The notes under the pieces: model-generated
Databases searched by the model: none
Told to the model about the DNA's origin: nothing
What the model saw: the letters and a program-made list of their open reading frames with translations, nothing else
In this document: piece after piece, positions 1 to 47,358 of the stretch
Position numbering within the stretch: the stretch's first letter is position 1
How the letters are laid out: each line of letters begins with the position of its first letter
Source: Cytophagaceae bacterium
GTDB taxonomy: Bacteria; Bacteroidota; Bacteroidia; Cytophagales; Cytophagaceae
NCBI GenBank assembly: GCA_014376985.1
Contig: JACMQM010000107.1
Span: 1-47,358, forward strand
Reading direction: 5' to 3'
Length of the DNA: 47,358 nucleotides
Made by a program: the position numbers and the translations under genes

Positions 1-220
1 ACGTACTCTGCTGAAATTAAAAAAATGGTACTATCTTCTTCTTGCTTAATTTCCTTTGATGTGATAGCAGTCCGTACAGAAGTAAGACGAAGACGAGATA
101 TTCTTTTAAATAGTCTTGTAGGATATTTAATTCTACATCAGATTGACCTACTCTAATTATGTTTTGCACGCCGATATGCTTATCAGCCTGATGAATTATT
201 AAATACCTAATATGACGGGA

Positions 221-1630
221 TTATTGATTCACAGCACCCGCCGCCCACTCCAGCATGACACGTGATTTTGCGTACTTTGCCCGCATCTCATAAAGCTTGA
301 CCTGGCTGCTGATCAAGGCTGTTTCCCTTGCATTAATCAGAAACACAGAACTCTCTCCGTTCTCAAAACGCATTTGTTCTCCGACTCTGAGTGCTTCAGC
401 ATTTTTAACGAAGCTTTCCTGGAATCTCACCTGCTTTTCTGTCGCCAGCCATTCATTCGCTGACGCCTGTATGTTATTTTCAATTTCCCGGTTGGTCTGT
501 TTAAGTTCATAACCGGCATCCTGAATTTTTAATTTCGTGAGTTGATATTTTCCCCTCTCATAACGCAAAAACAAAGGATAACTCAAGCTTGCACCAAACT
601 TATAGTTATTGCTTAGATAAGAAGAATTTAGGGCTTCTCCGTTGACTGGAAAACCTGTCTGAAGTATGTTGTATTCAAGCAATACTTTAGGTTTAAATTT
701 ATCAGCCCTATACCTTCGCTCTACATCCAGTTGATTGATTTTTGCACGGAGTTTAAGAATATCCGGATGACTTGTTTTTGCCCGCTGGATCAGCGATTCG
801 ATAGTTTCTGCCGAAAGACCAGAAGGAGGGAACTCTTCAGAAGGTTTGATTTTACCAGTGATTTCTAAGGGTTGTCCATCTTCTGTCCAAAGGTAATTGG
901 AAAGAATCAGAGAGGAATTTTGATATTCAAGTTCTGACAAAGCAAGCATAATCTGAAAGCTCTGCATTTGCATCGCAGCCTCTACTGTATCTATAGACGC
1001 AAGGTCACCGAGTTTAGCTCTTTCCTTTACTGCTTCGTAACGTGTGCTTGCCATCGTATAACCTTTTCTATACAGTACAAGTTTGTTGTAATAAAACATC
1101 CAGTCCCAGTAGTCTTTTGCTGCCTGAAGAAGAAGTTTGTTGATGACTTTTATCCTTTCTGCTTCTGCTATTACTGGAAGTTGCTGTGCCTGTCTTAACT
1201 GGGATCTTCTCTCGTCGATTATAAGACCCTGACCTATCGGTAAAGAAAGACCAAGATAAGCCAGACCTTGCGATGGCGTTACATGTTCGTTACTGACAAA
1301 ACCACCTGTGTTTTTTTCATAACCGGCTTTAATATCAATACCCGCCCATGTAGGAATTTTGAGGTAGCTATCCCAGAGTGTGTAGTATTCTTTTGATTGA
1401 AATTGTTTTTGTGACAAATCAGAATTAATCTTTGGATCAAATGCTCCTCTGATTGTTCTGATTTCCTGTCTGGCGCTCTCAGTCAAGAGCGAAGCTTGCT
1501 GAGCTATCGGATGATTTTTCAATACAAGATCAAAAAAGTCTTCGCAGGAGAAAACCTTTATACTATCCTGTGCTTTTACCTGAAAGCCACAAATGATACA
1601 TGTCAAAAGAAATAAAGTCCTTTTCAGCAT
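221..1630 (-). CDS. TolC-family outer membrane efflux protein
   Basis: 469 aa ORF with signal peptide and OEP-like helical repeats; adjacent to HlyD and ABC genes on the same strand. Confidence 0.88.
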   Translation of the reverse strand: MLKRTLFLLTCIICGFQVKAQDSIKVFSCEDFFDLVLKNHPIAQQASLLTESARQEIRTIRGAFDPKINSDLSQKQFQSKEYYTLWDSYLKIPTWAGIDIKAGYEKNTGGFVSNEHVTPSQGLAYLGLSLPIGQGLIIDERRSQLRQAQQLPVIAEAERIKVINKLLLQAAKDYWDWMFYYNKLVLYRKGYTMASTRYEAVKERAKLGDLASIDTVEAAMQMQSFQIMLALSELEYQNSSLILSNYLWTEDGQPLEITGKIKPSEEFPPSGLSAETIESLIQRAKTSHPDILKLRAKINQLDVERRYRADKFKPKVLLEYNILQTGFPVNGEALNSSYLSNNYKFGASLSYPLFLRYERGKYQLTKLKIQDAGYELKQTNREIENNIQASANEWLATEKQVRFQESFVKNAEALRVGEQMRFENGESSVFLINARETALISSQVKLYEMRAKYAKSRVMLEWAAGAVNQ

Positions 1631-1636
1631 TTTTGA

Positions 1637-3001
1637 TTATTGTTCACTGTAAGAAGATTCTTTTTCATTCGTTTTTTTATTGTTTTTATTCTGGATATTT
1701 CCAGTGTAATCTGGTGGGAATCCATTCATCTGTCTCCAGATCTCATAATAGATAGGAACGTCCTTCAGCATGGCCCAGCCCAACGTACCTGTACCTACAC
1801 GCAATGCTTTCGGCCAGGGATCTTCTTCTTTATCGGGTACTACAAGTATCCTGTAGTTTCCGTCGGTATCAATGTTGTCAATTACAGCAACCTTTCCCCC
1901 GAAAGTCCCGAAGCCTACATCCGGCCATCCTGAAAAGACCAACGCCGGCCATCCGTCAAACTGAAGCCTGATTTTACTACCGATCTTTAATAAAGGGACA
2001 TCCATTGGTTTAATGTACAGCTCAACCGCGAGGTTAGGATTTAATGCCATGATGGTTACAACCGGTTCGCCTTCCTTAATGGTTTCACCAATACCTTCCT
2101 TTTGTGCCTTGATCACATAACCATCCTGCGGAGCCGTGATGTAATAGAACGTATTCCTGATTTTAACATTGGAATATTCATTTCTCATTTTTGAAATATC
2201 AGCTTCCGAATTGTAGATGTAAGACATTGTACTATTCAATTCTGATTCTGCTTTAGCGATCTTATCCAGGTATTCAGCTTTCAGTGAGAAGAGTTCAATT
2301 CGTGCGTTTGACAATTCATTCTTGCTTGCATTAAACTTATTTTCAGTGCTTACCGCTTTAGCCGTCGTTTCCTGAAGTTTAAGTTTTCTTTGTTCGAGTT
2401 CTGTGAGTGACTTCAATCCCTGGTCATAGAGTTTTTGTTGTCTGTCAAACTGATCTTTGGATATTTTATTTTCAATTTTTATTGCAACCATATCCATACT
2501 GTCACTTTGCACTTTTAATCCGGCCTGCACCACTTTATTGCGTGCTTTGCTCAAGCTGTATTCTAGGCCAGATGTCAGGGCGTTGATTTGCTTGTTCAGA
2601 GATTGAGCTTTTTTTCTGGAAGCCTGAAGAGCATCCGATTTGGAATGGATCTGATCATCCATTCTTGAAAGAAGGTTCGGATCAAAGTATTTGTCTTTTA
2701 TCTCGGAGAGCCGAACAATCGTGTCGCCTTTTTTTATTTGCTGACCTTCTCTGACGTGCCATTTTTCTATTCTTCCTGCAATGGTAGATTGAATGGTTTG
2801 CGGACGGTCGCCGGGATTGAGTGAGTTCAGTTTTCCTCTGGAAGAAATATTTTGTGTCCAGGGAAGAAAAAGAATGAGTATAAGAAGCATGAACAAGCTA
2901 CCACACCACCAGGCCAGCTTGTGTGCCAGATGAGGTGTGCGCACAAGCTTGATGGCTTGCAGCTTTTCATATTGTTCTGTTGGTATAGAATTCTCAAACA
3001 T
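1637..3001 (-). CDS. HlyD-family membrane fusion / periplasmic adaptor protein
   Basis: N-terminal TM, biotinyl-lipoyl-like motif (GRIEKWHVREGQQIKKGDTIVRLSE), coiled coil, APQDGYVIKAQKEGIGETIKEGEPV. Confidence 0.9.
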   Translation of the reverse strand: MFENSIPTEQYEKLQAIKLVRTPHLAHKLAWWCGSLFMLLILILFLPWTQNISSRGKLNSLNPGDRPQTIQSTIAGRIEKWHVREGQQIKKGDTIVRLSEIKDKYFDPNLLSRMDDQIHSKSDALQASRKKAQSLNKQINALTSGLEYSLSKARNKVVQAGLKVQSDSMDMVAIKIENKISKDQFDRQQKLYDQGLKSLTELEQRKLKLQETTAKAVSTENKFNASKNELSNARIELFSLKAEYLDKIAKAESELNSTMSYIYNSEADISKMRNEYSNVKIRNTFYYITAPQDGYVIKAQKEGIGETIKEGEPVVTIMALNPNLAVELYIKPMDVPLLKIGSKIRLQFDGWPALVFSGWPDVGFGTFGGKVAVIDNIDTDGNYRILVVPDKEEDPWPKALRVGTGTLGWAMLKDVPIYYEIWRQMNGFPPDYTGNIQNKNNKKTNEKESSYSEQ

Positions 3002-3006
3002 ATGCG

Positions 3007-5217
3007 TTAAATCAGATCGTTAAAATGCAGGTCTTTCTTGATCTCTTCGTAATTGCCGTTGAAGACAATACTGCCTTCTTTCATGATTACCGTTCGGTTA
3101 CAAAGTCGCATGATTTCCTGGTCGTTTGATATCACAATCAATGTCCATTTATGTTCCTCGCCTGAAAGCACATCAAGCAACCTCAGTTTGGTCTGTTTTT
3201 CCAGACCAAGCATGAAATCTTCGAGAATGAGAAGTTTGGGTTTATTGGCAATGCTTCGGGCAAGTATAATTTTTCTCGCTACACTTTCAGAGATTCCTAA
3301 TTTACCATTGACAAGATGTGTATGCAGGCCATCAGGCAGTGACTGCACGAAATGATCGAGGCCTACACATTCAATCGCCCACAGAATATCTTCAAGGTAG
3401 ATGTTTTGGCGGCCCAGTGTAATATTTTCAACCAACGTTCCATCAAATAAATCTTCCTGAGATACATTGTCGCCGATCATGCTGATCAGGCTATTCTTAT
3501 TTATGTTGCGTAAAGAAATGTTATTGAATGTTATTACGCCTTCATACGAGGTGAGGAAGCCAAGTATAATGTTTACCAACGTTGTTTTGCCTGAACTGCT
3601 GTAGCCCGACAGACAGATCCGTTCTGAGGCTTGCACGTCAAGGTTAATGCCTTTCAATATATAACCTGGCTCTGCCGGATATTTGTAAGTCAGATCTTTT
3701 ATTTTGAGAGCAAGTCCTTTTTCAGAAACGCTACGATGAATGTTTGTACCTGAAGGTACCTCAATTGGAAGATCTGTAACTGTGCCTATTTTTTCTATGC
3801 TTGTCAGCACATCGTACACAGTATCCAGTTGAATAATGATTTTTTCAACGGCATTCATAATAAGAATGATGATGATTTCGGATGCCACAAACTGACCGAT
3901 GTTGATTTGCTTTTCTATGAGCAATACACAACCGAGAATCAGGAGGCCTCCTGTAATCAGTGTTTTAAAACCTATAAAGCTAAGGTATTGTATGACGAGT
4001 ATTTTAAAATGACTTTTCCGGGCATTCAAATAGTTACTGACATAGTAATCTGTTTTCTCCATGGGAAGATTGGAATAGCCTGCCAGTTTAAAGGTGCTGA
4101 TGGATCGTGCAATTTCTTCCAGCCAGTTTGCAAGCATGTATTTATACTTTGATTCTTTAAGACTTGTCTTTAATCCTTTAGGTCCGGTGATGCGAAGGAT
4201 CAGGGTTAATATAATTACTAAAAACAAACCGAAGAATATAAACGATGAATGATAGAGAGATAGTAATACCAGACCCAGTATGATCTGCAATAATGCAGCG
4301 GAAAATTCAATCAGTATTTTAGCCAATCCTTTCTGAAGCGTTATGATATCAAAGAAACGATTCATCAGCTCCGGCGGATAATACTTTAAGACGGATTCAA
4401 TCTTGATCTTCGGAATTCTAAAAGCAAACTCAAAGGCTGTTTTCGTAAATATGCGCTGTTGTATATGTTCAACGAGCCACAATTGCATGACTTGCAAACC
4501 TCCGACAATTAGTATTCCTAAAATGATCAATGAAATAAGCACAACGACTGAAGTGGATATTTCACCGCTGGAAATAAATCCGATAATGCTTTGAACCCCC
4601 AGAGGCAGGGATAATCCTATTATCCCTGAAATGATCGCGTAAATGTAGATATATCCTATTTCTTGTTTTTCCGAACGCAATACACGAAAGAGTCTCGCGA
4701 ATGTGCTTAACTTATTTGTAGATGAATCATTTTTTTCTAATTGATCTGCCGAAAATATAGGTTTATTAGGAAAGCAGGTGATGATTAATATTTTCTCAGC
4801 TTCTTCAGTACGATTAAATATGTTCTTGCCAGCCACAAAAAAATTTGTTTGAGAAGGATCAAGTAAGTTTTTTGTAAGCGTCCCACTTTCAGGATCAAAA
4901 GTATACTGGTAATAGGTTTGATTGTCTTTATACAGAATAACTGGATTGATCTTGTCCTGGTTTTCCGCAAATAACAAGATAGGAAAATGAAGATCTTTTA
5001 TTAAATCTTTCACTTCTTCTGATGTCATCCAATTCTTGAAATAAGCCAGTTGATTTGCAGCTCCCGTCTCTAAAAGCTGATTGAGGAAATCATCCGGAGA
5101 GAGTTCCTGCCTGTCATGAATAGAAGCTATTTGTATATCTCTTTCAATTCTATGAAAGGGAAGCTTATACAGCACATGAAAGAGCTCGTGTATGAATGAT
5201 AATTTCGATGTGTTCAT
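3007..5217 (-). CDS. ABC transporter, fused permease/ATP-binding protein (type I secretion-like, degenerate ATPase motifs)
   Basis: TM region followed by NBD with Walker A-like GYSSSGKTT; operonic with HlyD and TolC. Confidence 0.87.
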   Translation of the reverse strand: MNTSKLSFIHELFHVLYKLPFHRIERDIQIASIHDRQELSPDDFLNQLLETGAANQLAYFKNWMTSEEVKDLIKDLHFPILLFAENQDKINPVILYKDNQTYYQYTFDPESGTLTKNLLDPSQTNFFVAGKNIFNRTEEAEKILIITCFPNKPIFSADQLEKNDSSTNKLSTFARLFRVLRSEKQEIGYIYIYAIISGIIGLSLPLGVQSIIGFISSGEISTSVVVLISLIILGILIVGGLQVMQLWLVEHIQQRIFTKTAFEFAFRIPKIKIESVLKYYPPELMNRFFDIITLQKGLAKILIEFSAALLQIILGLVLLSLYHSSFIFFGLFLVIILTLILRITGPKGLKTSLKESKYKYMLANWLEEIARSISTFKLAGYSNLPMEKTDYYVSNYLNARKSHFKILVIQYLSFIGFKTLITGGLLILGCVLLIEKQINIGQFVASEIIIILIMNAVEKIIIQLDTVYDVLTSIEKIGTVTDLPIEVPSGTNIHRSVSEKGLALKIKDLTYKYPAEPGYILKGINLDVQASERICLSGYSSSGKTTLVNIILGFLTSYEGVITFNNISLRNINKNSLISMIGDNVSQEDLFDGTLVENITLGRQNIYLEDILWAIECVGLDHFVQSLPDGLHTHLVNGKLGISESVARKIILARSIANKPKLLILEDFMLGLEKQTKLRLLDVLSGEEHKWTLIVISNDQEIMRLCNRTVIMKEGSIVFNGNYEEIKKDLHFNDLI

Positions 5218-5224
5218 TGATAAA

Positions 5225-5902
5225 TCAATTGGTTTGTATAGCAGAGAAAATCAAATGTTCTAAGTACTCTTCCAGTTGGCTGTAATCATTGTTCTTTATT
5301 TTAATATCGGTTAGTGAGGGCAGATGAAAGGCAAAGAATACCTGGTCGTGTGAAGCTTCAATGATAGTGCTGACCAATGTGTGCGAGTATTTATAAGTAG
5401 GGTTAATTTCAAGAACGATTTCAGCTATCTTTTTGCATAGCTTTTTATATTCTCTGTAGAGCCCTTCCTGGTTCGCAGCATCTACTTCCTTTGTTAAATA
5501 GGCCTTAGAAGATTCTACAACCACTATTCTGTGCAGTGCACTTTCATCTATTGATGTTTCCGGATCGTTTACCTGTGCTTCAGAAAGCACTTTTACCACA
5601 ATGCGCAAGCGTTCTCCCGCACTTTTGATATTATTAGTTTTGAATCCAATCTGGTAATCAAGCCATACCCAATACCATGAAATCAGGTAAATCAGTAATT
5701 TATGTTTGTTCTCAAAGTACCTGTAAATAGAGGCTTCCGTCGATTCCATGGCGACCGCAAGCTTTTTGAAAGTGAAATTTTCAAATCCTAATTCATCGAT
5801 TGTAGAAATGCTTTGAACAATAATCCTTCTTCCAAGCTCTGTTTCATCTGGATTCCTAAGGTATAATTTTTCATTCAAAATAATTCTAATAGACGTGCTC
5901 AT
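5225..5902 (-). CDS. TetR/AcrR family transcriptional regulator
   Basis: N-terminal HTH (FENFTFKKLAVAMESTEASIYRYFENKHKLLIYL) typical of TetR; first gene of the export operon. Confidence 0.88.
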   Translation of the reverse strand: MSTSIRIILNEKLYLRNPDETELGRRIIVQSISTIDELGFENFTFKKLAVAMESTEASIYRYFENKHKLLIYLISWYWVWLDYQIGFKTNNIKSAGERLRIVVKVLSEAQVNDPETSIDESALHRIVVVESSKAYLTKEVDAANQEGLYREYKKLCKKIAEIVLEINPTYKYSHTLVSTIIEASHDQVFFAFHLPSLTDIKIKNNDYSQLEEYLEHLIFSAIQTN

Positions 5903-5996
5903 AGTTCGTATATTTTTATTGTATCGAAATTTAATTTATCTATAATAGTTTAACTTTTATGAGTAGAATTTTCGATGTTATTGCGTATTGTGTGTG

Positions 5997-7019
5997 TTAC
6001 TTCCATAATAGCTCTATAATGTTATAGTAAAGCGGTATTCCAATGATGATATTGAAGGGAAATGTCACACCCAAAGCCATAGGAATGAGCAATCCCATAT
6101 TAGCCTGCGGTACCGCAGCGCTCATCGCTGCGGGCACCGCTATGTAAGAAGCACTTCCGCAAAGAATGGTAAAGAGCAGTGCATCACCGGTTGTTAGATG
6201 AAGGGCATAGGAAAATCCTATGCCACCTAAAGCGCATACTAAAGGAAAAAGTATAGCGAACAGGAACAGGAACAAACCTGATTTTTTTAAGTCAGATAAT
6301 TTTTCTCCGGCAATCAATCCCATATCCAAAAGATACAAGCATAGCATACCTTTGAAAATATCATTTACAAACGGTTTCAGATCTGATTTTCCCTGATCGC
6401 CCGCTATGTAACCGATCACTAAACTTCCCAGTAAAAGTAAGACAGATCCATTGGTAAGAGATTCACGGATCACATCCTTGATTTTGTGATTTTTTCCCGA
6501 AGTAATTTCGTCTTTATGTGCTTCGCTTTTGGTGGATGTTCTTATAAATATGAGGCCTGCGATGATAGCGGGAGATTCCATGAATGCCATGGCAGCTACC
6601 ATGTAGCCGCCGAACGGAACATCTACAAGTTGAAGAAACGCTATGGAAGTTGCGAAAGTAACTGCGCTCACAGAGCCATAACTTGCAGCAATAGCTCCTG
6701 CATTGTAGTTATCCAGTTTTAATTGCAACAGCTTGAAAGCAAAATAGGGAACAACTAATGACATCACTAGACATGCTCCTAATATAGCAAGCACTTTGAA
6801 GTCAAGTCCGCTGTGCGACAGTTCCTGGCCTCCTTTAATCCCGATATCAAATAATAAATATAACGTCAGAAATTTTCCTACCCCTGCCGGAATTTTAAGA
6901 TCAGATTTCAGCATAACCGCCATAACTCCCAGAAAGAAGAACAAGATAGGCGGACTTAAGAAGTTCTTGGCAACAAGTGAAAATTCCATTTTTTGAAAAG
7001 GGTTTAGATCCGGAATCAA
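5997..7019 (-). CDS. SbtA-like sodium-dependent bicarbonate transport family permease (DUF897)
   Basis: 10-TM-like hydrophobic protein; NFLSPPILFFFLGVMAVMLKSDLKIP and GSASYIAVPAAMSAAVPQANMGLLIPMALGVTFPFNI match my recollection of the family. Confidence 0.85.
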   Translation of the reverse strand: MIPDLNPFQKMEFSLVAKNFLSPPILFFFLGVMAVMLKSDLKIPAGVGKFLTLYLLFDIGIKGGQELSHSGLDFKVLAILGACLVMSLVVPYFAFKLLQLKLDNYNAGAIAASYGSVSAVTFATSIAFLQLVDVPFGGYMVAAMAFMESPAIIAGLIFIRTSTKSEAHKDEITSGKNHKIKDVIRESLTNGSVLLLLGSLVIGYIAGDQGKSDLKPFVNDIFKGMLCLYLLDMGLIAGEKLSDLKKSGLFLFLFAILFPLVCALGGIGFSYALHLTTGDALLFTILCGSASYIAVPAAMSAAVPQANMGLLIPMALGVTFPFNIIIGIPLYYNIIELLWK

Positions 7020-7143
7020 AAATATTAAAACTTTTCGTAATAGTATTGCTATTATTTAAAAAAGTTATAATATTTACATCAAATAGTAACAATTTTATAT
7101 TATAACTGTTATTAAGTCATAAATGGCATTGTAAAATACAATT

Positions 7144-7434
7144 ATGAATTTTAGGGTAGTAATACTATTATTCTTGATTGCTTTTCACTCCTTGGGAGCT
7201 GGAAGTATATTCTATAATGGGGTACTTTCACTTAGTCAGGAAATAGAAGTTGTGCTTCCGGTTGAAGGGGAATATGTTTATACCGAAATCGAATCTTTAA
7301 TAAGTAATCCTCAGTTTTCAGAGAAGTTTTTTAAACCAGTATCTTTTGACAGTTGCATCACTTTATGTGAAAAGAGCTGTATTGTTTTTTATCCATCACA
7401 TTTATTCATACGCTATCATAAGCTTGTGATTTAG
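7144..7434 (+). CDS. small secreted hypothetical protein
   Basis: 96 aa ORF with hydrophobic N-terminus; start 4 nt into the only open frame after a promoter-like AT-rich region. Confidence 0.55.
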   Translation: MNFRVVILLFLIAFHSLGAGSIFYNGVLSLSQEIEVVLPVEGEYVYTEIESLISNPQFSEKFFKPVSFDSCITLCEKSCIVFYPSHLFIRYHKLVI

Positions 7435-7496
7435 AATTTAAAGTCAGACTAATTTTTCTATACAGTTTAACATTTAATTTTTAAAGTTTTAAAGCT

Positions 7497-7877
7497 ATGA
7501 AAACATTCTTAGATGAATGTGTATGGATAGTCCTTGGCGGATACTTATTGATCATATTGCTCGCCGGCACTTTAATCGGCAATCCGATGTATCATGCTTA
7601 TTTTGATATGTTGCGGGGATCTTCAGAACAGCTGCGTAGCTTACCTTCTAAGGAATATCCAATTTACAGTGTATTGTTAAGCCGGGCACGTGATGTCACT
7701 GTAAGTGTATACAAACAGGATATACCATCAGGTTTCGTCAGACAAATTCATCACGATGCAACGCGTTTGTTTTCATCGGATGAATGGAAACCGGAATGTG
7801 TTGATCTACTCCTTGCCGCTATTCGATCATCACAGCGAAGGACGAGTGGCAATAAAAATATCCCATTTACATTCTAA
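7497..7877 (+). CDS. hypothetical protein with N-terminal TM segment
   Basis: 126 aa ORF on the same strand as neighbours. Confidence 0.55.
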   Translation: MKTFLDECVWIVLGGYLLIILLAGTLIGNPMYHAYFDMLRGSSEQLRSLPSKEYPIYSVLLSRARDVTVSVYKQDIPSGFVRQIHHDATRLFSSDEWKPECVDLLLAAIRSSQRRTSGNKNIPFTF

Positions 7878-7901
7878 AGGCTAATTTTTAAGGATACAGC
7901 T

Positions 7902-8081
7902 ATGTTAGCTTATAGTAAGATGATCCTTGAAAAAGTAAGCTTCGATGCATTGCTTTTCAGAAAAGAAATGCGGAAGCTCAAGCGATGGATGCATGCCAGG
8001 GACGGAAAGGAGAGGGATCGGCGGTGCAAAGAGAAATACCATAGTTTTCTCTTTCACTACAATCTAATTAGTAAATACTAA
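7902..8081 (+). CDS. small basic hypothetical protein (MLAYSKMILEKVSFDALLFRKEMRKLKRWM...)
   Basis: 59-codon ORF read manually, below the track cutoff; resembles recurrent small Bacteroidota proteins with a '(I)LEKVSFD..LF(R/K)KE(L/M)' opening. Confidence 0.5.
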   Translation: MLAYSKMILEKVSFDALLFRKEMRKLKRWMHARDGKERDRRCKEKYHSFLFHYNLISKY

Positions 8082-8123
8082 ACACATCCGGCAGAGCAAT
8101 CTCCCGAATTAAACGCTACTACT

Positions 8124-8910
8124 ATGAAAACTATAAAATATATTCTGATCTTTTTGTTATGGAATATTTGTACTTCTTTAAAAGCACAGACAGATGCTGA
8201 AATTTATTTTGGAAAGCCATGGAGCTTGCACATAATCATGAATACCGAAGTGCTATAGTTGAGTTGCATTTTGTGATTCAATCGGACGCTTCTTCTTATG
8301 TGAAGGCATATACTGAACGCACCCGGCTTAAGATTTTGCTCGGCGAATATACACTAGCATCTCAAGACTACTAGATGTAGGAGCTAATCTGATCAATGTG
8401 CCCCTGGATTTCAGAAAAAACAGAGAGATGATCTCACACAATAGCGCAAGTGGTAGATTGCCATTGCATCCGGTTTTTTTACTTACAGGACAGTAAAACG
8501 TACTTACAAAAGGTAAATAGAGAGTGAACATAGGTACTCAAACGGGTGTCAACATCGCGAAGAAGTCAGCTGATTTGCGTTTACTATATTTTCACTATAG
8601 GCTTGTTTCCTTTCAGGTTACGAAAAAAGGCAAGGTGATGTTCGGGCTTTATTATGTAAATAAGTACCTGGCGGGTAAGGATCAGGCCGGGATAATGGCA
8701 GGATTTGAAATGCCTCTAACAAAAAGATTTTACTTCTTGGGTGATTTTATATCTGGTAATAATGCTCAATCGTCAACGGTGCTTGGGGCGATGTATTGCA
8801 TAAGTAAAAAAGTTCAGTTGTGTGCGGGTTACCTGCTTCCATTCCCAAATCAAAACAATAAATCGGGAATTGTTCTCGAATTAAATATTTTAGGTTACAA
8901 CTATTTTTAA
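8124..8910 (+). pseudogene. disrupted TPR / outer membrane beta-barrel protein
   Basis: Signal-peptide start MKTIKYILIFLLWNICTSLKAQTDAEIYFGK in one frame; TPR-like AMELAHNHEYRSAIVELHFVIQSDASSYVKAYTERTRLKILLGEYTLASQDY in a second; DVGANLINVPLDFRKNREMI and the barrel-like C-terminus (ORF 8524..8910) in the third. Confidence 0.55.
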
Positions 8911-8922
8911 ACAACGAAGAGT

Positions 8923-10287
8923 ATGAAACTATCAGCATTCCAATCTTTGAAAATAGGGTTCAGTGCCGCAATCATAGTATTGTTGCTTTCCCTTGTATTG
9001 AATTATAAATTGTCACTGGAACTTCAGGACAATGTGACGCAAACGGAAAAGCGTTATACCGTGATTCATGAGATGGATAAAGTTTTATATATGCAGTCTT
9101 TTTGTGAAGGCGATGTCAGAGGGTTCTTAGTAACCCGAGATAACCATTTCGTGACCGAGTATTATAAGAATAAAAAAATTCTGATGGAGCAATTACACAG
9201 GTTGAATCAGATGCAGTATTCTACGAGATTAATCGAGTATAACGATTTAGTCAAAGCCAGAATAAAAGTGATGGATGATAAGCTCAATCTGGCTTCATCC
9301 GGAAAGGTTGTTGAAGGTGATTTCAGCATGCTGGTTAATAAAGGCAGAGTGCTTACGGATTCGATTGTTGGTTTAAAAAACACTTTAGAAAGTTATGAAA
9401 TGAAACTACTGTCAGAAAGGGCCGCGGAAGTCACTTCAGAATTGAATAATATGAAATATGTACTGCTATTTTGTGCATTAGCTGCAGTTGCTATGGGCCT
9501 GTTTACAGTAGGGATTATGAAAAAATATGTTCAGGAGAAACAAAAGCGCTTGGATGAGCTGCAAGAATTGGATAAAAATAAGAACAAGTTTTTCTCCATC
9601 ATAAGCCATGATTTGCGTGCACCGGTTTATCGGTTGGTTCAGCTGACGAAAATGATGTCGGATTCTTATAAGATGAACAGCAAGGAGGATTTATCAGATA
9701 TGATTTCTTTATCTCGTTCTTCTTCTATACGCATAAAAGGACTTCTGGACAATCTATTGACATGGGGTAAAATACAAATGGAGCGGATTGAATTTAATCC
9801 TGAGGAAGTACATGTATTTCATACAGTAGAGAAAGTAATCAGTGATTTAAAGGATGTATCACGTTCTAAAAGAATAGAGCTTGTTAACAGTGTTGCCAAG
9901 GAGCCCTCTGTGTATGCAGATTCAAACATGTTAAAAATGGTTCTAAGAAACTTGATTCACAATGCGGTCAAATACAGTAATCCTAATTCCGAGGTAATCA
10001 TTAGCACGATTGTTATGAACGGGCAGGTAGAAATTTTGGTAAGAGATTTCGGCATAGGTATGGAAAAAGAGTTTATAGATCAGCTAATGAAAATGGAATC
10101 TGTTTATTCGCGCTCGGGAACGGCAAGCGAAGAAGGAAGTGGCCTCGCATTAATTATATGCAAAGAGTTTATTGAAAAAAATAATGGAGTCTTATCGATA
10201 AGCAGCCAACCAGGTGTGGGAACAATTGCTTCCGTAACGTTTTCATCTTATACTTTCAAGACTTTACTTCAGTATGACCATTCCTAG
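8923..10287 (+). CDS. sensor histidine kinase (CHASE3-like sensor, HisKA, HATPase)
   Basis: FFSIISHDLRAPVYRLV H-box, LRNLIHNAVKYSNP N-box, RDFGIGM G-box; N-terminal EGDVRGFLVTRDN as in CHASE3. Confidence 0.9.
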   Translation: MKLSAFQSLKIGFSAAIIVLLLSLVLNYKLSLELQDNVTQTEKRYTVIHEMDKVLYMQSFCEGDVRGFLVTRDNHFVTEYYKNKKILMEQLHRLNQMQYSTRLIEYNDLVKARIKVMDDKLNLASSGKVVEGDFSMLVNKGRVLTDSIVGLKNTLESYEMKLLSERAAEVTSELNNMKYVLLFCALAAVAMGLFTVGIMKKYVQEKQKRLDELQELDKNKNKFFSIISHDLRAPVYRLVQLTKMMSDSYKMNSKEDLSDMISLSRSSSIRIKGLLDNLLTWGKIQMERIEFNPEEVHVFHTVEKVISDLKDVSRSKRIELVNSVAKEPSVYADSNMLKMVLRNLIHNAVKYSNPNSEVIISTIVMNGQVEILVRDFGIGMEKEFIDQLMKMESVYSRSGTASEEGSGLALIICKEFIEKNNGVLSISSQPGVGTIASVTFSSYTFKTLLQYDHS

Positions 10288-10786
10288 ACGACAGTTCTCT
10301 ATCATCAGGATTAATTGAAAGCGTTTTATATAACATCACCGAGTTTGGAATACTAATTAGAGAGCCGTCAGCAGATCTGAGATAAACAAAGAAATAGGTA
10401 ATATCTTCTACTGTGCCTTCAGTTTGATAATCTTTGTCTAATACTCTGATTTGCTGGCCAAGCTTAATGGGATGGTTGAAGAATAGAATTAAGCTGGAGG
10501 TCACATTTGATAGTAGCGACCACTGTGCAAAAAAAGCGATTCCCAATACAGTCACAATTGACGAAATGAACAACACAAGTTCTTTCTGATCTACTCCCCA
10601 AATGGCGATGAGTAAAATGAGTCCAGAAGCGAAAATAAGAAAGTGGATGAGTTTTGTTGTCATTTTAATCCGTTGAAACCCGAATTCAAAATGAGTAAGC
10701 GTACGTCTTACTGCCTTTTGCGTTATAAAATAAACGACAGATGATATTAATAACACCGAGATGGATTCCAAGAGTTGTATGTTCAT
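10256..10786 (-). CDS. small mechanosensitive ion channel (MscS) family protein
   Basis: TM helices then LGIAFFAQWSLLSNVTSSLILFFNHPIKLGQQIRVLDKDYQTEGTVEDITYFFVYLRSADGSLISIPNSVML. Confidence 0.88.
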   Translation of the reverse strand: MNIQLLESISVLLISSVVYFITQKAVRRTLTHFEFGFQRIKMTTKLIHFLIFASGLILLIAIWGVDQKELVLFISSIVTVLGIAFFAQWSLLSNVTSSLILFFNHPIKLGQQIRVLDKDYQTEGTVEDITYFFVYLRSADGSLISIPNSVMLYKTLSINPDDRELSSRNGHTEVKS

Positions 10787-10925
10787 AATAGTTTCATAAT
10801 TATTATCGAGGCAATTTTTTTAATAGTATGCTTTTATGAAATAAAGTACTTCATTTTTTTTATTCCGTCTGATCGCTTAATTTAGCTTTTGCTAATGTAA
10901 GATCAGATAGCCAAAATACATCTCA

Positions 10926-12197
10926 ATGGTGATGATAAGAAATTTTATTTTTCTTTATTTTTTATTTTCAAGTTCCTATTTATACAGTCAGGTTTATAAA
11001 GAAGAAGGCCATAACCGTTATACTTTTGCACAAACCACCATTGGGTACGACCTTGATTTTACTCCCTCTGCAGGCAGTTCATATTTTTTGAATGATCAGG
11101 GTGAATTGGAGAAGTTCTATTTTCGCAATAAAGTCACACCTGTCATTACCATCACAGGACTTCATTTCTGGGGGCATGCAGAATTTTTTACAGGATTTTC
11201 ATTATTAAATTTTCATTTTGGAAAGGCTTCTGCCGATTATCTTTTCACACGCTCAGCCGGAACAGGCGCTAAATATTTTCCCTGGGCAATAACATCAGGC
11301 GGTTTTCGCCCTTACATAGGTATGTCAATAGCCGGCTTCAAATATAAGCAGGGTGAGGCTGCAGTATTAGGAAGGGTAGAATACCCCTTGCTGTTGGGCC
11401 TTACTTATTCCTTCAAGAGAGGCATGTTTGAGTTGGGCTGTATGTATTATTACTCCAATGATTATAACTATTACATTTCACGCAATGAGCAGGTAACATT
11501 GAGTACGCCCCCGCTTTCTATTAACGTTGACTTCAAATACTACATTGATTTTTCAATGGCCTCTTATCGTAAAGATCTTAACGGAGAAAACAAAAGGATT
11601 CTTGAGTCACTTACAAAAAGAAAAAGATTGAGTAGTATTTTCATAGCAGCTGGACCTGCCTATGCATTTATTATTGGCAATTCTAACTATAACCGTGATC
11701 AGCGTCCTTACCTTGATGATTACAAGATCACTTCTATATTTCCTGATTTTGGTCTTGGGTATTACAATTATAAATGGGATGCTGCTGTAAATCTATCCTC
11801 CAGATTTTATACGGCTTCATTAAGCGGTAACGGCGTTAAGCAAACGATTAAAAGAACTTCCTTCGGTTTGGAAATGTATAAGTTTTTCGGCGACTACCAT
11901 GGATTTGTTCCGTTTATAGGACCGGTATTTTCCTTGGAAAACTTATCGGCTGTAGAAGAGGAGAACAATGTCGAAGTATTCCGCGCAAGCCGTTCTTTTG
12001 TATCAGCCGGTATTATTGCCGGGTGGGATATAAGACCCACACGAACCGATTGGTGGGGCGTGCGGACTAACATCCGCTATTATCCCCAACTCTCACTCGG
12101 AGTTAAAGATGGGCTTAGTCTTGACCTGCAGCAAATCGAATTGAATTTTCTGCAGTTAATTATTTATCCCAACAGATTCAATCCACATGGAAAATAG
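10926..12197 (+). CDS. outer membrane beta-barrel-like hypothetical protein
   Basis: Signal peptide plus alternating aromatic beta-strand pattern over 423 aa. Confidence 0.65.
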   Translation: MVMIRNFIFLYFLFSSSYLYSQVYKEEGHNRYTFAQTTIGYDLDFTPSAGSSYFLNDQGELEKFYFRNKVTPVITITGLHFWGHAEFFTGFSLLNFHFGKASADYLFTRSAGTGAKYFPWAITSGGFRPYIGMSIAGFKYKQGEAAVLGRVEYPLLLGLTYSFKRGMFELGCMYYYSNDYNYYISRNEQVTLSTPPLSINVDFKYYIDFSMASYRKDLNGENKRILESLTKRKRLSSIFIAAGPAYAFIIGNSNYNRDQRPYLDDYKITSIFPDFGLGYYNYKWDAAVNLSSRFYTASLSGNGVKQTIKRTSFGLEMYKFFGDYHGFVPFIGPVFSLENLSAVEEENNVEVFRASRSFVSAGIIAGWDIRPTRTDWWGVRTNIRYYPQLSLGVKDGLSLDLQQIELNFLQLIIYPNRFNPHGK

Positions 12198-13260
12198 ATT
12201 CAGATACAGTAAGCGGTTTGTAATGTATAGCTTACTGCCGATAACCTTCTTCTTCAATACGCTGTATGCTCAAAAAGTGGACTTCAAATACAATGAACAT
12301 TTATGGAAGGAAATTACGTTGGCCCAACAACATGCTGTTCCTGAAATTTCCGATACCATGCTGGTCATATGTACAGTGCGAGTTTTTGATTCATTAGCTG
12401 TCAGAATTTTTAGCGATAAGGTCAATACAGACAATTGTATAAATTACCTGCTGGCTGTACGGAAAAATGATCACTGGACATTGTACAGAAAGAATTCACT
12501 TGACGAAGCAGCTTCGTTTTTAAAAAGTAATAAAGATGTTGTTTTTTATATTGAAGGGATGGGCAAAACTTTTACTACAAATTTATATAGAGGAGCAGGG
12601 CTTACCGTTCAATACGATGTCAATACTATTCTATTTGATTATCCCAGTGCTGATCCTGCTTATGGGTTACTTCATAATTTCAGATTTGCACGAAAAAATT
12701 CTTCTGCTGTTTATAAGCAATATGCAATTTGGTTAAGGACAATTCAGAAAAGTAAAAAAGATCATATGCCATGGATACACACTGGAAATAATACCACACT
12801 GTTTCATCACAGCATGGGCAATCGTATGTTAGAAAAGGCTATCACATCTGGATCGTTGAGTGACATGCATGATCCTCTTGTCCATACATTAGTATTGAAT
12901 GCCTCCTGCGTTCGTAGTAAAAATCATAACCAATGGATTAGCAAGATAAATTTTGCAGATGAGGTCATCGTAACTTATAATAAGCAAGACAGGCAGTTGA
13001 AAGGAGCAGGCATTTATACTTTCTGCCATCAGTTAGGATGCTCTCCTTACTTACCGATTGCTTCCAATATAAAGTATTTAGACCTAAATAAAATAGCAGG
13101 CAAACAGCACAACTTGTTTTTAAACAGGCCTGGAACTGTGGGAATTCCTTTAACGCTTCATCAATTCTACCGTGACGTTTTTCATAATCCTTCAATCGAT
13201 TGGTTAAATAAAGATATATTTTATTTGACCAATAAATTTGCAGGTTATGGATTACAATAG
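12187..13260 (+). CDS. secreted alpha/beta-hydrolase-like protein
   Basis: Signal peptide; VVFYIEGMGKTF and nucleophile-elbow-like FHHSMGNRML; overlaps the upstream OMP gene by 11 nt. Confidence 0.6.
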   Translation: MENRFRYSKRFVMYSLLPITFFFNTLYAQKVDFKYNEHLWKEITLAQQHAVPEISDTMLVICTVRVFDSLAVRIFSDKVNTDNCINYLLAVRKNDHWTLYRKNSLDEAASFLKSNKDVVFYIEGMGKTFTTNLYRGAGLTVQYDVNTILFDYPSADPAYGLLHNFRFARKNSSAVYKQYAIWLRTIQKSKKDHMPWIHTGNNTTLFHHSMGNRMLEKAITSGSLSDMHDPLVHTLVLNASCVRSKNHNQWISKINFADEVIVTYNKQDRQLKGAGIYTFCHQLGCSPYLPIASNIKYLDLNKIAGKQHNLFLNRPGTVGIPLTLHQFYRDVFHNPSIDWLNKDIFYLTNKFAGYGLQ

Positions 13261-13270
13261 TGTTAAGCAA

Positions 13271-14617
13271 TTATCTTTCTTTCTCAAATTGTAACCTTTG
13301 TCCTTTTATTGCTCCAAAGAAATTTCCTTCGTGATACACTGGTATTCCATTTACGAAAGTTGTTACCACATGGCTTTTAAAAGGGTAATCGTCAAAAAGC
13401 GACCAACCGCATTGGTAAAAAGATTTTCTTTTTCCTCTCATACCCTTTTTTAAATCGATCAATACTAAATCAGCGAAATATCCTTCACGGATGTAGCCTC
13501 TTTCTTTTATCCTGTATATTTCTGCTACGTTGTGACTACTTTTCTGAACAATGTCTTCCAGGCTTATTTCGCCCTTATGGTAAAGCTCAAGAAGCAAAAG
13601 CAGGCACTCCTGAACAATGGGGGCTCCTGATTTAACCTGAAAATAATCTCCGAACTTCTCGTTCAGTAAATGAGGAGCATGATCGGTAGCAATGGTATCA
13701 AGTTTTCCAGACTTTAAAGCCATAATCAGCCCCCTCCTGTCTGACTCTTTTTTAATGGAAGGATTCCATTTTATTTCATGTCCATATTTTTCATAATCAT
13801 TTTCGGAAAACCAGAGATGATGGATACAGGCTTCACCAGTGATGCGTTTATTGCGTAGAAATTCTTCTTGGTTAAGAAGATTGGCTTCCGCCAGAGTTGA
13901 AACGTGAAGCACATGAAAGCGGGTGTTGTGTTTCTTGGCAATGTTAACCACTCTCTTCGTAGCCTCTAAGCAGGCTAAAGCGCTTCTTATTTTAGCATGT
14001 GCTTCCGGTGGTATGGAAGATTTCCATGTCCGGTAAGCCGCTTCGTTCTTCTTTATGATCTGATCGTCTTCGCAGTGAAGTGCAATCAATGCATCGGATC
14101 TTGAAAATAATTTTTCCAGGTAATCCGGATAATTGGCAAGTATTCCTTCCTCGTCATTAAAATAAAGACCATCATCGCTTAGTCCGCAAACCGTCTCGTT
14201 ATCGAGCTTTAATGCTTCTTCGAGGTTATGTTTTGTCAGGCCGAAAAAGAAAGAATAATTGGCAAATGATTGCTGGGAAGCAAGACTGAATTTCTGTTCC
14301 ATCAATTCCATGGTAGTGGTACTAGGCACTGTGTTCGGCATGTCCATAAACGAAGTGATACCGCCTGCTACAGCAGCTTTTGATTCGCTGTTTAATGTTC
14401 CTTTAGTTATCAAGCCGGGTTCCCTGAAGTGAACCTGAGCATCAATAAGGCCGGGAATCAGAAATAATCCAAGTCCATCAATAGTCATCATGGCTTGTTT
14501 TTCTAACGCAATGAAAGAACTTATTTTTTCAATACGACCGTTACGAATCAATACATCTAGGACTTTGATGTGACCTTCATTGACCACAAAGACATTTTTT
14601 ATAAGAATGGTTTGCAT
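13271..14617 (-). CDS. pyrC: dihydroorotase
   Basis: GLFLIPGLIDAQVHFREPGLITKGTLNSESKAAVAGGITSFMDMPNT, IATDHAPH; start trimmed from 14668 to the ATG at 14617 (MQTILIKNVFVVNEG). Confidence 0.9.
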   Translation of the reverse strand: MQTILIKNVFVVNEGHIKVLDVLIRNGRIEKISSFIALEKQAMMTIDGLGLFLIPGLIDAQVHFREPGLITKGTLNSESKAAVAGGITSFMDMPNTVPSTTTMELMEQKFSLASQQSFANYSFFFGLTKHNLEEALKLDNETVCGLSDDGLYFNDEEGILANYPDYLEKLFSRSDALIALHCEDDQIIKKNEAAYRTWKSSIPPEAHAKIRSALACLEATKRVVNIAKKHNTRFHVLHVSTLAEANLLNQEEFLRNKRITGEACIHHLWFSENDYEKYGHEIKWNPSIKKESDRRGLIMALKSGKLDTIATDHAPHLLNEKFGDYFQVKSGAPIVQECLLLLLELYHKGEISLEDIVQKSSHNVAEIYRIKERGYIREGYFADLVLIDLKKGMRGKRKSFYQCGWSLFDDYPFKSHVVTTFVNGIPVYHEGNFFGAIKGQRLQFEKER

Positions 14618-14621
14618 AGTT

Positions 14622-15476
14622 TTACGGGTTACAGTGATCGCAGTACAGAGGTTCTTCTTTTTCGCCATAAGGGTAAGGTTTTACCTTCGTCCATCCACAT
14701 GACTGACAATGGTATTCATACGCCAGTGTTGATCGCGTGGGAAGTCCGCATAATTTACAAATCAGGCCCTTTATGGAGTTGGTAATACAAAAGCCGGGAG
14801 TGGCGCATTGGGGACATAGAGAAATAATTTTCTCGATTAATTTCTGTGCAGATTTTTTTATCACCTGCATGCGCATTGGATTATGCATGGCTCGCATATC
14901 TGTTTCTACGAATGCCTTCCCATACCATGAATGGAAATTTTTGTAATGAGTAAAAAGCGCTGCTTTTGTACTTATCCCTTTGACAATATCAGTCGCGTCA
15001 TCACAATGGCTCCTCATGATTAGTGCATGTGAAGGAAACTTGCATAGCCGCGAGAATTCAGAAAGTTCTTCTAAACTATAAATATATTTACCGTTAAAAT
15101 TTGTTTGAGTGCTGATCTCACAGTGGCTGATTGTGATGTTGTTTTTTTTGTCCATGAAAAGTAACACTTCTTCGTCAGCTTTGCAGAAGATATTGTAAGG
15201 ATGCATACCGAAAGACCCTTCACTGGATATTACCAATTCACACTTGTATTGTTCCAAAGCGGAAAGACATTTATTCTTCGCTGTTTCGAGAGGGGAGTCT
15301 GTTCTTTCTTTTTCACCTGAGAATGTTCCAAAAATATCCGTATTAAAGTTCTCGGAAACTATACATTGTACTTTAAGATGCTTTTCAAACAGTGGAAGCA
15401 GAACCTGTTCTTTTTTATGTTTGGTTGCGATAAGTAGCGTTCTGTTTTTGAATAATGTATTATTTTCCTGATTCAT
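14622..15476 (-). CDS. DUF6671-like protein with C-terminal zinc-ribbon cysteines
   Basis: LLIATKHKKEQVLLPLFEKHL..., CPQC...CKLCG...CQSCG...CDHC pattern; family name from memory. Confidence 0.65.
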   Translation of the reverse strand: MNQENNTLFKNRTLLIATKHKKEQVLLPLFEKHLKVQCIVSENFNTDIFGTFSGEKERTDSPLETAKNKCLSALEQYKCELVISSEGSFGMHPYNIFCKADEEVLLFMDKKNNITISHCEISTQTNFNGKYIYSLEELSEFSRLCKFPSHALIMRSHCDDATDIVKGISTKAALFTHYKNFHSWYGKAFVETDMRAMHNPMRMQVIKKSAQKLIEKIISLCPQCATPGFCITNSIKGLICKLCGLPTRSTLAYEYHCQSCGWTKVKPYPYGEKEEPLYCDHCNP

Positions 15477-15582
15477 GATGATAGAAGGATCAGATATAGT
15501 ATTTACCCTAATATATAATAGCAGTCATTGTTGTGTAAGATGCTAATGCTCTCTTTGAAGCATTAGCATCTAGTCATTTTCA

Positions 15583-15879
15583 TTAATTTGGTTTTTCTGT
15601 GAGACTTACATGAATATCACTTGAAATGTTGAGGTAATCCTCATTCGTTTTTGCAAGGTTAATGACCGAGAATATTTCATTTAATGATTTAGTTAGTTCA
15701 ATGATTCTCTGCTCATGAAAACTCGTGTCGCCCCCCGTTCTTTCTCTTATGCTTAATGATGAGATAGAGTGAAACTGCATTTTATTGTAAAATAAACTGC
15801 TTATGATTTCACGGGCTTCATCAGGGTGAAAGCAGCCTTTAATTAAAGGCTGCTTTTCAATTGTTTTTTTATCCCCCAT
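15583..15879 (-). CDS. small hypothetical protein, paralog of the upstream gene
   Basis: Start trimmed from 15924 to ATG at 15879 (MGDKKTIEKQ); aligns with 15881..16123. Confidence 0.6.
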   Translation of the reverse strand: MGDKKTIEKQPLIKGCFHPDEAREIISSLFYNKMQFHSISSLSIRERTGGDTSFHEQRIIELTKSLNEIFSVINLAKTNEDYLNISSDIHVSLTEKPN

Positions 15880-15880
15880 C

Positions 15881-16123
15881 TTATACACTGATTTCACTAT
15901 GTAGTGAGATGTATGGACTGTCATACTTTTCTATATGAATGCGGGCTTCATATAAATTTTTTTGCAGTTCTTTGATCCGGCTTTCACGCATTTTGATGTC
16001 TTCTTCGTTATCAGAACTTTTTATTTTATCTTCCTGAAATTTTATTTTAACATCAAAGAGCTTGGTTAGAAGATTGAGTGATTCCTGTTTGGAGTAGGTT
16101 CCTTTTAATAGTTGTAAGTTCAT
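15881..16123 (-). CDS. small hypothetical protein (LLKGTYSKQESLNLLTKLFDVKIKF...)
   Basis: 80 aa ORF, directly upstream of its paralog on the same strand. Confidence 0.6.
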   Translation of the reverse strand: MNLQLLKGTYSKQESLNLLTKLFDVKIKFQEDKIKSSDNEEDIKMRESRIKELQKNLYEARIHIEKYDSPYISLHSEISV

Positions 16124-16158
16124 GACGTGCAGTTTTGGTTAGAGCTTATTGTTTAGTA

Positions 16159-17595
16159 TTATTGACCTTGGCCCAGAGAAAACCCTGGCTTGCCATCGAA
16201 GGTGTAAAGGTTTTCTGTTTTGATAATATCTATTTGTTGATCTGCTGCTCTCATCAGGAGTTGTATGATGTCTGTGTTTTTCATCTGTTTTCCTTCTGCT
16301 GGTTTGAAGCGGCATCTCCAGTGATCTGTGCAGAATGTTTCGCGGAAACCTTCCGGCCATACTTTGATGCCTCTGTTTGTGATCATGCTGAGTTGCATCG
16401 ACTCATGTTTCAGTAGTTTCATTTTGACCGCCAGCGTTTCTGCCTCTTCACCGCTCCAGTGTACGAAAAGATCTACCCCTACTATCTCTTTTACAGCTGG
16501 TGCCTTTCTAACGTATTTTGGCAGTTGCAGGACTTTGTTGCTTTCATAATTGACAACTTTGAGTTTTTGAGGCAACTGATTCAAATTAGCTATTACCGCC
16601 TCTGCAAATTCGCTTGTCCCTACTTTTTTATGGCTGTTGGTTTCGTCGTAGATGTCGTAGGTATGTATTCCGTCTTCTATTGTTTTCAGCCAGGCATTCT
16701 GAACTTTTGAGGCGACATCCGACTGACCGATATGATTCAGCATCAGTACAGCCCCTTGAAGAAGTCCTGATGGGTTAGCGAGGTTTTGTCCGGCTCTTCT
16801 TGGAGCTGATCCGTGTATCGCTTCGAACATGGCGCATTCCTCGCCGATATTCGATGAACCTGCAAGGCCCACTGACCCAGCTATCTGAGCGGCTACATCG
16901 GAAATGATGTCTCCATAAAGATTAAGTGTCACAATCACATCAAAGACCTCCGGGCTGTCAGCCAGCTTCGCTGCACCTATATCTATGATCCAGTGCTCAT
17001 TTTCAATGTCTGGATATTCTTTGGCTATCTCATCGAACACTTGGTGAAACAAACCGTCTGTCTGCTTCATGATATTGTCTTTGGTAAAGCAGGTCACTTT
17101 TTTGCGTTCATACTGTCTGGCATATTCGAAAGCATAGCGGACGATTTTTTCACACCCCGGACGACTGATAAGCTTTAGGCATTGCACTACTTCGTCCGTT
17201 TGCTGATGTTCTATCCCTCCGTAAAGGTCTTCTTCATTCTCCCGTATGATGACTACATCCATTTTAGGATGTTTAGTTTTTATGTAAGGAGAGAGGCTCA
17301 TGCAGGGGCGTACGTTTGAGTAAAGCCCCAGGAACTTTCTTGTCGTTACGTTCAGGCTTTTATATCCTCCGCCCTGTGGGGTAGTGATAGGGGCCTTTAA
17401 GAAGACTTTGTTTTTTCTAATGATGTCCCAGGATTCTTTCGAGATTCCTGAGGTATTACCGGAGAGGTATACTTTTTCTCCGACTTCGATCTCATCAATT
17501 TCGATTTGGGCTCCGGCAGCCATAATGATTTTAAGCGTTGCGTCCATTATTTCAGGCCCGATTCCATCTCCTTTTGCAATTGTAATTTTGGTCAT
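16159..17595 (-). CDS. icd: NADP-dependent isocitrate dehydrogenase with C-terminal extension
   Basis: KITIAKGDGIGPEIMDATLKI, NLYGDIISDVAAQIAGSVGLAGSSNIG, AIHGSAPRRAGQNLANP; start trimmed from 17661 to ATG at 17595. Confidence 0.92.
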   Translation of the reverse strand: MTKITIAKGDGIGPEIMDATLKIIMAAGAQIEIDEIEVGEKVYLSGNTSGISKESWDIIRKNKVFLKAPITTPQGGGYKSLNVTTRKFLGLYSNVRPCMSLSPYIKTKHPKMDVVIIRENEEDLYGGIEHQQTDEVVQCLKLISRPGCEKIVRYAFEYARQYERKKVTCFTKDNIMKQTDGLFHQVFDEIAKEYPDIENEHWIIDIGAAKLADSPEVFDVIVTLNLYGDIISDVAAQIAGSVGLAGSSNIGEECAMFEAIHGSAPRRAGQNLANPSGLLQGAVLMLNHIGQSDVASKVQNAWLKTIEDGIHTYDIYDETNSHKKVGTSEFAEAVIANLNQLPQKLKVVNYESNKVLQLPKYVRKAPAVKEIVGVDLFVHWSGEEAETLAVKMKLLKHESMQLSMITNRGIKVWPEGFRETFCTDHWRCRFKPAEGKQMKNTDIIQLLMRAADQQIDIIKTENLYTFDGKPGFSLGQGQ

Positions 17596-17724
17596 GTTGA
17601 TAGGTTGATTAAGGTTTGTTTCTCCGCTTGTAAGATTCCTTGCGGCTGTTTGATGACACAATATTAAAGGATGGGAATCATAAATTTTTATTTATATTTG
17701 TTATACAATACATAAAATATATTT

Positions 17725-18648
17725 ATGAATTACACTTTGCATCAATTGCAGATCTTTGTGAAGATTGTGCATACCAAGAGCATTACTAAAGCAGCAATAG
17801 AACTACATATGTCCCAACCTGCGGCCTCTATTCAATTGAAAAATTTTCAGGATCAGTTTGATGTTCCTTTGACTGAAGTGATAGGGCGTCAATTGTACGT
17901 TACTGATTTCGGACTTGAAATTTTTGAAATGAGCGAACGGATTTTAAATGAAGTTTATGCCATTAATTACAAGGCGATGGCATACAAAGGGCATCTGGCG
18001 GGTAGGTTAAAGGTATCAAGCGTTTCTACTGGTAAATATATCATCCCTTACTTTCTATCTGGATTTTTAAAAGAGCAGCCTGGTGTTGAATTATTGTTGG
18101 ATGTAACCAATAAAAGTAAGGTTATGGAAAGCTTAGTAAAAAATGAAGTTGACTTTGCATTGGTCTCTGTTTTACCTGATAAGCTTCCTATAGATAAAGT
18201 TGAACTAATGAAAAATAGGCTTTACGTTGTTGGCAATTATGAGAAAAAATTTAGAAAAACTGCGTATGATAAAAATATATTTGAAGAATTGCCACTGATA
18301 TTCAGAGAACAGGGTTCCGGTACAAGGTTAGTGATGGAGAAATTTATTGAAAAAAATAAATTGCCCATTAAAAAAACAATGGAGCTTACTTCTAACGAAG
18401 CCGTTAAGCAAGCCATTATAGCAGGACTGGGTTATTCAATAATGCCGCTTATAGGTATTAAGAATGAATTGAATAATAAAGATCTTCAGATCATACCTGT
18501 AAAAGGTTTTCCTATACAATCTATCTGGCATCTAATCTGGCTTAAAAATAGGAAGTTTTCTCCTGTAGCCTCTGAATTTCTTAAATACATACGGACTGAA
18601 AAAGAATCAATTATTGAGCACCGTTTTGATTGGTTTAATAAATATTAA
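17725..18648 (+). CDS. LysR-family transcriptional regulator
   Basis: N-terminal HTH LHQLQIFVKIVHTKSITKAAIELHMSQPAASIQLKNFQ; substrate-binding domain. Confidence 0.93.
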   Translation: MNYTLHQLQIFVKIVHTKSITKAAIELHMSQPAASIQLKNFQDQFDVPLTEVIGRQLYVTDFGLEIFEMSERILNEVYAINYKAMAYKGHLAGRLKVSSVSTGKYIIPYFLSGFLKEQPGVELLLDVTNKSKVMESLVKNEVDFALVSVLPDKLPIDKVELMKNRLYVVGNYEKKFRKTAYDKNIFEELPLIFREQGSGTRLVMEKFIEKNKLPIKKTMELTSNEAVKQAIIAGLGYSIMPLIGIKNELNNKDLQIIPVKGFPIQSIWHLIWLKNRKFSPVASEFLKYIRTEKESIIEHRFDWFNKY

Positions 18649-18867
18649 TTTTCTTACTGTGAGGAAAAAAGTTAATCCAATTATTTTTTAGAAGTTTCTA
18701 AAAAGTTTTTTTCAATGGTAAACGTTATGTTTTTTATCTTGACAGCGTTTGAAACGCTGCTATTTGTCCTTTAGAATTAGGATTATATTGAAAGTAGTTG
18801 GAAACTTTGGCACGCTTTCCGTCATCTATACAATTCTAAATTATAGTATATCTTAAGACCAATCTTC

Positions 18868-19290
18868 TCAATATTCATTCGGAGCGATACACTCTTTCCA
18901 ATACTCCATGATTTTTTTTATGGTATGTTCAAGCTTTTCAAAGCTATTGGGTTTTACAAAAAATCCTTGAACAGACATCGCGTAAGCATCGGTAACAGAT
19001 TCTTTGGTAGCGCTTGTGGTGAAGAATAAATAAGGTATGCATTTTACATGAAGAAGCAGATTGGTATGAACTTTGTCCCTCAATTCAAATCCATTGATTT
19101 TAGGCATATTGATATCCGATAGAATTAAGAATGGAATAACATCAGTCTTGTTAAGATATTCAAGCGCCGCATGACCATCGACGAAGAAAACAATTTCATT
19201 TTTATAGTTTAAACGCTTAAATATTTCAGCTAGCATTTCCTGATCATCTTGATCGTCTTCTATTACCACCACAGGTCCGTTTTTGTCCAT
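18868..19290 (-). CDS. single-domain response regulator (CheY-like)
   Basis: VVIEDDQDDQEML, LILSDINMPKINGFEL, FFTTSATKESV, GFFVKP. Confidence 0.93.
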   Translation of the reverse strand: MDKNGPVVVIEDDQDDQEMLAEIFKRLNYKNEIVFFVDGHAALEYLNKTDVIPFLILSDINMPKINGFELRDKVHTNLLLHVKCIPYLFFTTSATKESVTDAYAMSVQGFFVKPNSFEKLEHTIKKIMEYWKECIAPNEY

Positions 19291-19619
19291 AATTTTAGTG
19301 CCTTAAACTACTTTGAAATTATATTAGTGTTAATTTTTATTGATAAAAACTCCATTATTCTATAATGTTTAACGATTTATTAAGAATAACGGAATAATCT
19401 TTAGTCATCTGATGTATTACAATAATCTCTCCATCTATTTGGAAGTTGTGAGGCCTTCTTTTGAGAGAACATGGGCTATAACTAATGAATTTGAATGGGA
19501 ATATATTTTAGATGCTAGATTAGTTAGCGTGTTTGTGGAAAGTATTGCTCAACATAAAAGAAGCTGTTTAATTGTTTTGATTGTAAATGCGATTGAAAAA
19601 CATGTGGAGTAATTGTAAT

Positions 19620-20065
19620 GTTACCGGCTGGAAAGAAAATCCTCCCAAAGCAATTCCAATTCCTGTTACGAACTTTGCCTTACTAATTATGACCATGGAT
19701 TGAGGTATTGAAACCTGTTTGCTCATCAGACCCATGTTTAAAATATCCAGTGGAAGTATAGATTCTGTAATCGGATTCAGTAGCACATCAAATCAATCAT
19801 TACACGCTCCGCTCATTACCTTTTCTGTTTGCATCGATAAAGGGTTCAGAAGAAATAGAACTGGAAGCAAAAATTTCGCGTGGTTCCGTGCCCACAAAGT
19901 AGACGAAGGCACGATCTCCAAGCTTTACTTTTTTATGACTAGCCCAGGTCCAGCTTTCTTCTGCTTTTTCACCTCGTTTCAACAGGTCGATTTGTTCGCC
20001 CGATTCGGGCCCACTAAATTAATTGGATTCCAAGAGAAGGGGAAAGTACTTTTAGTTGTAAGCAT
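19620..20065 (-). pseudogene. remnant of an EVE/PUA-like-domain protein (restriction-enzyme-associated type)
   Basis: Minus strand MLTTKSTFPFSWNPINL (start 20065) in one frame, then EQIDLLKRGEKAEESWTWASHKKVKLGDRAFVYFVGTEPREIFASSSISSEPF, then LNPITESILPLDILNMGLMSKQ in another; at least two frameshifts. Confidence 0.6.
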
Positions 20066-20172
20066 AATAGATAGAATGAACTAACGTCTTATCGCATTAT
20101 TTTTTTAAAAGGATTAAGAAATAATATTTTATAAAGAAGAATAGATCTGCTATTACAGTTAGATTATCCGTT

Positions 20173-20847
20173 ATGTTGAACAAGCCCCAACTCATCGACC
20201 TCAGCCATACCATCGAAAATGGTCTCATCACTTACAAAGATCTGCCGGCCCCGGTGATATGTGATTTCCTCAGTAGAGAAATATCGAAGGATATTTATAA
20301 AGAAGGCACTACTTTTCAGATCGGTAAAATAGAAATGGTCACGAACACGTGAACATATATCGATTGTCCTTTTCACCGTTATGAAAATGGTAAAGATCTT
20401 TCAGAACGAAGTCTGGAAAGCTTTGTGGATCTGGAAGGCACAGTCAATTGCGTGCCTTTTAAAATAACATTGAAAATTACCTTGGATCAGGTCAAGAACT
20501 ATCCGGTGAAGGATCGCGCGGTCTTGATTCATACCGGTTGGGATGTGCATTGGAACACTCCCTAGTATTATGAAAATCATCCTTACCTCACGCAGGATGC
20601 CGCAGCGTATTTGAGAGACCATGGCGTTAAACTGGTGGGTATTGATTCGCATAACATTGACAATACAACAGGTAAAAGCAGACCGGTACACACCACGTTA
20701 TTAGGTGCAGAGATTCTAATTGTAGAACATCTTTGTCAATTACAATTATTGCCGGAAGACAATTTTGCATTCAGTGCCGTACCTCCTAAATTCAAAGGTG
20801 TAGGAGCTTTTCCCTTAAGGGCGATGGCCAAAGTAATTAATTTTTAA
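20173..20847 (+). pseudogene. cyclase / kynurenine-formamidase-like metal-dependent hydrolase, two in-frame nonsense codons
   Basis: 225-codon frame: MLNKPQLIDLSHTIENGLITYKDLPAPVI...TNT*TYIDCPFHRYENGKDLSERSLESFVDLEG...VLIHTGWDVHWNTP*YYENHPYLTQDAAAYLRDHGVKLVGIDSHNID; stops TGA 20350-20352 and TAG 20563-20565. Confidence 0.82.
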
Positions 20848-20861
20848 TTATAATTCGCTAT

Positions 20862-21044
20862 ATGAACAACTCAAAAAAATTCATCAATCTAACAGTCAAA
20901 TGTCCCAAATGCGGCGCACAGCAAGCCGTTTTCAGAATTCCTCAGGACTGGCGTCAATTGCTATTTGGCGGATGGACGTGCAAGAAGTAAGGATGCCGAA
21001 TGAATCGTCAGGGCAAAAAGATTGTCATTAAAAATGAGTTTTAA
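20862..21044 (+). pseudogene. small zinc-ribbon protein interrupted by one stop
   Basis: MNNSKKFINLTVKCPKCGAQQAVFRIPQDWRQLLFGGWTCKK*GCRMNRQGKKIVIKNEF; TAA at 20988-20990. Confidence 0.6.
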
Positions 21045-21050
21045 AAAATC

Positions 21051-21072
21051 GGCGCAAGCCTTCGCTTGCGCC
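21051..21072. terminator. hairpin terminator (GGCGCAAGC-CTTC-GCTTGCGCC)
   Basis: Perfect 9-bp GC-rich stem; A-tract on the left gives a U-tract for minus-strand transcripts from 21105..22739. Confidence 0.75.
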
Positions 21073-21104
21073 GTCGGAGTCGTTTTTAAGAATCATGGTT
21101 TGTA

Positions 21105-22739
21105 TTATTTCACAATTTTAAATGTTTCTATTTTACCATTCAGCTGAGAAACACTAACAAGGTATAAGCCAGGATCGAATGAAGAAGTATTTAGGAAGTA
21201 GTAACTTAATCCTTCCACATTTTTTTCAATGACGGGTTTGCCTTGCGCATCCATTATTTTGATAGTAGAAGCGGGCAAGCCAAATTCAATTGTCAACTGA
21301 TCTTTAACAGGATTTGGATAGTACGATATCGTCGTAGTTTCTTTTACAACCGATGCTTCCTGACTTTCTCTCGCACTTGCAGCCCCTGTTGAAAAGCCTT
21401 GGTAGTTCAATAGAATGGTTCCCCACACAGAAGCATTTTGCCAGTTGTCTGCTGTTCCTTTCCACGCCAGTTGACTGTCTCTCGTGCCACCGTTGTCATC
21501 ATCATCAACAGAAACATCGAAGCCAAGGTAGAGTCCTGTCTGAGGATTGATGCCCAGATTGCTCCATGGGATAGCGACTTCTACAGAATACCCACCTATG
21601 TAAATCGGCGTATTTACTTTTTGAGAAGCATACAGAATACCGGTGGAATTTCCTCTGAAGCTTATCTGAGGTGGCACACCTGCCGTACTGTATTTAATTG
21701 TAATCTGACGGTGCAGATTGGCGTCGAAATAAGGAAGTTTTGTATTCAGCGGATCGATGAAGATCTCCACCGCATCGTCGTTCCACAGCTCAGGAGAATC
21801 GTTGTAGAGTGTGTTGGTATACGCATGATTGTCCCATACTAGTGTACCCACATAAAGGTAGTTGGCATCCCAGGTCAGTCTGGTGCTGACTTCATTGTCA
21901 GAATTGCCAATCGCTTGCTTGGAGACATTAGCAACAGCGGAAGAAATGTAGGCGGCATCGTGAATGACTTCACCATCAATTACAGGCGCGCCATTGAAAT
22001 AATTATAATATGCAACTCCATAATCTGCCGCATTTAGTTTTACGGTACCATAGTTGGCGCCGCTGTTCCAGTTATTGGCTGTTCCTTTCCAGACCACTTG
22101 CCCATCTCTTTCACCACCATTGTCGTCATCGTCTACAGCGATATCAAAACCAAATTGAAAACCACTAGCCGGCGTGATGCCTAGTTTGCTCCAGGGAATA
22201 GCGACCTCAACCAGGTATTGAGAAATGTATTTAGTTCCGGATTGGAATGCGGTACCAAATAGAATACCGTCTTTCGTATAATTGTTGTTTACCCACAATT
22301 CGCGAGGTGCATTGTAATCAGCTTTGTGACTAACTATAGCCTGGAAAATCGGATGACCGTTTTTGGGATCGATGAAAATCTCTACCGCATCGTCGTTCCA
22401 TGGAGTACTGGCATCAGAATCATCCTTAAACCAGTTTTGCGATTGATTGTAAGCATACGTTTCATTTGCAGTTACAATCACATACAGGTAAGTGTTGTCA
22501 TACGTAGCCGCAAAATCAAACGTGTTGTCAGTAGAACCAATCGCCACTTTATGGGCTCCTCCCACTTTCGGAATAGCAACCGAACCTGTCCAAAAAGGAT
22601 CCTGCCAATAATTTCCATCTACGGTGATGGATTCTTCATGTGCATAGTTCGCAACGTGTTTGTTGATTTTGTAATCCTGAGCTTGTAGGTTTCCGAATAG
22701 CAATCCGGAAGCACACAACAATAATTTTGCTTTTTTCAT
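21105..22739 (-). CDS. secreted protein with two CBM9-like (carbohydrate-binding/DOMON-type) domains and a T9SS C-terminal sorting domain
   Basis: Signal peptide; duplicated DDAVEIFIDP...VEVAIPWS(K/N)LGI.P..G...GFD(I/V)(A/S)VDDDDNGG.RD.Q..WKGTA.NW; C-terminal YYPNPVKDQLTIEF...GLYLVSVSQLNGKIETFKIVK. Confidence 0.85.
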   Translation of the reverse strand: MKKAKLLLCASGLLFGNLQAQDYKINKHVANYAHEESITVDGNYWQDPFWTGSVAIPKVGGAHKVAIGSTDNTFDFAATYDNTYLYVIVTANETYAYNQSQNWFKDDSDASTPWNDDAVEIFIDPKNGHPIFQAIVSHKADYNAPRELWVNNNYTKDGILFGTAFQSGTKYISQYLVEVAIPWSKLGITPASGFQFGFDIAVDDDDNGGERDGQVVWKGTANNWNSGANYGTVKLNAADYGVAYYNYFNGAPVIDGEVIHDAAYISSAVANVSKQAIGNSDNEVSTRLTWDANYLYVGTLVWDNHAYTNTLYNDSPELWNDDAVEIFIDPLNTKLPYFDANLHRQITIKYSTAGVPPQISFRGNSTGILYASQKVNTPIYIGGYSVEVAIPWSNLGINPQTGLYLGFDVSVDDDDNGGTRDSQLAWKGTADNWQNASVWGTILLNYQGFSTGAASARESQEASVVKETTTISYYPNPVKDQLTIEFGLPASTIKIMDAQGKPVIEKNVEGLSYYFLNTSSFDPGLYLVSVSQLNGKIETFKIVK

Positions 22740-22974
22740 AAAGAATTAAGTTTAGTTTAGTTGAAATAAAAATGTTCTTAAAACTAAAACTTTGCACCTA
22801 GTAAACAATCTTATTGTTATTTTGCTAACATGAAATACAGAATAAAAAAAGCTATGTTATATTTTTTATACAATTGCAAATGATAAGTTGGTTAAACATT
22901 CTGTTTTATATGTAGTAACATCCGAAACCATTGTTGCGCAAGGCTTTCAAGTATGTGTTTTATTTCATAAAAAA

Positions 22975-23012
22975 AAGAAGCCATTACCAGATGGTTCTGG
23001 TAATGGCTTCTT
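22975..23012 (-). terminator. hairpin terminator downstream of the ice-binding-like gene
   Basis: Arms AAGAAGCCATTACCAG / CTGGTAATGGCTTCTT, 6-nt loop, flanking A-tract (U-tract on minus strand). Confidence 0.85.
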
Positions 23013-23030
23013 CAATAAATGGTGTTGTAC

Positions 23031-23777
23031 TTATTGTTTAACAATTGTATTTCCCGCCAGGATTACAGTACCTGTTCTTGCCAATGCTTTTCCATCCAGA
23101 GTTGCTCCTGTATTGAAAGTGATGGACTGCATCGCCATTATAGTTCCTTTAAAGACAGAAGTAGTTCCGAATGTTGCAGAACTGCCTACTTGCCAGAAAA
23201 TGTTTGACGCTTGTGCTCCGCCGCTAAGAAAAACTTTACGTCCTGAGGTTGTGGTTAACGTGGACGCAATTTGAATAATGAATATTGCACCTGAATTACC
23301 TTTTGCATCAAAAGTCAAATCACCCGAAGAGATGGCCAGGGAAGAAGTTGATTTGTAAAGCCCCGGTGTTAAGGTTAGACCTCCGAGGTTTCCAGATAGC
23401 GTCACCATATCGGTTGACGTTCTTCCTGCAGCATCATTGTAGGCTGCCGTCAAATCCAGTTTGGCATTGTTGGCTATTGCATCATTAATATGTTGAGTTC
23501 CATTTAGAATGCCCGGAGGAAATCCACCTATAGAAGTACCTGGACTTAATCCCATATCGCCTGTAATAGTTGTTGCACCTGTATTGGTGATAGATGTACC
23601 TGCAAGAACGGCTAGTGTAGATGCATTCATGCCTAGTGAAACATTTGTTTGTACTGTAGTTTGTAGCGGAATATTAACAGTAGGTGTTCCCGAAGGAGTA
23701 GGATCATTTTTTTTACAACTTGCAAAAAACACAACCGATGCCAAAGCTAGAGTTGTTAATAGTGTTTTTCTTTTCAT
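23031..23777 (-). CDS. DUF3494 ice-binding-like lipoprotein
   Basis: Lipobox-like ASVVFFASCKKN; FAVLAGTSITNTGATTITGDMGLSPG-type start, PGLYKSTSSLAISSGDLTFDAKGNSGAIFIIQIASTLTTTSG and NIFWQVGSSATFGTTSVFKGTIMA typical of DUF3494. Confidence 0.9.
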   Translation of the reverse strand: MKRKTLLTTLALASVVFFASCKKNDPTPSGTPTVNIPLQTTVQTNVSLGMNASTLAVLAGTSITNTGATTITGDMGLSPGTSIGGFPPGILNGTQHINDAIANNAKLDLTAAYNDAAGRTSTDMVTLSGNLGGLTLTPGLYKSTSSLAISSGDLTFDAKGNSGAIFIIQIASTLTTTSGRKVFLSGGAQASNIFWQVGSSATFGTTSVFKGTIMAMQSITFNTGATLDGKALARTGTVILAGNTIVKQ

Positions 23778-23953
23778 GGTTTTTATTTAAGATGCAAATT
23801 CTTTTGCATCACAAATTTTAGCGCAAGTGTTATACCACTTAATTTATAGGTATTGAAGCTTTTCAGTGCACAATAAAATTAAAAGGGGAAAACCTAATTA
23901 TTTTATAATGACTCATTATGGGGCAATAATTACCATTGTTGAGAATAAGCAGG

Positions 23954-26017
23954 CTAGAAGTTTACACGCAATCCAATGGTTAAACCTACTCCATATGGTT
24001 TTTGAATAAGGCCGGAAGTCTTGTTGTGGATGGATGATGCAGCATACACAAAGGTGGGCTGCAGCAATAGTGCTGTATGAACATTCAGCTTGTAGGATGC
24101 TTCTAAGGCAAACAGGTAACTAAATGAAATGCTATTGAATGATTTCAATTCGAGCACATCACTTTTGTTTGCGTTGGCTAGGTAAGTTACTCCTTTTAAT
24201 AAGATGTTGCTTCGTATTCCCGCTGTGGCCGAAAGACGTATTTTCTGTTTTGCCAGGAAAGTATAAGATAATTGTAAGGGTATAGAAAGGAAAGAATATT
24301 GGTCTTTGGATTTGATGTCTCTGCTGATAGAATCTTTTTCTACGTATTGCCAACTGGAATCGAGGTATACATAATCAAATGTCTTCAAGGTGTAATTAAA
24401 ATTGTATTGCTCTGAAAATACAGTATATAAAATACCAGCAGAGGTTTGGAAACGATCGTTCAGTTTGTAATTGACAGCAATACCTGCTGAGTACCCTATA
24501 CTATTTTTGTCATTCCTATTTTTGTCTTCTACTGCTGATTGAGTCAAACTGTCTGTTGCTGTTGACTTCGTAGAAGCGCCTGTTAATAATGCCGTAGCGA
24601 CAATATCAAAAGAGAATCGATTCAATAGATTTGATTTACTTTTTTCCTTTTTGGTACTTTCTTCTGCGAGTGTAGAATCTTTAGTAATATTTTCTGTACT
24701 ATCTATTAGTAACGCTAAGCTATCTAAAACAGAATGGTTAGAGGCTACGTATACTGAAGACAAAGAATCATTTGAATTGTTTTTTAAAGCGGATGAATCT
24801 AACGGAGTATTATTACTTACGGTAGATGAGATCAGGCTCGTATGTTTCAAACGGTCTTTTTCACGATCAGAAGCATTTGCAAGAGGAGCAGAAGAATCAT
24901 TTGTGTTTTCCAAACTGTCTTTTTGATTGTCAGGAAAAATGGTTGTTGTTGAAACAGTAGATTTATTTACCAGGGAAGAATCAGAACTGATAGTAGAAGA
25001 TGGATTAAATATTATGGGCTGATTTCTGGAAGAATGTAAAATAGTATCGGTAGTGTTTTGTTTCGCAACATTGGTTTTGTCAAAAGACGGTGTCTCATAG
25101 CTTTTATGGACAGCCGTGTCTGCTTCAGTTAGGGAAGAATTGTTGTTAACGAATGTTGTTTTTTCGTTCTCGGATTTTTGTCTCAGCGTACTGTCTATAG
25201 CGGTTCTTGTTTTGCTGCCGGCAAGATCTGTTGAATGCAATTTGTTGGCCTTATGATCCTTTGATGAGTGGAGTGCATCATAAGATTTGGAACTTTGACT
25301 AACAGAAAGATTATGGGTCGTTTTTGTTTTCCCGTTCTGAGAGCCGTCTCTTTTGTTTTTTTGTTTGTATAAAATACGGGTTGGATTAGATACTACTGTC
25401 TGCTTATTTGTTTTTTTACTGTCAAGCTTTCTTAAAGCAGAGGATTCATTTGTTATAGTAGAGTTTTCTCTATTTGTACTTTTTATGATAATTGTATGGT
25501 TAGTATGGAAATTAGAGTGGGAAGAATCATATGGATGAGAATTATTTGCATGGGTTGTTTTGTTTTTGGAGGTTGACAAATGATGGACGTCATCCATACT
25601 TTTCTCACTGATATTCATTTGATTTGATGCTTGTGCACCAGAATGAGGAGTAGAAAAAGAATCGTGAGGTAAATCTTTACCAGATGTTTTATTCAATTGA
25701 TTGTTGCGATCGGTAGCCACTGTTGAATAGTCGTTTGTTTTTTTAACAGATGACTTTTGTTCTTGTTGTACAAAAGCTATAGACGGAGTACTATTTTTAG
25801 GAGCCCCAAAAAGGAAACAACCGATAACAGCCGATACCACAAGGATACCACTTATACTCCAAAGCACTATGTTTTGAGAAAACATAAAGCCGGTTGGGCT
25901 TTTGTCTTCCGGCAAAGCCTTCTTAATATTTTGCCATACTCTCGGCGAAAGAGGTACTTCGTCGTTGGCGAAACGTTCTTGGAACAAATGCTCTATGTCG
26001 TCTTCTTTATTTTCCAT
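23954..26017 (-). CDS. putative anti-sigma / membrane-anchored protein with long Ser/Thr-rich linker and C-terminal outer-membrane beta-barrel-like domain
   Basis: Adjacent to and overlapping the ECF sigma gene by 11 nt; one TM near residue 50, low-complexity S/T/N/K stretch, C-terminus YSAGIAVNYKLNDRFQTSAGILYT...GVGLTIGLRVNF. Confidence 0.65.
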   Translation of the reverse strand: MENKEDDIEHLFQERFANDEVPLSPRVWQNIKKALPEDKSPTGFMFSQNIVLWSISGILVVSAVIGCFLFGAPKNSTPSIAFVQQEQKSSVKKTNDYSTVATDRNNQLNKTSGKDLPHDSFSTPHSGAQASNQMNISEKSMDDVHHLSTSKNKTTHANNSHPYDSSHSNFHTNHTIIIKSTNRENSTITNESSALRKLDSKKTNKQTVVSNPTRILYKQKNKRDGSQNGKTKTTHNLSVSQSSKSYDALHSSKDHKANKLHSTDLAGSKTRTAIDSTLRQKSENEKTTFVNNNSSLTEADTAVHKSYETPSFDKTNVAKQNTTDTILHSSRNQPIIFNPSSTISSDSSLVNKSTVSTTTIFPDNQKDSLENTNDSSAPLANASDREKDRLKHTSLISSTVSNNTPLDSSALKNNSNDSLSSVYVASNHSVLDSLALLIDSTENITKDSTLAEESTKKEKSKSNLLNRFSFDIVATALLTGASTKSTATDSLTQSAVEDKNRNDKNSIGYSAGIAVNYKLNDRFQTSAGILYTVFSEQYNFNYTLKTFDYVYLDSSWQYVEKDSISRDIKSKDQYSFLSIPLQLSYTFLAKQKIRLSATAGIRSNILLKGVTYLANANKSDVLELKSFNSISFSYLFALEASYKLNVHTALLLQPTFVYAASSIHNKTSGLIQKPYGVGLTIGLRVNF

Positions 26018-26555
26018 ACGCTACATAAGAGTGTTTGACAAGTATTTCTTTCAACATTATTTTTGCCTTGGCCAATTGTGAACGGGATGTTCCTTCGTTG
26101 ATTTGGCAAAGCTCAGCAATTTCTTTATGCGAATAACCTTCGATGACATACAGGTTAAACACTGTACGATATCCTAAGGGAAGTAGTTTTAGCGTCGATA
26201 ATAAATCTGTAGTTGATAATTCAGACAAGACCGGTATCGCCTGCTCATCTGCGATTTCAATTTCCGAAGTGTTTTCGAATGCTCGCTCTTTGCTTGTCTT
26301 ATGGAAATTGTTGATGGATAAATTGACTACGATTCTTTTTAGCCATCCTTCAAAAGAACCTTTGTTCTCAAACGTCTTTATTTTTTCAATTACCTTAATG
26401 AATGATTCTTGTACAATATCTTCTGCTTCAAATGTGGTGTTACAATACCTCACGGCAATAGCCATCATGCGCTTCGCATACTTCGTATACAAAGCCTCAA
26501 AAGCGCTGTGTTTGCCTTTCTTACAACCTTCTATGAGGTCTTGGTCTGAGGTCAT
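26007..26555 (-). CDS. RNA polymerase sigma-70 (ECF) factor
   Basis: ALYTKYAKRMMAIAVRYCNTTFEAEDIVQESFIKVIEKIKTFENKGSFEGWLKRIVVN; LLPLGYRTVFNLYVIEGYSHKEIAELCQINEGTSRSQLAKAK. Confidence 0.93.
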   Translation of the reverse strand: MTSDQDLIEGCKKGKHSAFEALYTKYAKRMMAIAVRYCNTTFEAEDIVQESFIKVIEKIKTFENKGSFEGWLKRIVVNLSINNFHKTSKERAFENTSEIEIADEQAIPVLSELSTTDLLSTLKLLPLGYRTVFNLYVIEGYSHKEIAELCQINEGTSRSQLAKAKIMLKEILVKHSYVAYGK

Positions 26556-26576
26556 GAATAATTTTATAATAAAAAA

Positions 26577-26605
26577 GGCTATCCGTTGGTTAGCAACGGA
26601 TAGCC
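26577..26605 (-). terminator. hairpin terminator between lipoprotein and sigma genes
   Basis: GGCTATCCGTTG-GTTAG-CAACGGATAGCC, with A6 to the left (U-tract on minus). Confidence 0.85.
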
Positions 26606-26618
26606 GGAACAGGTTGTT

Positions 26619-27572
26619 TTAATTTAAACTTTCAAGTGCTGTTTTAATACTTTCGTCTGATGCTTCTGTAAGTTCCAGTGTCAGTGATAAGTCTTCTGTA
26701 ATCGTTGTTTCTTTTGTAGCAAAATATTGTTTACCATCTTTTGTACTGATTACTACAATCATGATATCTTCTCCTACAGGTGTCTGCGCAGATCTGAATA
26801 CTCCATTTGTTGAATGCTCATAGAAACGTGCAATACTATTTAGATTTTTGAAAACGATATAAGCTGCAGTGTTATCTATTGTTCCTCCGTTCGTATAGGA
26901 AAGGCTAATCTTTGTTTTAACAGGGAAGGAATAAAATCTATCACAATTGATCCAGCCTAATTTCGATGTGCTGAAAATATAAGAAGATTGACTTGAATAA
27001 AGAGTTGCTGAACTGTCATTGACCCAATTTGTGCTCGTTACCGGTACGCTGGAACTAGTTGTATTGACAGGCATCCAGTTGAATTGGCCGTTACTCTCAG
27101 AACCCGCAAATAATTGCATTTCTGTATCAACACTGCTAGCAGGTAGTTCGATAAGGATGTTTGTGCCAGAGGCAAGTCGAAGTGTATCTCCATTTGAAAA
27201 AGCGCCTATATAAATTTCGCCACCTGATAGTAAAAGCTCTCCATCACTTGTTGTTGCGCGGTCACTTAGTATCATATCTGATTTTGTATAGATTTCCTTT
27301 ACAGTCACAGAAATGTCGCCAGTAACGGGACTTCCATTTTTAGTAACGAATGCTGATTTAGGAAAGGTAATTACAGTACCTTGTTCTCCTGAAATGGTTG
27401 CATTGGTATGGTCGAGATTAACGGTAAATGATTGTTTAGGAACATCATTTTTTTCAAAAAAGTCATTGATTGTTGTGGCAGGAGCGGGACTCTCCTCATT
27501 GTTTTTCTTGCATCCTGTAAAAGTTAGGCAGGCTGCGGAAACTAAAGCGAGTAAAAAGTGTGAATTTTTCAT
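26619..27572 (-). CDS. hypothetical lipoprotein
   Basis: Lipobox AACLTFTGCKKN; 317 aa ORF. Confidence 0.75.
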   Translation of the reverse strand: MKNSHFLLALVSAACLTFTGCKKNNEESPAPATTINDFFEKNDVPKQSFTVNLDHTNATISGEQGTVITFPKSAFVTKNGSPVTGDISVTVKEIYTKSDMILSDRATTSDGELLLSGGEIYIGAFSNGDTLRLASGTNILIELPASSVDTEMQLFAGSESNGQFNWMPVNTTSSSVPVTSTNWVNDSSATLYSSQSSYIFSTSKLGWINCDRFYSFPVKTKISLSYTNGGTIDNTAAYIVFKNLNSIARFYEHSTNGVFRSAQTPVGEDIMIVVISTKDGKQYFATKETTITEDLSLTLELTEASDESIKTALESLN

Positions 27573-27722
27573 GATTTTAATGTTTTATGGGGTTTGTATA
27601 GGGAAGACAGGAATGCATTCCCTTATGTTGCCTGAGAGAAAAAAATAAATCAGAAATCTTTCAAAAGGCTCATTTATTTAAATGAGGACTCTTTTTAACT
27701 TGCCGTTCCTTATATTATTAAG

Positions 27723-28187
27723 GTGTATTCATTCATGAACACTGCCATTCGTAAAGCAACATTACAAGACCTAGAACCGCTTTCTCTATTATTTGACAGT
27801 TATCGAGTTTTTTATGAAAAAGATTCTGACCTCGCGGGTGCGAAAGTTTTTTTGAAGGATCGAATAAACAATAAGGAGTCAGATATTTTTGTCGCTATTG
27901 ATGCAACAGGCAACATGACAGGCTTCATCCAGTTGTATCCCATTTTCTCTTCCACACGCATGAAACGCTTTACCCTGTTGAATGATTTATTTGTTCATCC
28001 ATCATACCGTGGACAGGGCATTTCAAAAGCGCTGCTGTTTGAAGTGCAAAAATTTACTAAGGAAACAGGCAGTTGCGGATTGATGTTGGAAACAACAAAA
28101 ACAAATGTTATAGGCAATAGCTTATATCCTGCTGTTGGATTTGAATTGGATGCAGAACATAATTATTATACCTGGGATACAAAATAA
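27723..28187 (+). CDS. GNAT-family N-acetyltransferase
   Basis: IRKATLQDLEPLSLLFD, LNDLFVHPSYRGQGISKALLFEVQKF; start may be 27735. Confidence 0.9.
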   Translation: MYSFMNTAIRKATLQDLEPLSLLFDSYRVFYEKDSDLAGAKVFLKDRINNKESDIFVAIDATGNMTGFIQLYPIFSSTRMKRFTLLNDLFVHPSYRGQGISKALLFEVQKFTKETGSCGLMLETTKTNVIGNSLYPAVGFELDAEHNYYTWDTK

Positions 28188-28223
28188 TAATGGTTCTACT
28201 CTAAGATTTGGTTATTAGAGTTT

Positions 28224-28340
28224 GCGTTAGGGATTGAGCCATTGTCTGAGCTCTTTTTCTTTGATTTTCATCTTGGGTGAGAAGACAGGTTGGATTCAAA
28301 GAAAAAAGCGAGTGGCGAAAGCCCGGCCCGAAGGGAGCGC
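28224..28340 (+). ncRNA. putative structured RNA / palindromic repeat element, copy A
   Basis: Closing stem GCGTT (28224-28228)/AGCGC (28336-28340), internal hairpin TTTTTCTTTGA (28254-28264)/TCAAAGAAAAA (28296-28306); second copy on the opposite strand. Confidence 0.5.
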
Positions 28341-28480
28341 CATGGATTTATCAAATAGGATTTACTTGTATTAGATTTACTTGTGTTATATAACCTGATG
28401 TATATGATTATTAAACATAATAAGCTAATCATAAAACGGAATCATTTATCCTTTAAAAAATAGTTAAGGCGACTTTAAGG

Positions 28481-28587
28481 GCGTTCCCTTCGGGCCGGGC
28501 TTTCGCCACTCGCTTCCCGATTCTGCAGCACGTTCAATAAAAGCCTATATGTCGGGAGAGCTCAGACAATGGCTCAATCCCTAACGC
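28481..28587 (-). ncRNA. putative structured RNA / palindromic repeat element, copy B
   Basis: Minus strand GCGTT (28587-28583)/AACGC (28485-28481); hairpin TCCCGA/TCGGGA at the same relative position as the hairpin in copy A. Confidence 0.5.
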
Positions 28588-28705
28588 AAATCAACAAAAC
28601 TTTAACATCGTTAAGAGTAGGATCATATAGTAAAGTAGTAACGCAGCAAGTTTCGGGTTTTATTGCTATGCGAAATAATGTAAGTTTGATACAGTATGAT
28701 AAGGT

Positions 28706-29548
28706 ATGAGCAAGCAAGAGGAAATTAATTACAGCAGAATAGCGGAAGCGATCGAGTATATCCGTTTGCATTTTAAAGAACAGCCAAGCCTGGAGCATAT
28801 TGCCGAACAACTGCATCTTAGTCCTTTTCATTTTCAACGCTTGTTTACGGACTGGGCAGGAGTGAGTCCTAAGCAATTTTTACAATTCATTAGTGTAAAC
28901 TATGCCAAACAATTGCTGAAAGAAAAGCAGGCAACTTTGTTTGATGTAGCAGAAAAAACAGGACTATCAGGTACCGGAAGATTACATGATCTGTTTGTGA
29001 AGATAGAAGGCATGACTCCGGGTGAATACAAAAATGGAGGCGAACAACTTTCGATTTCATATAGCTTTGAAGAAAGTCCGTTTGGTAAATTGATTGTTGC
29101 TTCAACGATGAAAGGTATTTGCTACATTGCTTTTTTACAAGACAAAGAAAAATCTGTGCAGGAATTACAAGCATATTTTCCTAAAGCTGCTTTCCAATTC
29201 ATAGAACAACCACTTCACAAAAAAGCACTCCGTATTTTTGAACAAGATTGGAAGGGTATAGCGCAAATAAAATTGCATTTGAAAGGAACAGATTTTCAAT
29301 TGAAAGTATGGGAAGCATTATTGAAAATTCCATCGGGAAGCTTAACAACTTATGCAAGCATCGCCGAACAAATAGAAAGTCCTACTGCCTCAAGAGCTGT
29401 AGGCACAGCAATTGGCAGTAATCCTATTGCTTTTCTAATCCCTTGTCATCGTGTCATTCAATCGAGTGGTATCATTGGCGGATACATGTGGGGGCCAACC
29501 AGAAAGACTGCCATCATCGGCTGGGAAGCGGCACGCGTTAATTCATAA
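28706..29548 (+). CDS. Ada-like bifunctional protein: AraC-type HTH plus methylated-DNA--protein-cysteine methyltransferase
   Basis: HLSPFHFQRLFTDWAGVSPKQFLQFI; FQLKVWEALLKIPSGSLTTYASIAEQI...NPIAFLIPCHRVIQSSGIIGGYMWG. Confidence 0.93.
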   Translation: MSKQEEINYSRIAEAIEYIRLHFKEQPSLEHIAEQLHLSPFHFQRLFTDWAGVSPKQFLQFISVNYAKQLLKEKQATLFDVAEKTGLSGTGRLHDLFVKIEGMTPGEYKNGGEQLSISYSFEESPFGKLIVASTMKGICYIAFLQDKEKSVQELQAYFPKAAFQFIEQPLHKKALRIFEQDWKGIAQIKLHLKGTDFQLKVWEALLKIPSGSLTTYASIAEQIESPTASRAVGTAIGSNPIAFLIPCHRVIQSSGIIGGYMWGPTRKTAIIGWEAARVNS

Positions 29549-32164
29549 TTATTTTAAAGCGCGCTCGGCCATTGTTTGTAACGGTTTGGTTACCGTAGTT
29601 TCTGCAATGGCATGAAGTCTTTCCAATAAGGGTTCAAGTGTTTTAAAACGATCGTTTGTGCCTACACCTATTTTTCGCATAAAATCATGGGCCATTTCCA
29701 GGTATTGTTTCTCAAACTTACTTGTCTTGTCGAAGGCAATTAACATGCGCACCATCATCTCTACATGGTACGGCATTACGGCATTTTTATGCGCAATATA
29801 ATAAGTGCAAATAGCATTCAAATACTTTTTCTCTATGCCGTCTTTGTCTTCAGCAAATGCAAACAATGCAGCCTTTCTGGAAAGCTCAAGCATAATTTTA
29901 TCACGCTGTACTTTGCATTGATTTTTAACCGGATTGGCGGCTAATAACTCATCTATTCTAATTAGGTTAAGATCTTTATCATAAAGAGTTTTAGCCCATT
30001 CATCGATTTCGGTGACTTGAACTTCCAGAAATAGAAAAAGTATTTTCGGGTACAATTTTTTTTCTGCAGCGCTTGTCTTTCCGGGCTTCAGAAGGTATGC
30101 TTTCAATGTAGGGTAAAAACTATTGTCCTTACAATAAATACTTCCTGGCATACATTTTCCAAGTTTAAAATCAAAAAAACTTCTTCCTTTGTCCATTTGG
30201 TACTCACGAAATTTGATGCTTTTACCTTCTCCCGCTTTGTTTTTGTTGACCATCAAGTCAGGCTGTGATCTGCCATAATCCAGTAAAACTTGCAATGGCA
30301 TATAAGCAGGTTGCTGAGGAATAGATATTTTATCCAATATAGAAGCATCTATTTTTTTCTTTTGTATGGCGCTGATCATAGTAAGCATACATTGTCTCTG
30401 AAAGATCATGTCTTGTTCTATGATCAGATCTATGTAATCTTCCTTTTGAGGCTCTTCTTTTGCTTGCTGCAATAATTCGTCTACTGCAAGGAAAGAGCCC
30501 TGCAGAGAATAAAGAAGATACTCTTCTGTGGATATTCCCAGTAGCGGTTTGTTACTGTGAAAGAGTTTAAATTGCTGATAAAAATTAACAACAAGCAATT
30601 TTCCGGTCATGTCTGAAAAGAAAATATCCAGTTCTTCTTTTTTGAAATAACCGGCTGTATACTGTTTGATCAGCCAATTTCTGAGGGCCGCTATCTTTGC
30701 TTCAAATACACTCCGGTGATCAGGATCTGCCCGTTTAAGATAATCGGCTAACAATGCGTATTGTTTTTTTATAACAGACAGTTTTTCTTCCTTGGTAAAT
30801 TTTCGTTCGGTGTAAAGCTCGATATAAGCATAACGATGCTTGGATAACCAATGCTCAAGTTGTTTGGAATGTATGGTATCATTCACCAGTACTCTAAGAG
30901 CCGAGGTGTCTTTAGTTTTCCATTTGGCAAAAGGGGTCGAAGGTAAATCTTTAAAAAAGGCTGACCAATTTTCTGTGCATTCAATCGTCGCATCAATAGA
31001 ATCCTTTTCTCTCTTTTGCAAGGCATCAACCATGATTTGAGATCTTGACCTTGCTAATGCCATGTTGGCCGTTGAATCTCCTTCTACAGAAGCATAAGCT
31101 TTAATGGAAATTTTTCGTAGCGAAAGATTTTCGGCTCTTAAATAATTGTTTAAAGGTTCTACCGCACCTTTAAAATCCATGACTTCATTCTTTTCAAACG
31201 GAACAGTAAATTCTTTTCGCTCCATAAAGGCAGGGGTGAAGGGTCCGTAACATTCGAAGCCCGTTACTTTTTTACATGGCGTAACGTTTTTAGTTTTTTC
31301 CATTTCATCTACTTCATCCTGAATAAAATTATCTGAGCAGAAACTGGAGTCTGTAATAGGAAGATCAAACGGTATATTGAAATAAAGGGTGTCAAAGGAA
31401 ACAGTAAGTAAGTCTTGATTTTTCCTTTTAAAAAGAAAAGTGCATTCCGTTACTGAATGGGCTAGAGTGCCAGTGTAAAAAATAAACGGCCATTCATTCT
31501 TGTATAAATTTTTATCACTGGAAAAATATTTCAGTGGTTTATTTTCCATTTCACTCATCTCAAGAAGATGTGGCGTCATGTTTTTATGAAAGGCATCAAG
31601 GTATATTTTCAACCTGTTCATGTAGATCAAGCTGTCCTTACGAGAAGATTGCTGGGCTTGCTGAATAAACAAGGTTGTTAGTTTTTCATCGTAAGATGTT
31701 GTACTATCCATCATGATTTGCTGTTTCCAGTTATCTGATTTTACTAAATCAGGATAGTCGCGGGAGATTTTTTTCTCCATGTTTAGGATACCGTCAGACT
31801 GTATTTTTTTGGATTGAGTTTTTGCTTGTAGTAAGATGTTTTTTTTCATCTGCTCACGCATTGCTTTATTGTCAAGAGTAAGAACCGCATGATCATTCAA
31901 GCGAAAGGAAAGGTTCGCTTTTTTGTTTTTAAGAAGTTTGGTAATCGCTTGTCTTCCTTTTATAAAAAACAGTACGGTATCTGAATCCAATTCTATTCGA
32001 AAATCTGCCCTGCTGAGTGTGCGTATTTCTCGCTTTCCTTTTAGCTCTAAGGCTTTTTGTGGAATATTGATTTTGGAATACTGATTGGCAGGATCAATAT
32101 GTTGAGCGCATAGCAGGTTTGAGAAATGACATAGTAATGCCATGACAAGAAGCATCTGTTTCAT
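29549..32164 (-). CDS. large secreted hypothetical protein with an OmpA-like segment
   Basis: Signal peptide; FEKNEVMDFKGAVEPLNNYLRAENLSLRKISIKAYASVEGDSTANMALARSRSQIMVDALQKRE resembles OmpA-type peptidoglycan-binding domains. Confidence 0.65.
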   Translation of the reverse strand: MKQMLLVMALLCHFSNLLCAQHIDPANQYSKINIPQKALELKGKREIRTLSRADFRIELDSDTVLFFIKGRQAITKLLKNKKANLSFRLNDHAVLTLDNKAMREQMKKNILLQAKTQSKKIQSDGILNMEKKISRDYPDLVKSDNWKQQIMMDSTTSYDEKLTTLFIQQAQQSSRKDSLIYMNRLKIYLDAFHKNMTPHLLEMSEMENKPLKYFSSDKNLYKNEWPFIFYTGTLAHSVTECTFLFKRKNQDLLTVSFDTLYFNIPFDLPITDSSFCSDNFIQDEVDEMEKTKNVTPCKKVTGFECYGPFTPAFMERKEFTVPFEKNEVMDFKGAVEPLNNYLRAENLSLRKISIKAYASVEGDSTANMALARSRSQIMVDALQKREKDSIDATIECTENWSAFFKDLPSTPFAKWKTKDTSALRVLVNDTIHSKQLEHWLSKHRYAYIELYTERKFTKEEKLSVIKKQYALLADYLKRADPDHRSVFEAKIAALRNWLIKQYTAGYFKKEELDIFFSDMTGKLLVVNFYQQFKLFHSNKPLLGISTEEYLLYSLQGSFLAVDELLQQAKEEPQKEDYIDLIIEQDMIFQRQCMLTMISAIQKKKIDASILDKISIPQQPAYMPLQVLLDYGRSQPDLMVNKNKAGEGKSIKFREYQMDKGRSFFDFKLGKCMPGSIYCKDNSFYPTLKAYLLKPGKTSAAEKKLYPKILFLFLEVQVTEIDEWAKTLYDKDLNLIRIDELLAANPVKNQCKVQRDKIMLELSRKAALFAFAEDKDGIEKKYLNAICTYYIAHKNAVMPYHVEMMVRMLIAFDKTSKFEKQYLEMAHDFMRKIGVGTNDRFKTLEPLLERLHAIAETTVTKPLQTMAERALK

Positions 32165-32283
32165 AACCTATTTTTTTAGTGATACGCTCATAACGCGAAA
32201 GCATAAAAATGTTACATAGAGAATTAACATTTAAATTAGCTATAGAAATTAATAGTTGATTCTTTAATTTATTTTAAATTTAG

Positions 32284-32671
32284 GCCAGGAAAGCACTGTG
32301 GACTATTCTCATACTCTCGCTGTCAAATGTCTTTATGACTTTAGCGTGGTACGGACATTTGCAAGTGAAGAAACTAAACGAATTTACTAAATGGGGAATA
32401 TTCATAGCCATCATGGTCAGCTGGGGATTGGCTTTCTTCGAATACATTTTTCAGGTACCTGCCAATAAAAATCGACTATAAGGAAAATGGAGGCCCTTTT
32501 TCCATGTTTTAGCTCAAGGTAATACAAGAAATCATTTCGTTATCCGTGTTTAGCTTGTTTGTTTTATTTATATTCAAGACGGACAAACTCGCATGGAATT
32601 ACATAGCAGAATTCATTTGTATTCTTTTGGCGGTGTTTTTGTATTTAAAAAGTGGTGATCATAGCGCATGA
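32284..32671 (+). pseudogene. DUF486 (DMT-family) membrane protein, frameshifted and nonsense-mutated
   Basis: RKALWTILILSLSNVFMTLAWYGHLQVKKLNEFTKWGIFIAIMVSWGLAFFEYIFQVPANKNRL* then shifted frame KENGGPFSMF*LKVIQEIISLSVFSLFVLFIFKTDKLAWNYIAEFICILLAVFLYLKSGDHSA*; TAA 32479-32481, TAG 32510-32512; no ATG at the expected start. Confidence 0.85.
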
Positions 32672-33660
32672 GTAATTTAGTAGGAAAAGAGAAAACAGCA
32701 TTCTACCATCAGAAAGTCACCGATGTCATCGAAGAAGTTGGGAAAGTAGTGTTGGGTCAGAATTATTTGATCAATCGTTTGTTGATCGGTCTTTGTACCG
32801 AAGGACATATTTTATTGGAAGGCGTACCGGGTTTAGCAAAAACGCTAAGTGTTAATACACTGGCCCAAGTCGTAGATCTTGATTTTCATCGTATTCAATT
32901 TACACCGGATTTATTGCCGTCAGATTTGGTGGGCACCATGGTGTATAATCAACACAGCGGAGAATTTGTGGTAAAGAAAGGACCTGTTTTCGCCAACATG
33001 ATACTGGCCGATGAAATCAACCGCTCTCCGGCCAAGGTACAGTCAGCGTTGCTGGAGTGTATGCAGGAAAGACAAGTGACCATTGGAGAGACGAGCTATC
33101 AGTTGGATCGTCCTTTTTTGGTGCTGGCTACTCAAAATCCATTGGAGCAAGAAGGTACCTATCCTCTGCCGGAAGCGCAGGTGGATCGCTTCATGATGAA
33201 GGTCAATCTGACTTATTTAGATAGAGAAACAGAACTTCAGGTGATGCGTAGAGTGTCTAACCTGGAGCATAAACCGGAAGTCAAAACAATATTAAACAAG
33301 ACGGATATCTATGCCTTGCGGGAAGAAATTAATCGTGTGAATATGTCTGAATCATTGGAACGATACATCATCGAATTAATTTTTGCTACACGCTATCCCA
33401 AAGAATACAACCTGGGAGAAGAAGGCAATTACATTCAGTATGGTGCCTCTACACGTGCTGCCATTCACATGAACAGGGCAGCTAAAGCAATAGCTTTTTT
33501 CAACAAAAGAGATTTTGTATTGCCGGAAGATATCAAAGAAGTAGCATTGGATGTATTGAATCACCGTGTTATTCTAAACTACGAAGCCGAAGCAGAGGGG
33601 ATAAGATCACAAGATGTCATTGCGGAGATCTTGAAAAAAGTAACCATCAATAATGTGTAA
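32668..33660 (+). CDS. MoxR-family AAA+ ATPase
   Basis: GHILLEGVPGLAKTLSVNTLAQ, FTPDLLPSDLVGTMVYN, ADEINRSPAKVQSALLECMQERQVTIG, ATQNPLEQEGTYPLPEAQVDRFMMK. Confidence 0.95.
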   Translation: MSNLVGKEKTAFYHQKVTDVIEEVGKVVLGQNYLINRLLIGLCTEGHILLEGVPGLAKTLSVNTLAQVVDLDFHRIQFTPDLLPSDLVGTMVYNQHSGEFVVKKGPVFANMILADEINRSPAKVQSALLECMQERQVTIGETSYQLDRPFLVLATQNPLEQEGTYPLPEAQVDRFMMKVNLTYLDRETELQVMRRVSNLEHKPEVKTILNKTDIYALREEINRVNMSESLERYIIELIFATRYPKEYNLGEEGNYIQYGASTRAAIHMNRAAKAIAFFNKRDFVLPEDIKEVALDVLNHRVILNYEAEAEGIRSQDVIAEILKKVTINNV

Positions 33661-33724
33661 GGAGAAAAGTGAGAGGAGAGATGAGAAATGAATACGTGCA
33701 TCTCTCATTTCCCATCTCTCATCT

Positions 33725-34420
33725 CTATAAGTCGTTCAGCTTCCCTTTCACCACTTCCAATGCTTTCTGCATTTTAGCGGCTTCGTCTGCGGCTTTCTTT
33801 TGATCTCCTTTATTTGTTTCTACGTCTTTGTTCAATTGCTGTAATTCAGAAGCGTTGTCCTTTAGTTCTTGTTCCAGCTTTTGTTTTTCCTGACCATTTT
33901 TAGAAATGTCTATTATTAAATCTGCGCCTTTATCCACTTGTTTTTCTTGTGCTTTAGCAGCGCTTTTAATAGCACTCTCAGCGTCTTTTACCTGCTCATT
34001 GATATCATTGATATATTGTTGACGAGCAAACTCTTCCAGCTTACTTTCGGAGTGTTTAGAATTGGAAGTGATGTGGGTTCCGTTATCAATAGACCACCAG
34101 GCCAGGTATCCTTTGGAGCTTGAGTAGCATTTTGCATAGATGACACAAGTACCAGTCACACCAGGGAAAGTAGCCTCTGTTACTTTATAAGCATCACCTT
34201 TTAATTTGGTGAGTTTTCCGTATGTTTTTAGCGTACTTTCCCATTCCTTTACAATGCTCTTATTGTTGAGGTCGATTTCGATGGCCGCACCTTCACGGGA
34301 TACTCCTTCGACTTCTTCTTTATGTAATTTAGCTTTGATGGTTCTTTTTTGAGCGAAAGAATTAAACGAGGCCAAACAACCAATAATTATCAGGACGATG
34401 ATTGCACAAAATCTTTTCAC
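33725..34420 (-). CDS. secreted hypothetical protein with C-terminal coiled coil
   Basis: Signal peptide; Lys/Glu/Ala-rich heptad-like C-terminus. Confidence 0.7.
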   Translation of the reverse strand: MKRFCAIIVLIIIGCLASFNSFAQKRTIKAKLHKEEVEGVSREGAAIEIDLNNKSIVKEWESTLKTYGKLTKLKGDAYKVTEATFPGVTGTCVIYAKCYSSSKGYLAWWSIDNGTHITSNSKHSESKLEEFARQQYINDINEQVKDAESAIKSAAKAQEKQVDKGADLIIDISKNGQEKQKLEQELKDNASELQQLNKDVETNKGDQKKAADEAAKMQKALEVVKGKLNDL

Positions 34421-34473
34421 AGTTGTTATGGTTAGAGTTACTACAGGTTAAGAAATAAATTAAATATTTCAAA

Positions 34474-35376
34474 ATGAAAACAGTATTAGTTGCAGGAGCC
34501 AGCGGATTAGTTGGTAAAAGCGTCATGACTTTGTTAAAGGATAAAGGGTTTAGTGTTCGCACATTAAGCCATAGCCTTCCTACAGATATTGCTAAAGAAC
34601 GTTATAACTGGTCTCCGGATACAGGAGAAATAGATATACGATGTTTTGATGGAGTAGATCATGTAATCAACCTTTCCGGGGCGGGTGTGTTTGATCATTG
34701 GTGGACAACGTCATACAAAGAAAAAATAATAAAGAGCAGAACATTAAGCACGTCCTTACTGGCTGATACGATCGTGAAATATGATTATCCTATACGAACA
34801 TTTATAAATCCTTCAGGAATCAGTTTTTACGGAAACGACACCGGTGATCGGTGGGTCGATGAGAACAGTCCCACCACTCAGGAATTCCTTGCCAGAGTAG
34901 TTCAGTTATGGGAAGGATCTTTGTTAAATCATGAATTAAAAACTCGCAAAGTCTGTTTACGCTTTGGTATTGTACTTTCAGATCAGGGAGGAGCCTTGAC
35001 TCAAATGGCCACACCTGTGAAGTATGGAGTGGGTTCCCCGTTTGCTTCTGGAAAGCAATACATTTCATGGATACATATTCAGGATGTAACTAATATGATT
35101 TTGTTTGCAATAGAAAATAATACGGTACAGGGAATATATAATGCAGTAGCTCCTGACCCGGTGACGAATGAAGCCATGATTCAGGGAATTGCAGATCGAT
35201 TGCATAAAAAACTGTGGGCTCCCAGCGTTCCGGGATTTGTTATGAATCTCGCGCTGGGAAAAGAAAGGGCTGCCATACTTTTAGGGGGCAATAGGGTAAA
35301 AGGGACTAAAATGCAGGATGCAGGATTTCAATTTCAGTATAAAACTTTAGCCGAAGCCTTACATAGTTTTTTCTGA
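34474..35376 (+). CDS. TIGR01777-family NAD-dependent epimerase-like protein
   Basis: VLVAGASGLVGKSVMTLLKDKG, FINPSGISFYGNDTGDRWVDENSP, RFGIVLSDQGGALTQM, ISWIHIQDV. Confidence 0.92.
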   Translation: MKTVLVAGASGLVGKSVMTLLKDKGFSVRTLSHSLPTDIAKERYNWSPDTGEIDIRCFDGVDHVINLSGAGVFDHWWTTSYKEKIIKSRTLSTSLLADTIVKYDYPIRTFINPSGISFYGNDTGDRWVDENSPTTQEFLARVVQLWEGSLLNHELKTRKVCLRFGIVLSDQGGALTQMATPVKYGVGSPFASGKQYISWIHIQDVTNMILFAIENNTVQGIYNAVAPDPVTNEAMIQGIADRLHKKLWAPSVPGFVMNLALGKERAAILLGGNRVKGTKMQDAGFQFQYKTLAEALHSFF

Positions 35377-35416
35377 TCTAAGAATAATGTGTAACTTATC
35401 CTGTTAATCGATTGAA

Positions 35417-36313
35417 GTGAAATATAAGGTTCAAGTTTTTCTGGTTTTAGCAGGACTTATTTTGATAGGATACGTTGCCTTTGTCCTATTCAAAGATACG
35501 TCTGATTTCAGCCTGGAATATCAGGATCGCCACCAACGCCTCATCACTAAGGTTCCAGACAGCGTAGAATTTGCTGGCGAAAAAGTGCACTTCAAAACGA
35601 TAGATTCCTATCAGCACTTTTATCGTGAACTAAAATTAAACACCAAGAACAATTCCTCTACTCGTTTGCTCATGCGCGATGCTGCCATCTGGCTGCCGCA
35701 GATTGAATGGATCATTAAAAAATACAAACTACCCAAAGACATTCAATATATAGCAATGGCAGAGTCTCGTTTTCAAAACGATGCCTCTCAGAAAGGAGCA
35801 GTTGGTTTTTGGCAGTTCAAAACAGCTACAGCCAGAGAAATGAAACTGAGAGTAGATGAGGAAGTAGATCAACGATTAGATCCCCTATTGTCCACACATG
35901 CTGCTTGTCGTTTTTTTCGTCAAAATTATAAAATATTCAAATCTTGGACTTTGGTAGCTGCTGCCTACAACAGAGGGACAAACGGCATACAGCGAGACAT
36001 GAAAAGGCAACATGCGCATTCCTATTACGATCTTGCCTTGAACCTAGAAACGGAACGTTATTTGTACAAAGTGATTTCCATGAAGGATTTATACGAGAAT
36101 CCTAAAAAGTATAAACTCAAACGACACGCTTACAGAATACCTTCTTATAAATATGTGACCGTTGACAAATCTATTTCAGATCTTAATGTGTTTGCACAAC
36201 AGCAAGGTATGACAAAAGACGAATTGAAGTACATGAATCCCTGGCTTGTCGGTAATTCGCTGACATTACAAAAGCCTACGGAAAAATACAGAATTGCAAT
36301 CGGAGTTAAATAA
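35417..36313 (+). CDS. lytic transglycosylase (SLT domain) with LysM-like C-terminus
   Basis: IQYIAMAESRFQNDASQKGAVGFWQFKTATAREMKLRVDEEVDQRLDP, AAAYNRGTNGIQR; begins with a GTG/ATG near 35417. Confidence 0.9.
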   Translation: MKYKVQVFLVLAGLILIGYVAFVLFKDTSDFSLEYQDRHQRLITKVPDSVEFAGEKVHFKTIDSYQHFYRELKLNTKNNSSTRLLMRDAAIWLPQIEWIIKKYKLPKDIQYIAMAESRFQNDASQKGAVGFWQFKTATAREMKLRVDEEVDQRLDPLLSTHAACRFFRQNYKIFKSWTLVAAAYNRGTNGIQRDMKRQHAHSYYDLALNLETERYLYKVISMKDLYENPKKYKLKRHAYRIPSYKYVTVDKSISDLNVFAQQQGMTKDELKYMNPWLVGNSLTLQKPTEKYRIAIGVK

Positions 36314-36328
36314 AGAGGCGGATAGAAA

Positions 36329-39211
36329 ATGGATACCCAAAAACCGAAGGTGAAGACGGAAGGTAAGAAACTTGATCCTACAGGATTCGAATATATCGAA
36401 GTGTACGGTGCAAGAGAGCACAACCTTAAAAACATAGATGTTAAAATACCACGCAATAAATTGGTGGTACTTACCGGTATCAGCGGCAGCGGTAAATCTT
36501 CGCTGGCTTTTGATACCATCTACGCAGAAGGGCAGCGTCGCTACATGGAAAGCTTTTCGGCTTATGCCCGTTCTTTTATTGGCGGCATGGAACGACCGAA
36601 TGTCGATAAGATCAATGGGTTGAGTCCTGTTATTTCCATCGAACAAAAAACAACGTCGCGCAATCCCCGTTCTACCGTTGGTACTGTTACAGAGATCTAT
36701 GATTTTCTTCGTTTATTATACGCAAGAGCAGCTGATGCCTATTCTTATGTGACAGGTGTGAAGATGGAAAAGCAAACGGAAGAGCAAATTCTGAAAGCAC
36801 TTCTAAGTAATTATGATGATAAGAATGTAACACTCCTCGCTCCTTTGGTGCGTGCACGTAAAGGACATTACAGAGAATTGTTTGAGCAGGTAAGAAAGCA
36901 AGGGTATACCAAAGTAAGAGTAGACGGAGAGATTTTAGACATCACTGCCAAGATGCAGCTGGATCGTTATAAAATACACGATATAGAGTTAGTCGTTGAT
37001 CGCTTGAAAGTAAAGAAAGAGGAGATTGAACGCATCGTGCGTTCCATTTCTTCCACTTTGAAATTGGGTAAAGGAGTCATGATGATTGTGACGCAAGGAG
37101 AAAAAGAACCGCAATTTTTCTCTCGCTCTTTAATGGATCCGTTATCTGGTATCGCATACGATGAACCTGCTCCTAATTTATTTTCTTTCAACTCTCCTTA
37201 CGGGGCTTGTCCGCATTGCAAAGGTTTAGGAGTGATCGAACAAATTACCAGAGAAACAATTGTTCCCGATGAAACGCTCAGCATCTCAAGAGGCGCATTG
37301 GCCCCTCTAGGCGAATACCGTGAAATCTGGATCTTCGGACAGATTGAAAAAGTTTTAAAACGTCATAAACAAACGATCTCCAAACCGTTTCAAGACCTGC
37401 CTGATAAAACGATTCAGGAATTATTGTATGGTGATCGCGTGCCAGAAGACCAATGGTCGCCGGATTATTTTCCAGGTGTAATTCCTTATCTAAACAGAAT
37501 TAGAGAAGAGAAATTAGGCGTGGACAAAGATGCGTTAGATGAATACACTGAAATCCTGGAATGCCCCGAATGCCACGGCGATCGATTGAAGAAAGAAGCA
37601 CTGTATTTCAGAATTCACGACAAGAACATTGCTGAGTTGGCTAATATGGATTTAAACACGTTAGCTAAATGGATTGCAACGGTAGAACCTAAATTGTCCA
37701 GCCGCCAACGTATCATTGCACATGAAGTATTAAAAGAAGTCAGCAAACGCATCGGCTTTTTGTTAGATGTTGGCTTGTACTACCTGACATTGAATCGCTC
37801 TATGCGTACCCTATCAGGCGGAGAAGCACAACGTATTCGACTGGCTACACAGATCGGAACGCAGTTGGTAGGCGTATTATACATCCTCGATGAACCAAGT
37901 ATTGGTTTGCATCAACGCGACAACATGCGTCTCATCAAAGCATTGAAAGACCTAAAAGATTTAGGCAATACCGTTTTGGTGGTAGAGCACGACAAAGACA
38001 TGATGCTGGATTGTGATTACATTCTAGACATTGGTCCTGGAGCCGGTATACACGGAGGCTCTGTGGTGGCGCAAGGCACACCGGAAGAATTTCTAAAACA
38101 AAACTCAACTACTTCATTATACCTCTCGGGGAAAAAGAACATAGAAATTCCTGCCACCAGAAGAAAAGGCAATGGAGAAGTATTGAAGCTGAACAAAGCG
38201 ACAGGTAATAACTTGAAAGATGTCACGTTTATCTTACCACTCGGAACGTTCACTTCTATTACTGGTGTATCGGGTAGCGGAAAATCTTCTTTGATTCATG
38301 AAACATTATATCCTGTCTTGCGCAAGCATTTCTATGGTTCACGCAAAGATGCCTTGCCATATGAGAGCATAGAAGGATTAGAACACATCGATAAAGTCAT
38401 CGAAGTGGATCAAGCACCCATAGGTCGCACTCCGCGCTCTAATCCTGCTACCTATGTAGAAGTGTTCGGTGATATTCGCTTGTTGTATTCTGTTTTACCG
38501 GAATCAAAAATCAGAGGGTATAAGCCGGGACGTTTTTCATTCAACGTTAAAAGCGGTCGTTGTGAAGTATGCGAAGGAGGAGGAATGCGTTTGATTGAAA
38601 TGGATTTCTTACCGGATGTGTATGTGCCTTGTGATGCTTGTAAAGGTAAAAGATACAATAGAGAAACATTGGAAATTCGTTTTAAAGGAAAATCAATTGC
38701 CGATGTATTGGACATGACCATTGATCAGGCAGTCGATTTTTTTGAGAAACAGCCTTCTATTTACCGCAAGATAAAAACATTGCAGGATGTTGGTTTGGGA
38801 TACATTACCTTAGGCCAACATGCTCCAACACTCTCAGGTGGAGAAGCACAACGTGTGAAACTGGCTACAGAGTTGTCTCGCAAAGACACCGGTAAAACGT
38901 TATACATTTTCGATGAACCGACAACAGGCCTTCACTTTGAAGATATTCGCCATTTATTATTGGTATTGCAACAACTCGTAGACAAAGGCAATACAGTACT
39001 CGTGATTGAACACAACCTGGACATCATCAAAGTATCCGATCACATCATTGACCTAGGTCCTGAAGGCGGACAAGCGGGTGGTTATATTATTGCGCAAGGA
39101 ACACCGGAAAAAGTAGCGTTGGTGAAGGAAAGTCATACGGCAGTGTTTTTGAAGGAGGAATTAAAGCTGAAACAGGGTACAGGAGCTAACTTTAAGATAA
39201 AAAAAGAATAA
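36329..39211 (+). CDS. uvrA: excinuclease ABC subunit UvrA
   Basis: GAREHNLKNIDVKIPRNKLVVLTGISGSGKSSLAFDTIYAEGQRRYMESFSAYARSF; duplicated ABC signatures LSGGEAQRIRLATQIG and LSGGEAQRVKLATEL. Confidence 0.98.
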   Translation: MDTQKPKVKTEGKKLDPTGFEYIEVYGAREHNLKNIDVKIPRNKLVVLTGISGSGKSSLAFDTIYAEGQRRYMESFSAYARSFIGGMERPNVDKINGLSPVISIEQKTTSRNPRSTVGTVTEIYDFLRLLYARAADAYSYVTGVKMEKQTEEQILKALLSNYDDKNVTLLAPLVRARKGHYRELFEQVRKQGYTKVRVDGEILDITAKMQLDRYKIHDIELVVDRLKVKKEEIERIVRSISSTLKLGKGVMMIVTQGEKEPQFFSRSLMDPLSGIAYDEPAPNLFSFNSPYGACPHCKGLGVIEQITRETIVPDETLSISRGALAPLGEYREIWIFGQIEKVLKRHKQTISKPFQDLPDKTIQELLYGDRVPEDQWSPDYFPGVIPYLNRIREEKLGVDKDALDEYTEILECPECHGDRLKKEALYFRIHDKNIAELANMDLNTLAKWIATVEPKLSSRQRIIAHEVLKEVSKRIGFLLDVGLYYLTLNRSMRTLSGGEAQRIRLATQIGTQLVGVLYILDEPSIGLHQRDNMRLIKALKDLKDLGNTVLVVEHDKDMMLDCDYILDIGPGAGIHGGSVVAQGTPEEFLKQNSTTSLYLSGKKNIEIPATRRKGNGEVLKLNKATGNNLKDVTFILPLGTFTSITGVSGSGKSSLIHETLYPVLRKHFYGSRKDALPYESIEGLEHIDKVIEVDQAPIGRTPRSNPATYVEVFGDIRLLYSVLPESKIRGYKPGRFSFNVKSGRCEVCEGGGMRLIEMDFLPDVYVPCDACKGKRYNRETLEIRFKGKSIADVLDMTIDQAVDFFEKQPSIYRKIKTLQDVGLGYITLGQHAPTLSGGEAQRVKLATELSRKDTGKTLYIFDEPTTGLHFEDIRHLLLVLQQLVDKGNTVLVIEHNLDIIKVSDHIIDLGPEGGQAGGYIIAQGTPEKVALVKESHTAVFLKEELKLKQGTGANFKIKKE

Positions 39212-39246
39212 TAGGTGAATAATTTTTATTCTTTTTTTATCTTAAA
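39191..39246. terminator. AT-rich perfect inverted repeat overlapping the uvrA stop codon
   Basis: 20-bp arms TTTAAGATAAAAAAAGAATA / TATTCTTTTTTTATCTTAAA. Confidence 0.5.
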
Positions 39247-39273
39247 GAGTAATCGTACTTAATGATTTCAGAT

Positions 39274-40265
39274 ATGAAAAGAGAATTATTTCTTTTGTTT
39301 ATAATTTTTTCATCAAGCCTTGTGCAGGCGCAGTTTGAGTTTCCCAATCAAAAGGAGGCTGTTGAATTTAAAAAGCGTCCTTTAATTGTAGAGCTCCAGG
39401 AGAGGATCCCGCTACTTTAAAAAGTTATGCAAAGAAGCCCGAGGAACTGCAGGATTACAAAGATGGTATTTTGGCACATAATGCACTCATTCAATCCATA
39501 GTGACTCAACAAAACTGGTCATTGAATGGTATAATTGAGTTCAAAACAACATCTCAAATCAAAGCATTGATAAAATCCCGAGATGCTTCTCATAGTCTAT
39601 TGCATTCGGGGTTTCATGTAAAGTCACAACGAACCAATGCCAATCTGGTGACCTATTATAATGTGTATACTTATGCGGCTTTCTTAATTGAAGATGCAAA
39701 TAGTATAGGGAATGAAACGCTTAAGAAAGAAGTTTTTTCCGTCTCTTTGAGAAATAACTACCTGTCTCAAACGGATCTAAAAATTCTATTTAGAATTTTT
39801 AGTAACTACATAGAAATGTCAATTAAAGGAGGAGGTAAAAGCGATTTGTATAACATCGATGTTAACTTAGAAGCGATTCAACACGAAGTTTTATTGATCG
39901 ACAAGCAATCTGTAGACGCTACGGAAGCTGCCATTAAAGCCGAGTATCCATATCCCTTTAAAATAGTAGACCGTGAAGAAATTGATAAAGCCATCAATAC
40001 GGCCGATTCCAAGTCATTCTTTCCGATGTTGATCTGGAGTGATGCCCATAATTATTATTTATTCATCACAGTGAATGCGGGTACAGGCTTATTGCAATCA
40101 AAGATGGGTGTAGGAGGGGTGCATGCAGCTGTTGGTGCTACTTACAGGTATACCAATACATTTCAAACACTATACTCCTATAATTCATACCTTGATTTAA
40201 GTCCTCAAATTATTGGGACAATTGCCGGTAAAGGAGCTCAAAAGGTCAATAATTTTTTGAAATAA
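39274..40265 (+). pseudogene. frameshifted secreted hypothetical protein
   Basis: MKRELFLLFIIFSSSLVQAQFEFPNQKEAVEFKKRPLIVELQ in frame 1 (stop 39418-39420), then EDPATLKSYAKKPEELQDYKDGILAHNALIQSIV... in the frame of ORF 39471..40265; one 1-nt indel near 39398-39403. Confidence 0.75.
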
Positions 40266-40313
40266 AACAGACAAGCACCTGCTTATTGAAGCAGGTGCTT
40301 GTCTGTTTTATTT
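40260..40313. terminator. strong bidirectional hairpin terminator between convergent genes
   Basis: Perfect 25-bp arms AAATAAAACAGACAAGCACCTGCTT / AAGCAGGTGCTTGTCTGTTTTATTT, loop ATTG. Confidence 0.92.
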
Positions 40314-40353
40314 CCTGATGTGAGTGAAGCTATTTTATAGTAACGGGCTGTTT

Positions 40354-42006
40354 CTATTTCGCCCCTTGTATTTCTTCCAGATCGATGTAATATAAATAAT
40401 CGACAAACTCCATCTTCGTGCATTCCTTGGTACTAGGGAAACCTGATGTCGATAGTTTTTTCTTAGGATGTAAAGTCATTGACTGCTTTTGACAGTCGAT
40501 AAAATAAACAGGTAGTTTGAAGTCATCGTCACAATTGGCCCACTTATATTTTAAAGACTTTTTCTTCTTGCCTACCCATTCGACTTGTAAGACAGGAATT
40601 TCCTTTTTGTAAAAGTACTGTTTGAAAAACCAGTTCAGGTCTTCATGAAAGTATTCGCTCATGAATAAGATCAGGTCTTTTGAAGTAATGGTTTGTGAAG
40701 CAAATCTTTTTTGAATGGCAGGAAAAACACCATACCACACACTGTCATTATGAATGTAATGTCTTAAGGTATGTAAAGCCCATGCACCTTTGTAATACAT
40801 ATCAGAGCCTTCCCAATCCTGGTAGTTCACGTCTTGTGGACCGATAATAGGCTCAGCGTTCTCTATACGTGGTCGTTGGTAGTACAGGTATTTTATGGCT
40901 GTTTCATAATTGTAAGTCGCTTCCATCAGCATCACTTCAGCATACGTAGCAAAGCTCTCGTGTATCCACATGTCTCCATGGTCCTTGCAGCTTACATTAT
41001 TGCCCCACCATTCGTGTGCACTTTCATGAATGATGATGTAATCCCAATCGATGACATCATTTTTATAATTATTACCATACGCAATGGCGCTTTGATGTTC
41101 CATCCCCCAGTAAGGAGTTTCGACTAACTTATAAGAGTCTTTAATAAAGGGATAGACAGAAAAGAATTTTTCATACAAGTCCATCATCTTATGCACCTGC
41201 TGAAAATGTTTCTTTGCCTTTTCCAGATTATAAGACAGCACATAATACTGCAGGTCTAAAGAGGTGCCGTTTTTGAAGGGGTGTTGTTCTGTAAACAAAG
41301 CATATTTAGCAATGTTTACCGTCACATTATAATTATTGATAGGATGCGACACGTGCCATTGAAAGCGTGTAAAATGATTAGGAAGTTCAGTGCGCTTTAT
41401 CAATCTTCCATTGCCAACCGCAGTATAAGATTGTGGCACGTCAAATGTCATGTCCATGCTATCCGGTTCATCGCTGAGGTGGTCTTTGCAGGGCCACCAT
41501 GAACTGGCACCCATTCCTTCGCAGGCAACGCCTGTCCAATAGTTGCCTAATGAATCTTTGGTCCATACAAAGCCGCCATCCCACGGTGCTTTTTTCGCTA
41601 CCTTGGGATGGCCATGGTAATATACAGTCACCTTCTTTTTATCTCCGGCAATCAAAGGTTTCGTGAGTTCAACAAATACAAAATCACTGTCGCGTTTAAA
41701 AGATAAACGGTTGCGATCTTGTACTATACTGTCAATGGCCCAGATGGAAAATAAGTCGACTTGTATGTTGGGAGAAGAAGAAGTTCCCGTAAAATGAATT
41801 TCATTAAAACCTTTCACTGTGCTGTCAGCAGGATTGATTTGCAGGTTCAGGTTATAATAGTTGACATCATAACACGAACGCATAGGATTTAATGCACCGC
41901 GTAAGGAGTCGTAGCGATCGAATACGTGGTTAGTTTGAGCAAATGATTTGAAAGAGAGAATCGATAGTGCGCAGCATAAACTCCACAAAAAAATACAATG
42001 ATTCAT
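40354..42006 (-). CDS. M1-family metallopeptidase
   Basis: IIHESAHEWWGNNVSC zinc motif, WGMEHQSAIAYGN; start trimmed from 42132 to ATG at 42006 followed by a signal peptide. Confidence 0.93.
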   Translation of the reverse strand: MNHCIFLWSLCCALSILSFKSFAQTNHVFDRYDSLRGALNPMRSCYDVNYYNLNLQINPADSTVKGFNEIHFTGTSSSPNIQVDLFSIWAIDSIVQDRNRLSFKRDSDFVFVELTKPLIAGDKKKVTVYYHGHPKVAKKAPWDGGFVWTKDSLGNYWTGVACEGMGASSWWPCKDHLSDEPDSMDMTFDVPQSYTAVGNGRLIKRTELPNHFTRFQWHVSHPINNYNVTVNIAKYALFTEQHPFKNGTSLDLQYYVLSYNLEKAKKHFQQVHKMMDLYEKFFSVYPFIKDSYKLVETPYWGMEHQSAIAYGNNYKNDVIDWDYIIIHESAHEWWGNNVSCKDHGDMWIHESFATYAEVMLMEATYNYETAIKYLYYQRPRIENAEPIIGPQDVNYQDWEGSDMYYKGAWALHTLRHYIHNDSVWYGVFPAIQKRFASQTITSKDLILFMSEYFHEDLNWFFKQYFYKKEIPVLQVEWVGKKKKSLKYKWANCDDDFKLPVYFIDCQKQSMTLHPKKKLSTSGFPSTKECTKMEFVDYLYYIDLEEIQGAK

Positions 42007-42007
42007 A

Positions 42008-42388
42008 CTATGTGGTTTTCTTTTTTTCTCGGATGTATGAAATGAATTCTTTCTGAATCTGCCACTCTTTAGAAAGCATGAGCATGGCTGTTGCTTCCAT
42101 CTCACTGACATGGCCTTTTTGCTGATTGGCATCCCAAACTTTATTAAGATACTCTGATTTCTTCTCTATTGAAAGATTACCAATAATATCGTTTACATAC
42201 TTTTTCAGTTTGTCGTACGACTCGTTAATAGATGGTTTAGAATATTCCTTGATCCAATCCAATTCAGCAAGAGCATCGTGTACAGATGCTGTATCATGCA
42301 GAATTTGTTGTTCTACTTCACTCAATCCGTGATAATTGAAAATAATAATCAGTAGTGATAAAAACGCTCTTTTTTCTTCGACAGACAT
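42008..42388 (-). CDS. hypothetical protein
   Basis: 126 aa helical ORF immediately upstream of the M1 peptidase. Confidence 0.65.
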   Translation of the reverse strand: MSVEEKRAFLSLLIIIFNYHGLSEVEQQILHDTASVHDALAELDWIKEYSKPSINESYDKLKKYVNDIIGNLSIEKKSEYLNKVWDANQQKGHVSEMEATAMLMLSKEWQIQKEFISYIREKKKTT

Positions 42389-42446
42389 TAGATCTTTTTC
42401 TAAAAACTTTTTGTTCAGGTAGATATACAGAACTAAAATAACGTAT

Positions 42447-43613
42447 TCAATTTAAGAAAATTTTTAAAGTAATTTCATCTGCGAGCAATTTTCCTGAAGT
42501 TGTAAGAGATATTTGATCCGATGTTTGTACGATCCAGCCATTTTGGACAAACCAAGGCAATATTTCATTTAGTTTTTCTATTGGGTAGTGCAGTTCCCCA
42601 ATCAATTTTTTGATTGATATCCCCTCTTTCGTACGGAGTGCTGTGAGGACGTATTCATTCGCTCTGTCCTTTTCTGATAGGCTTTCCAGCGTGTAGGCAA
42701 CTTGCCCCGATTCAATTTTCTTGATATACATCATGTTGTTGGAGTCATTCCACATTCTGCTTTCTCCATCAAATGAATGTGCGGAGGGACCGATACCTAA
42801 GTATTTTTCCTGATTCCAATAAGAAGAATTATGTTTAGACTTATAGCCCGGTAAGCAAAAGTTAGAGATTTCGTACTGATCATAACCTTTGTCCACCAGT
42901 ATTCTCATCATTTGTTCGTAGTAAAGGGCTTGTTCTTCTTCTCCGGGAACAATTAGCTGACCCTTTTTATGCAAATTGCCGAAGACTGTTTTGTCTTCGA
43001 TGGTCAATCCATAAGCAGAAATATGTTCGGGTTTCAAACTTACAGCGAGTTCAAGATCCGCTATCCATTGACTTTCACTTTGCGTTGGAAGTCCAAACAT
43101 TAAATCGATGCTGATGTTGCCAAATCCTTTGGCTCGTGCCAGATGGTAAGCCGCAATGCTTTCCTCTGCCCGGTGAATACGGTTTAACTGTACCAAAATG
43201 GTATCATCAAATGTTTGGCATCCGATGCTCAGTCGGTTAATACCCAGCGAGCGCCATAAAGATAAATTATTATCCTCTATATCATCGGGGTTGGCTTCCA
43301 GCGTTATCTCTACACGGTCAGAAAGCAGGTAATTTTGGCGAATGTTCAAAAAAATTTGTGAAAGTTCTTCCGGTGACAATACAGATGGAGTACCTCCTCC
43401 CAGGTAAATCGTATCTATAGGAAGCGGTAGAAAATCTTTTCTTTGAGTTAATTCCAGTACCATGGCATGAACCATCCTTTCCTTCGTATCGAAGTGGGTG
43501 CTGAAATGAAAGTCACAATAATGGCAAGCTTTCCTGCAGTAGGGGATATGTATGTAAATGCCAGCCAGATGTAGTATATTCAAATGTTTTTTACAGCGTA
43601 TAGATTGAAACAA
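42447..43613 (-). CDS. hemW: HemW-like radical SAM protein (coproporphyrinogen III oxidase family)
   Basis: GIYIHIPYCRKACHYCDFHFSTH, DTIYLGGGTPSVLSPEEL, ITLEANPDD, NRLSIGCQTF; true start may be a downstream TTG (43583) or CTG (43568). Confidence 0.92.
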   Translation of the reverse strand: MFQSIRCKKHLNILHLAGIYIHIPYCRKACHYCDFHFSTHFDTKERMVHAMVLELTQRKDFLPLPIDTIYLGGGTPSVLSPEELSQIFLNIRQNYLLSDRVEITLEANPDDIEDNNLSLWRSLGINRLSIGCQTFDDTILVQLNRIHRAEESIAAYHLARAKGFGNISIDLMFGLPTQSESQWIADLELAVSLKPEHISAYGLTIEDKTVFGNLHKKGQLIVPGEEEQALYYEQMMRILVDKGYDQYEISNFCLPGYKSKHNSSYWNQEKYLGIGPSAHSFDGESRMWNDSNNMMYIKKIESGQVAYTLESLSEKDRANEYVLTALRTKEGISIKKLIGELHYPIEKLNEILPWFVQNGWIVQTSDQISLTTSGKLLADEITLKIFLN

Positions 43614-45341
43614 CCTTTAGTCATAGCAATCTTTTTAATGGTATTGTGTGTGCCTGCGTGGGCCCAAAAGATCACCATGACATTGTCTGTGCCTCAATCG
43701 TCAAAGACAGGTGTTAGTTTTCCTCAGGCAAGTTATAAAGACTCTTTGAGTGCTGTTAAATCTCTGCATAATTTTTTACTTGAACTCAATAAAAGAGGAT
43801 ATTTAGAAGCATCCATTGATTCTATTATTGTCAATAAGGCGAGTTGGATCGTTGTTTTGTATACCGGAGAGGTGTATCGGTATGCCACATTAAAAAGAGG
43901 AAGTTTGCCTTTGTCTCTGGCTAATAAAGTTGGATTTAGTAGTAAGCAGTTTAAAGGATCGGTGCTGAATGTAAAACAGATTTATGAATTGGAAGAGAAA
44001 GTAGTCAAGGCGGCGGAGAACAATGGTTATCCCTTTGCTGCCATCGGTTTGGACTCTATTGAATTTGATGAACAACATAGGCTCACCGCCTCCTGGCGTT
44101 ATGAACCAGGTCCTATGATTACCATTGATTCTTTGATTATCGTTGGTAACTATGAAGTAAAATATAAATTTTTTCAGCGGTTGGTTCGGATCAAAAAAGG
44201 AGATCCTTTTAGCCAGCAAAAAATTGATCAATCTCAACGTATATTGGCTCAATTGCCTTATGTGAAAACCATGAGTACGCCTATTTCCATGATGACGGAA
44301 GGTTCAGCTCGCGTTTCTTATTACCTGGAAAAGCGAAGAGCAAATTTATTGGATGGATATATTGGTTTCTTACCTAATGCGGCAAAGAACAACAAATTAT
44401 TGGTGACTGGAGATGTGAAATTAGAACTCAAAAATCTCTTTCGTTCAGGCAAAACATTAAGTCTCAATTGGCAAAGTTTTAACCAGCAATCCCAGTATTT
44501 ACGCATGTATTACGAACATCCGAGAATTTTGGGAACTGGAATAGACATTTCCGGGCTTCTTGAAATTACTCGTCAGGACAGTTCTTTCCTCAACATTAAC
44601 CGGGAAGTAAAGATTTCTCAACAATTGGGTGGTGCGGGTATCCTTGATATTTTTGTTGGCCTAAAAACTGGACGCATTTTATCACAGCGATCCAATACAG
44701 ACAGTTTGCACTTGGCTTACGGAGATTTTAATAATTATACGTATGGTGTAGGTTATACACTCAATAAATTGGACAACGTATTTTACCCTAAAAGAGGCTT
44801 TTTCTTTAGCACAAGATTCTATTTAGGCAGTAAGACAATACACAAAAATCCATTTTATGGTGAACAGTCGTATAAGAATGTGCGTATCAATACCTACCAG
44901 TTCAACATCGAAATTCTGGCGGAGAAATTTGTTCGCCTGAGTACAAAAAACATTGTGATGCTCAGAGTAAATACAGCTCAGGTATTTAATGATGCCAATT
45001 CATTGTTCTTGAATGATCTCTACAGGGTAGGAGGTTTGAGGACTTTGAGAGGATTTAATGAAAAAGAATTTTACGTTTCCCGTTTTGGCATTGGTACATT
45101 GGAGTACCGGTTTCATACGGATGAGGAATCCTACTTATTATTATTTACAGATCAGGCGGTGATTACAAACCCTTACAATGCGGTTTGGGACCTGGAGTAT
45201 ATCTATGGATTGGGTGCAGGTATCAGTTTTACTACCGCCGCGGGAGTATTTAATTTTGTATATTCCGTGGGACAGTCAAGTACTCAAAAATTAAGTTTAA
45301 CTTTGTCCAAAATTCATTTTGGGTTGGTGAGTAAATTTTAA
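43584..45341 (+). CDS. BamA/TamA-like outer membrane protein (POTRA plus barrel)
   Basis: Signal peptide; TIDSLIIVGNYEVKYKFFQRLVRIKKGDPFSQQKIDQSQRIL POTRA-like; VGGLRTLRGFNEKEF. Confidence 0.88.
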   Translation: MFFTAYRLKQPLVIAIFLMVLCVPAWAQKITMTLSVPQSSKTGVSFPQASYKDSLSAVKSLHNFLLELNKRGYLEASIDSIIVNKASWIVVLYTGEVYRYATLKRGSLPLSLANKVGFSSKQFKGSVLNVKQIYELEEKVVKAAENNGYPFAAIGLDSIEFDEQHRLTASWRYEPGPMITIDSLIIVGNYEVKYKFFQRLVRIKKGDPFSQQKIDQSQRILAQLPYVKTMSTPISMMTEGSARVSYYLEKRRANLLDGYIGFLPNAAKNNKLLVTGDVKLELKNLFRSGKTLSLNWQSFNQQSQYLRMYYEHPRILGTGIDISGLLEITRQDSSFLNINREVKISQQLGGAGILDIFVGLKTGRILSQRSNTDSLHLAYGDFNNYTYGVGYTLNKLDNVFYPKRGFFFSTRFYLGSKTIHKNPFYGEQSYKNVRINTYQFNIEILAEKFVRLSTKNIVMLRVNTAQVFNDANSLFLNDLYRVGGLRTLRGFNEKEFYVSRFGIGTLEYRFHTDEESYLLLFTDQAVITNPYNAVWDLEYIYGLGAGISFTTAAGVFNFVYSVGQSSTQKLSLTLSKIHFGLVSKF

Positions 45342-45349
45342 CGGAAGAA

Positions 45350-46414
45350 ATGGAAGATTTTATTAGGGCAGGCATAAGCACGTTGTGGGCATTTTTTGTA
45401 ACGGTATTTTCAATACCCTATGTTATTCATTTGGCTCACTTGAAGCAATTGTTGGATGCTCCTAATCAACGTACCATTCATGAATCCTCTACTCCACGCT
45501 TAGGTGGCTTATCTATCTTCGCTGGTTTTGCCTCTGCATTTACCATTTATTCTACACCTGACTTTGTACTGATGAAAGTATTTGCCGGTACCATCATATT
45601 GTTTTTTATTGGATTAAAAGATGACATTCTTCCGGTGTCCGCATTTAAAAAGTTTTTCATACAAGTATTGGCCACAGGCATTGTTATGTTTCTGGGAGAT
45701 ATTCGCATCAGTAGTTTTCATGGGATCTTTGGTATTTATCAATTGCCCGACGGTATCAGTTATATGTTTACCTTTATCATCATCATCGGTTTGACCAATG
45801 CCTTCAACCTGATTGACGGAATTGACGGGTTAGCCGGTTGCATTACAGTTCTTGTTAATCTGGTTCTGGCTTATATTTTTATATGCCTTATGCCCGATTC
45901 TTATTTCTCTAAAGGAATTGCCGCATTGAGTTTAGTAGGAGCAGTCACAGGATTTTTAAGGTATAATATTCATAAGGCCAAAATATTCATGGGTGATACC
46001 GGCTCTCTGGTTTGTGGCTTTGTAACTACCTGTTTGGTTATTATAATGGTAGAAGCAAAAGATGATTATGGAAGTTATTTCCTCCCTAATAGCCCGGTAC
46101 TTGGGATGTCTTTGTTAGTGATTCCCATTGTTGATACGCTGCGTGTTTTCATCATCCGAGTGTTGCAAGGAAGGTCTCCTTTTGATCCGGATAAGAACCA
46201 CCTGCATCATACTTTATTGAATACAGGACTTTCTCAGCTATCCACGTTATTTGTATTGATTGCCATCAATATTGCTTTCATTAGTGTGTTCCTTTATTTC
46301 AAGCAAATTGATTTATCGATACAGCTTTTGATGCTTGTTGGACTGGGAGGTTTATTGTGTATAGTTTTAAGCTGGCTTCCGGCTTTGATGAAAAGAGAGA
46401 ACAAGTTTTTGTAA
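45350..46414 (+). CDS. WecA/MraY-like glycosyltransferase family 4 (undecaprenyl-phosphate sugar-1-phosphate transferase)
   Basis: TPRLGGLSIFAGF, GLKDDILP, TNAFNLIDGIDGLAG, KIFMGDTGSLVCGF, KNHLHHTLLNTGLS. Confidence 0.93.
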   Translation: MEDFIRAGISTLWAFFVTVFSIPYVIHLAHLKQLLDAPNQRTIHESSTPRLGGLSIFAGFASAFTIYSTPDFVLMKVFAGTIILFFIGLKDDILPVSAFKKFFIQVLATGIVMFLGDIRISSFHGIFGIYQLPDGISYMFTFIIIIGLTNAFNLIDGIDGLAGCITVLVNLVLAYIFICLMPDSYFSKGIAALSLVGAVTGFLRYNIHKAKIFMGDTGSLVCGFVTTCLVIIMVEAKDDYGSYFLPNSPVLGMSLLVIPIVDTLRVFIIRVLQGRSPFDPDKNHLHHTLLNTGLSQLSTLFVLIAINIAFISVFLYFKQIDLSIQLLMLVGLGGLLCIVLSWLPALMKRENKFL

Positions 46415-46415
46415 T

Positions 46416-47358
46416 ATGAAAATGAAATGGTTTATACTAGGGATCTTGTTTACTGTAGCAGAAGCTACAGCTTCAGTACCTGTTGCCAATCTAAATGAGG
46501 GCTGGTTAGTCTTTGATAATTCATACAAGAGTTTTGTCCCCTATATCCCTTCACAGGAAATTCCAAAGGTGTTATATTATTCCCTGAAGCCTTCCAGATT
46601 TCAGGGCGACACCTTACAATTTGTTTCTCATAAAGGAATATGCATGTATTTCAATTACCGGTTGGTCTATCAAAACACGAATCAGGGAGAAACCTTAATC
46701 AAGATACCCGTTAGTAAGCTTTCTACCGGTATCACCTCTGATTCGGTTATTCTGGCTTTTTATAATCCGGCTGGTCTACGAATTAATGCATTGAAGGCTC
46801 AGGTTGTTACACAGGGTAAAATTACTGCCAGGCGACTTTCTGCTCTGCCTTTTGATTTTCTTCCTGTTAAACTTCGCAAGGGAGCAGCCTGGGATAATGT
46901 GTTATTGTTCTCCGTATTGTCCGTTTTACTCTTGCTCATTATCAGCAAAGTAATATTCCCGGACGATGTCAGTTTTTTACAGTTAATTGGGATGAATTAC
47001 TCTTCCAAAACAACGGTAGCTAGTGGTTTTCTAAACGGGATTCTAGTGGTCAAAATTTTCATTAACTCAATTTGCATCTCTACTTTCATCTATTTTATGC
47101 TGCACATAGGAGGTGATAATCCAATCATCCAAGGAGACGCATATTCTGTAAGTTACTGGTATATATTGATTTGGGCTATTTTTGTGCATATATTGAAATT
47201 TACATACAACTACTTATGTGCCAATTTTAGCCATACCACCCATTTGCTTCAAATTCAGAATGGCATATTTGTTAACCTCTTTTATATTGCCAATTTATTC
47301 CTTCTAACAGTCCTGATAGCTAGTAATCTCAGTCCTTCCATTTCGAAATGGCTGAGTC
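46416..47358 (+). CDS. partial membrane protein, DUF4271-like
   Basis: Open frame from ATG 46416 with no stop to the window edge; signal peptide, multiple TMs; family assignment by recollection only. Confidence 0.65.
   Translation, partial: MKMKWFILGILFTVAEATASVPVANLNEGWLVFDNSYKSFVPYIPSQEIPKVLYYSLKPSRFQGDTLQFVSHKGICMYFNYRLVYQNTNQGETLIKIPVSKLSTGITSDSVILAFYNPAGLRINALKAQVVTQGKITARRLSALPFDFLPVKLRKGAAWDNVLLFSVLSVLLLLIISKVIFPDDVSFLQLIGMNYSSKTTVASGFLNGILVVKIFINSICISTFIYFMLHIGGDNPIIQGDAYSVSYWYILIWAIFVHILKFTYNYLCANFSHTTHLLQIQNGIFVNLFYIANLFLLTVLIASNLSPSISKWLS

Follow-up and report, generated by a model that had tools for sequence, protein, structure and literature searches.

A probable MITE-like foldback unit with two opposed Flavo-1-type modules between the GNAT and ada-like genes of a Cytophagaceae bacterium

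The two opposed repeat copies lying between the GNAT and ada-like genes are most probably the arms of a single non-autonomous, MITE-like foldback unit that carries two opposed modules of Flavo-1 type. The unit, at positions 28191-28625 of the window (the whole stretch of DNA analysed, 47,358 nucleotides), is an insertion beside a gene in a soil bacterium. The observations behind this reading are the dispersal of related copies, empty sites in relatives, inverted ends, 6-bp duplications flanking sister units, and conserved base pairing within the module. The function of Flavo-1 has been a puzzle since 2010, and the Rfam model appears to capture only a shortened part of a wider superfamily of three-way junctions; members that travel in a defined mobile unit provide a testable alternative to "regulatory RNA" for this orphan class, and such travel would explain why Flavo-1 copies ignore gene orientation.

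The insertion unit and its ends

The features assigned to the unit are collected in Table 1. The outer arms (28221-28254 and 28557-28590) are complementary over 34 nt at 100%, and the inner arms (28306-28341 and 28480-28515) over 36 nt at 97%, with one difference; the preliminary description, which had reported two opposed copies with a perfect arm of 33 bp and a shared stretch of 35 nt with one difference, was thus accurate to within a nucleotide for each. The unrelated sequence that it placed between these stretches is formed by the variable middle stems, which differ between copies A and B, the rest being common to both, and the weaker similarity that it followed outside the arms (TCTACTCT / CCTACTCTT) represents the unit's terminal inverted repeat. 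As it had also stated, no open reading frame explains the repeats: the called gene on the left ends at 28187, that on the right starts at 28706, and the opposed repeats overlap neither. The DNA of the unit folds at -115 kcal/mol vs -43 +/- 4 kcal/mol for shuffled sequences (z -16); given this fold and the many further matches in the genome, the repeat lies well outside what chance would produce.

Table 1. Features of the probable foldback unit (positions within the window)
Feature	Positions	Strand	Evidence or detail
Left flank, expected place of a 6-bp target duplication	28185..28190	.	TAATAA; includes the GNAT stop codon
Whole insertion unit, 435 bp, probable MITE-like foldback	28191..28625	.	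Empty congener junctions; similar unit in G002
Left terminal inverted repeat (28191-28218) plus short linker	28191..28223	+	TGGTTCTACTCTAAGATTTGGTTATTAG-AGTTT; 1 mismatch to consensus pattern
Module A, three-way junction, variable stem TTTTTCTTTGA/TCAAAGAAAAA	28224..28341	+	R1 120.8 bits; minimum-energy fold; covariation
Module A stem P1	28224-28228/28336-28340
Module A stem P3	28327-28335
Spacer, A+T-rich (24% GC)	28342..28479	.	Unconserved between the A/B pairs compared in own genome
Module B, three-way junction, variable stem CCCGA/TCGGG, opposed to A	28480..28587	-	R1 99.8 bits
Right terminal inverted repeat plus linker, degenerate	28588..28625	-	Reverse complement TGATCCTACTCTTAACGATG...; alignment to left end

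The GNAT-ada junction was found without the unit in three congeners (G001, G002 and G003). Their match to the window runs up to about 28188-28191 and resumes from about 28637 or later, and the gap between the matched flanks is 7 nt in G002 and 8 nt in G003 vs about 450 nt in the window; G001 aligns likewise. A unit similar to that of the window (77% over about 410 nt, from window position 28189) is present in G002 at an unrelated place (C162), and a second unit with an A/B pair, L028, has its own empty site in G002 (L199; 463 vs about 20 nt). Three orthologous places (L021/L141, L032/L186 and L005/L138) hold different module types in two genomes, which points to turnover.

Units end in a 28-nt inverted repeat with the consensus TGGYTMTASTCTAAGATTTGRTTGTTAG (the end sequence is also given as TGGYTMTASTCTAAGATTTG). 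The end pattern occurred at 23 places in four congeneric genomes and at none with reversed-pattern controls, most of these places adjoin a module, and among 19 genomes of the family the pattern is restricted to this genus. Similarity between the left and right ends of the window unit is modest (matched in score by 39 of 2000 shuffles), and is strong in sister units; recognisable ends are missing at most solo modules, with a loose match in just 24 of 145 module flanks. Among the seven units with both ends recognisable, a target duplication matching at 6/6 positions was found in four, L150, L128, L333 and L336 (AAAAAA, which is low in complexity and weak taken alone, TTAAAA, CTATTT and TAAGAA), and one matching at 5/6 in a fifth, L286, where shuffled partners reach at least 5/6 about 1.1 times in 27. 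The duplication is not preserved around the window copy: TAATAA on its left and TATAGT on its right (28626-28631) agree at 2 of 6 positions. Preservation is best in L150:13182-13294 (113 bp, consisting nearly only of ends), L128:10663-10907, and L333 and L336, each with a single module.

The module, its copies and its relation to Flavo-1

The module is a predicted three-way junction. P1 is GCGTT/A(A/G)CGC, P2 is GGGATTGAGCC/GGCGAAAGCCC with a variable hairpin (in detail GGG-A-TT-GA-GCCA / TGGC-GA-AA-G-CCC, then TGTCTGAGC/GCGAG, then the hairpin), and P3 is CCC-GAA-GGG. The closing of each copy by GCGTT/ARCGC that had been noticed earlier is P1 (GCGTT/AACGC) of this conserved structured module. 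For copy A and for L042 this three-way junction is the fold of lowest energy; copy B taken alone prefers a partly different fold.

The preliminary description had offered an absence of other copies as grounds for giving up its reading, and copies proved to be many. A 131-nt query returned 65 BLAST matches in the own genome (40 at E<1e-19), and a covariance model, R1, built from 57 own-genome matches, matched 93 of the 94 candidates scored there, so that the number is at least 93 and the true number higher. There were 43-72 R1 matches in the three congeners, and a sample of 396 genomes of the phylum contained 34 with matches, most of these belonging to the same class but to other families, in agreement with the recurrence in other Bacteroidota that had been suggested. 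In the own genome, type A (about 40 copies) carries the TTTTTCTTTGA stem. Most of the type-B copies (about 18 in all) are paired with an A in the opposite direction, the two starts being 270-365 bp apart; type C (about 5 copies) stands back to back with an A. The type-C modules (GCGTTAGGGATCGAGTGGAAAGCCCGAAGC...) lie 6-27 nt from their type-A neighbours (L017, L030, L037, L038, L039), and this composite is kept in congeners (L064, L065, L074). Type-D modules, GCGTGAGGGATAGNAGCGGAAAGCCCACAGCGAG...CGAGCGAGGACTTGNAGCGGATAGCCCGACCCGNAGGGGCACGCCC, were seen in G002 in 26 copies within the approximately 1.6 Mb searched (loci include L132, L141, L147, L150, L152 and L186); some type-D modules have extra hairpins within their loops (L138, L187, L228, L156, L184, L229).

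Gene context was counted using gene calls from a simple hexamer-based finder. Within 640 kb of G002 contigs plus the window, 0 of 61 modules overlapped a gene, 19 of the modules between tandem genes had the same orientation as those genes and 16 the opposite, and convergent gaps were not preferred (2 of 57 non-edge elements and, for the own genome, 5 of 40 intergenic regions). Intergenic position without orientation bias fits leftovers of a mobile element, not a terminator or leader. At L129:5835-5845 of G002 the upstream gene takes its TAG stop codon from the GCGTTAG end of a module; in the own-genome counterpart, L009, there are 28 further nt at this place and the codon is TAA. Modules L110:15-111 (G094) and L098:1501-1608 (G139) lie near a 16S rRNA gene and near a tmRNA gene. 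Another intergenic repeat, TTTTGCTCTCCCAAAAGAAAAGTAACAAAAGAAAAGG...GCTCTTTTCCTGGACGCCAGCCGCACC, is common to L029 and L196, one in each of the two genomes.

Compensatory changes were found at 28 of 30 pairs in 39 matches taken across genera and families, a strong covariation that supports the structured module of the preliminary description. The covariation score was 0.343 (from an alignment fitted to the model, which favours the score) vs 0.105 for shuffled and 0.04-0.06 for slid partners, and 0 of 500 shuffles scored as high. The slid controls, together with the natural P1 series GCGTT/AACGC, GCGTG/CACGC and GCATT/AATGC, argue that the covariation is real despite the model-fitted alignment; the weak covariation of a single-genome MAFFT alignment is ascribed to paralogues that are too alike and to an inner stem one base out of register. 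In 36 of 39 matches the named strand gave a better fold than the complementary one, and at paired positions G.T was more frequent than A.C (27 vs 13, p 0.04; by another count 28 vs 17, p 0.14), which suggests, with modest support from folding and from G.T/A.C, that the module has one functional strand. At four orthologous sites with the same module, identity was 97% in the core, 84% in the variable part and 73% in the flanks; for all seven orthologous sites, three of which have a differing or poorly aligning element, the values were 86%, 70% and 68%. Either purifying selection or concerted evolution could be the cause of this core conservation.

No tRNA, tmRNA or known Rfam RNA was found at the window repeats at gathering thresholds, and a mir-393 match there is the inverted repeat itself. 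Copy A of the window aligns along the core of Flavo-1 (RF01705) at 14.1 bits (E 6.3), the gathering score being 42 bits. The core stem of Flavo-1, with its GAUUGA..GC / GC.GAAAGC internal loops and variable hairpin, is present in the modules. Nine R1 hits elsewhere coincide with Flavo-1 gathering hits in place and strand, three of them in the family of the window, and P1, with P3 in full or nearly so, surrounds 9 of 9 tested Flavo-1 loci outside the Rfam model; neither stem was obvious at the Flavo-1 examples L161/L162. A second model, R2, built from the enlarged set (modules plus Flavo-1 relatives), finds Flavo-1 loci outside its alignment (L166, L168 and L169, E ~2e-8 to 3e-8; L161-L163, E near 1e-4), and it also picks up type-D modules in G002. 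The shared loci and the R2 matches indicate one superfamily with at least two inner-loop classes. On sequence and predicted pairing the modules belong to this enlarged Flavo-1 superfamily, and the Rfam model misses the window copies; the relation to Flavo-1 suspected earlier thus stands through the nine shared loci, while the window copies themselves score below the Rfam threshold. Flavo-1 proper gave 12 matches at E<=0.001 in the own genome (best C325:1335-1419, 58.7 bits). The 2010 listing of Flavo-1 gave it as probably an RNA and not cis-regulatory (PMC2864571), and among the bacterial small-RNA families that have been catalogued it is listed with the most abundant (PMC9029176).

Rival readings and a possible mechanism

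Each copy might instead be an independent small RNA gene of the Flavo-1 kind, or a cis-regulatory RNA for the host, with pairs arising by local duplication. The strong compensatory pairing, the better folding and G.T excess of the named strand, and a module core better conserved than its flanks at orthologous sites all speak for this, but orientation bias to neighbouring genes is absent, orthologous sites are empty or differently filled, the units have inverted ends and target duplications, and Flavo-1 hits in F. psychrophilum lie sense or antisense to transcripts indistinctly, with many outside transcripts (PMC9723704); we consider it unlikely. The structured-RNA reading of the preliminary description is kept for the conserved fold and given up for the pair, which is read as a MITE-like insertion unit and not as two independent RNAs. 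A MITE with target duplications had been put forward as refuting the RNA reading; the signs of a MITE were found, with duplications in sister units, and the RNA-like fold holds too, at another level. A transcription terminator or insulator acting in both directions between genes would agree with long intergenic hairpins and with the start of copy A 36 nt past a stop codon, but sites of terminator type (a G+C-rich hairpin, then a T run) numbered 0 in the region and the modules are not enriched in convergent gaps, making this highly improbable.

Dispersed intergenic palindromic pairs with a polarity of fold would also be expected of a REP/REPIN-type element mobilised by a RAYT transposase (Y1, HUH), which works on single strands in folded form, and the own genome has 11 Y1_Tnp (PF01797) matches, most of them RAYT-like. 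Modules of types A and B nevertheless adjoin 0 of the 11 Y1 genes, the flanks of which differ, and to our knowledge Y1 transposases do not make terminal inverted repeats with 6-bp target duplications; this origin appears very unlikely. The likeness to an integron attC site of a cassette is superficial, consisting of a GCGTTAG end and a variable inner hairpin; the layout of attC is AAC...GTT, an order that is reversed in the modules, and single modules occur where there are no cassettes, so this reading has a negligible probability. A phage or plasmid element was rejected, no match being found in phage or plasmid records; 2.9 million viral contigs gave 0 type-A matches and 11 matches to the type-D pattern. 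Origins by REP/RAYT, as a terminator, or from phage or plasmid are disfavoured.

The Y1_Tnp matches of the own genome (G000) are on C169, C371, C181, C343, C30, C358, C138, C262, C333, C377 and C57; the proteins are mostly about 180-200 aa, and other palindromes stand beside at least one of them (L056). A separate REPIN-like repeat, AGTCCCCGCAGGGTCTC...GAGACCCTGCGGGGACT, was seen in G002 at approximately 15 loci in 1.4 Mb (L212:8445-8600, L136, L137, L152, L176, L187, L205 and L209 among them). At L212 it is flanked by both ends of a type-A module that has lost its interior; the module is intact there in the own genome (L040).

For the foldback unit, the arrangement would be that each end has a 28-nt inverted repeat with a Flavo-1-superfamily module just inside it, the 5' end of the module pointing outward. 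A cut-and-paste (DDE-type) transposase acting in trans would recognise the ends and duplicate an A+T-rich target. A parental autonomous IS with the same ends is usual for a MITE and not strictly required. No transposase was found beside the end matches, and Pfam DDE_Tnp_1 (PF01609) and Transposase_mut (PF00872) gave 0 hits in the four draft genomes, assemblies that could hide a parental transposase; IS1595 transposases, considered as parental, are present in the genomes searched and have no unit ends. More tentatively, the module may be a phylum-wide nucleic-acid fold of ancient origin, one strand of it being the functional one, and in this genus it would be carried along as a passenger of the unit. 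It may aid the element, through recruitment of a protein or by shielding the long hairpin, or alternatively it may act on transcripts reading through. It is conceivable, if rather doubtful, that the whole Flavo-1 superfamily is a phylum-wide mobile nucleic-acid module rather than a class of regulatory RNAs, that a protein recognises the single strand in its folded state (ssDNA or RNA) and so spreads or maintains it, and that it came to stand twice in opposition in the foldback transposon of this genus. Inverted pairing of modules, as in the foldback unit, was not seen at the nine loci elsewhere in Bacteroidota.

Comparison with known mobile repeats and with Flavo-1

Correia, NEMIS and ERIC elements resemble the unit in being mobile palindromes between genes whose transcripts can form hairpins; they are not known to us to contain a defined, conserved three-way junction with internal loops of Flavo-1 type. 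Bacterial MITEs, e.g. BrickBuilt of Porphyromonas gingivalis (PMC4596501) and MITECca01 of Cardinium (PMC9769881), are likewise short, non-coding, bounded by terminal inverted repeats and dispersed between genes, some with target duplications, and BrickBuilt also traps unrelated internal sequence (PMC4596501). The window unit differs from both in its ends and in its cargo, a covarying three-way-junction module present twice in opposition, and its parental IS was not found. REPINs moved by RAYTs (PMC3116915) share with it two opposed copies of a folded repeat, but REPs are 20-40 bp long (PMC3733652), whereas the modules are 80-130 nt and stand inside 28-nt inverted ends with 6-bp target duplications.

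Flavo-1 (RF01705; PMC2864571) has the same P2 core, GGGATTGAGC/GCGAAAGCCC, with A.G and tandem G.A mismatches, a variable A/T hairpin, and many intergenic copies in Bacteroidota. The window modules have TGTYTGAGCTC/GCGAGT where Flavo-1 has GGAAATCC/GATTG, and they show a closing stem, P1, and a hairpin, P3, that are outside the 76-position Rfam model. No published description of the foldback unit was found in the open-access literature, most subscription journals lying outside that search. The kinds to which the element is referred, the MITE and the Flavo-1 RNA family, are known; what is new is a probable foldback unit with two opposed Flavo-1-type modules, the extension of Flavo-1 by P1 and P3, and evidence that its members move.

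Follow-up and report, generated by a model that had tools for sequence, protein, structure and literature searches.

An amplified, extragenic relative of Flavo-1 with exchangeable hairpins in a Cytophagaceae bacterium: a probable REP-like DNA element

Why do two inverted copies of one repeat carry hairpins of different sequence at the same position, each with complementary arms? The copies, A and B, lie in contig JACMQM010000107.1 of a Cytophagaceae bacterium (assembly GCA_014376985.1, a draft of 3.88 Mb in 389 contigs), of which positions 1 to 47,358 were analyzed as a whole (the window). They are arranged tail to tail between the genes for a GNAT acetyltransferase (27735-28187) and an AraC-type/O6-methylguanine methyltransferase (28706-29548) (Table 1). 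Two large neighboring open reading frames on the minus strand, 29549-32164 and 26619-27572, had no Pfam match at E 0.001. When the sequence was reread, the coordinates and letters given in the original prediction for both hairpins, termed H1 here, were found to be correct.

Table 1. Features of the two repeat copies and their spacer, in window coordinates. R1 is the covariance model built from class I copies.
Feature	Position	Strand	Remarks
Copy A, class I element	28224..28340	+	R1, 91.4 bits
Copy A helix P1, 5' arm GCGTT	28224..28228	+	partner 28336-28340 AGCGC, one T.G
Copy A helix P2, GGG	28230..28232	+	partner CCC 28322-28324
Copy A hairpin H1, TTTTTCTTTGA / TCAAAGAAAAA	28254..28306	+	arms 28254-28264 and 28296-28306; free loop 31 nt
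Copy A hairpin H2, CCC-GAA-GGG	28327..28335	+	GNA triloop
Copy A helix P1, 3' arm	28336..28340	+	
Spacer A-B	28341..28480	.	AT-rich; sequence unrelated to spacers of other pairs
Copy B, class I element	28481..28587	-	inverted relative to A; R1, 89.2 bits
Copy B hairpin H2, CCC-GAA-GGG	28486..28494	-	
Copy B hairpin H1, TCCCGA / TCGGGA	28515..28557	-	arms 28515-28520 and 28552-28557; free loop 31 nt
Copy B helix P1, 5' arm GCGTT	28583..28587	-	partner 28481-28485 AACGC

The element termini are GCGTTAGGG and AACGCC. Copies A and B are complementary to each other in 100% of the outer 34 nt and 97% of the inner 36 nt, whereas the segment from GAGCTC to AGCGAG holds a different hairpin in each. The 3' block of the terminal helix P1 forms T.G in copy A (GCGTT/AGCGC) and T-A in copy B (GCGTT/AACGC), as had been noted before. 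The spacer also contains a 15-bp tandem direct repeat at 28359-28388 (GATTTACTTGTATTA / GATTTACTTGTGTTA).

Copies A and B belong to a large family, whose members were gathered from searches and from retrieved stretches of the genome. With 150 candidates scored per genome and E<=1e-4, R1 had 123 matches in the genome of the window and 33, 68, and 46 in three congeners. DNA searches of the same genome, in which half-copies were counted, matched copy A 61 times and copy B 45 times, and the 13-mer GTTAGGGATTGAG occurred about 95 times. Three related classes were found in this genome: class I, to which copies A and B belong, class II (GATCGAGTGGAAAGCCCG...) and class III (GCGTGAGGGATAGNAGCGGAAAGCCC...). 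None of the copies in this genome was within a large open reading frame. In 35 further genomes from the same family and order, the 13-mer GTTAGGGATYGAG was not found, save for two single matches. Single class I-like copies were found elsewhere in the class, in a Flavobacterium MAG (L156) and at L186, L194, G258, G350, G225, and G095. The named genomes richest in the repeat were the Chitinophagaceae/Cytophagaceae MAGs RYN_299, RYN_301, and C_No_T20_C_bin.142.

Comparison among copies showed that H1 is maintained as a hairpin. With TGAGCTC and AGCGAG as anchors blind to pairing, H1 was paired in 96.2% of cells over its first seven positions, across 123 class I copies drawn from related genomes. 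When the partners were shuffled among copies, the mean was 67.0% and the maximum of 2000 shuffles was 73.3%. The 37 distinct arm pairs included TTTTTCT/AGAAAAA, TTCCCGC/GCGGGAA, TCCCGCC/GGCGGGA, TCCGCCT/CGGCGGA, and TTCACGC/GCGTGAA. Thus, the earlier claim that complementarity is kept while sequence changes holds well beyond the two copies, and non-complementary H1 arms, named beforehand as the observation that would count against it, hardly ever occurred among the copies. With pairing-blind anchors, P1 also covaried, being 98.7% paired vs. 93.0% after shuffling (maximum 94.6%); its variants were GCGTT/AACGC and GCGTG/CACGC, and GCATT/AATGC was also seen. Because the shuffles preserved column composition and not relatedness, these comparisons overstate significance for related copies, and the case for the fold leans also on the hairpin swaps at orthologous loci described below. 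By itself, folding energy was unremarkable, with z-scores of -1.9 and -0.8 as DNA and -1.5 and -0.3 as RNA. The fold signal is comparative and would be missed by folding energy alone. Moreover, G.T exceeded A.C at H1 positions 1-6 (8:1) and in P1 (10:4), 18 vs. 5 in total, and the sense strand had the lower energy of the two strands in 203 of the 216 unique copies when folded with DNA parameters and in 191 of 216 with RNA parameters, from which the sense strand appears to be the one that folds. The loops were also considered as a common sequence element; this was rejected, as their residual similarity was very weak (A-B 6.49 vs. 6.28 shuffled).

In six same-type comparisons between species, identity was 97.0% (516/532) for core and stems, 76.7% (138/180) for loops, and 71.4% (257/360) for flanks of 30 nt on each side. 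At several loci, H1 was swapped while the place and core were unchanged. For instance, the TCCCGAC hairpin of C77 was replaced by a TCCGCC hairpin in C222 and L190. Further H1 swaps at orthologous or near-identical loci were found between C143 and L154, C367 and L151, and C316 and L142, and in the second element of C144 vs. L173. H2, the side hairpin next to P1, was also swapped (C154 vs. L176). Since H1 and H2 are replaced whole within a constant core, complementarity is maintained by exchange of whole modules. Such replacement in a conserved framework is an unusual form of covariation, in which modules change rather than single pairs. Judged from these sequences, gene conversion between copies that share the core would be the simplest route of exchange, and it could also account for part of the core conservation. 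Together with the 123 copies, the P1 covariation, and the swaps, the identities given above bear out the original prediction that the pattern fits selection on folding, as RNA or as an extruded DNA hairpin, better than simple duplication. The search for clean empty sites yielded none; those scored as empty were, where read, finder misses or imprecise gaps. The flanks of the element in contig C77 (near 573) and in contig C222 (near 4079), where H1 differs, were 87-95% identical, which reflects a duplication or else a mixture of strains in the MAG.

What kind of element is it? An Rfam search at the gathering threshold returned no match. Copy A aligned over the full length of the model of Flavo-1, an Rfam small RNA found across Bacteroidota (RF01705), with 14.1 bits, below the gathering cut-off of 42. 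At a lax threshold, the plant microRNA family MIR393 (25 bits against 60) ranked above Flavo-1; this match spans the palindrome of the copies and spacer and was rejected as chance. R1, on the other hand, matched Flavo-1 elements that pass the Rfam cut-off over all 85 positions with E-values from 3e-9 to 4e-4, including those of other genera (L211, 3.3e-9; L209, 2e-8; L215, 2.6e-8; L210, 6.3e-8; L213, 1.6e-6). Class III copies of the genus were intermediate, with 29-34 bits, and the genome of the window also has two Flavo-1 elements, L229 and L230, that pass the cut-off and share the same termini. A common fold was obtained for class I, class III, and canonical Flavo-1 copies; it consists of P1, a bulged A, P2 (GGG/CCC), internal loops, H1, and H2; the class II example had the same arms and a different minimum-energy fold. 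Homology and a shared fold with Rfam-passing Flavo-1 elements were thus both found. By sequence comparison, the repeat is a diverged and amplified relative of the Flavo-1 RNA that scores far below the Rfam cut-off. To our knowledge, no function has been assigned to Flavo-1 since its entry into Rfam in 2010.

Similar to Flavo-1, the core of the repeat consists of P2, a 2-bp stem, internal loops, and an apical hairpin, and in the relatives L209-L218 the core is likewise flanked by the terminal helix and H2. Different from Flavo-1, whose core is of the AGCGGAAATCC type, the core of the repeat is GAGCCATTGTCTGAGCTC, and class I is amplified in one genus. P1 and H2 of the repeat lie outside the Rfam model, which ends short of both, and both are present in most copies read from the family and order. 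These sequences suggest that the model, without helix P1 and hairpin H2, may be too short. In G230, a Flavo-1-rich genome from another genus of the class, most canonical copies lacked the GCGTT/AACGC helix and H2, whereas L269, L270, and L274 had both. The copies L269 (6120) and L270 (3148964), with a GCGTG/CACGC helix, were identical including the flanks read, which suggests a recent duplication. Among L249-L278 of G230, the apical hairpins often held another palindrome, for example CTTCGACAAGCTCAGTG or a variant of it, which looks like nesting of other repeats at the H1 position.

The kinship with Flavo-1, which Rfam lists as an sRNA gene, raises the possibility that the repeat is a structured RNA, either a small RNA family or a set of cis-regulatory or UTR structures. 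Such an RNA would share the Flavo-1 architecture, would account for the covariation, and would fit a sense strand that folds best with RNA parameters too; some Flavo-1 matches of F. psychrophilum also lie within 5' transcribed regions (PMC9723704). However, singletons between co-directional genes, called by a simple open-frame rule, were oriented at random in the genome of the window (21 same-sense, 20 antisense) and were mostly antisense in G230 (4 same-sense, 14 antisense; two-sided binomial ~0.03). A copy number >100 also speaks against RNA, as do the inverted pairs, some of them in gaps between divergent genes. In the transcriptome of F. psychrophilum, Flavo-1 matches are sense or antisense alike and many are outside transcribed regions, with no consistent strand or transcription (PMC9723704). 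Moreover, 152 of 170 H2 triloops were GNA, the middle base varying freely (GAA 80, GCA 51, GGA 12, GTA 9), and GNA and GNNA loops are reported to give extraordinarily stable DNA mini-hairpins (PMC4686876). GNA loops are also found in RNA, and their excess here is partly shared ancestry. Neither this second hairpin with its GNA loops nor the Flavo-1 kinship was part of the original prediction. Jointly, the orientation counts, the F. psychrophilum data, the GNA loops, and the inverted pairs favor DNA, and none of them alone excludes RNA. We thus consider a structured RNA unlikely, and the choice between RNA and DNA that had been left open before leans to DNA. With more than 100 natural variants per genome and orthologous copies in related species, the amplified genus makes this question directly testable.

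A bidirectional transcription terminator would agree with intergenic hairpins, of which many are 3' of stop codons. No terminator-like site with a GC-rich stem and a T run was found in 28100-28750, however, and copies with GC stems had no T run after the stem. Copies occupied all types of intergenic gaps, with 23 of 90 clusters between divergent genes. A role as terminator is therefore hardly credible.

The tail-to-tail pairs had spacers of 59-140 nt; in the genome of the window, 17 such pairs, 67-140 nt apart, were found alongside 15 head-to-head pairs. A composite mobile unit of A, spacer, and B was rejected, as the spacers are unrelated in sequence. No H1 6-nt stem was shared within any of 22 tail-to-tail pairs (2.5 expected, P 0.05), and no H1 match by similarity was found within such pairs (4.6 expected, P 0.007). 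Folded as one strand, the A-B pair would zip along its arms and push out both H1s into a predicted four-way junction (-108.9 kcal/mol, z -18); identical H1s would instead be predicted to zip into one long hairpin. The differing hairpins might be survivors only, left after the cell deleted identical inverted copies as long palindromes and without selection on folding. No H1 is common to both members of any tail-to-tail pair, and avoidance of palindromes explains this mismatch adequately. It leaves unexplained, however, the complementarity in single copies, the P1 covariation, and the swaps at orthologous single loci. Deletion of palindromes is thus disfavored as the whole story, for which we consider it very improbable, and may act in addition.

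The reading that we prefer, with a probability of roughly 0.6, is that copies A and B are Flavo-1-related, REP-like extragenic DNA elements whose folded sense strand is recognized by a putative protein. We infer the function of the element from its anatomy, and likewise folded single-stranded DNA as its active form, the recognizing protein, and the route of spread. The single-stranded sense strand (5'-GCGTTAGGGAT...AACGC-3') would fold to a three-way junction, in which P1 closes the structure, P2 and the inner stem bear the conserved core, H2 forms a small hairpin at the side, and H1 lies at the tip of the stem. Recognition by the putative protein would involve P1, P2, and the conserved sequence of the internal loops. 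H1 would need only to be a hairpin, so that its sequence and loop could drift freely and its whole replacement, probably via gene conversion or template switching between core-sharing copies, would be tolerated. An overlapping reading differs in that the recognizing protein would serve the host rather than the spread of the element: the copies would be DNA landmarks where a nucleoid protein, a topoisomerase, or a repair protein binds, a role that has been proposed for REP sequences; they would be selected per site and hardly or not at all mobile at present. Consistent with it, core and stems are vertically conserved at orthologous loci while loops and flanks drift, and the location of the copies is strictly extragenic. 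However, copy numbers differ among the sister species, which suggests gain and loss, and the conservation could also result from gene conversion; we regard a host landmark as somewhat unlikely. Tentatively, Flavo-1 might be a phylum-wide structured DNA element with a fixed recognition core and a swappable hairpin cartridge, whose mismatched inverted pairs would fold to a four-way, Holliday-like junction for a putative enzyme that binds single-stranded DNA structures.

Integron attC sites act as folded single strands whose ends are conserved and whose terminal loop is free. The repeat, as a folded single strand, would be similar in both respects. Different from attC, which has RYYYAAC at the 5' end and GTTRRRY at the 3' end, the repeat has GTTAGGG and AACGCC, respectively, and no gene cassettes are found between its copies. 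REP sequences are short, extragenic, high-copy, and hairpin-forming, and often occur as inverted doublets with short spacers (PMC3116915). Similarly, the repeat is short, extragenic, palindromic, hairpin-forming, and high-copy, and it occurs in inverted doublets with short spacers, single copies being commoner. Different from REPs of 20-40 nt, however, it is ~85-120 nt long with a three-way junction and has no GTAG or CGTC tag at either end. No bias for a replication strand was seen in G230 (12:9 and 5:4), as judged coarsely from 20 sampled points of an irregular GC skew. The RAYT-like genes of the genome are not flanked by the repeat either: none of 11 PF01797 matches was flanked, in a draft of 389 contigs from which a gene could be missing. 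Partnership with these 11 Y1 transposase matches was thus rejected, and the single match that was read in detail carries inverted repeats of its own. On both sides of this RAYT-like Y1 transposase gene (L036:360-1015, gene at 415-954) lie its GC-rich repeats (CCTATGTGAAG...GGCACCAAtaaATATTGGCACC and similar), which form a separate REP family.
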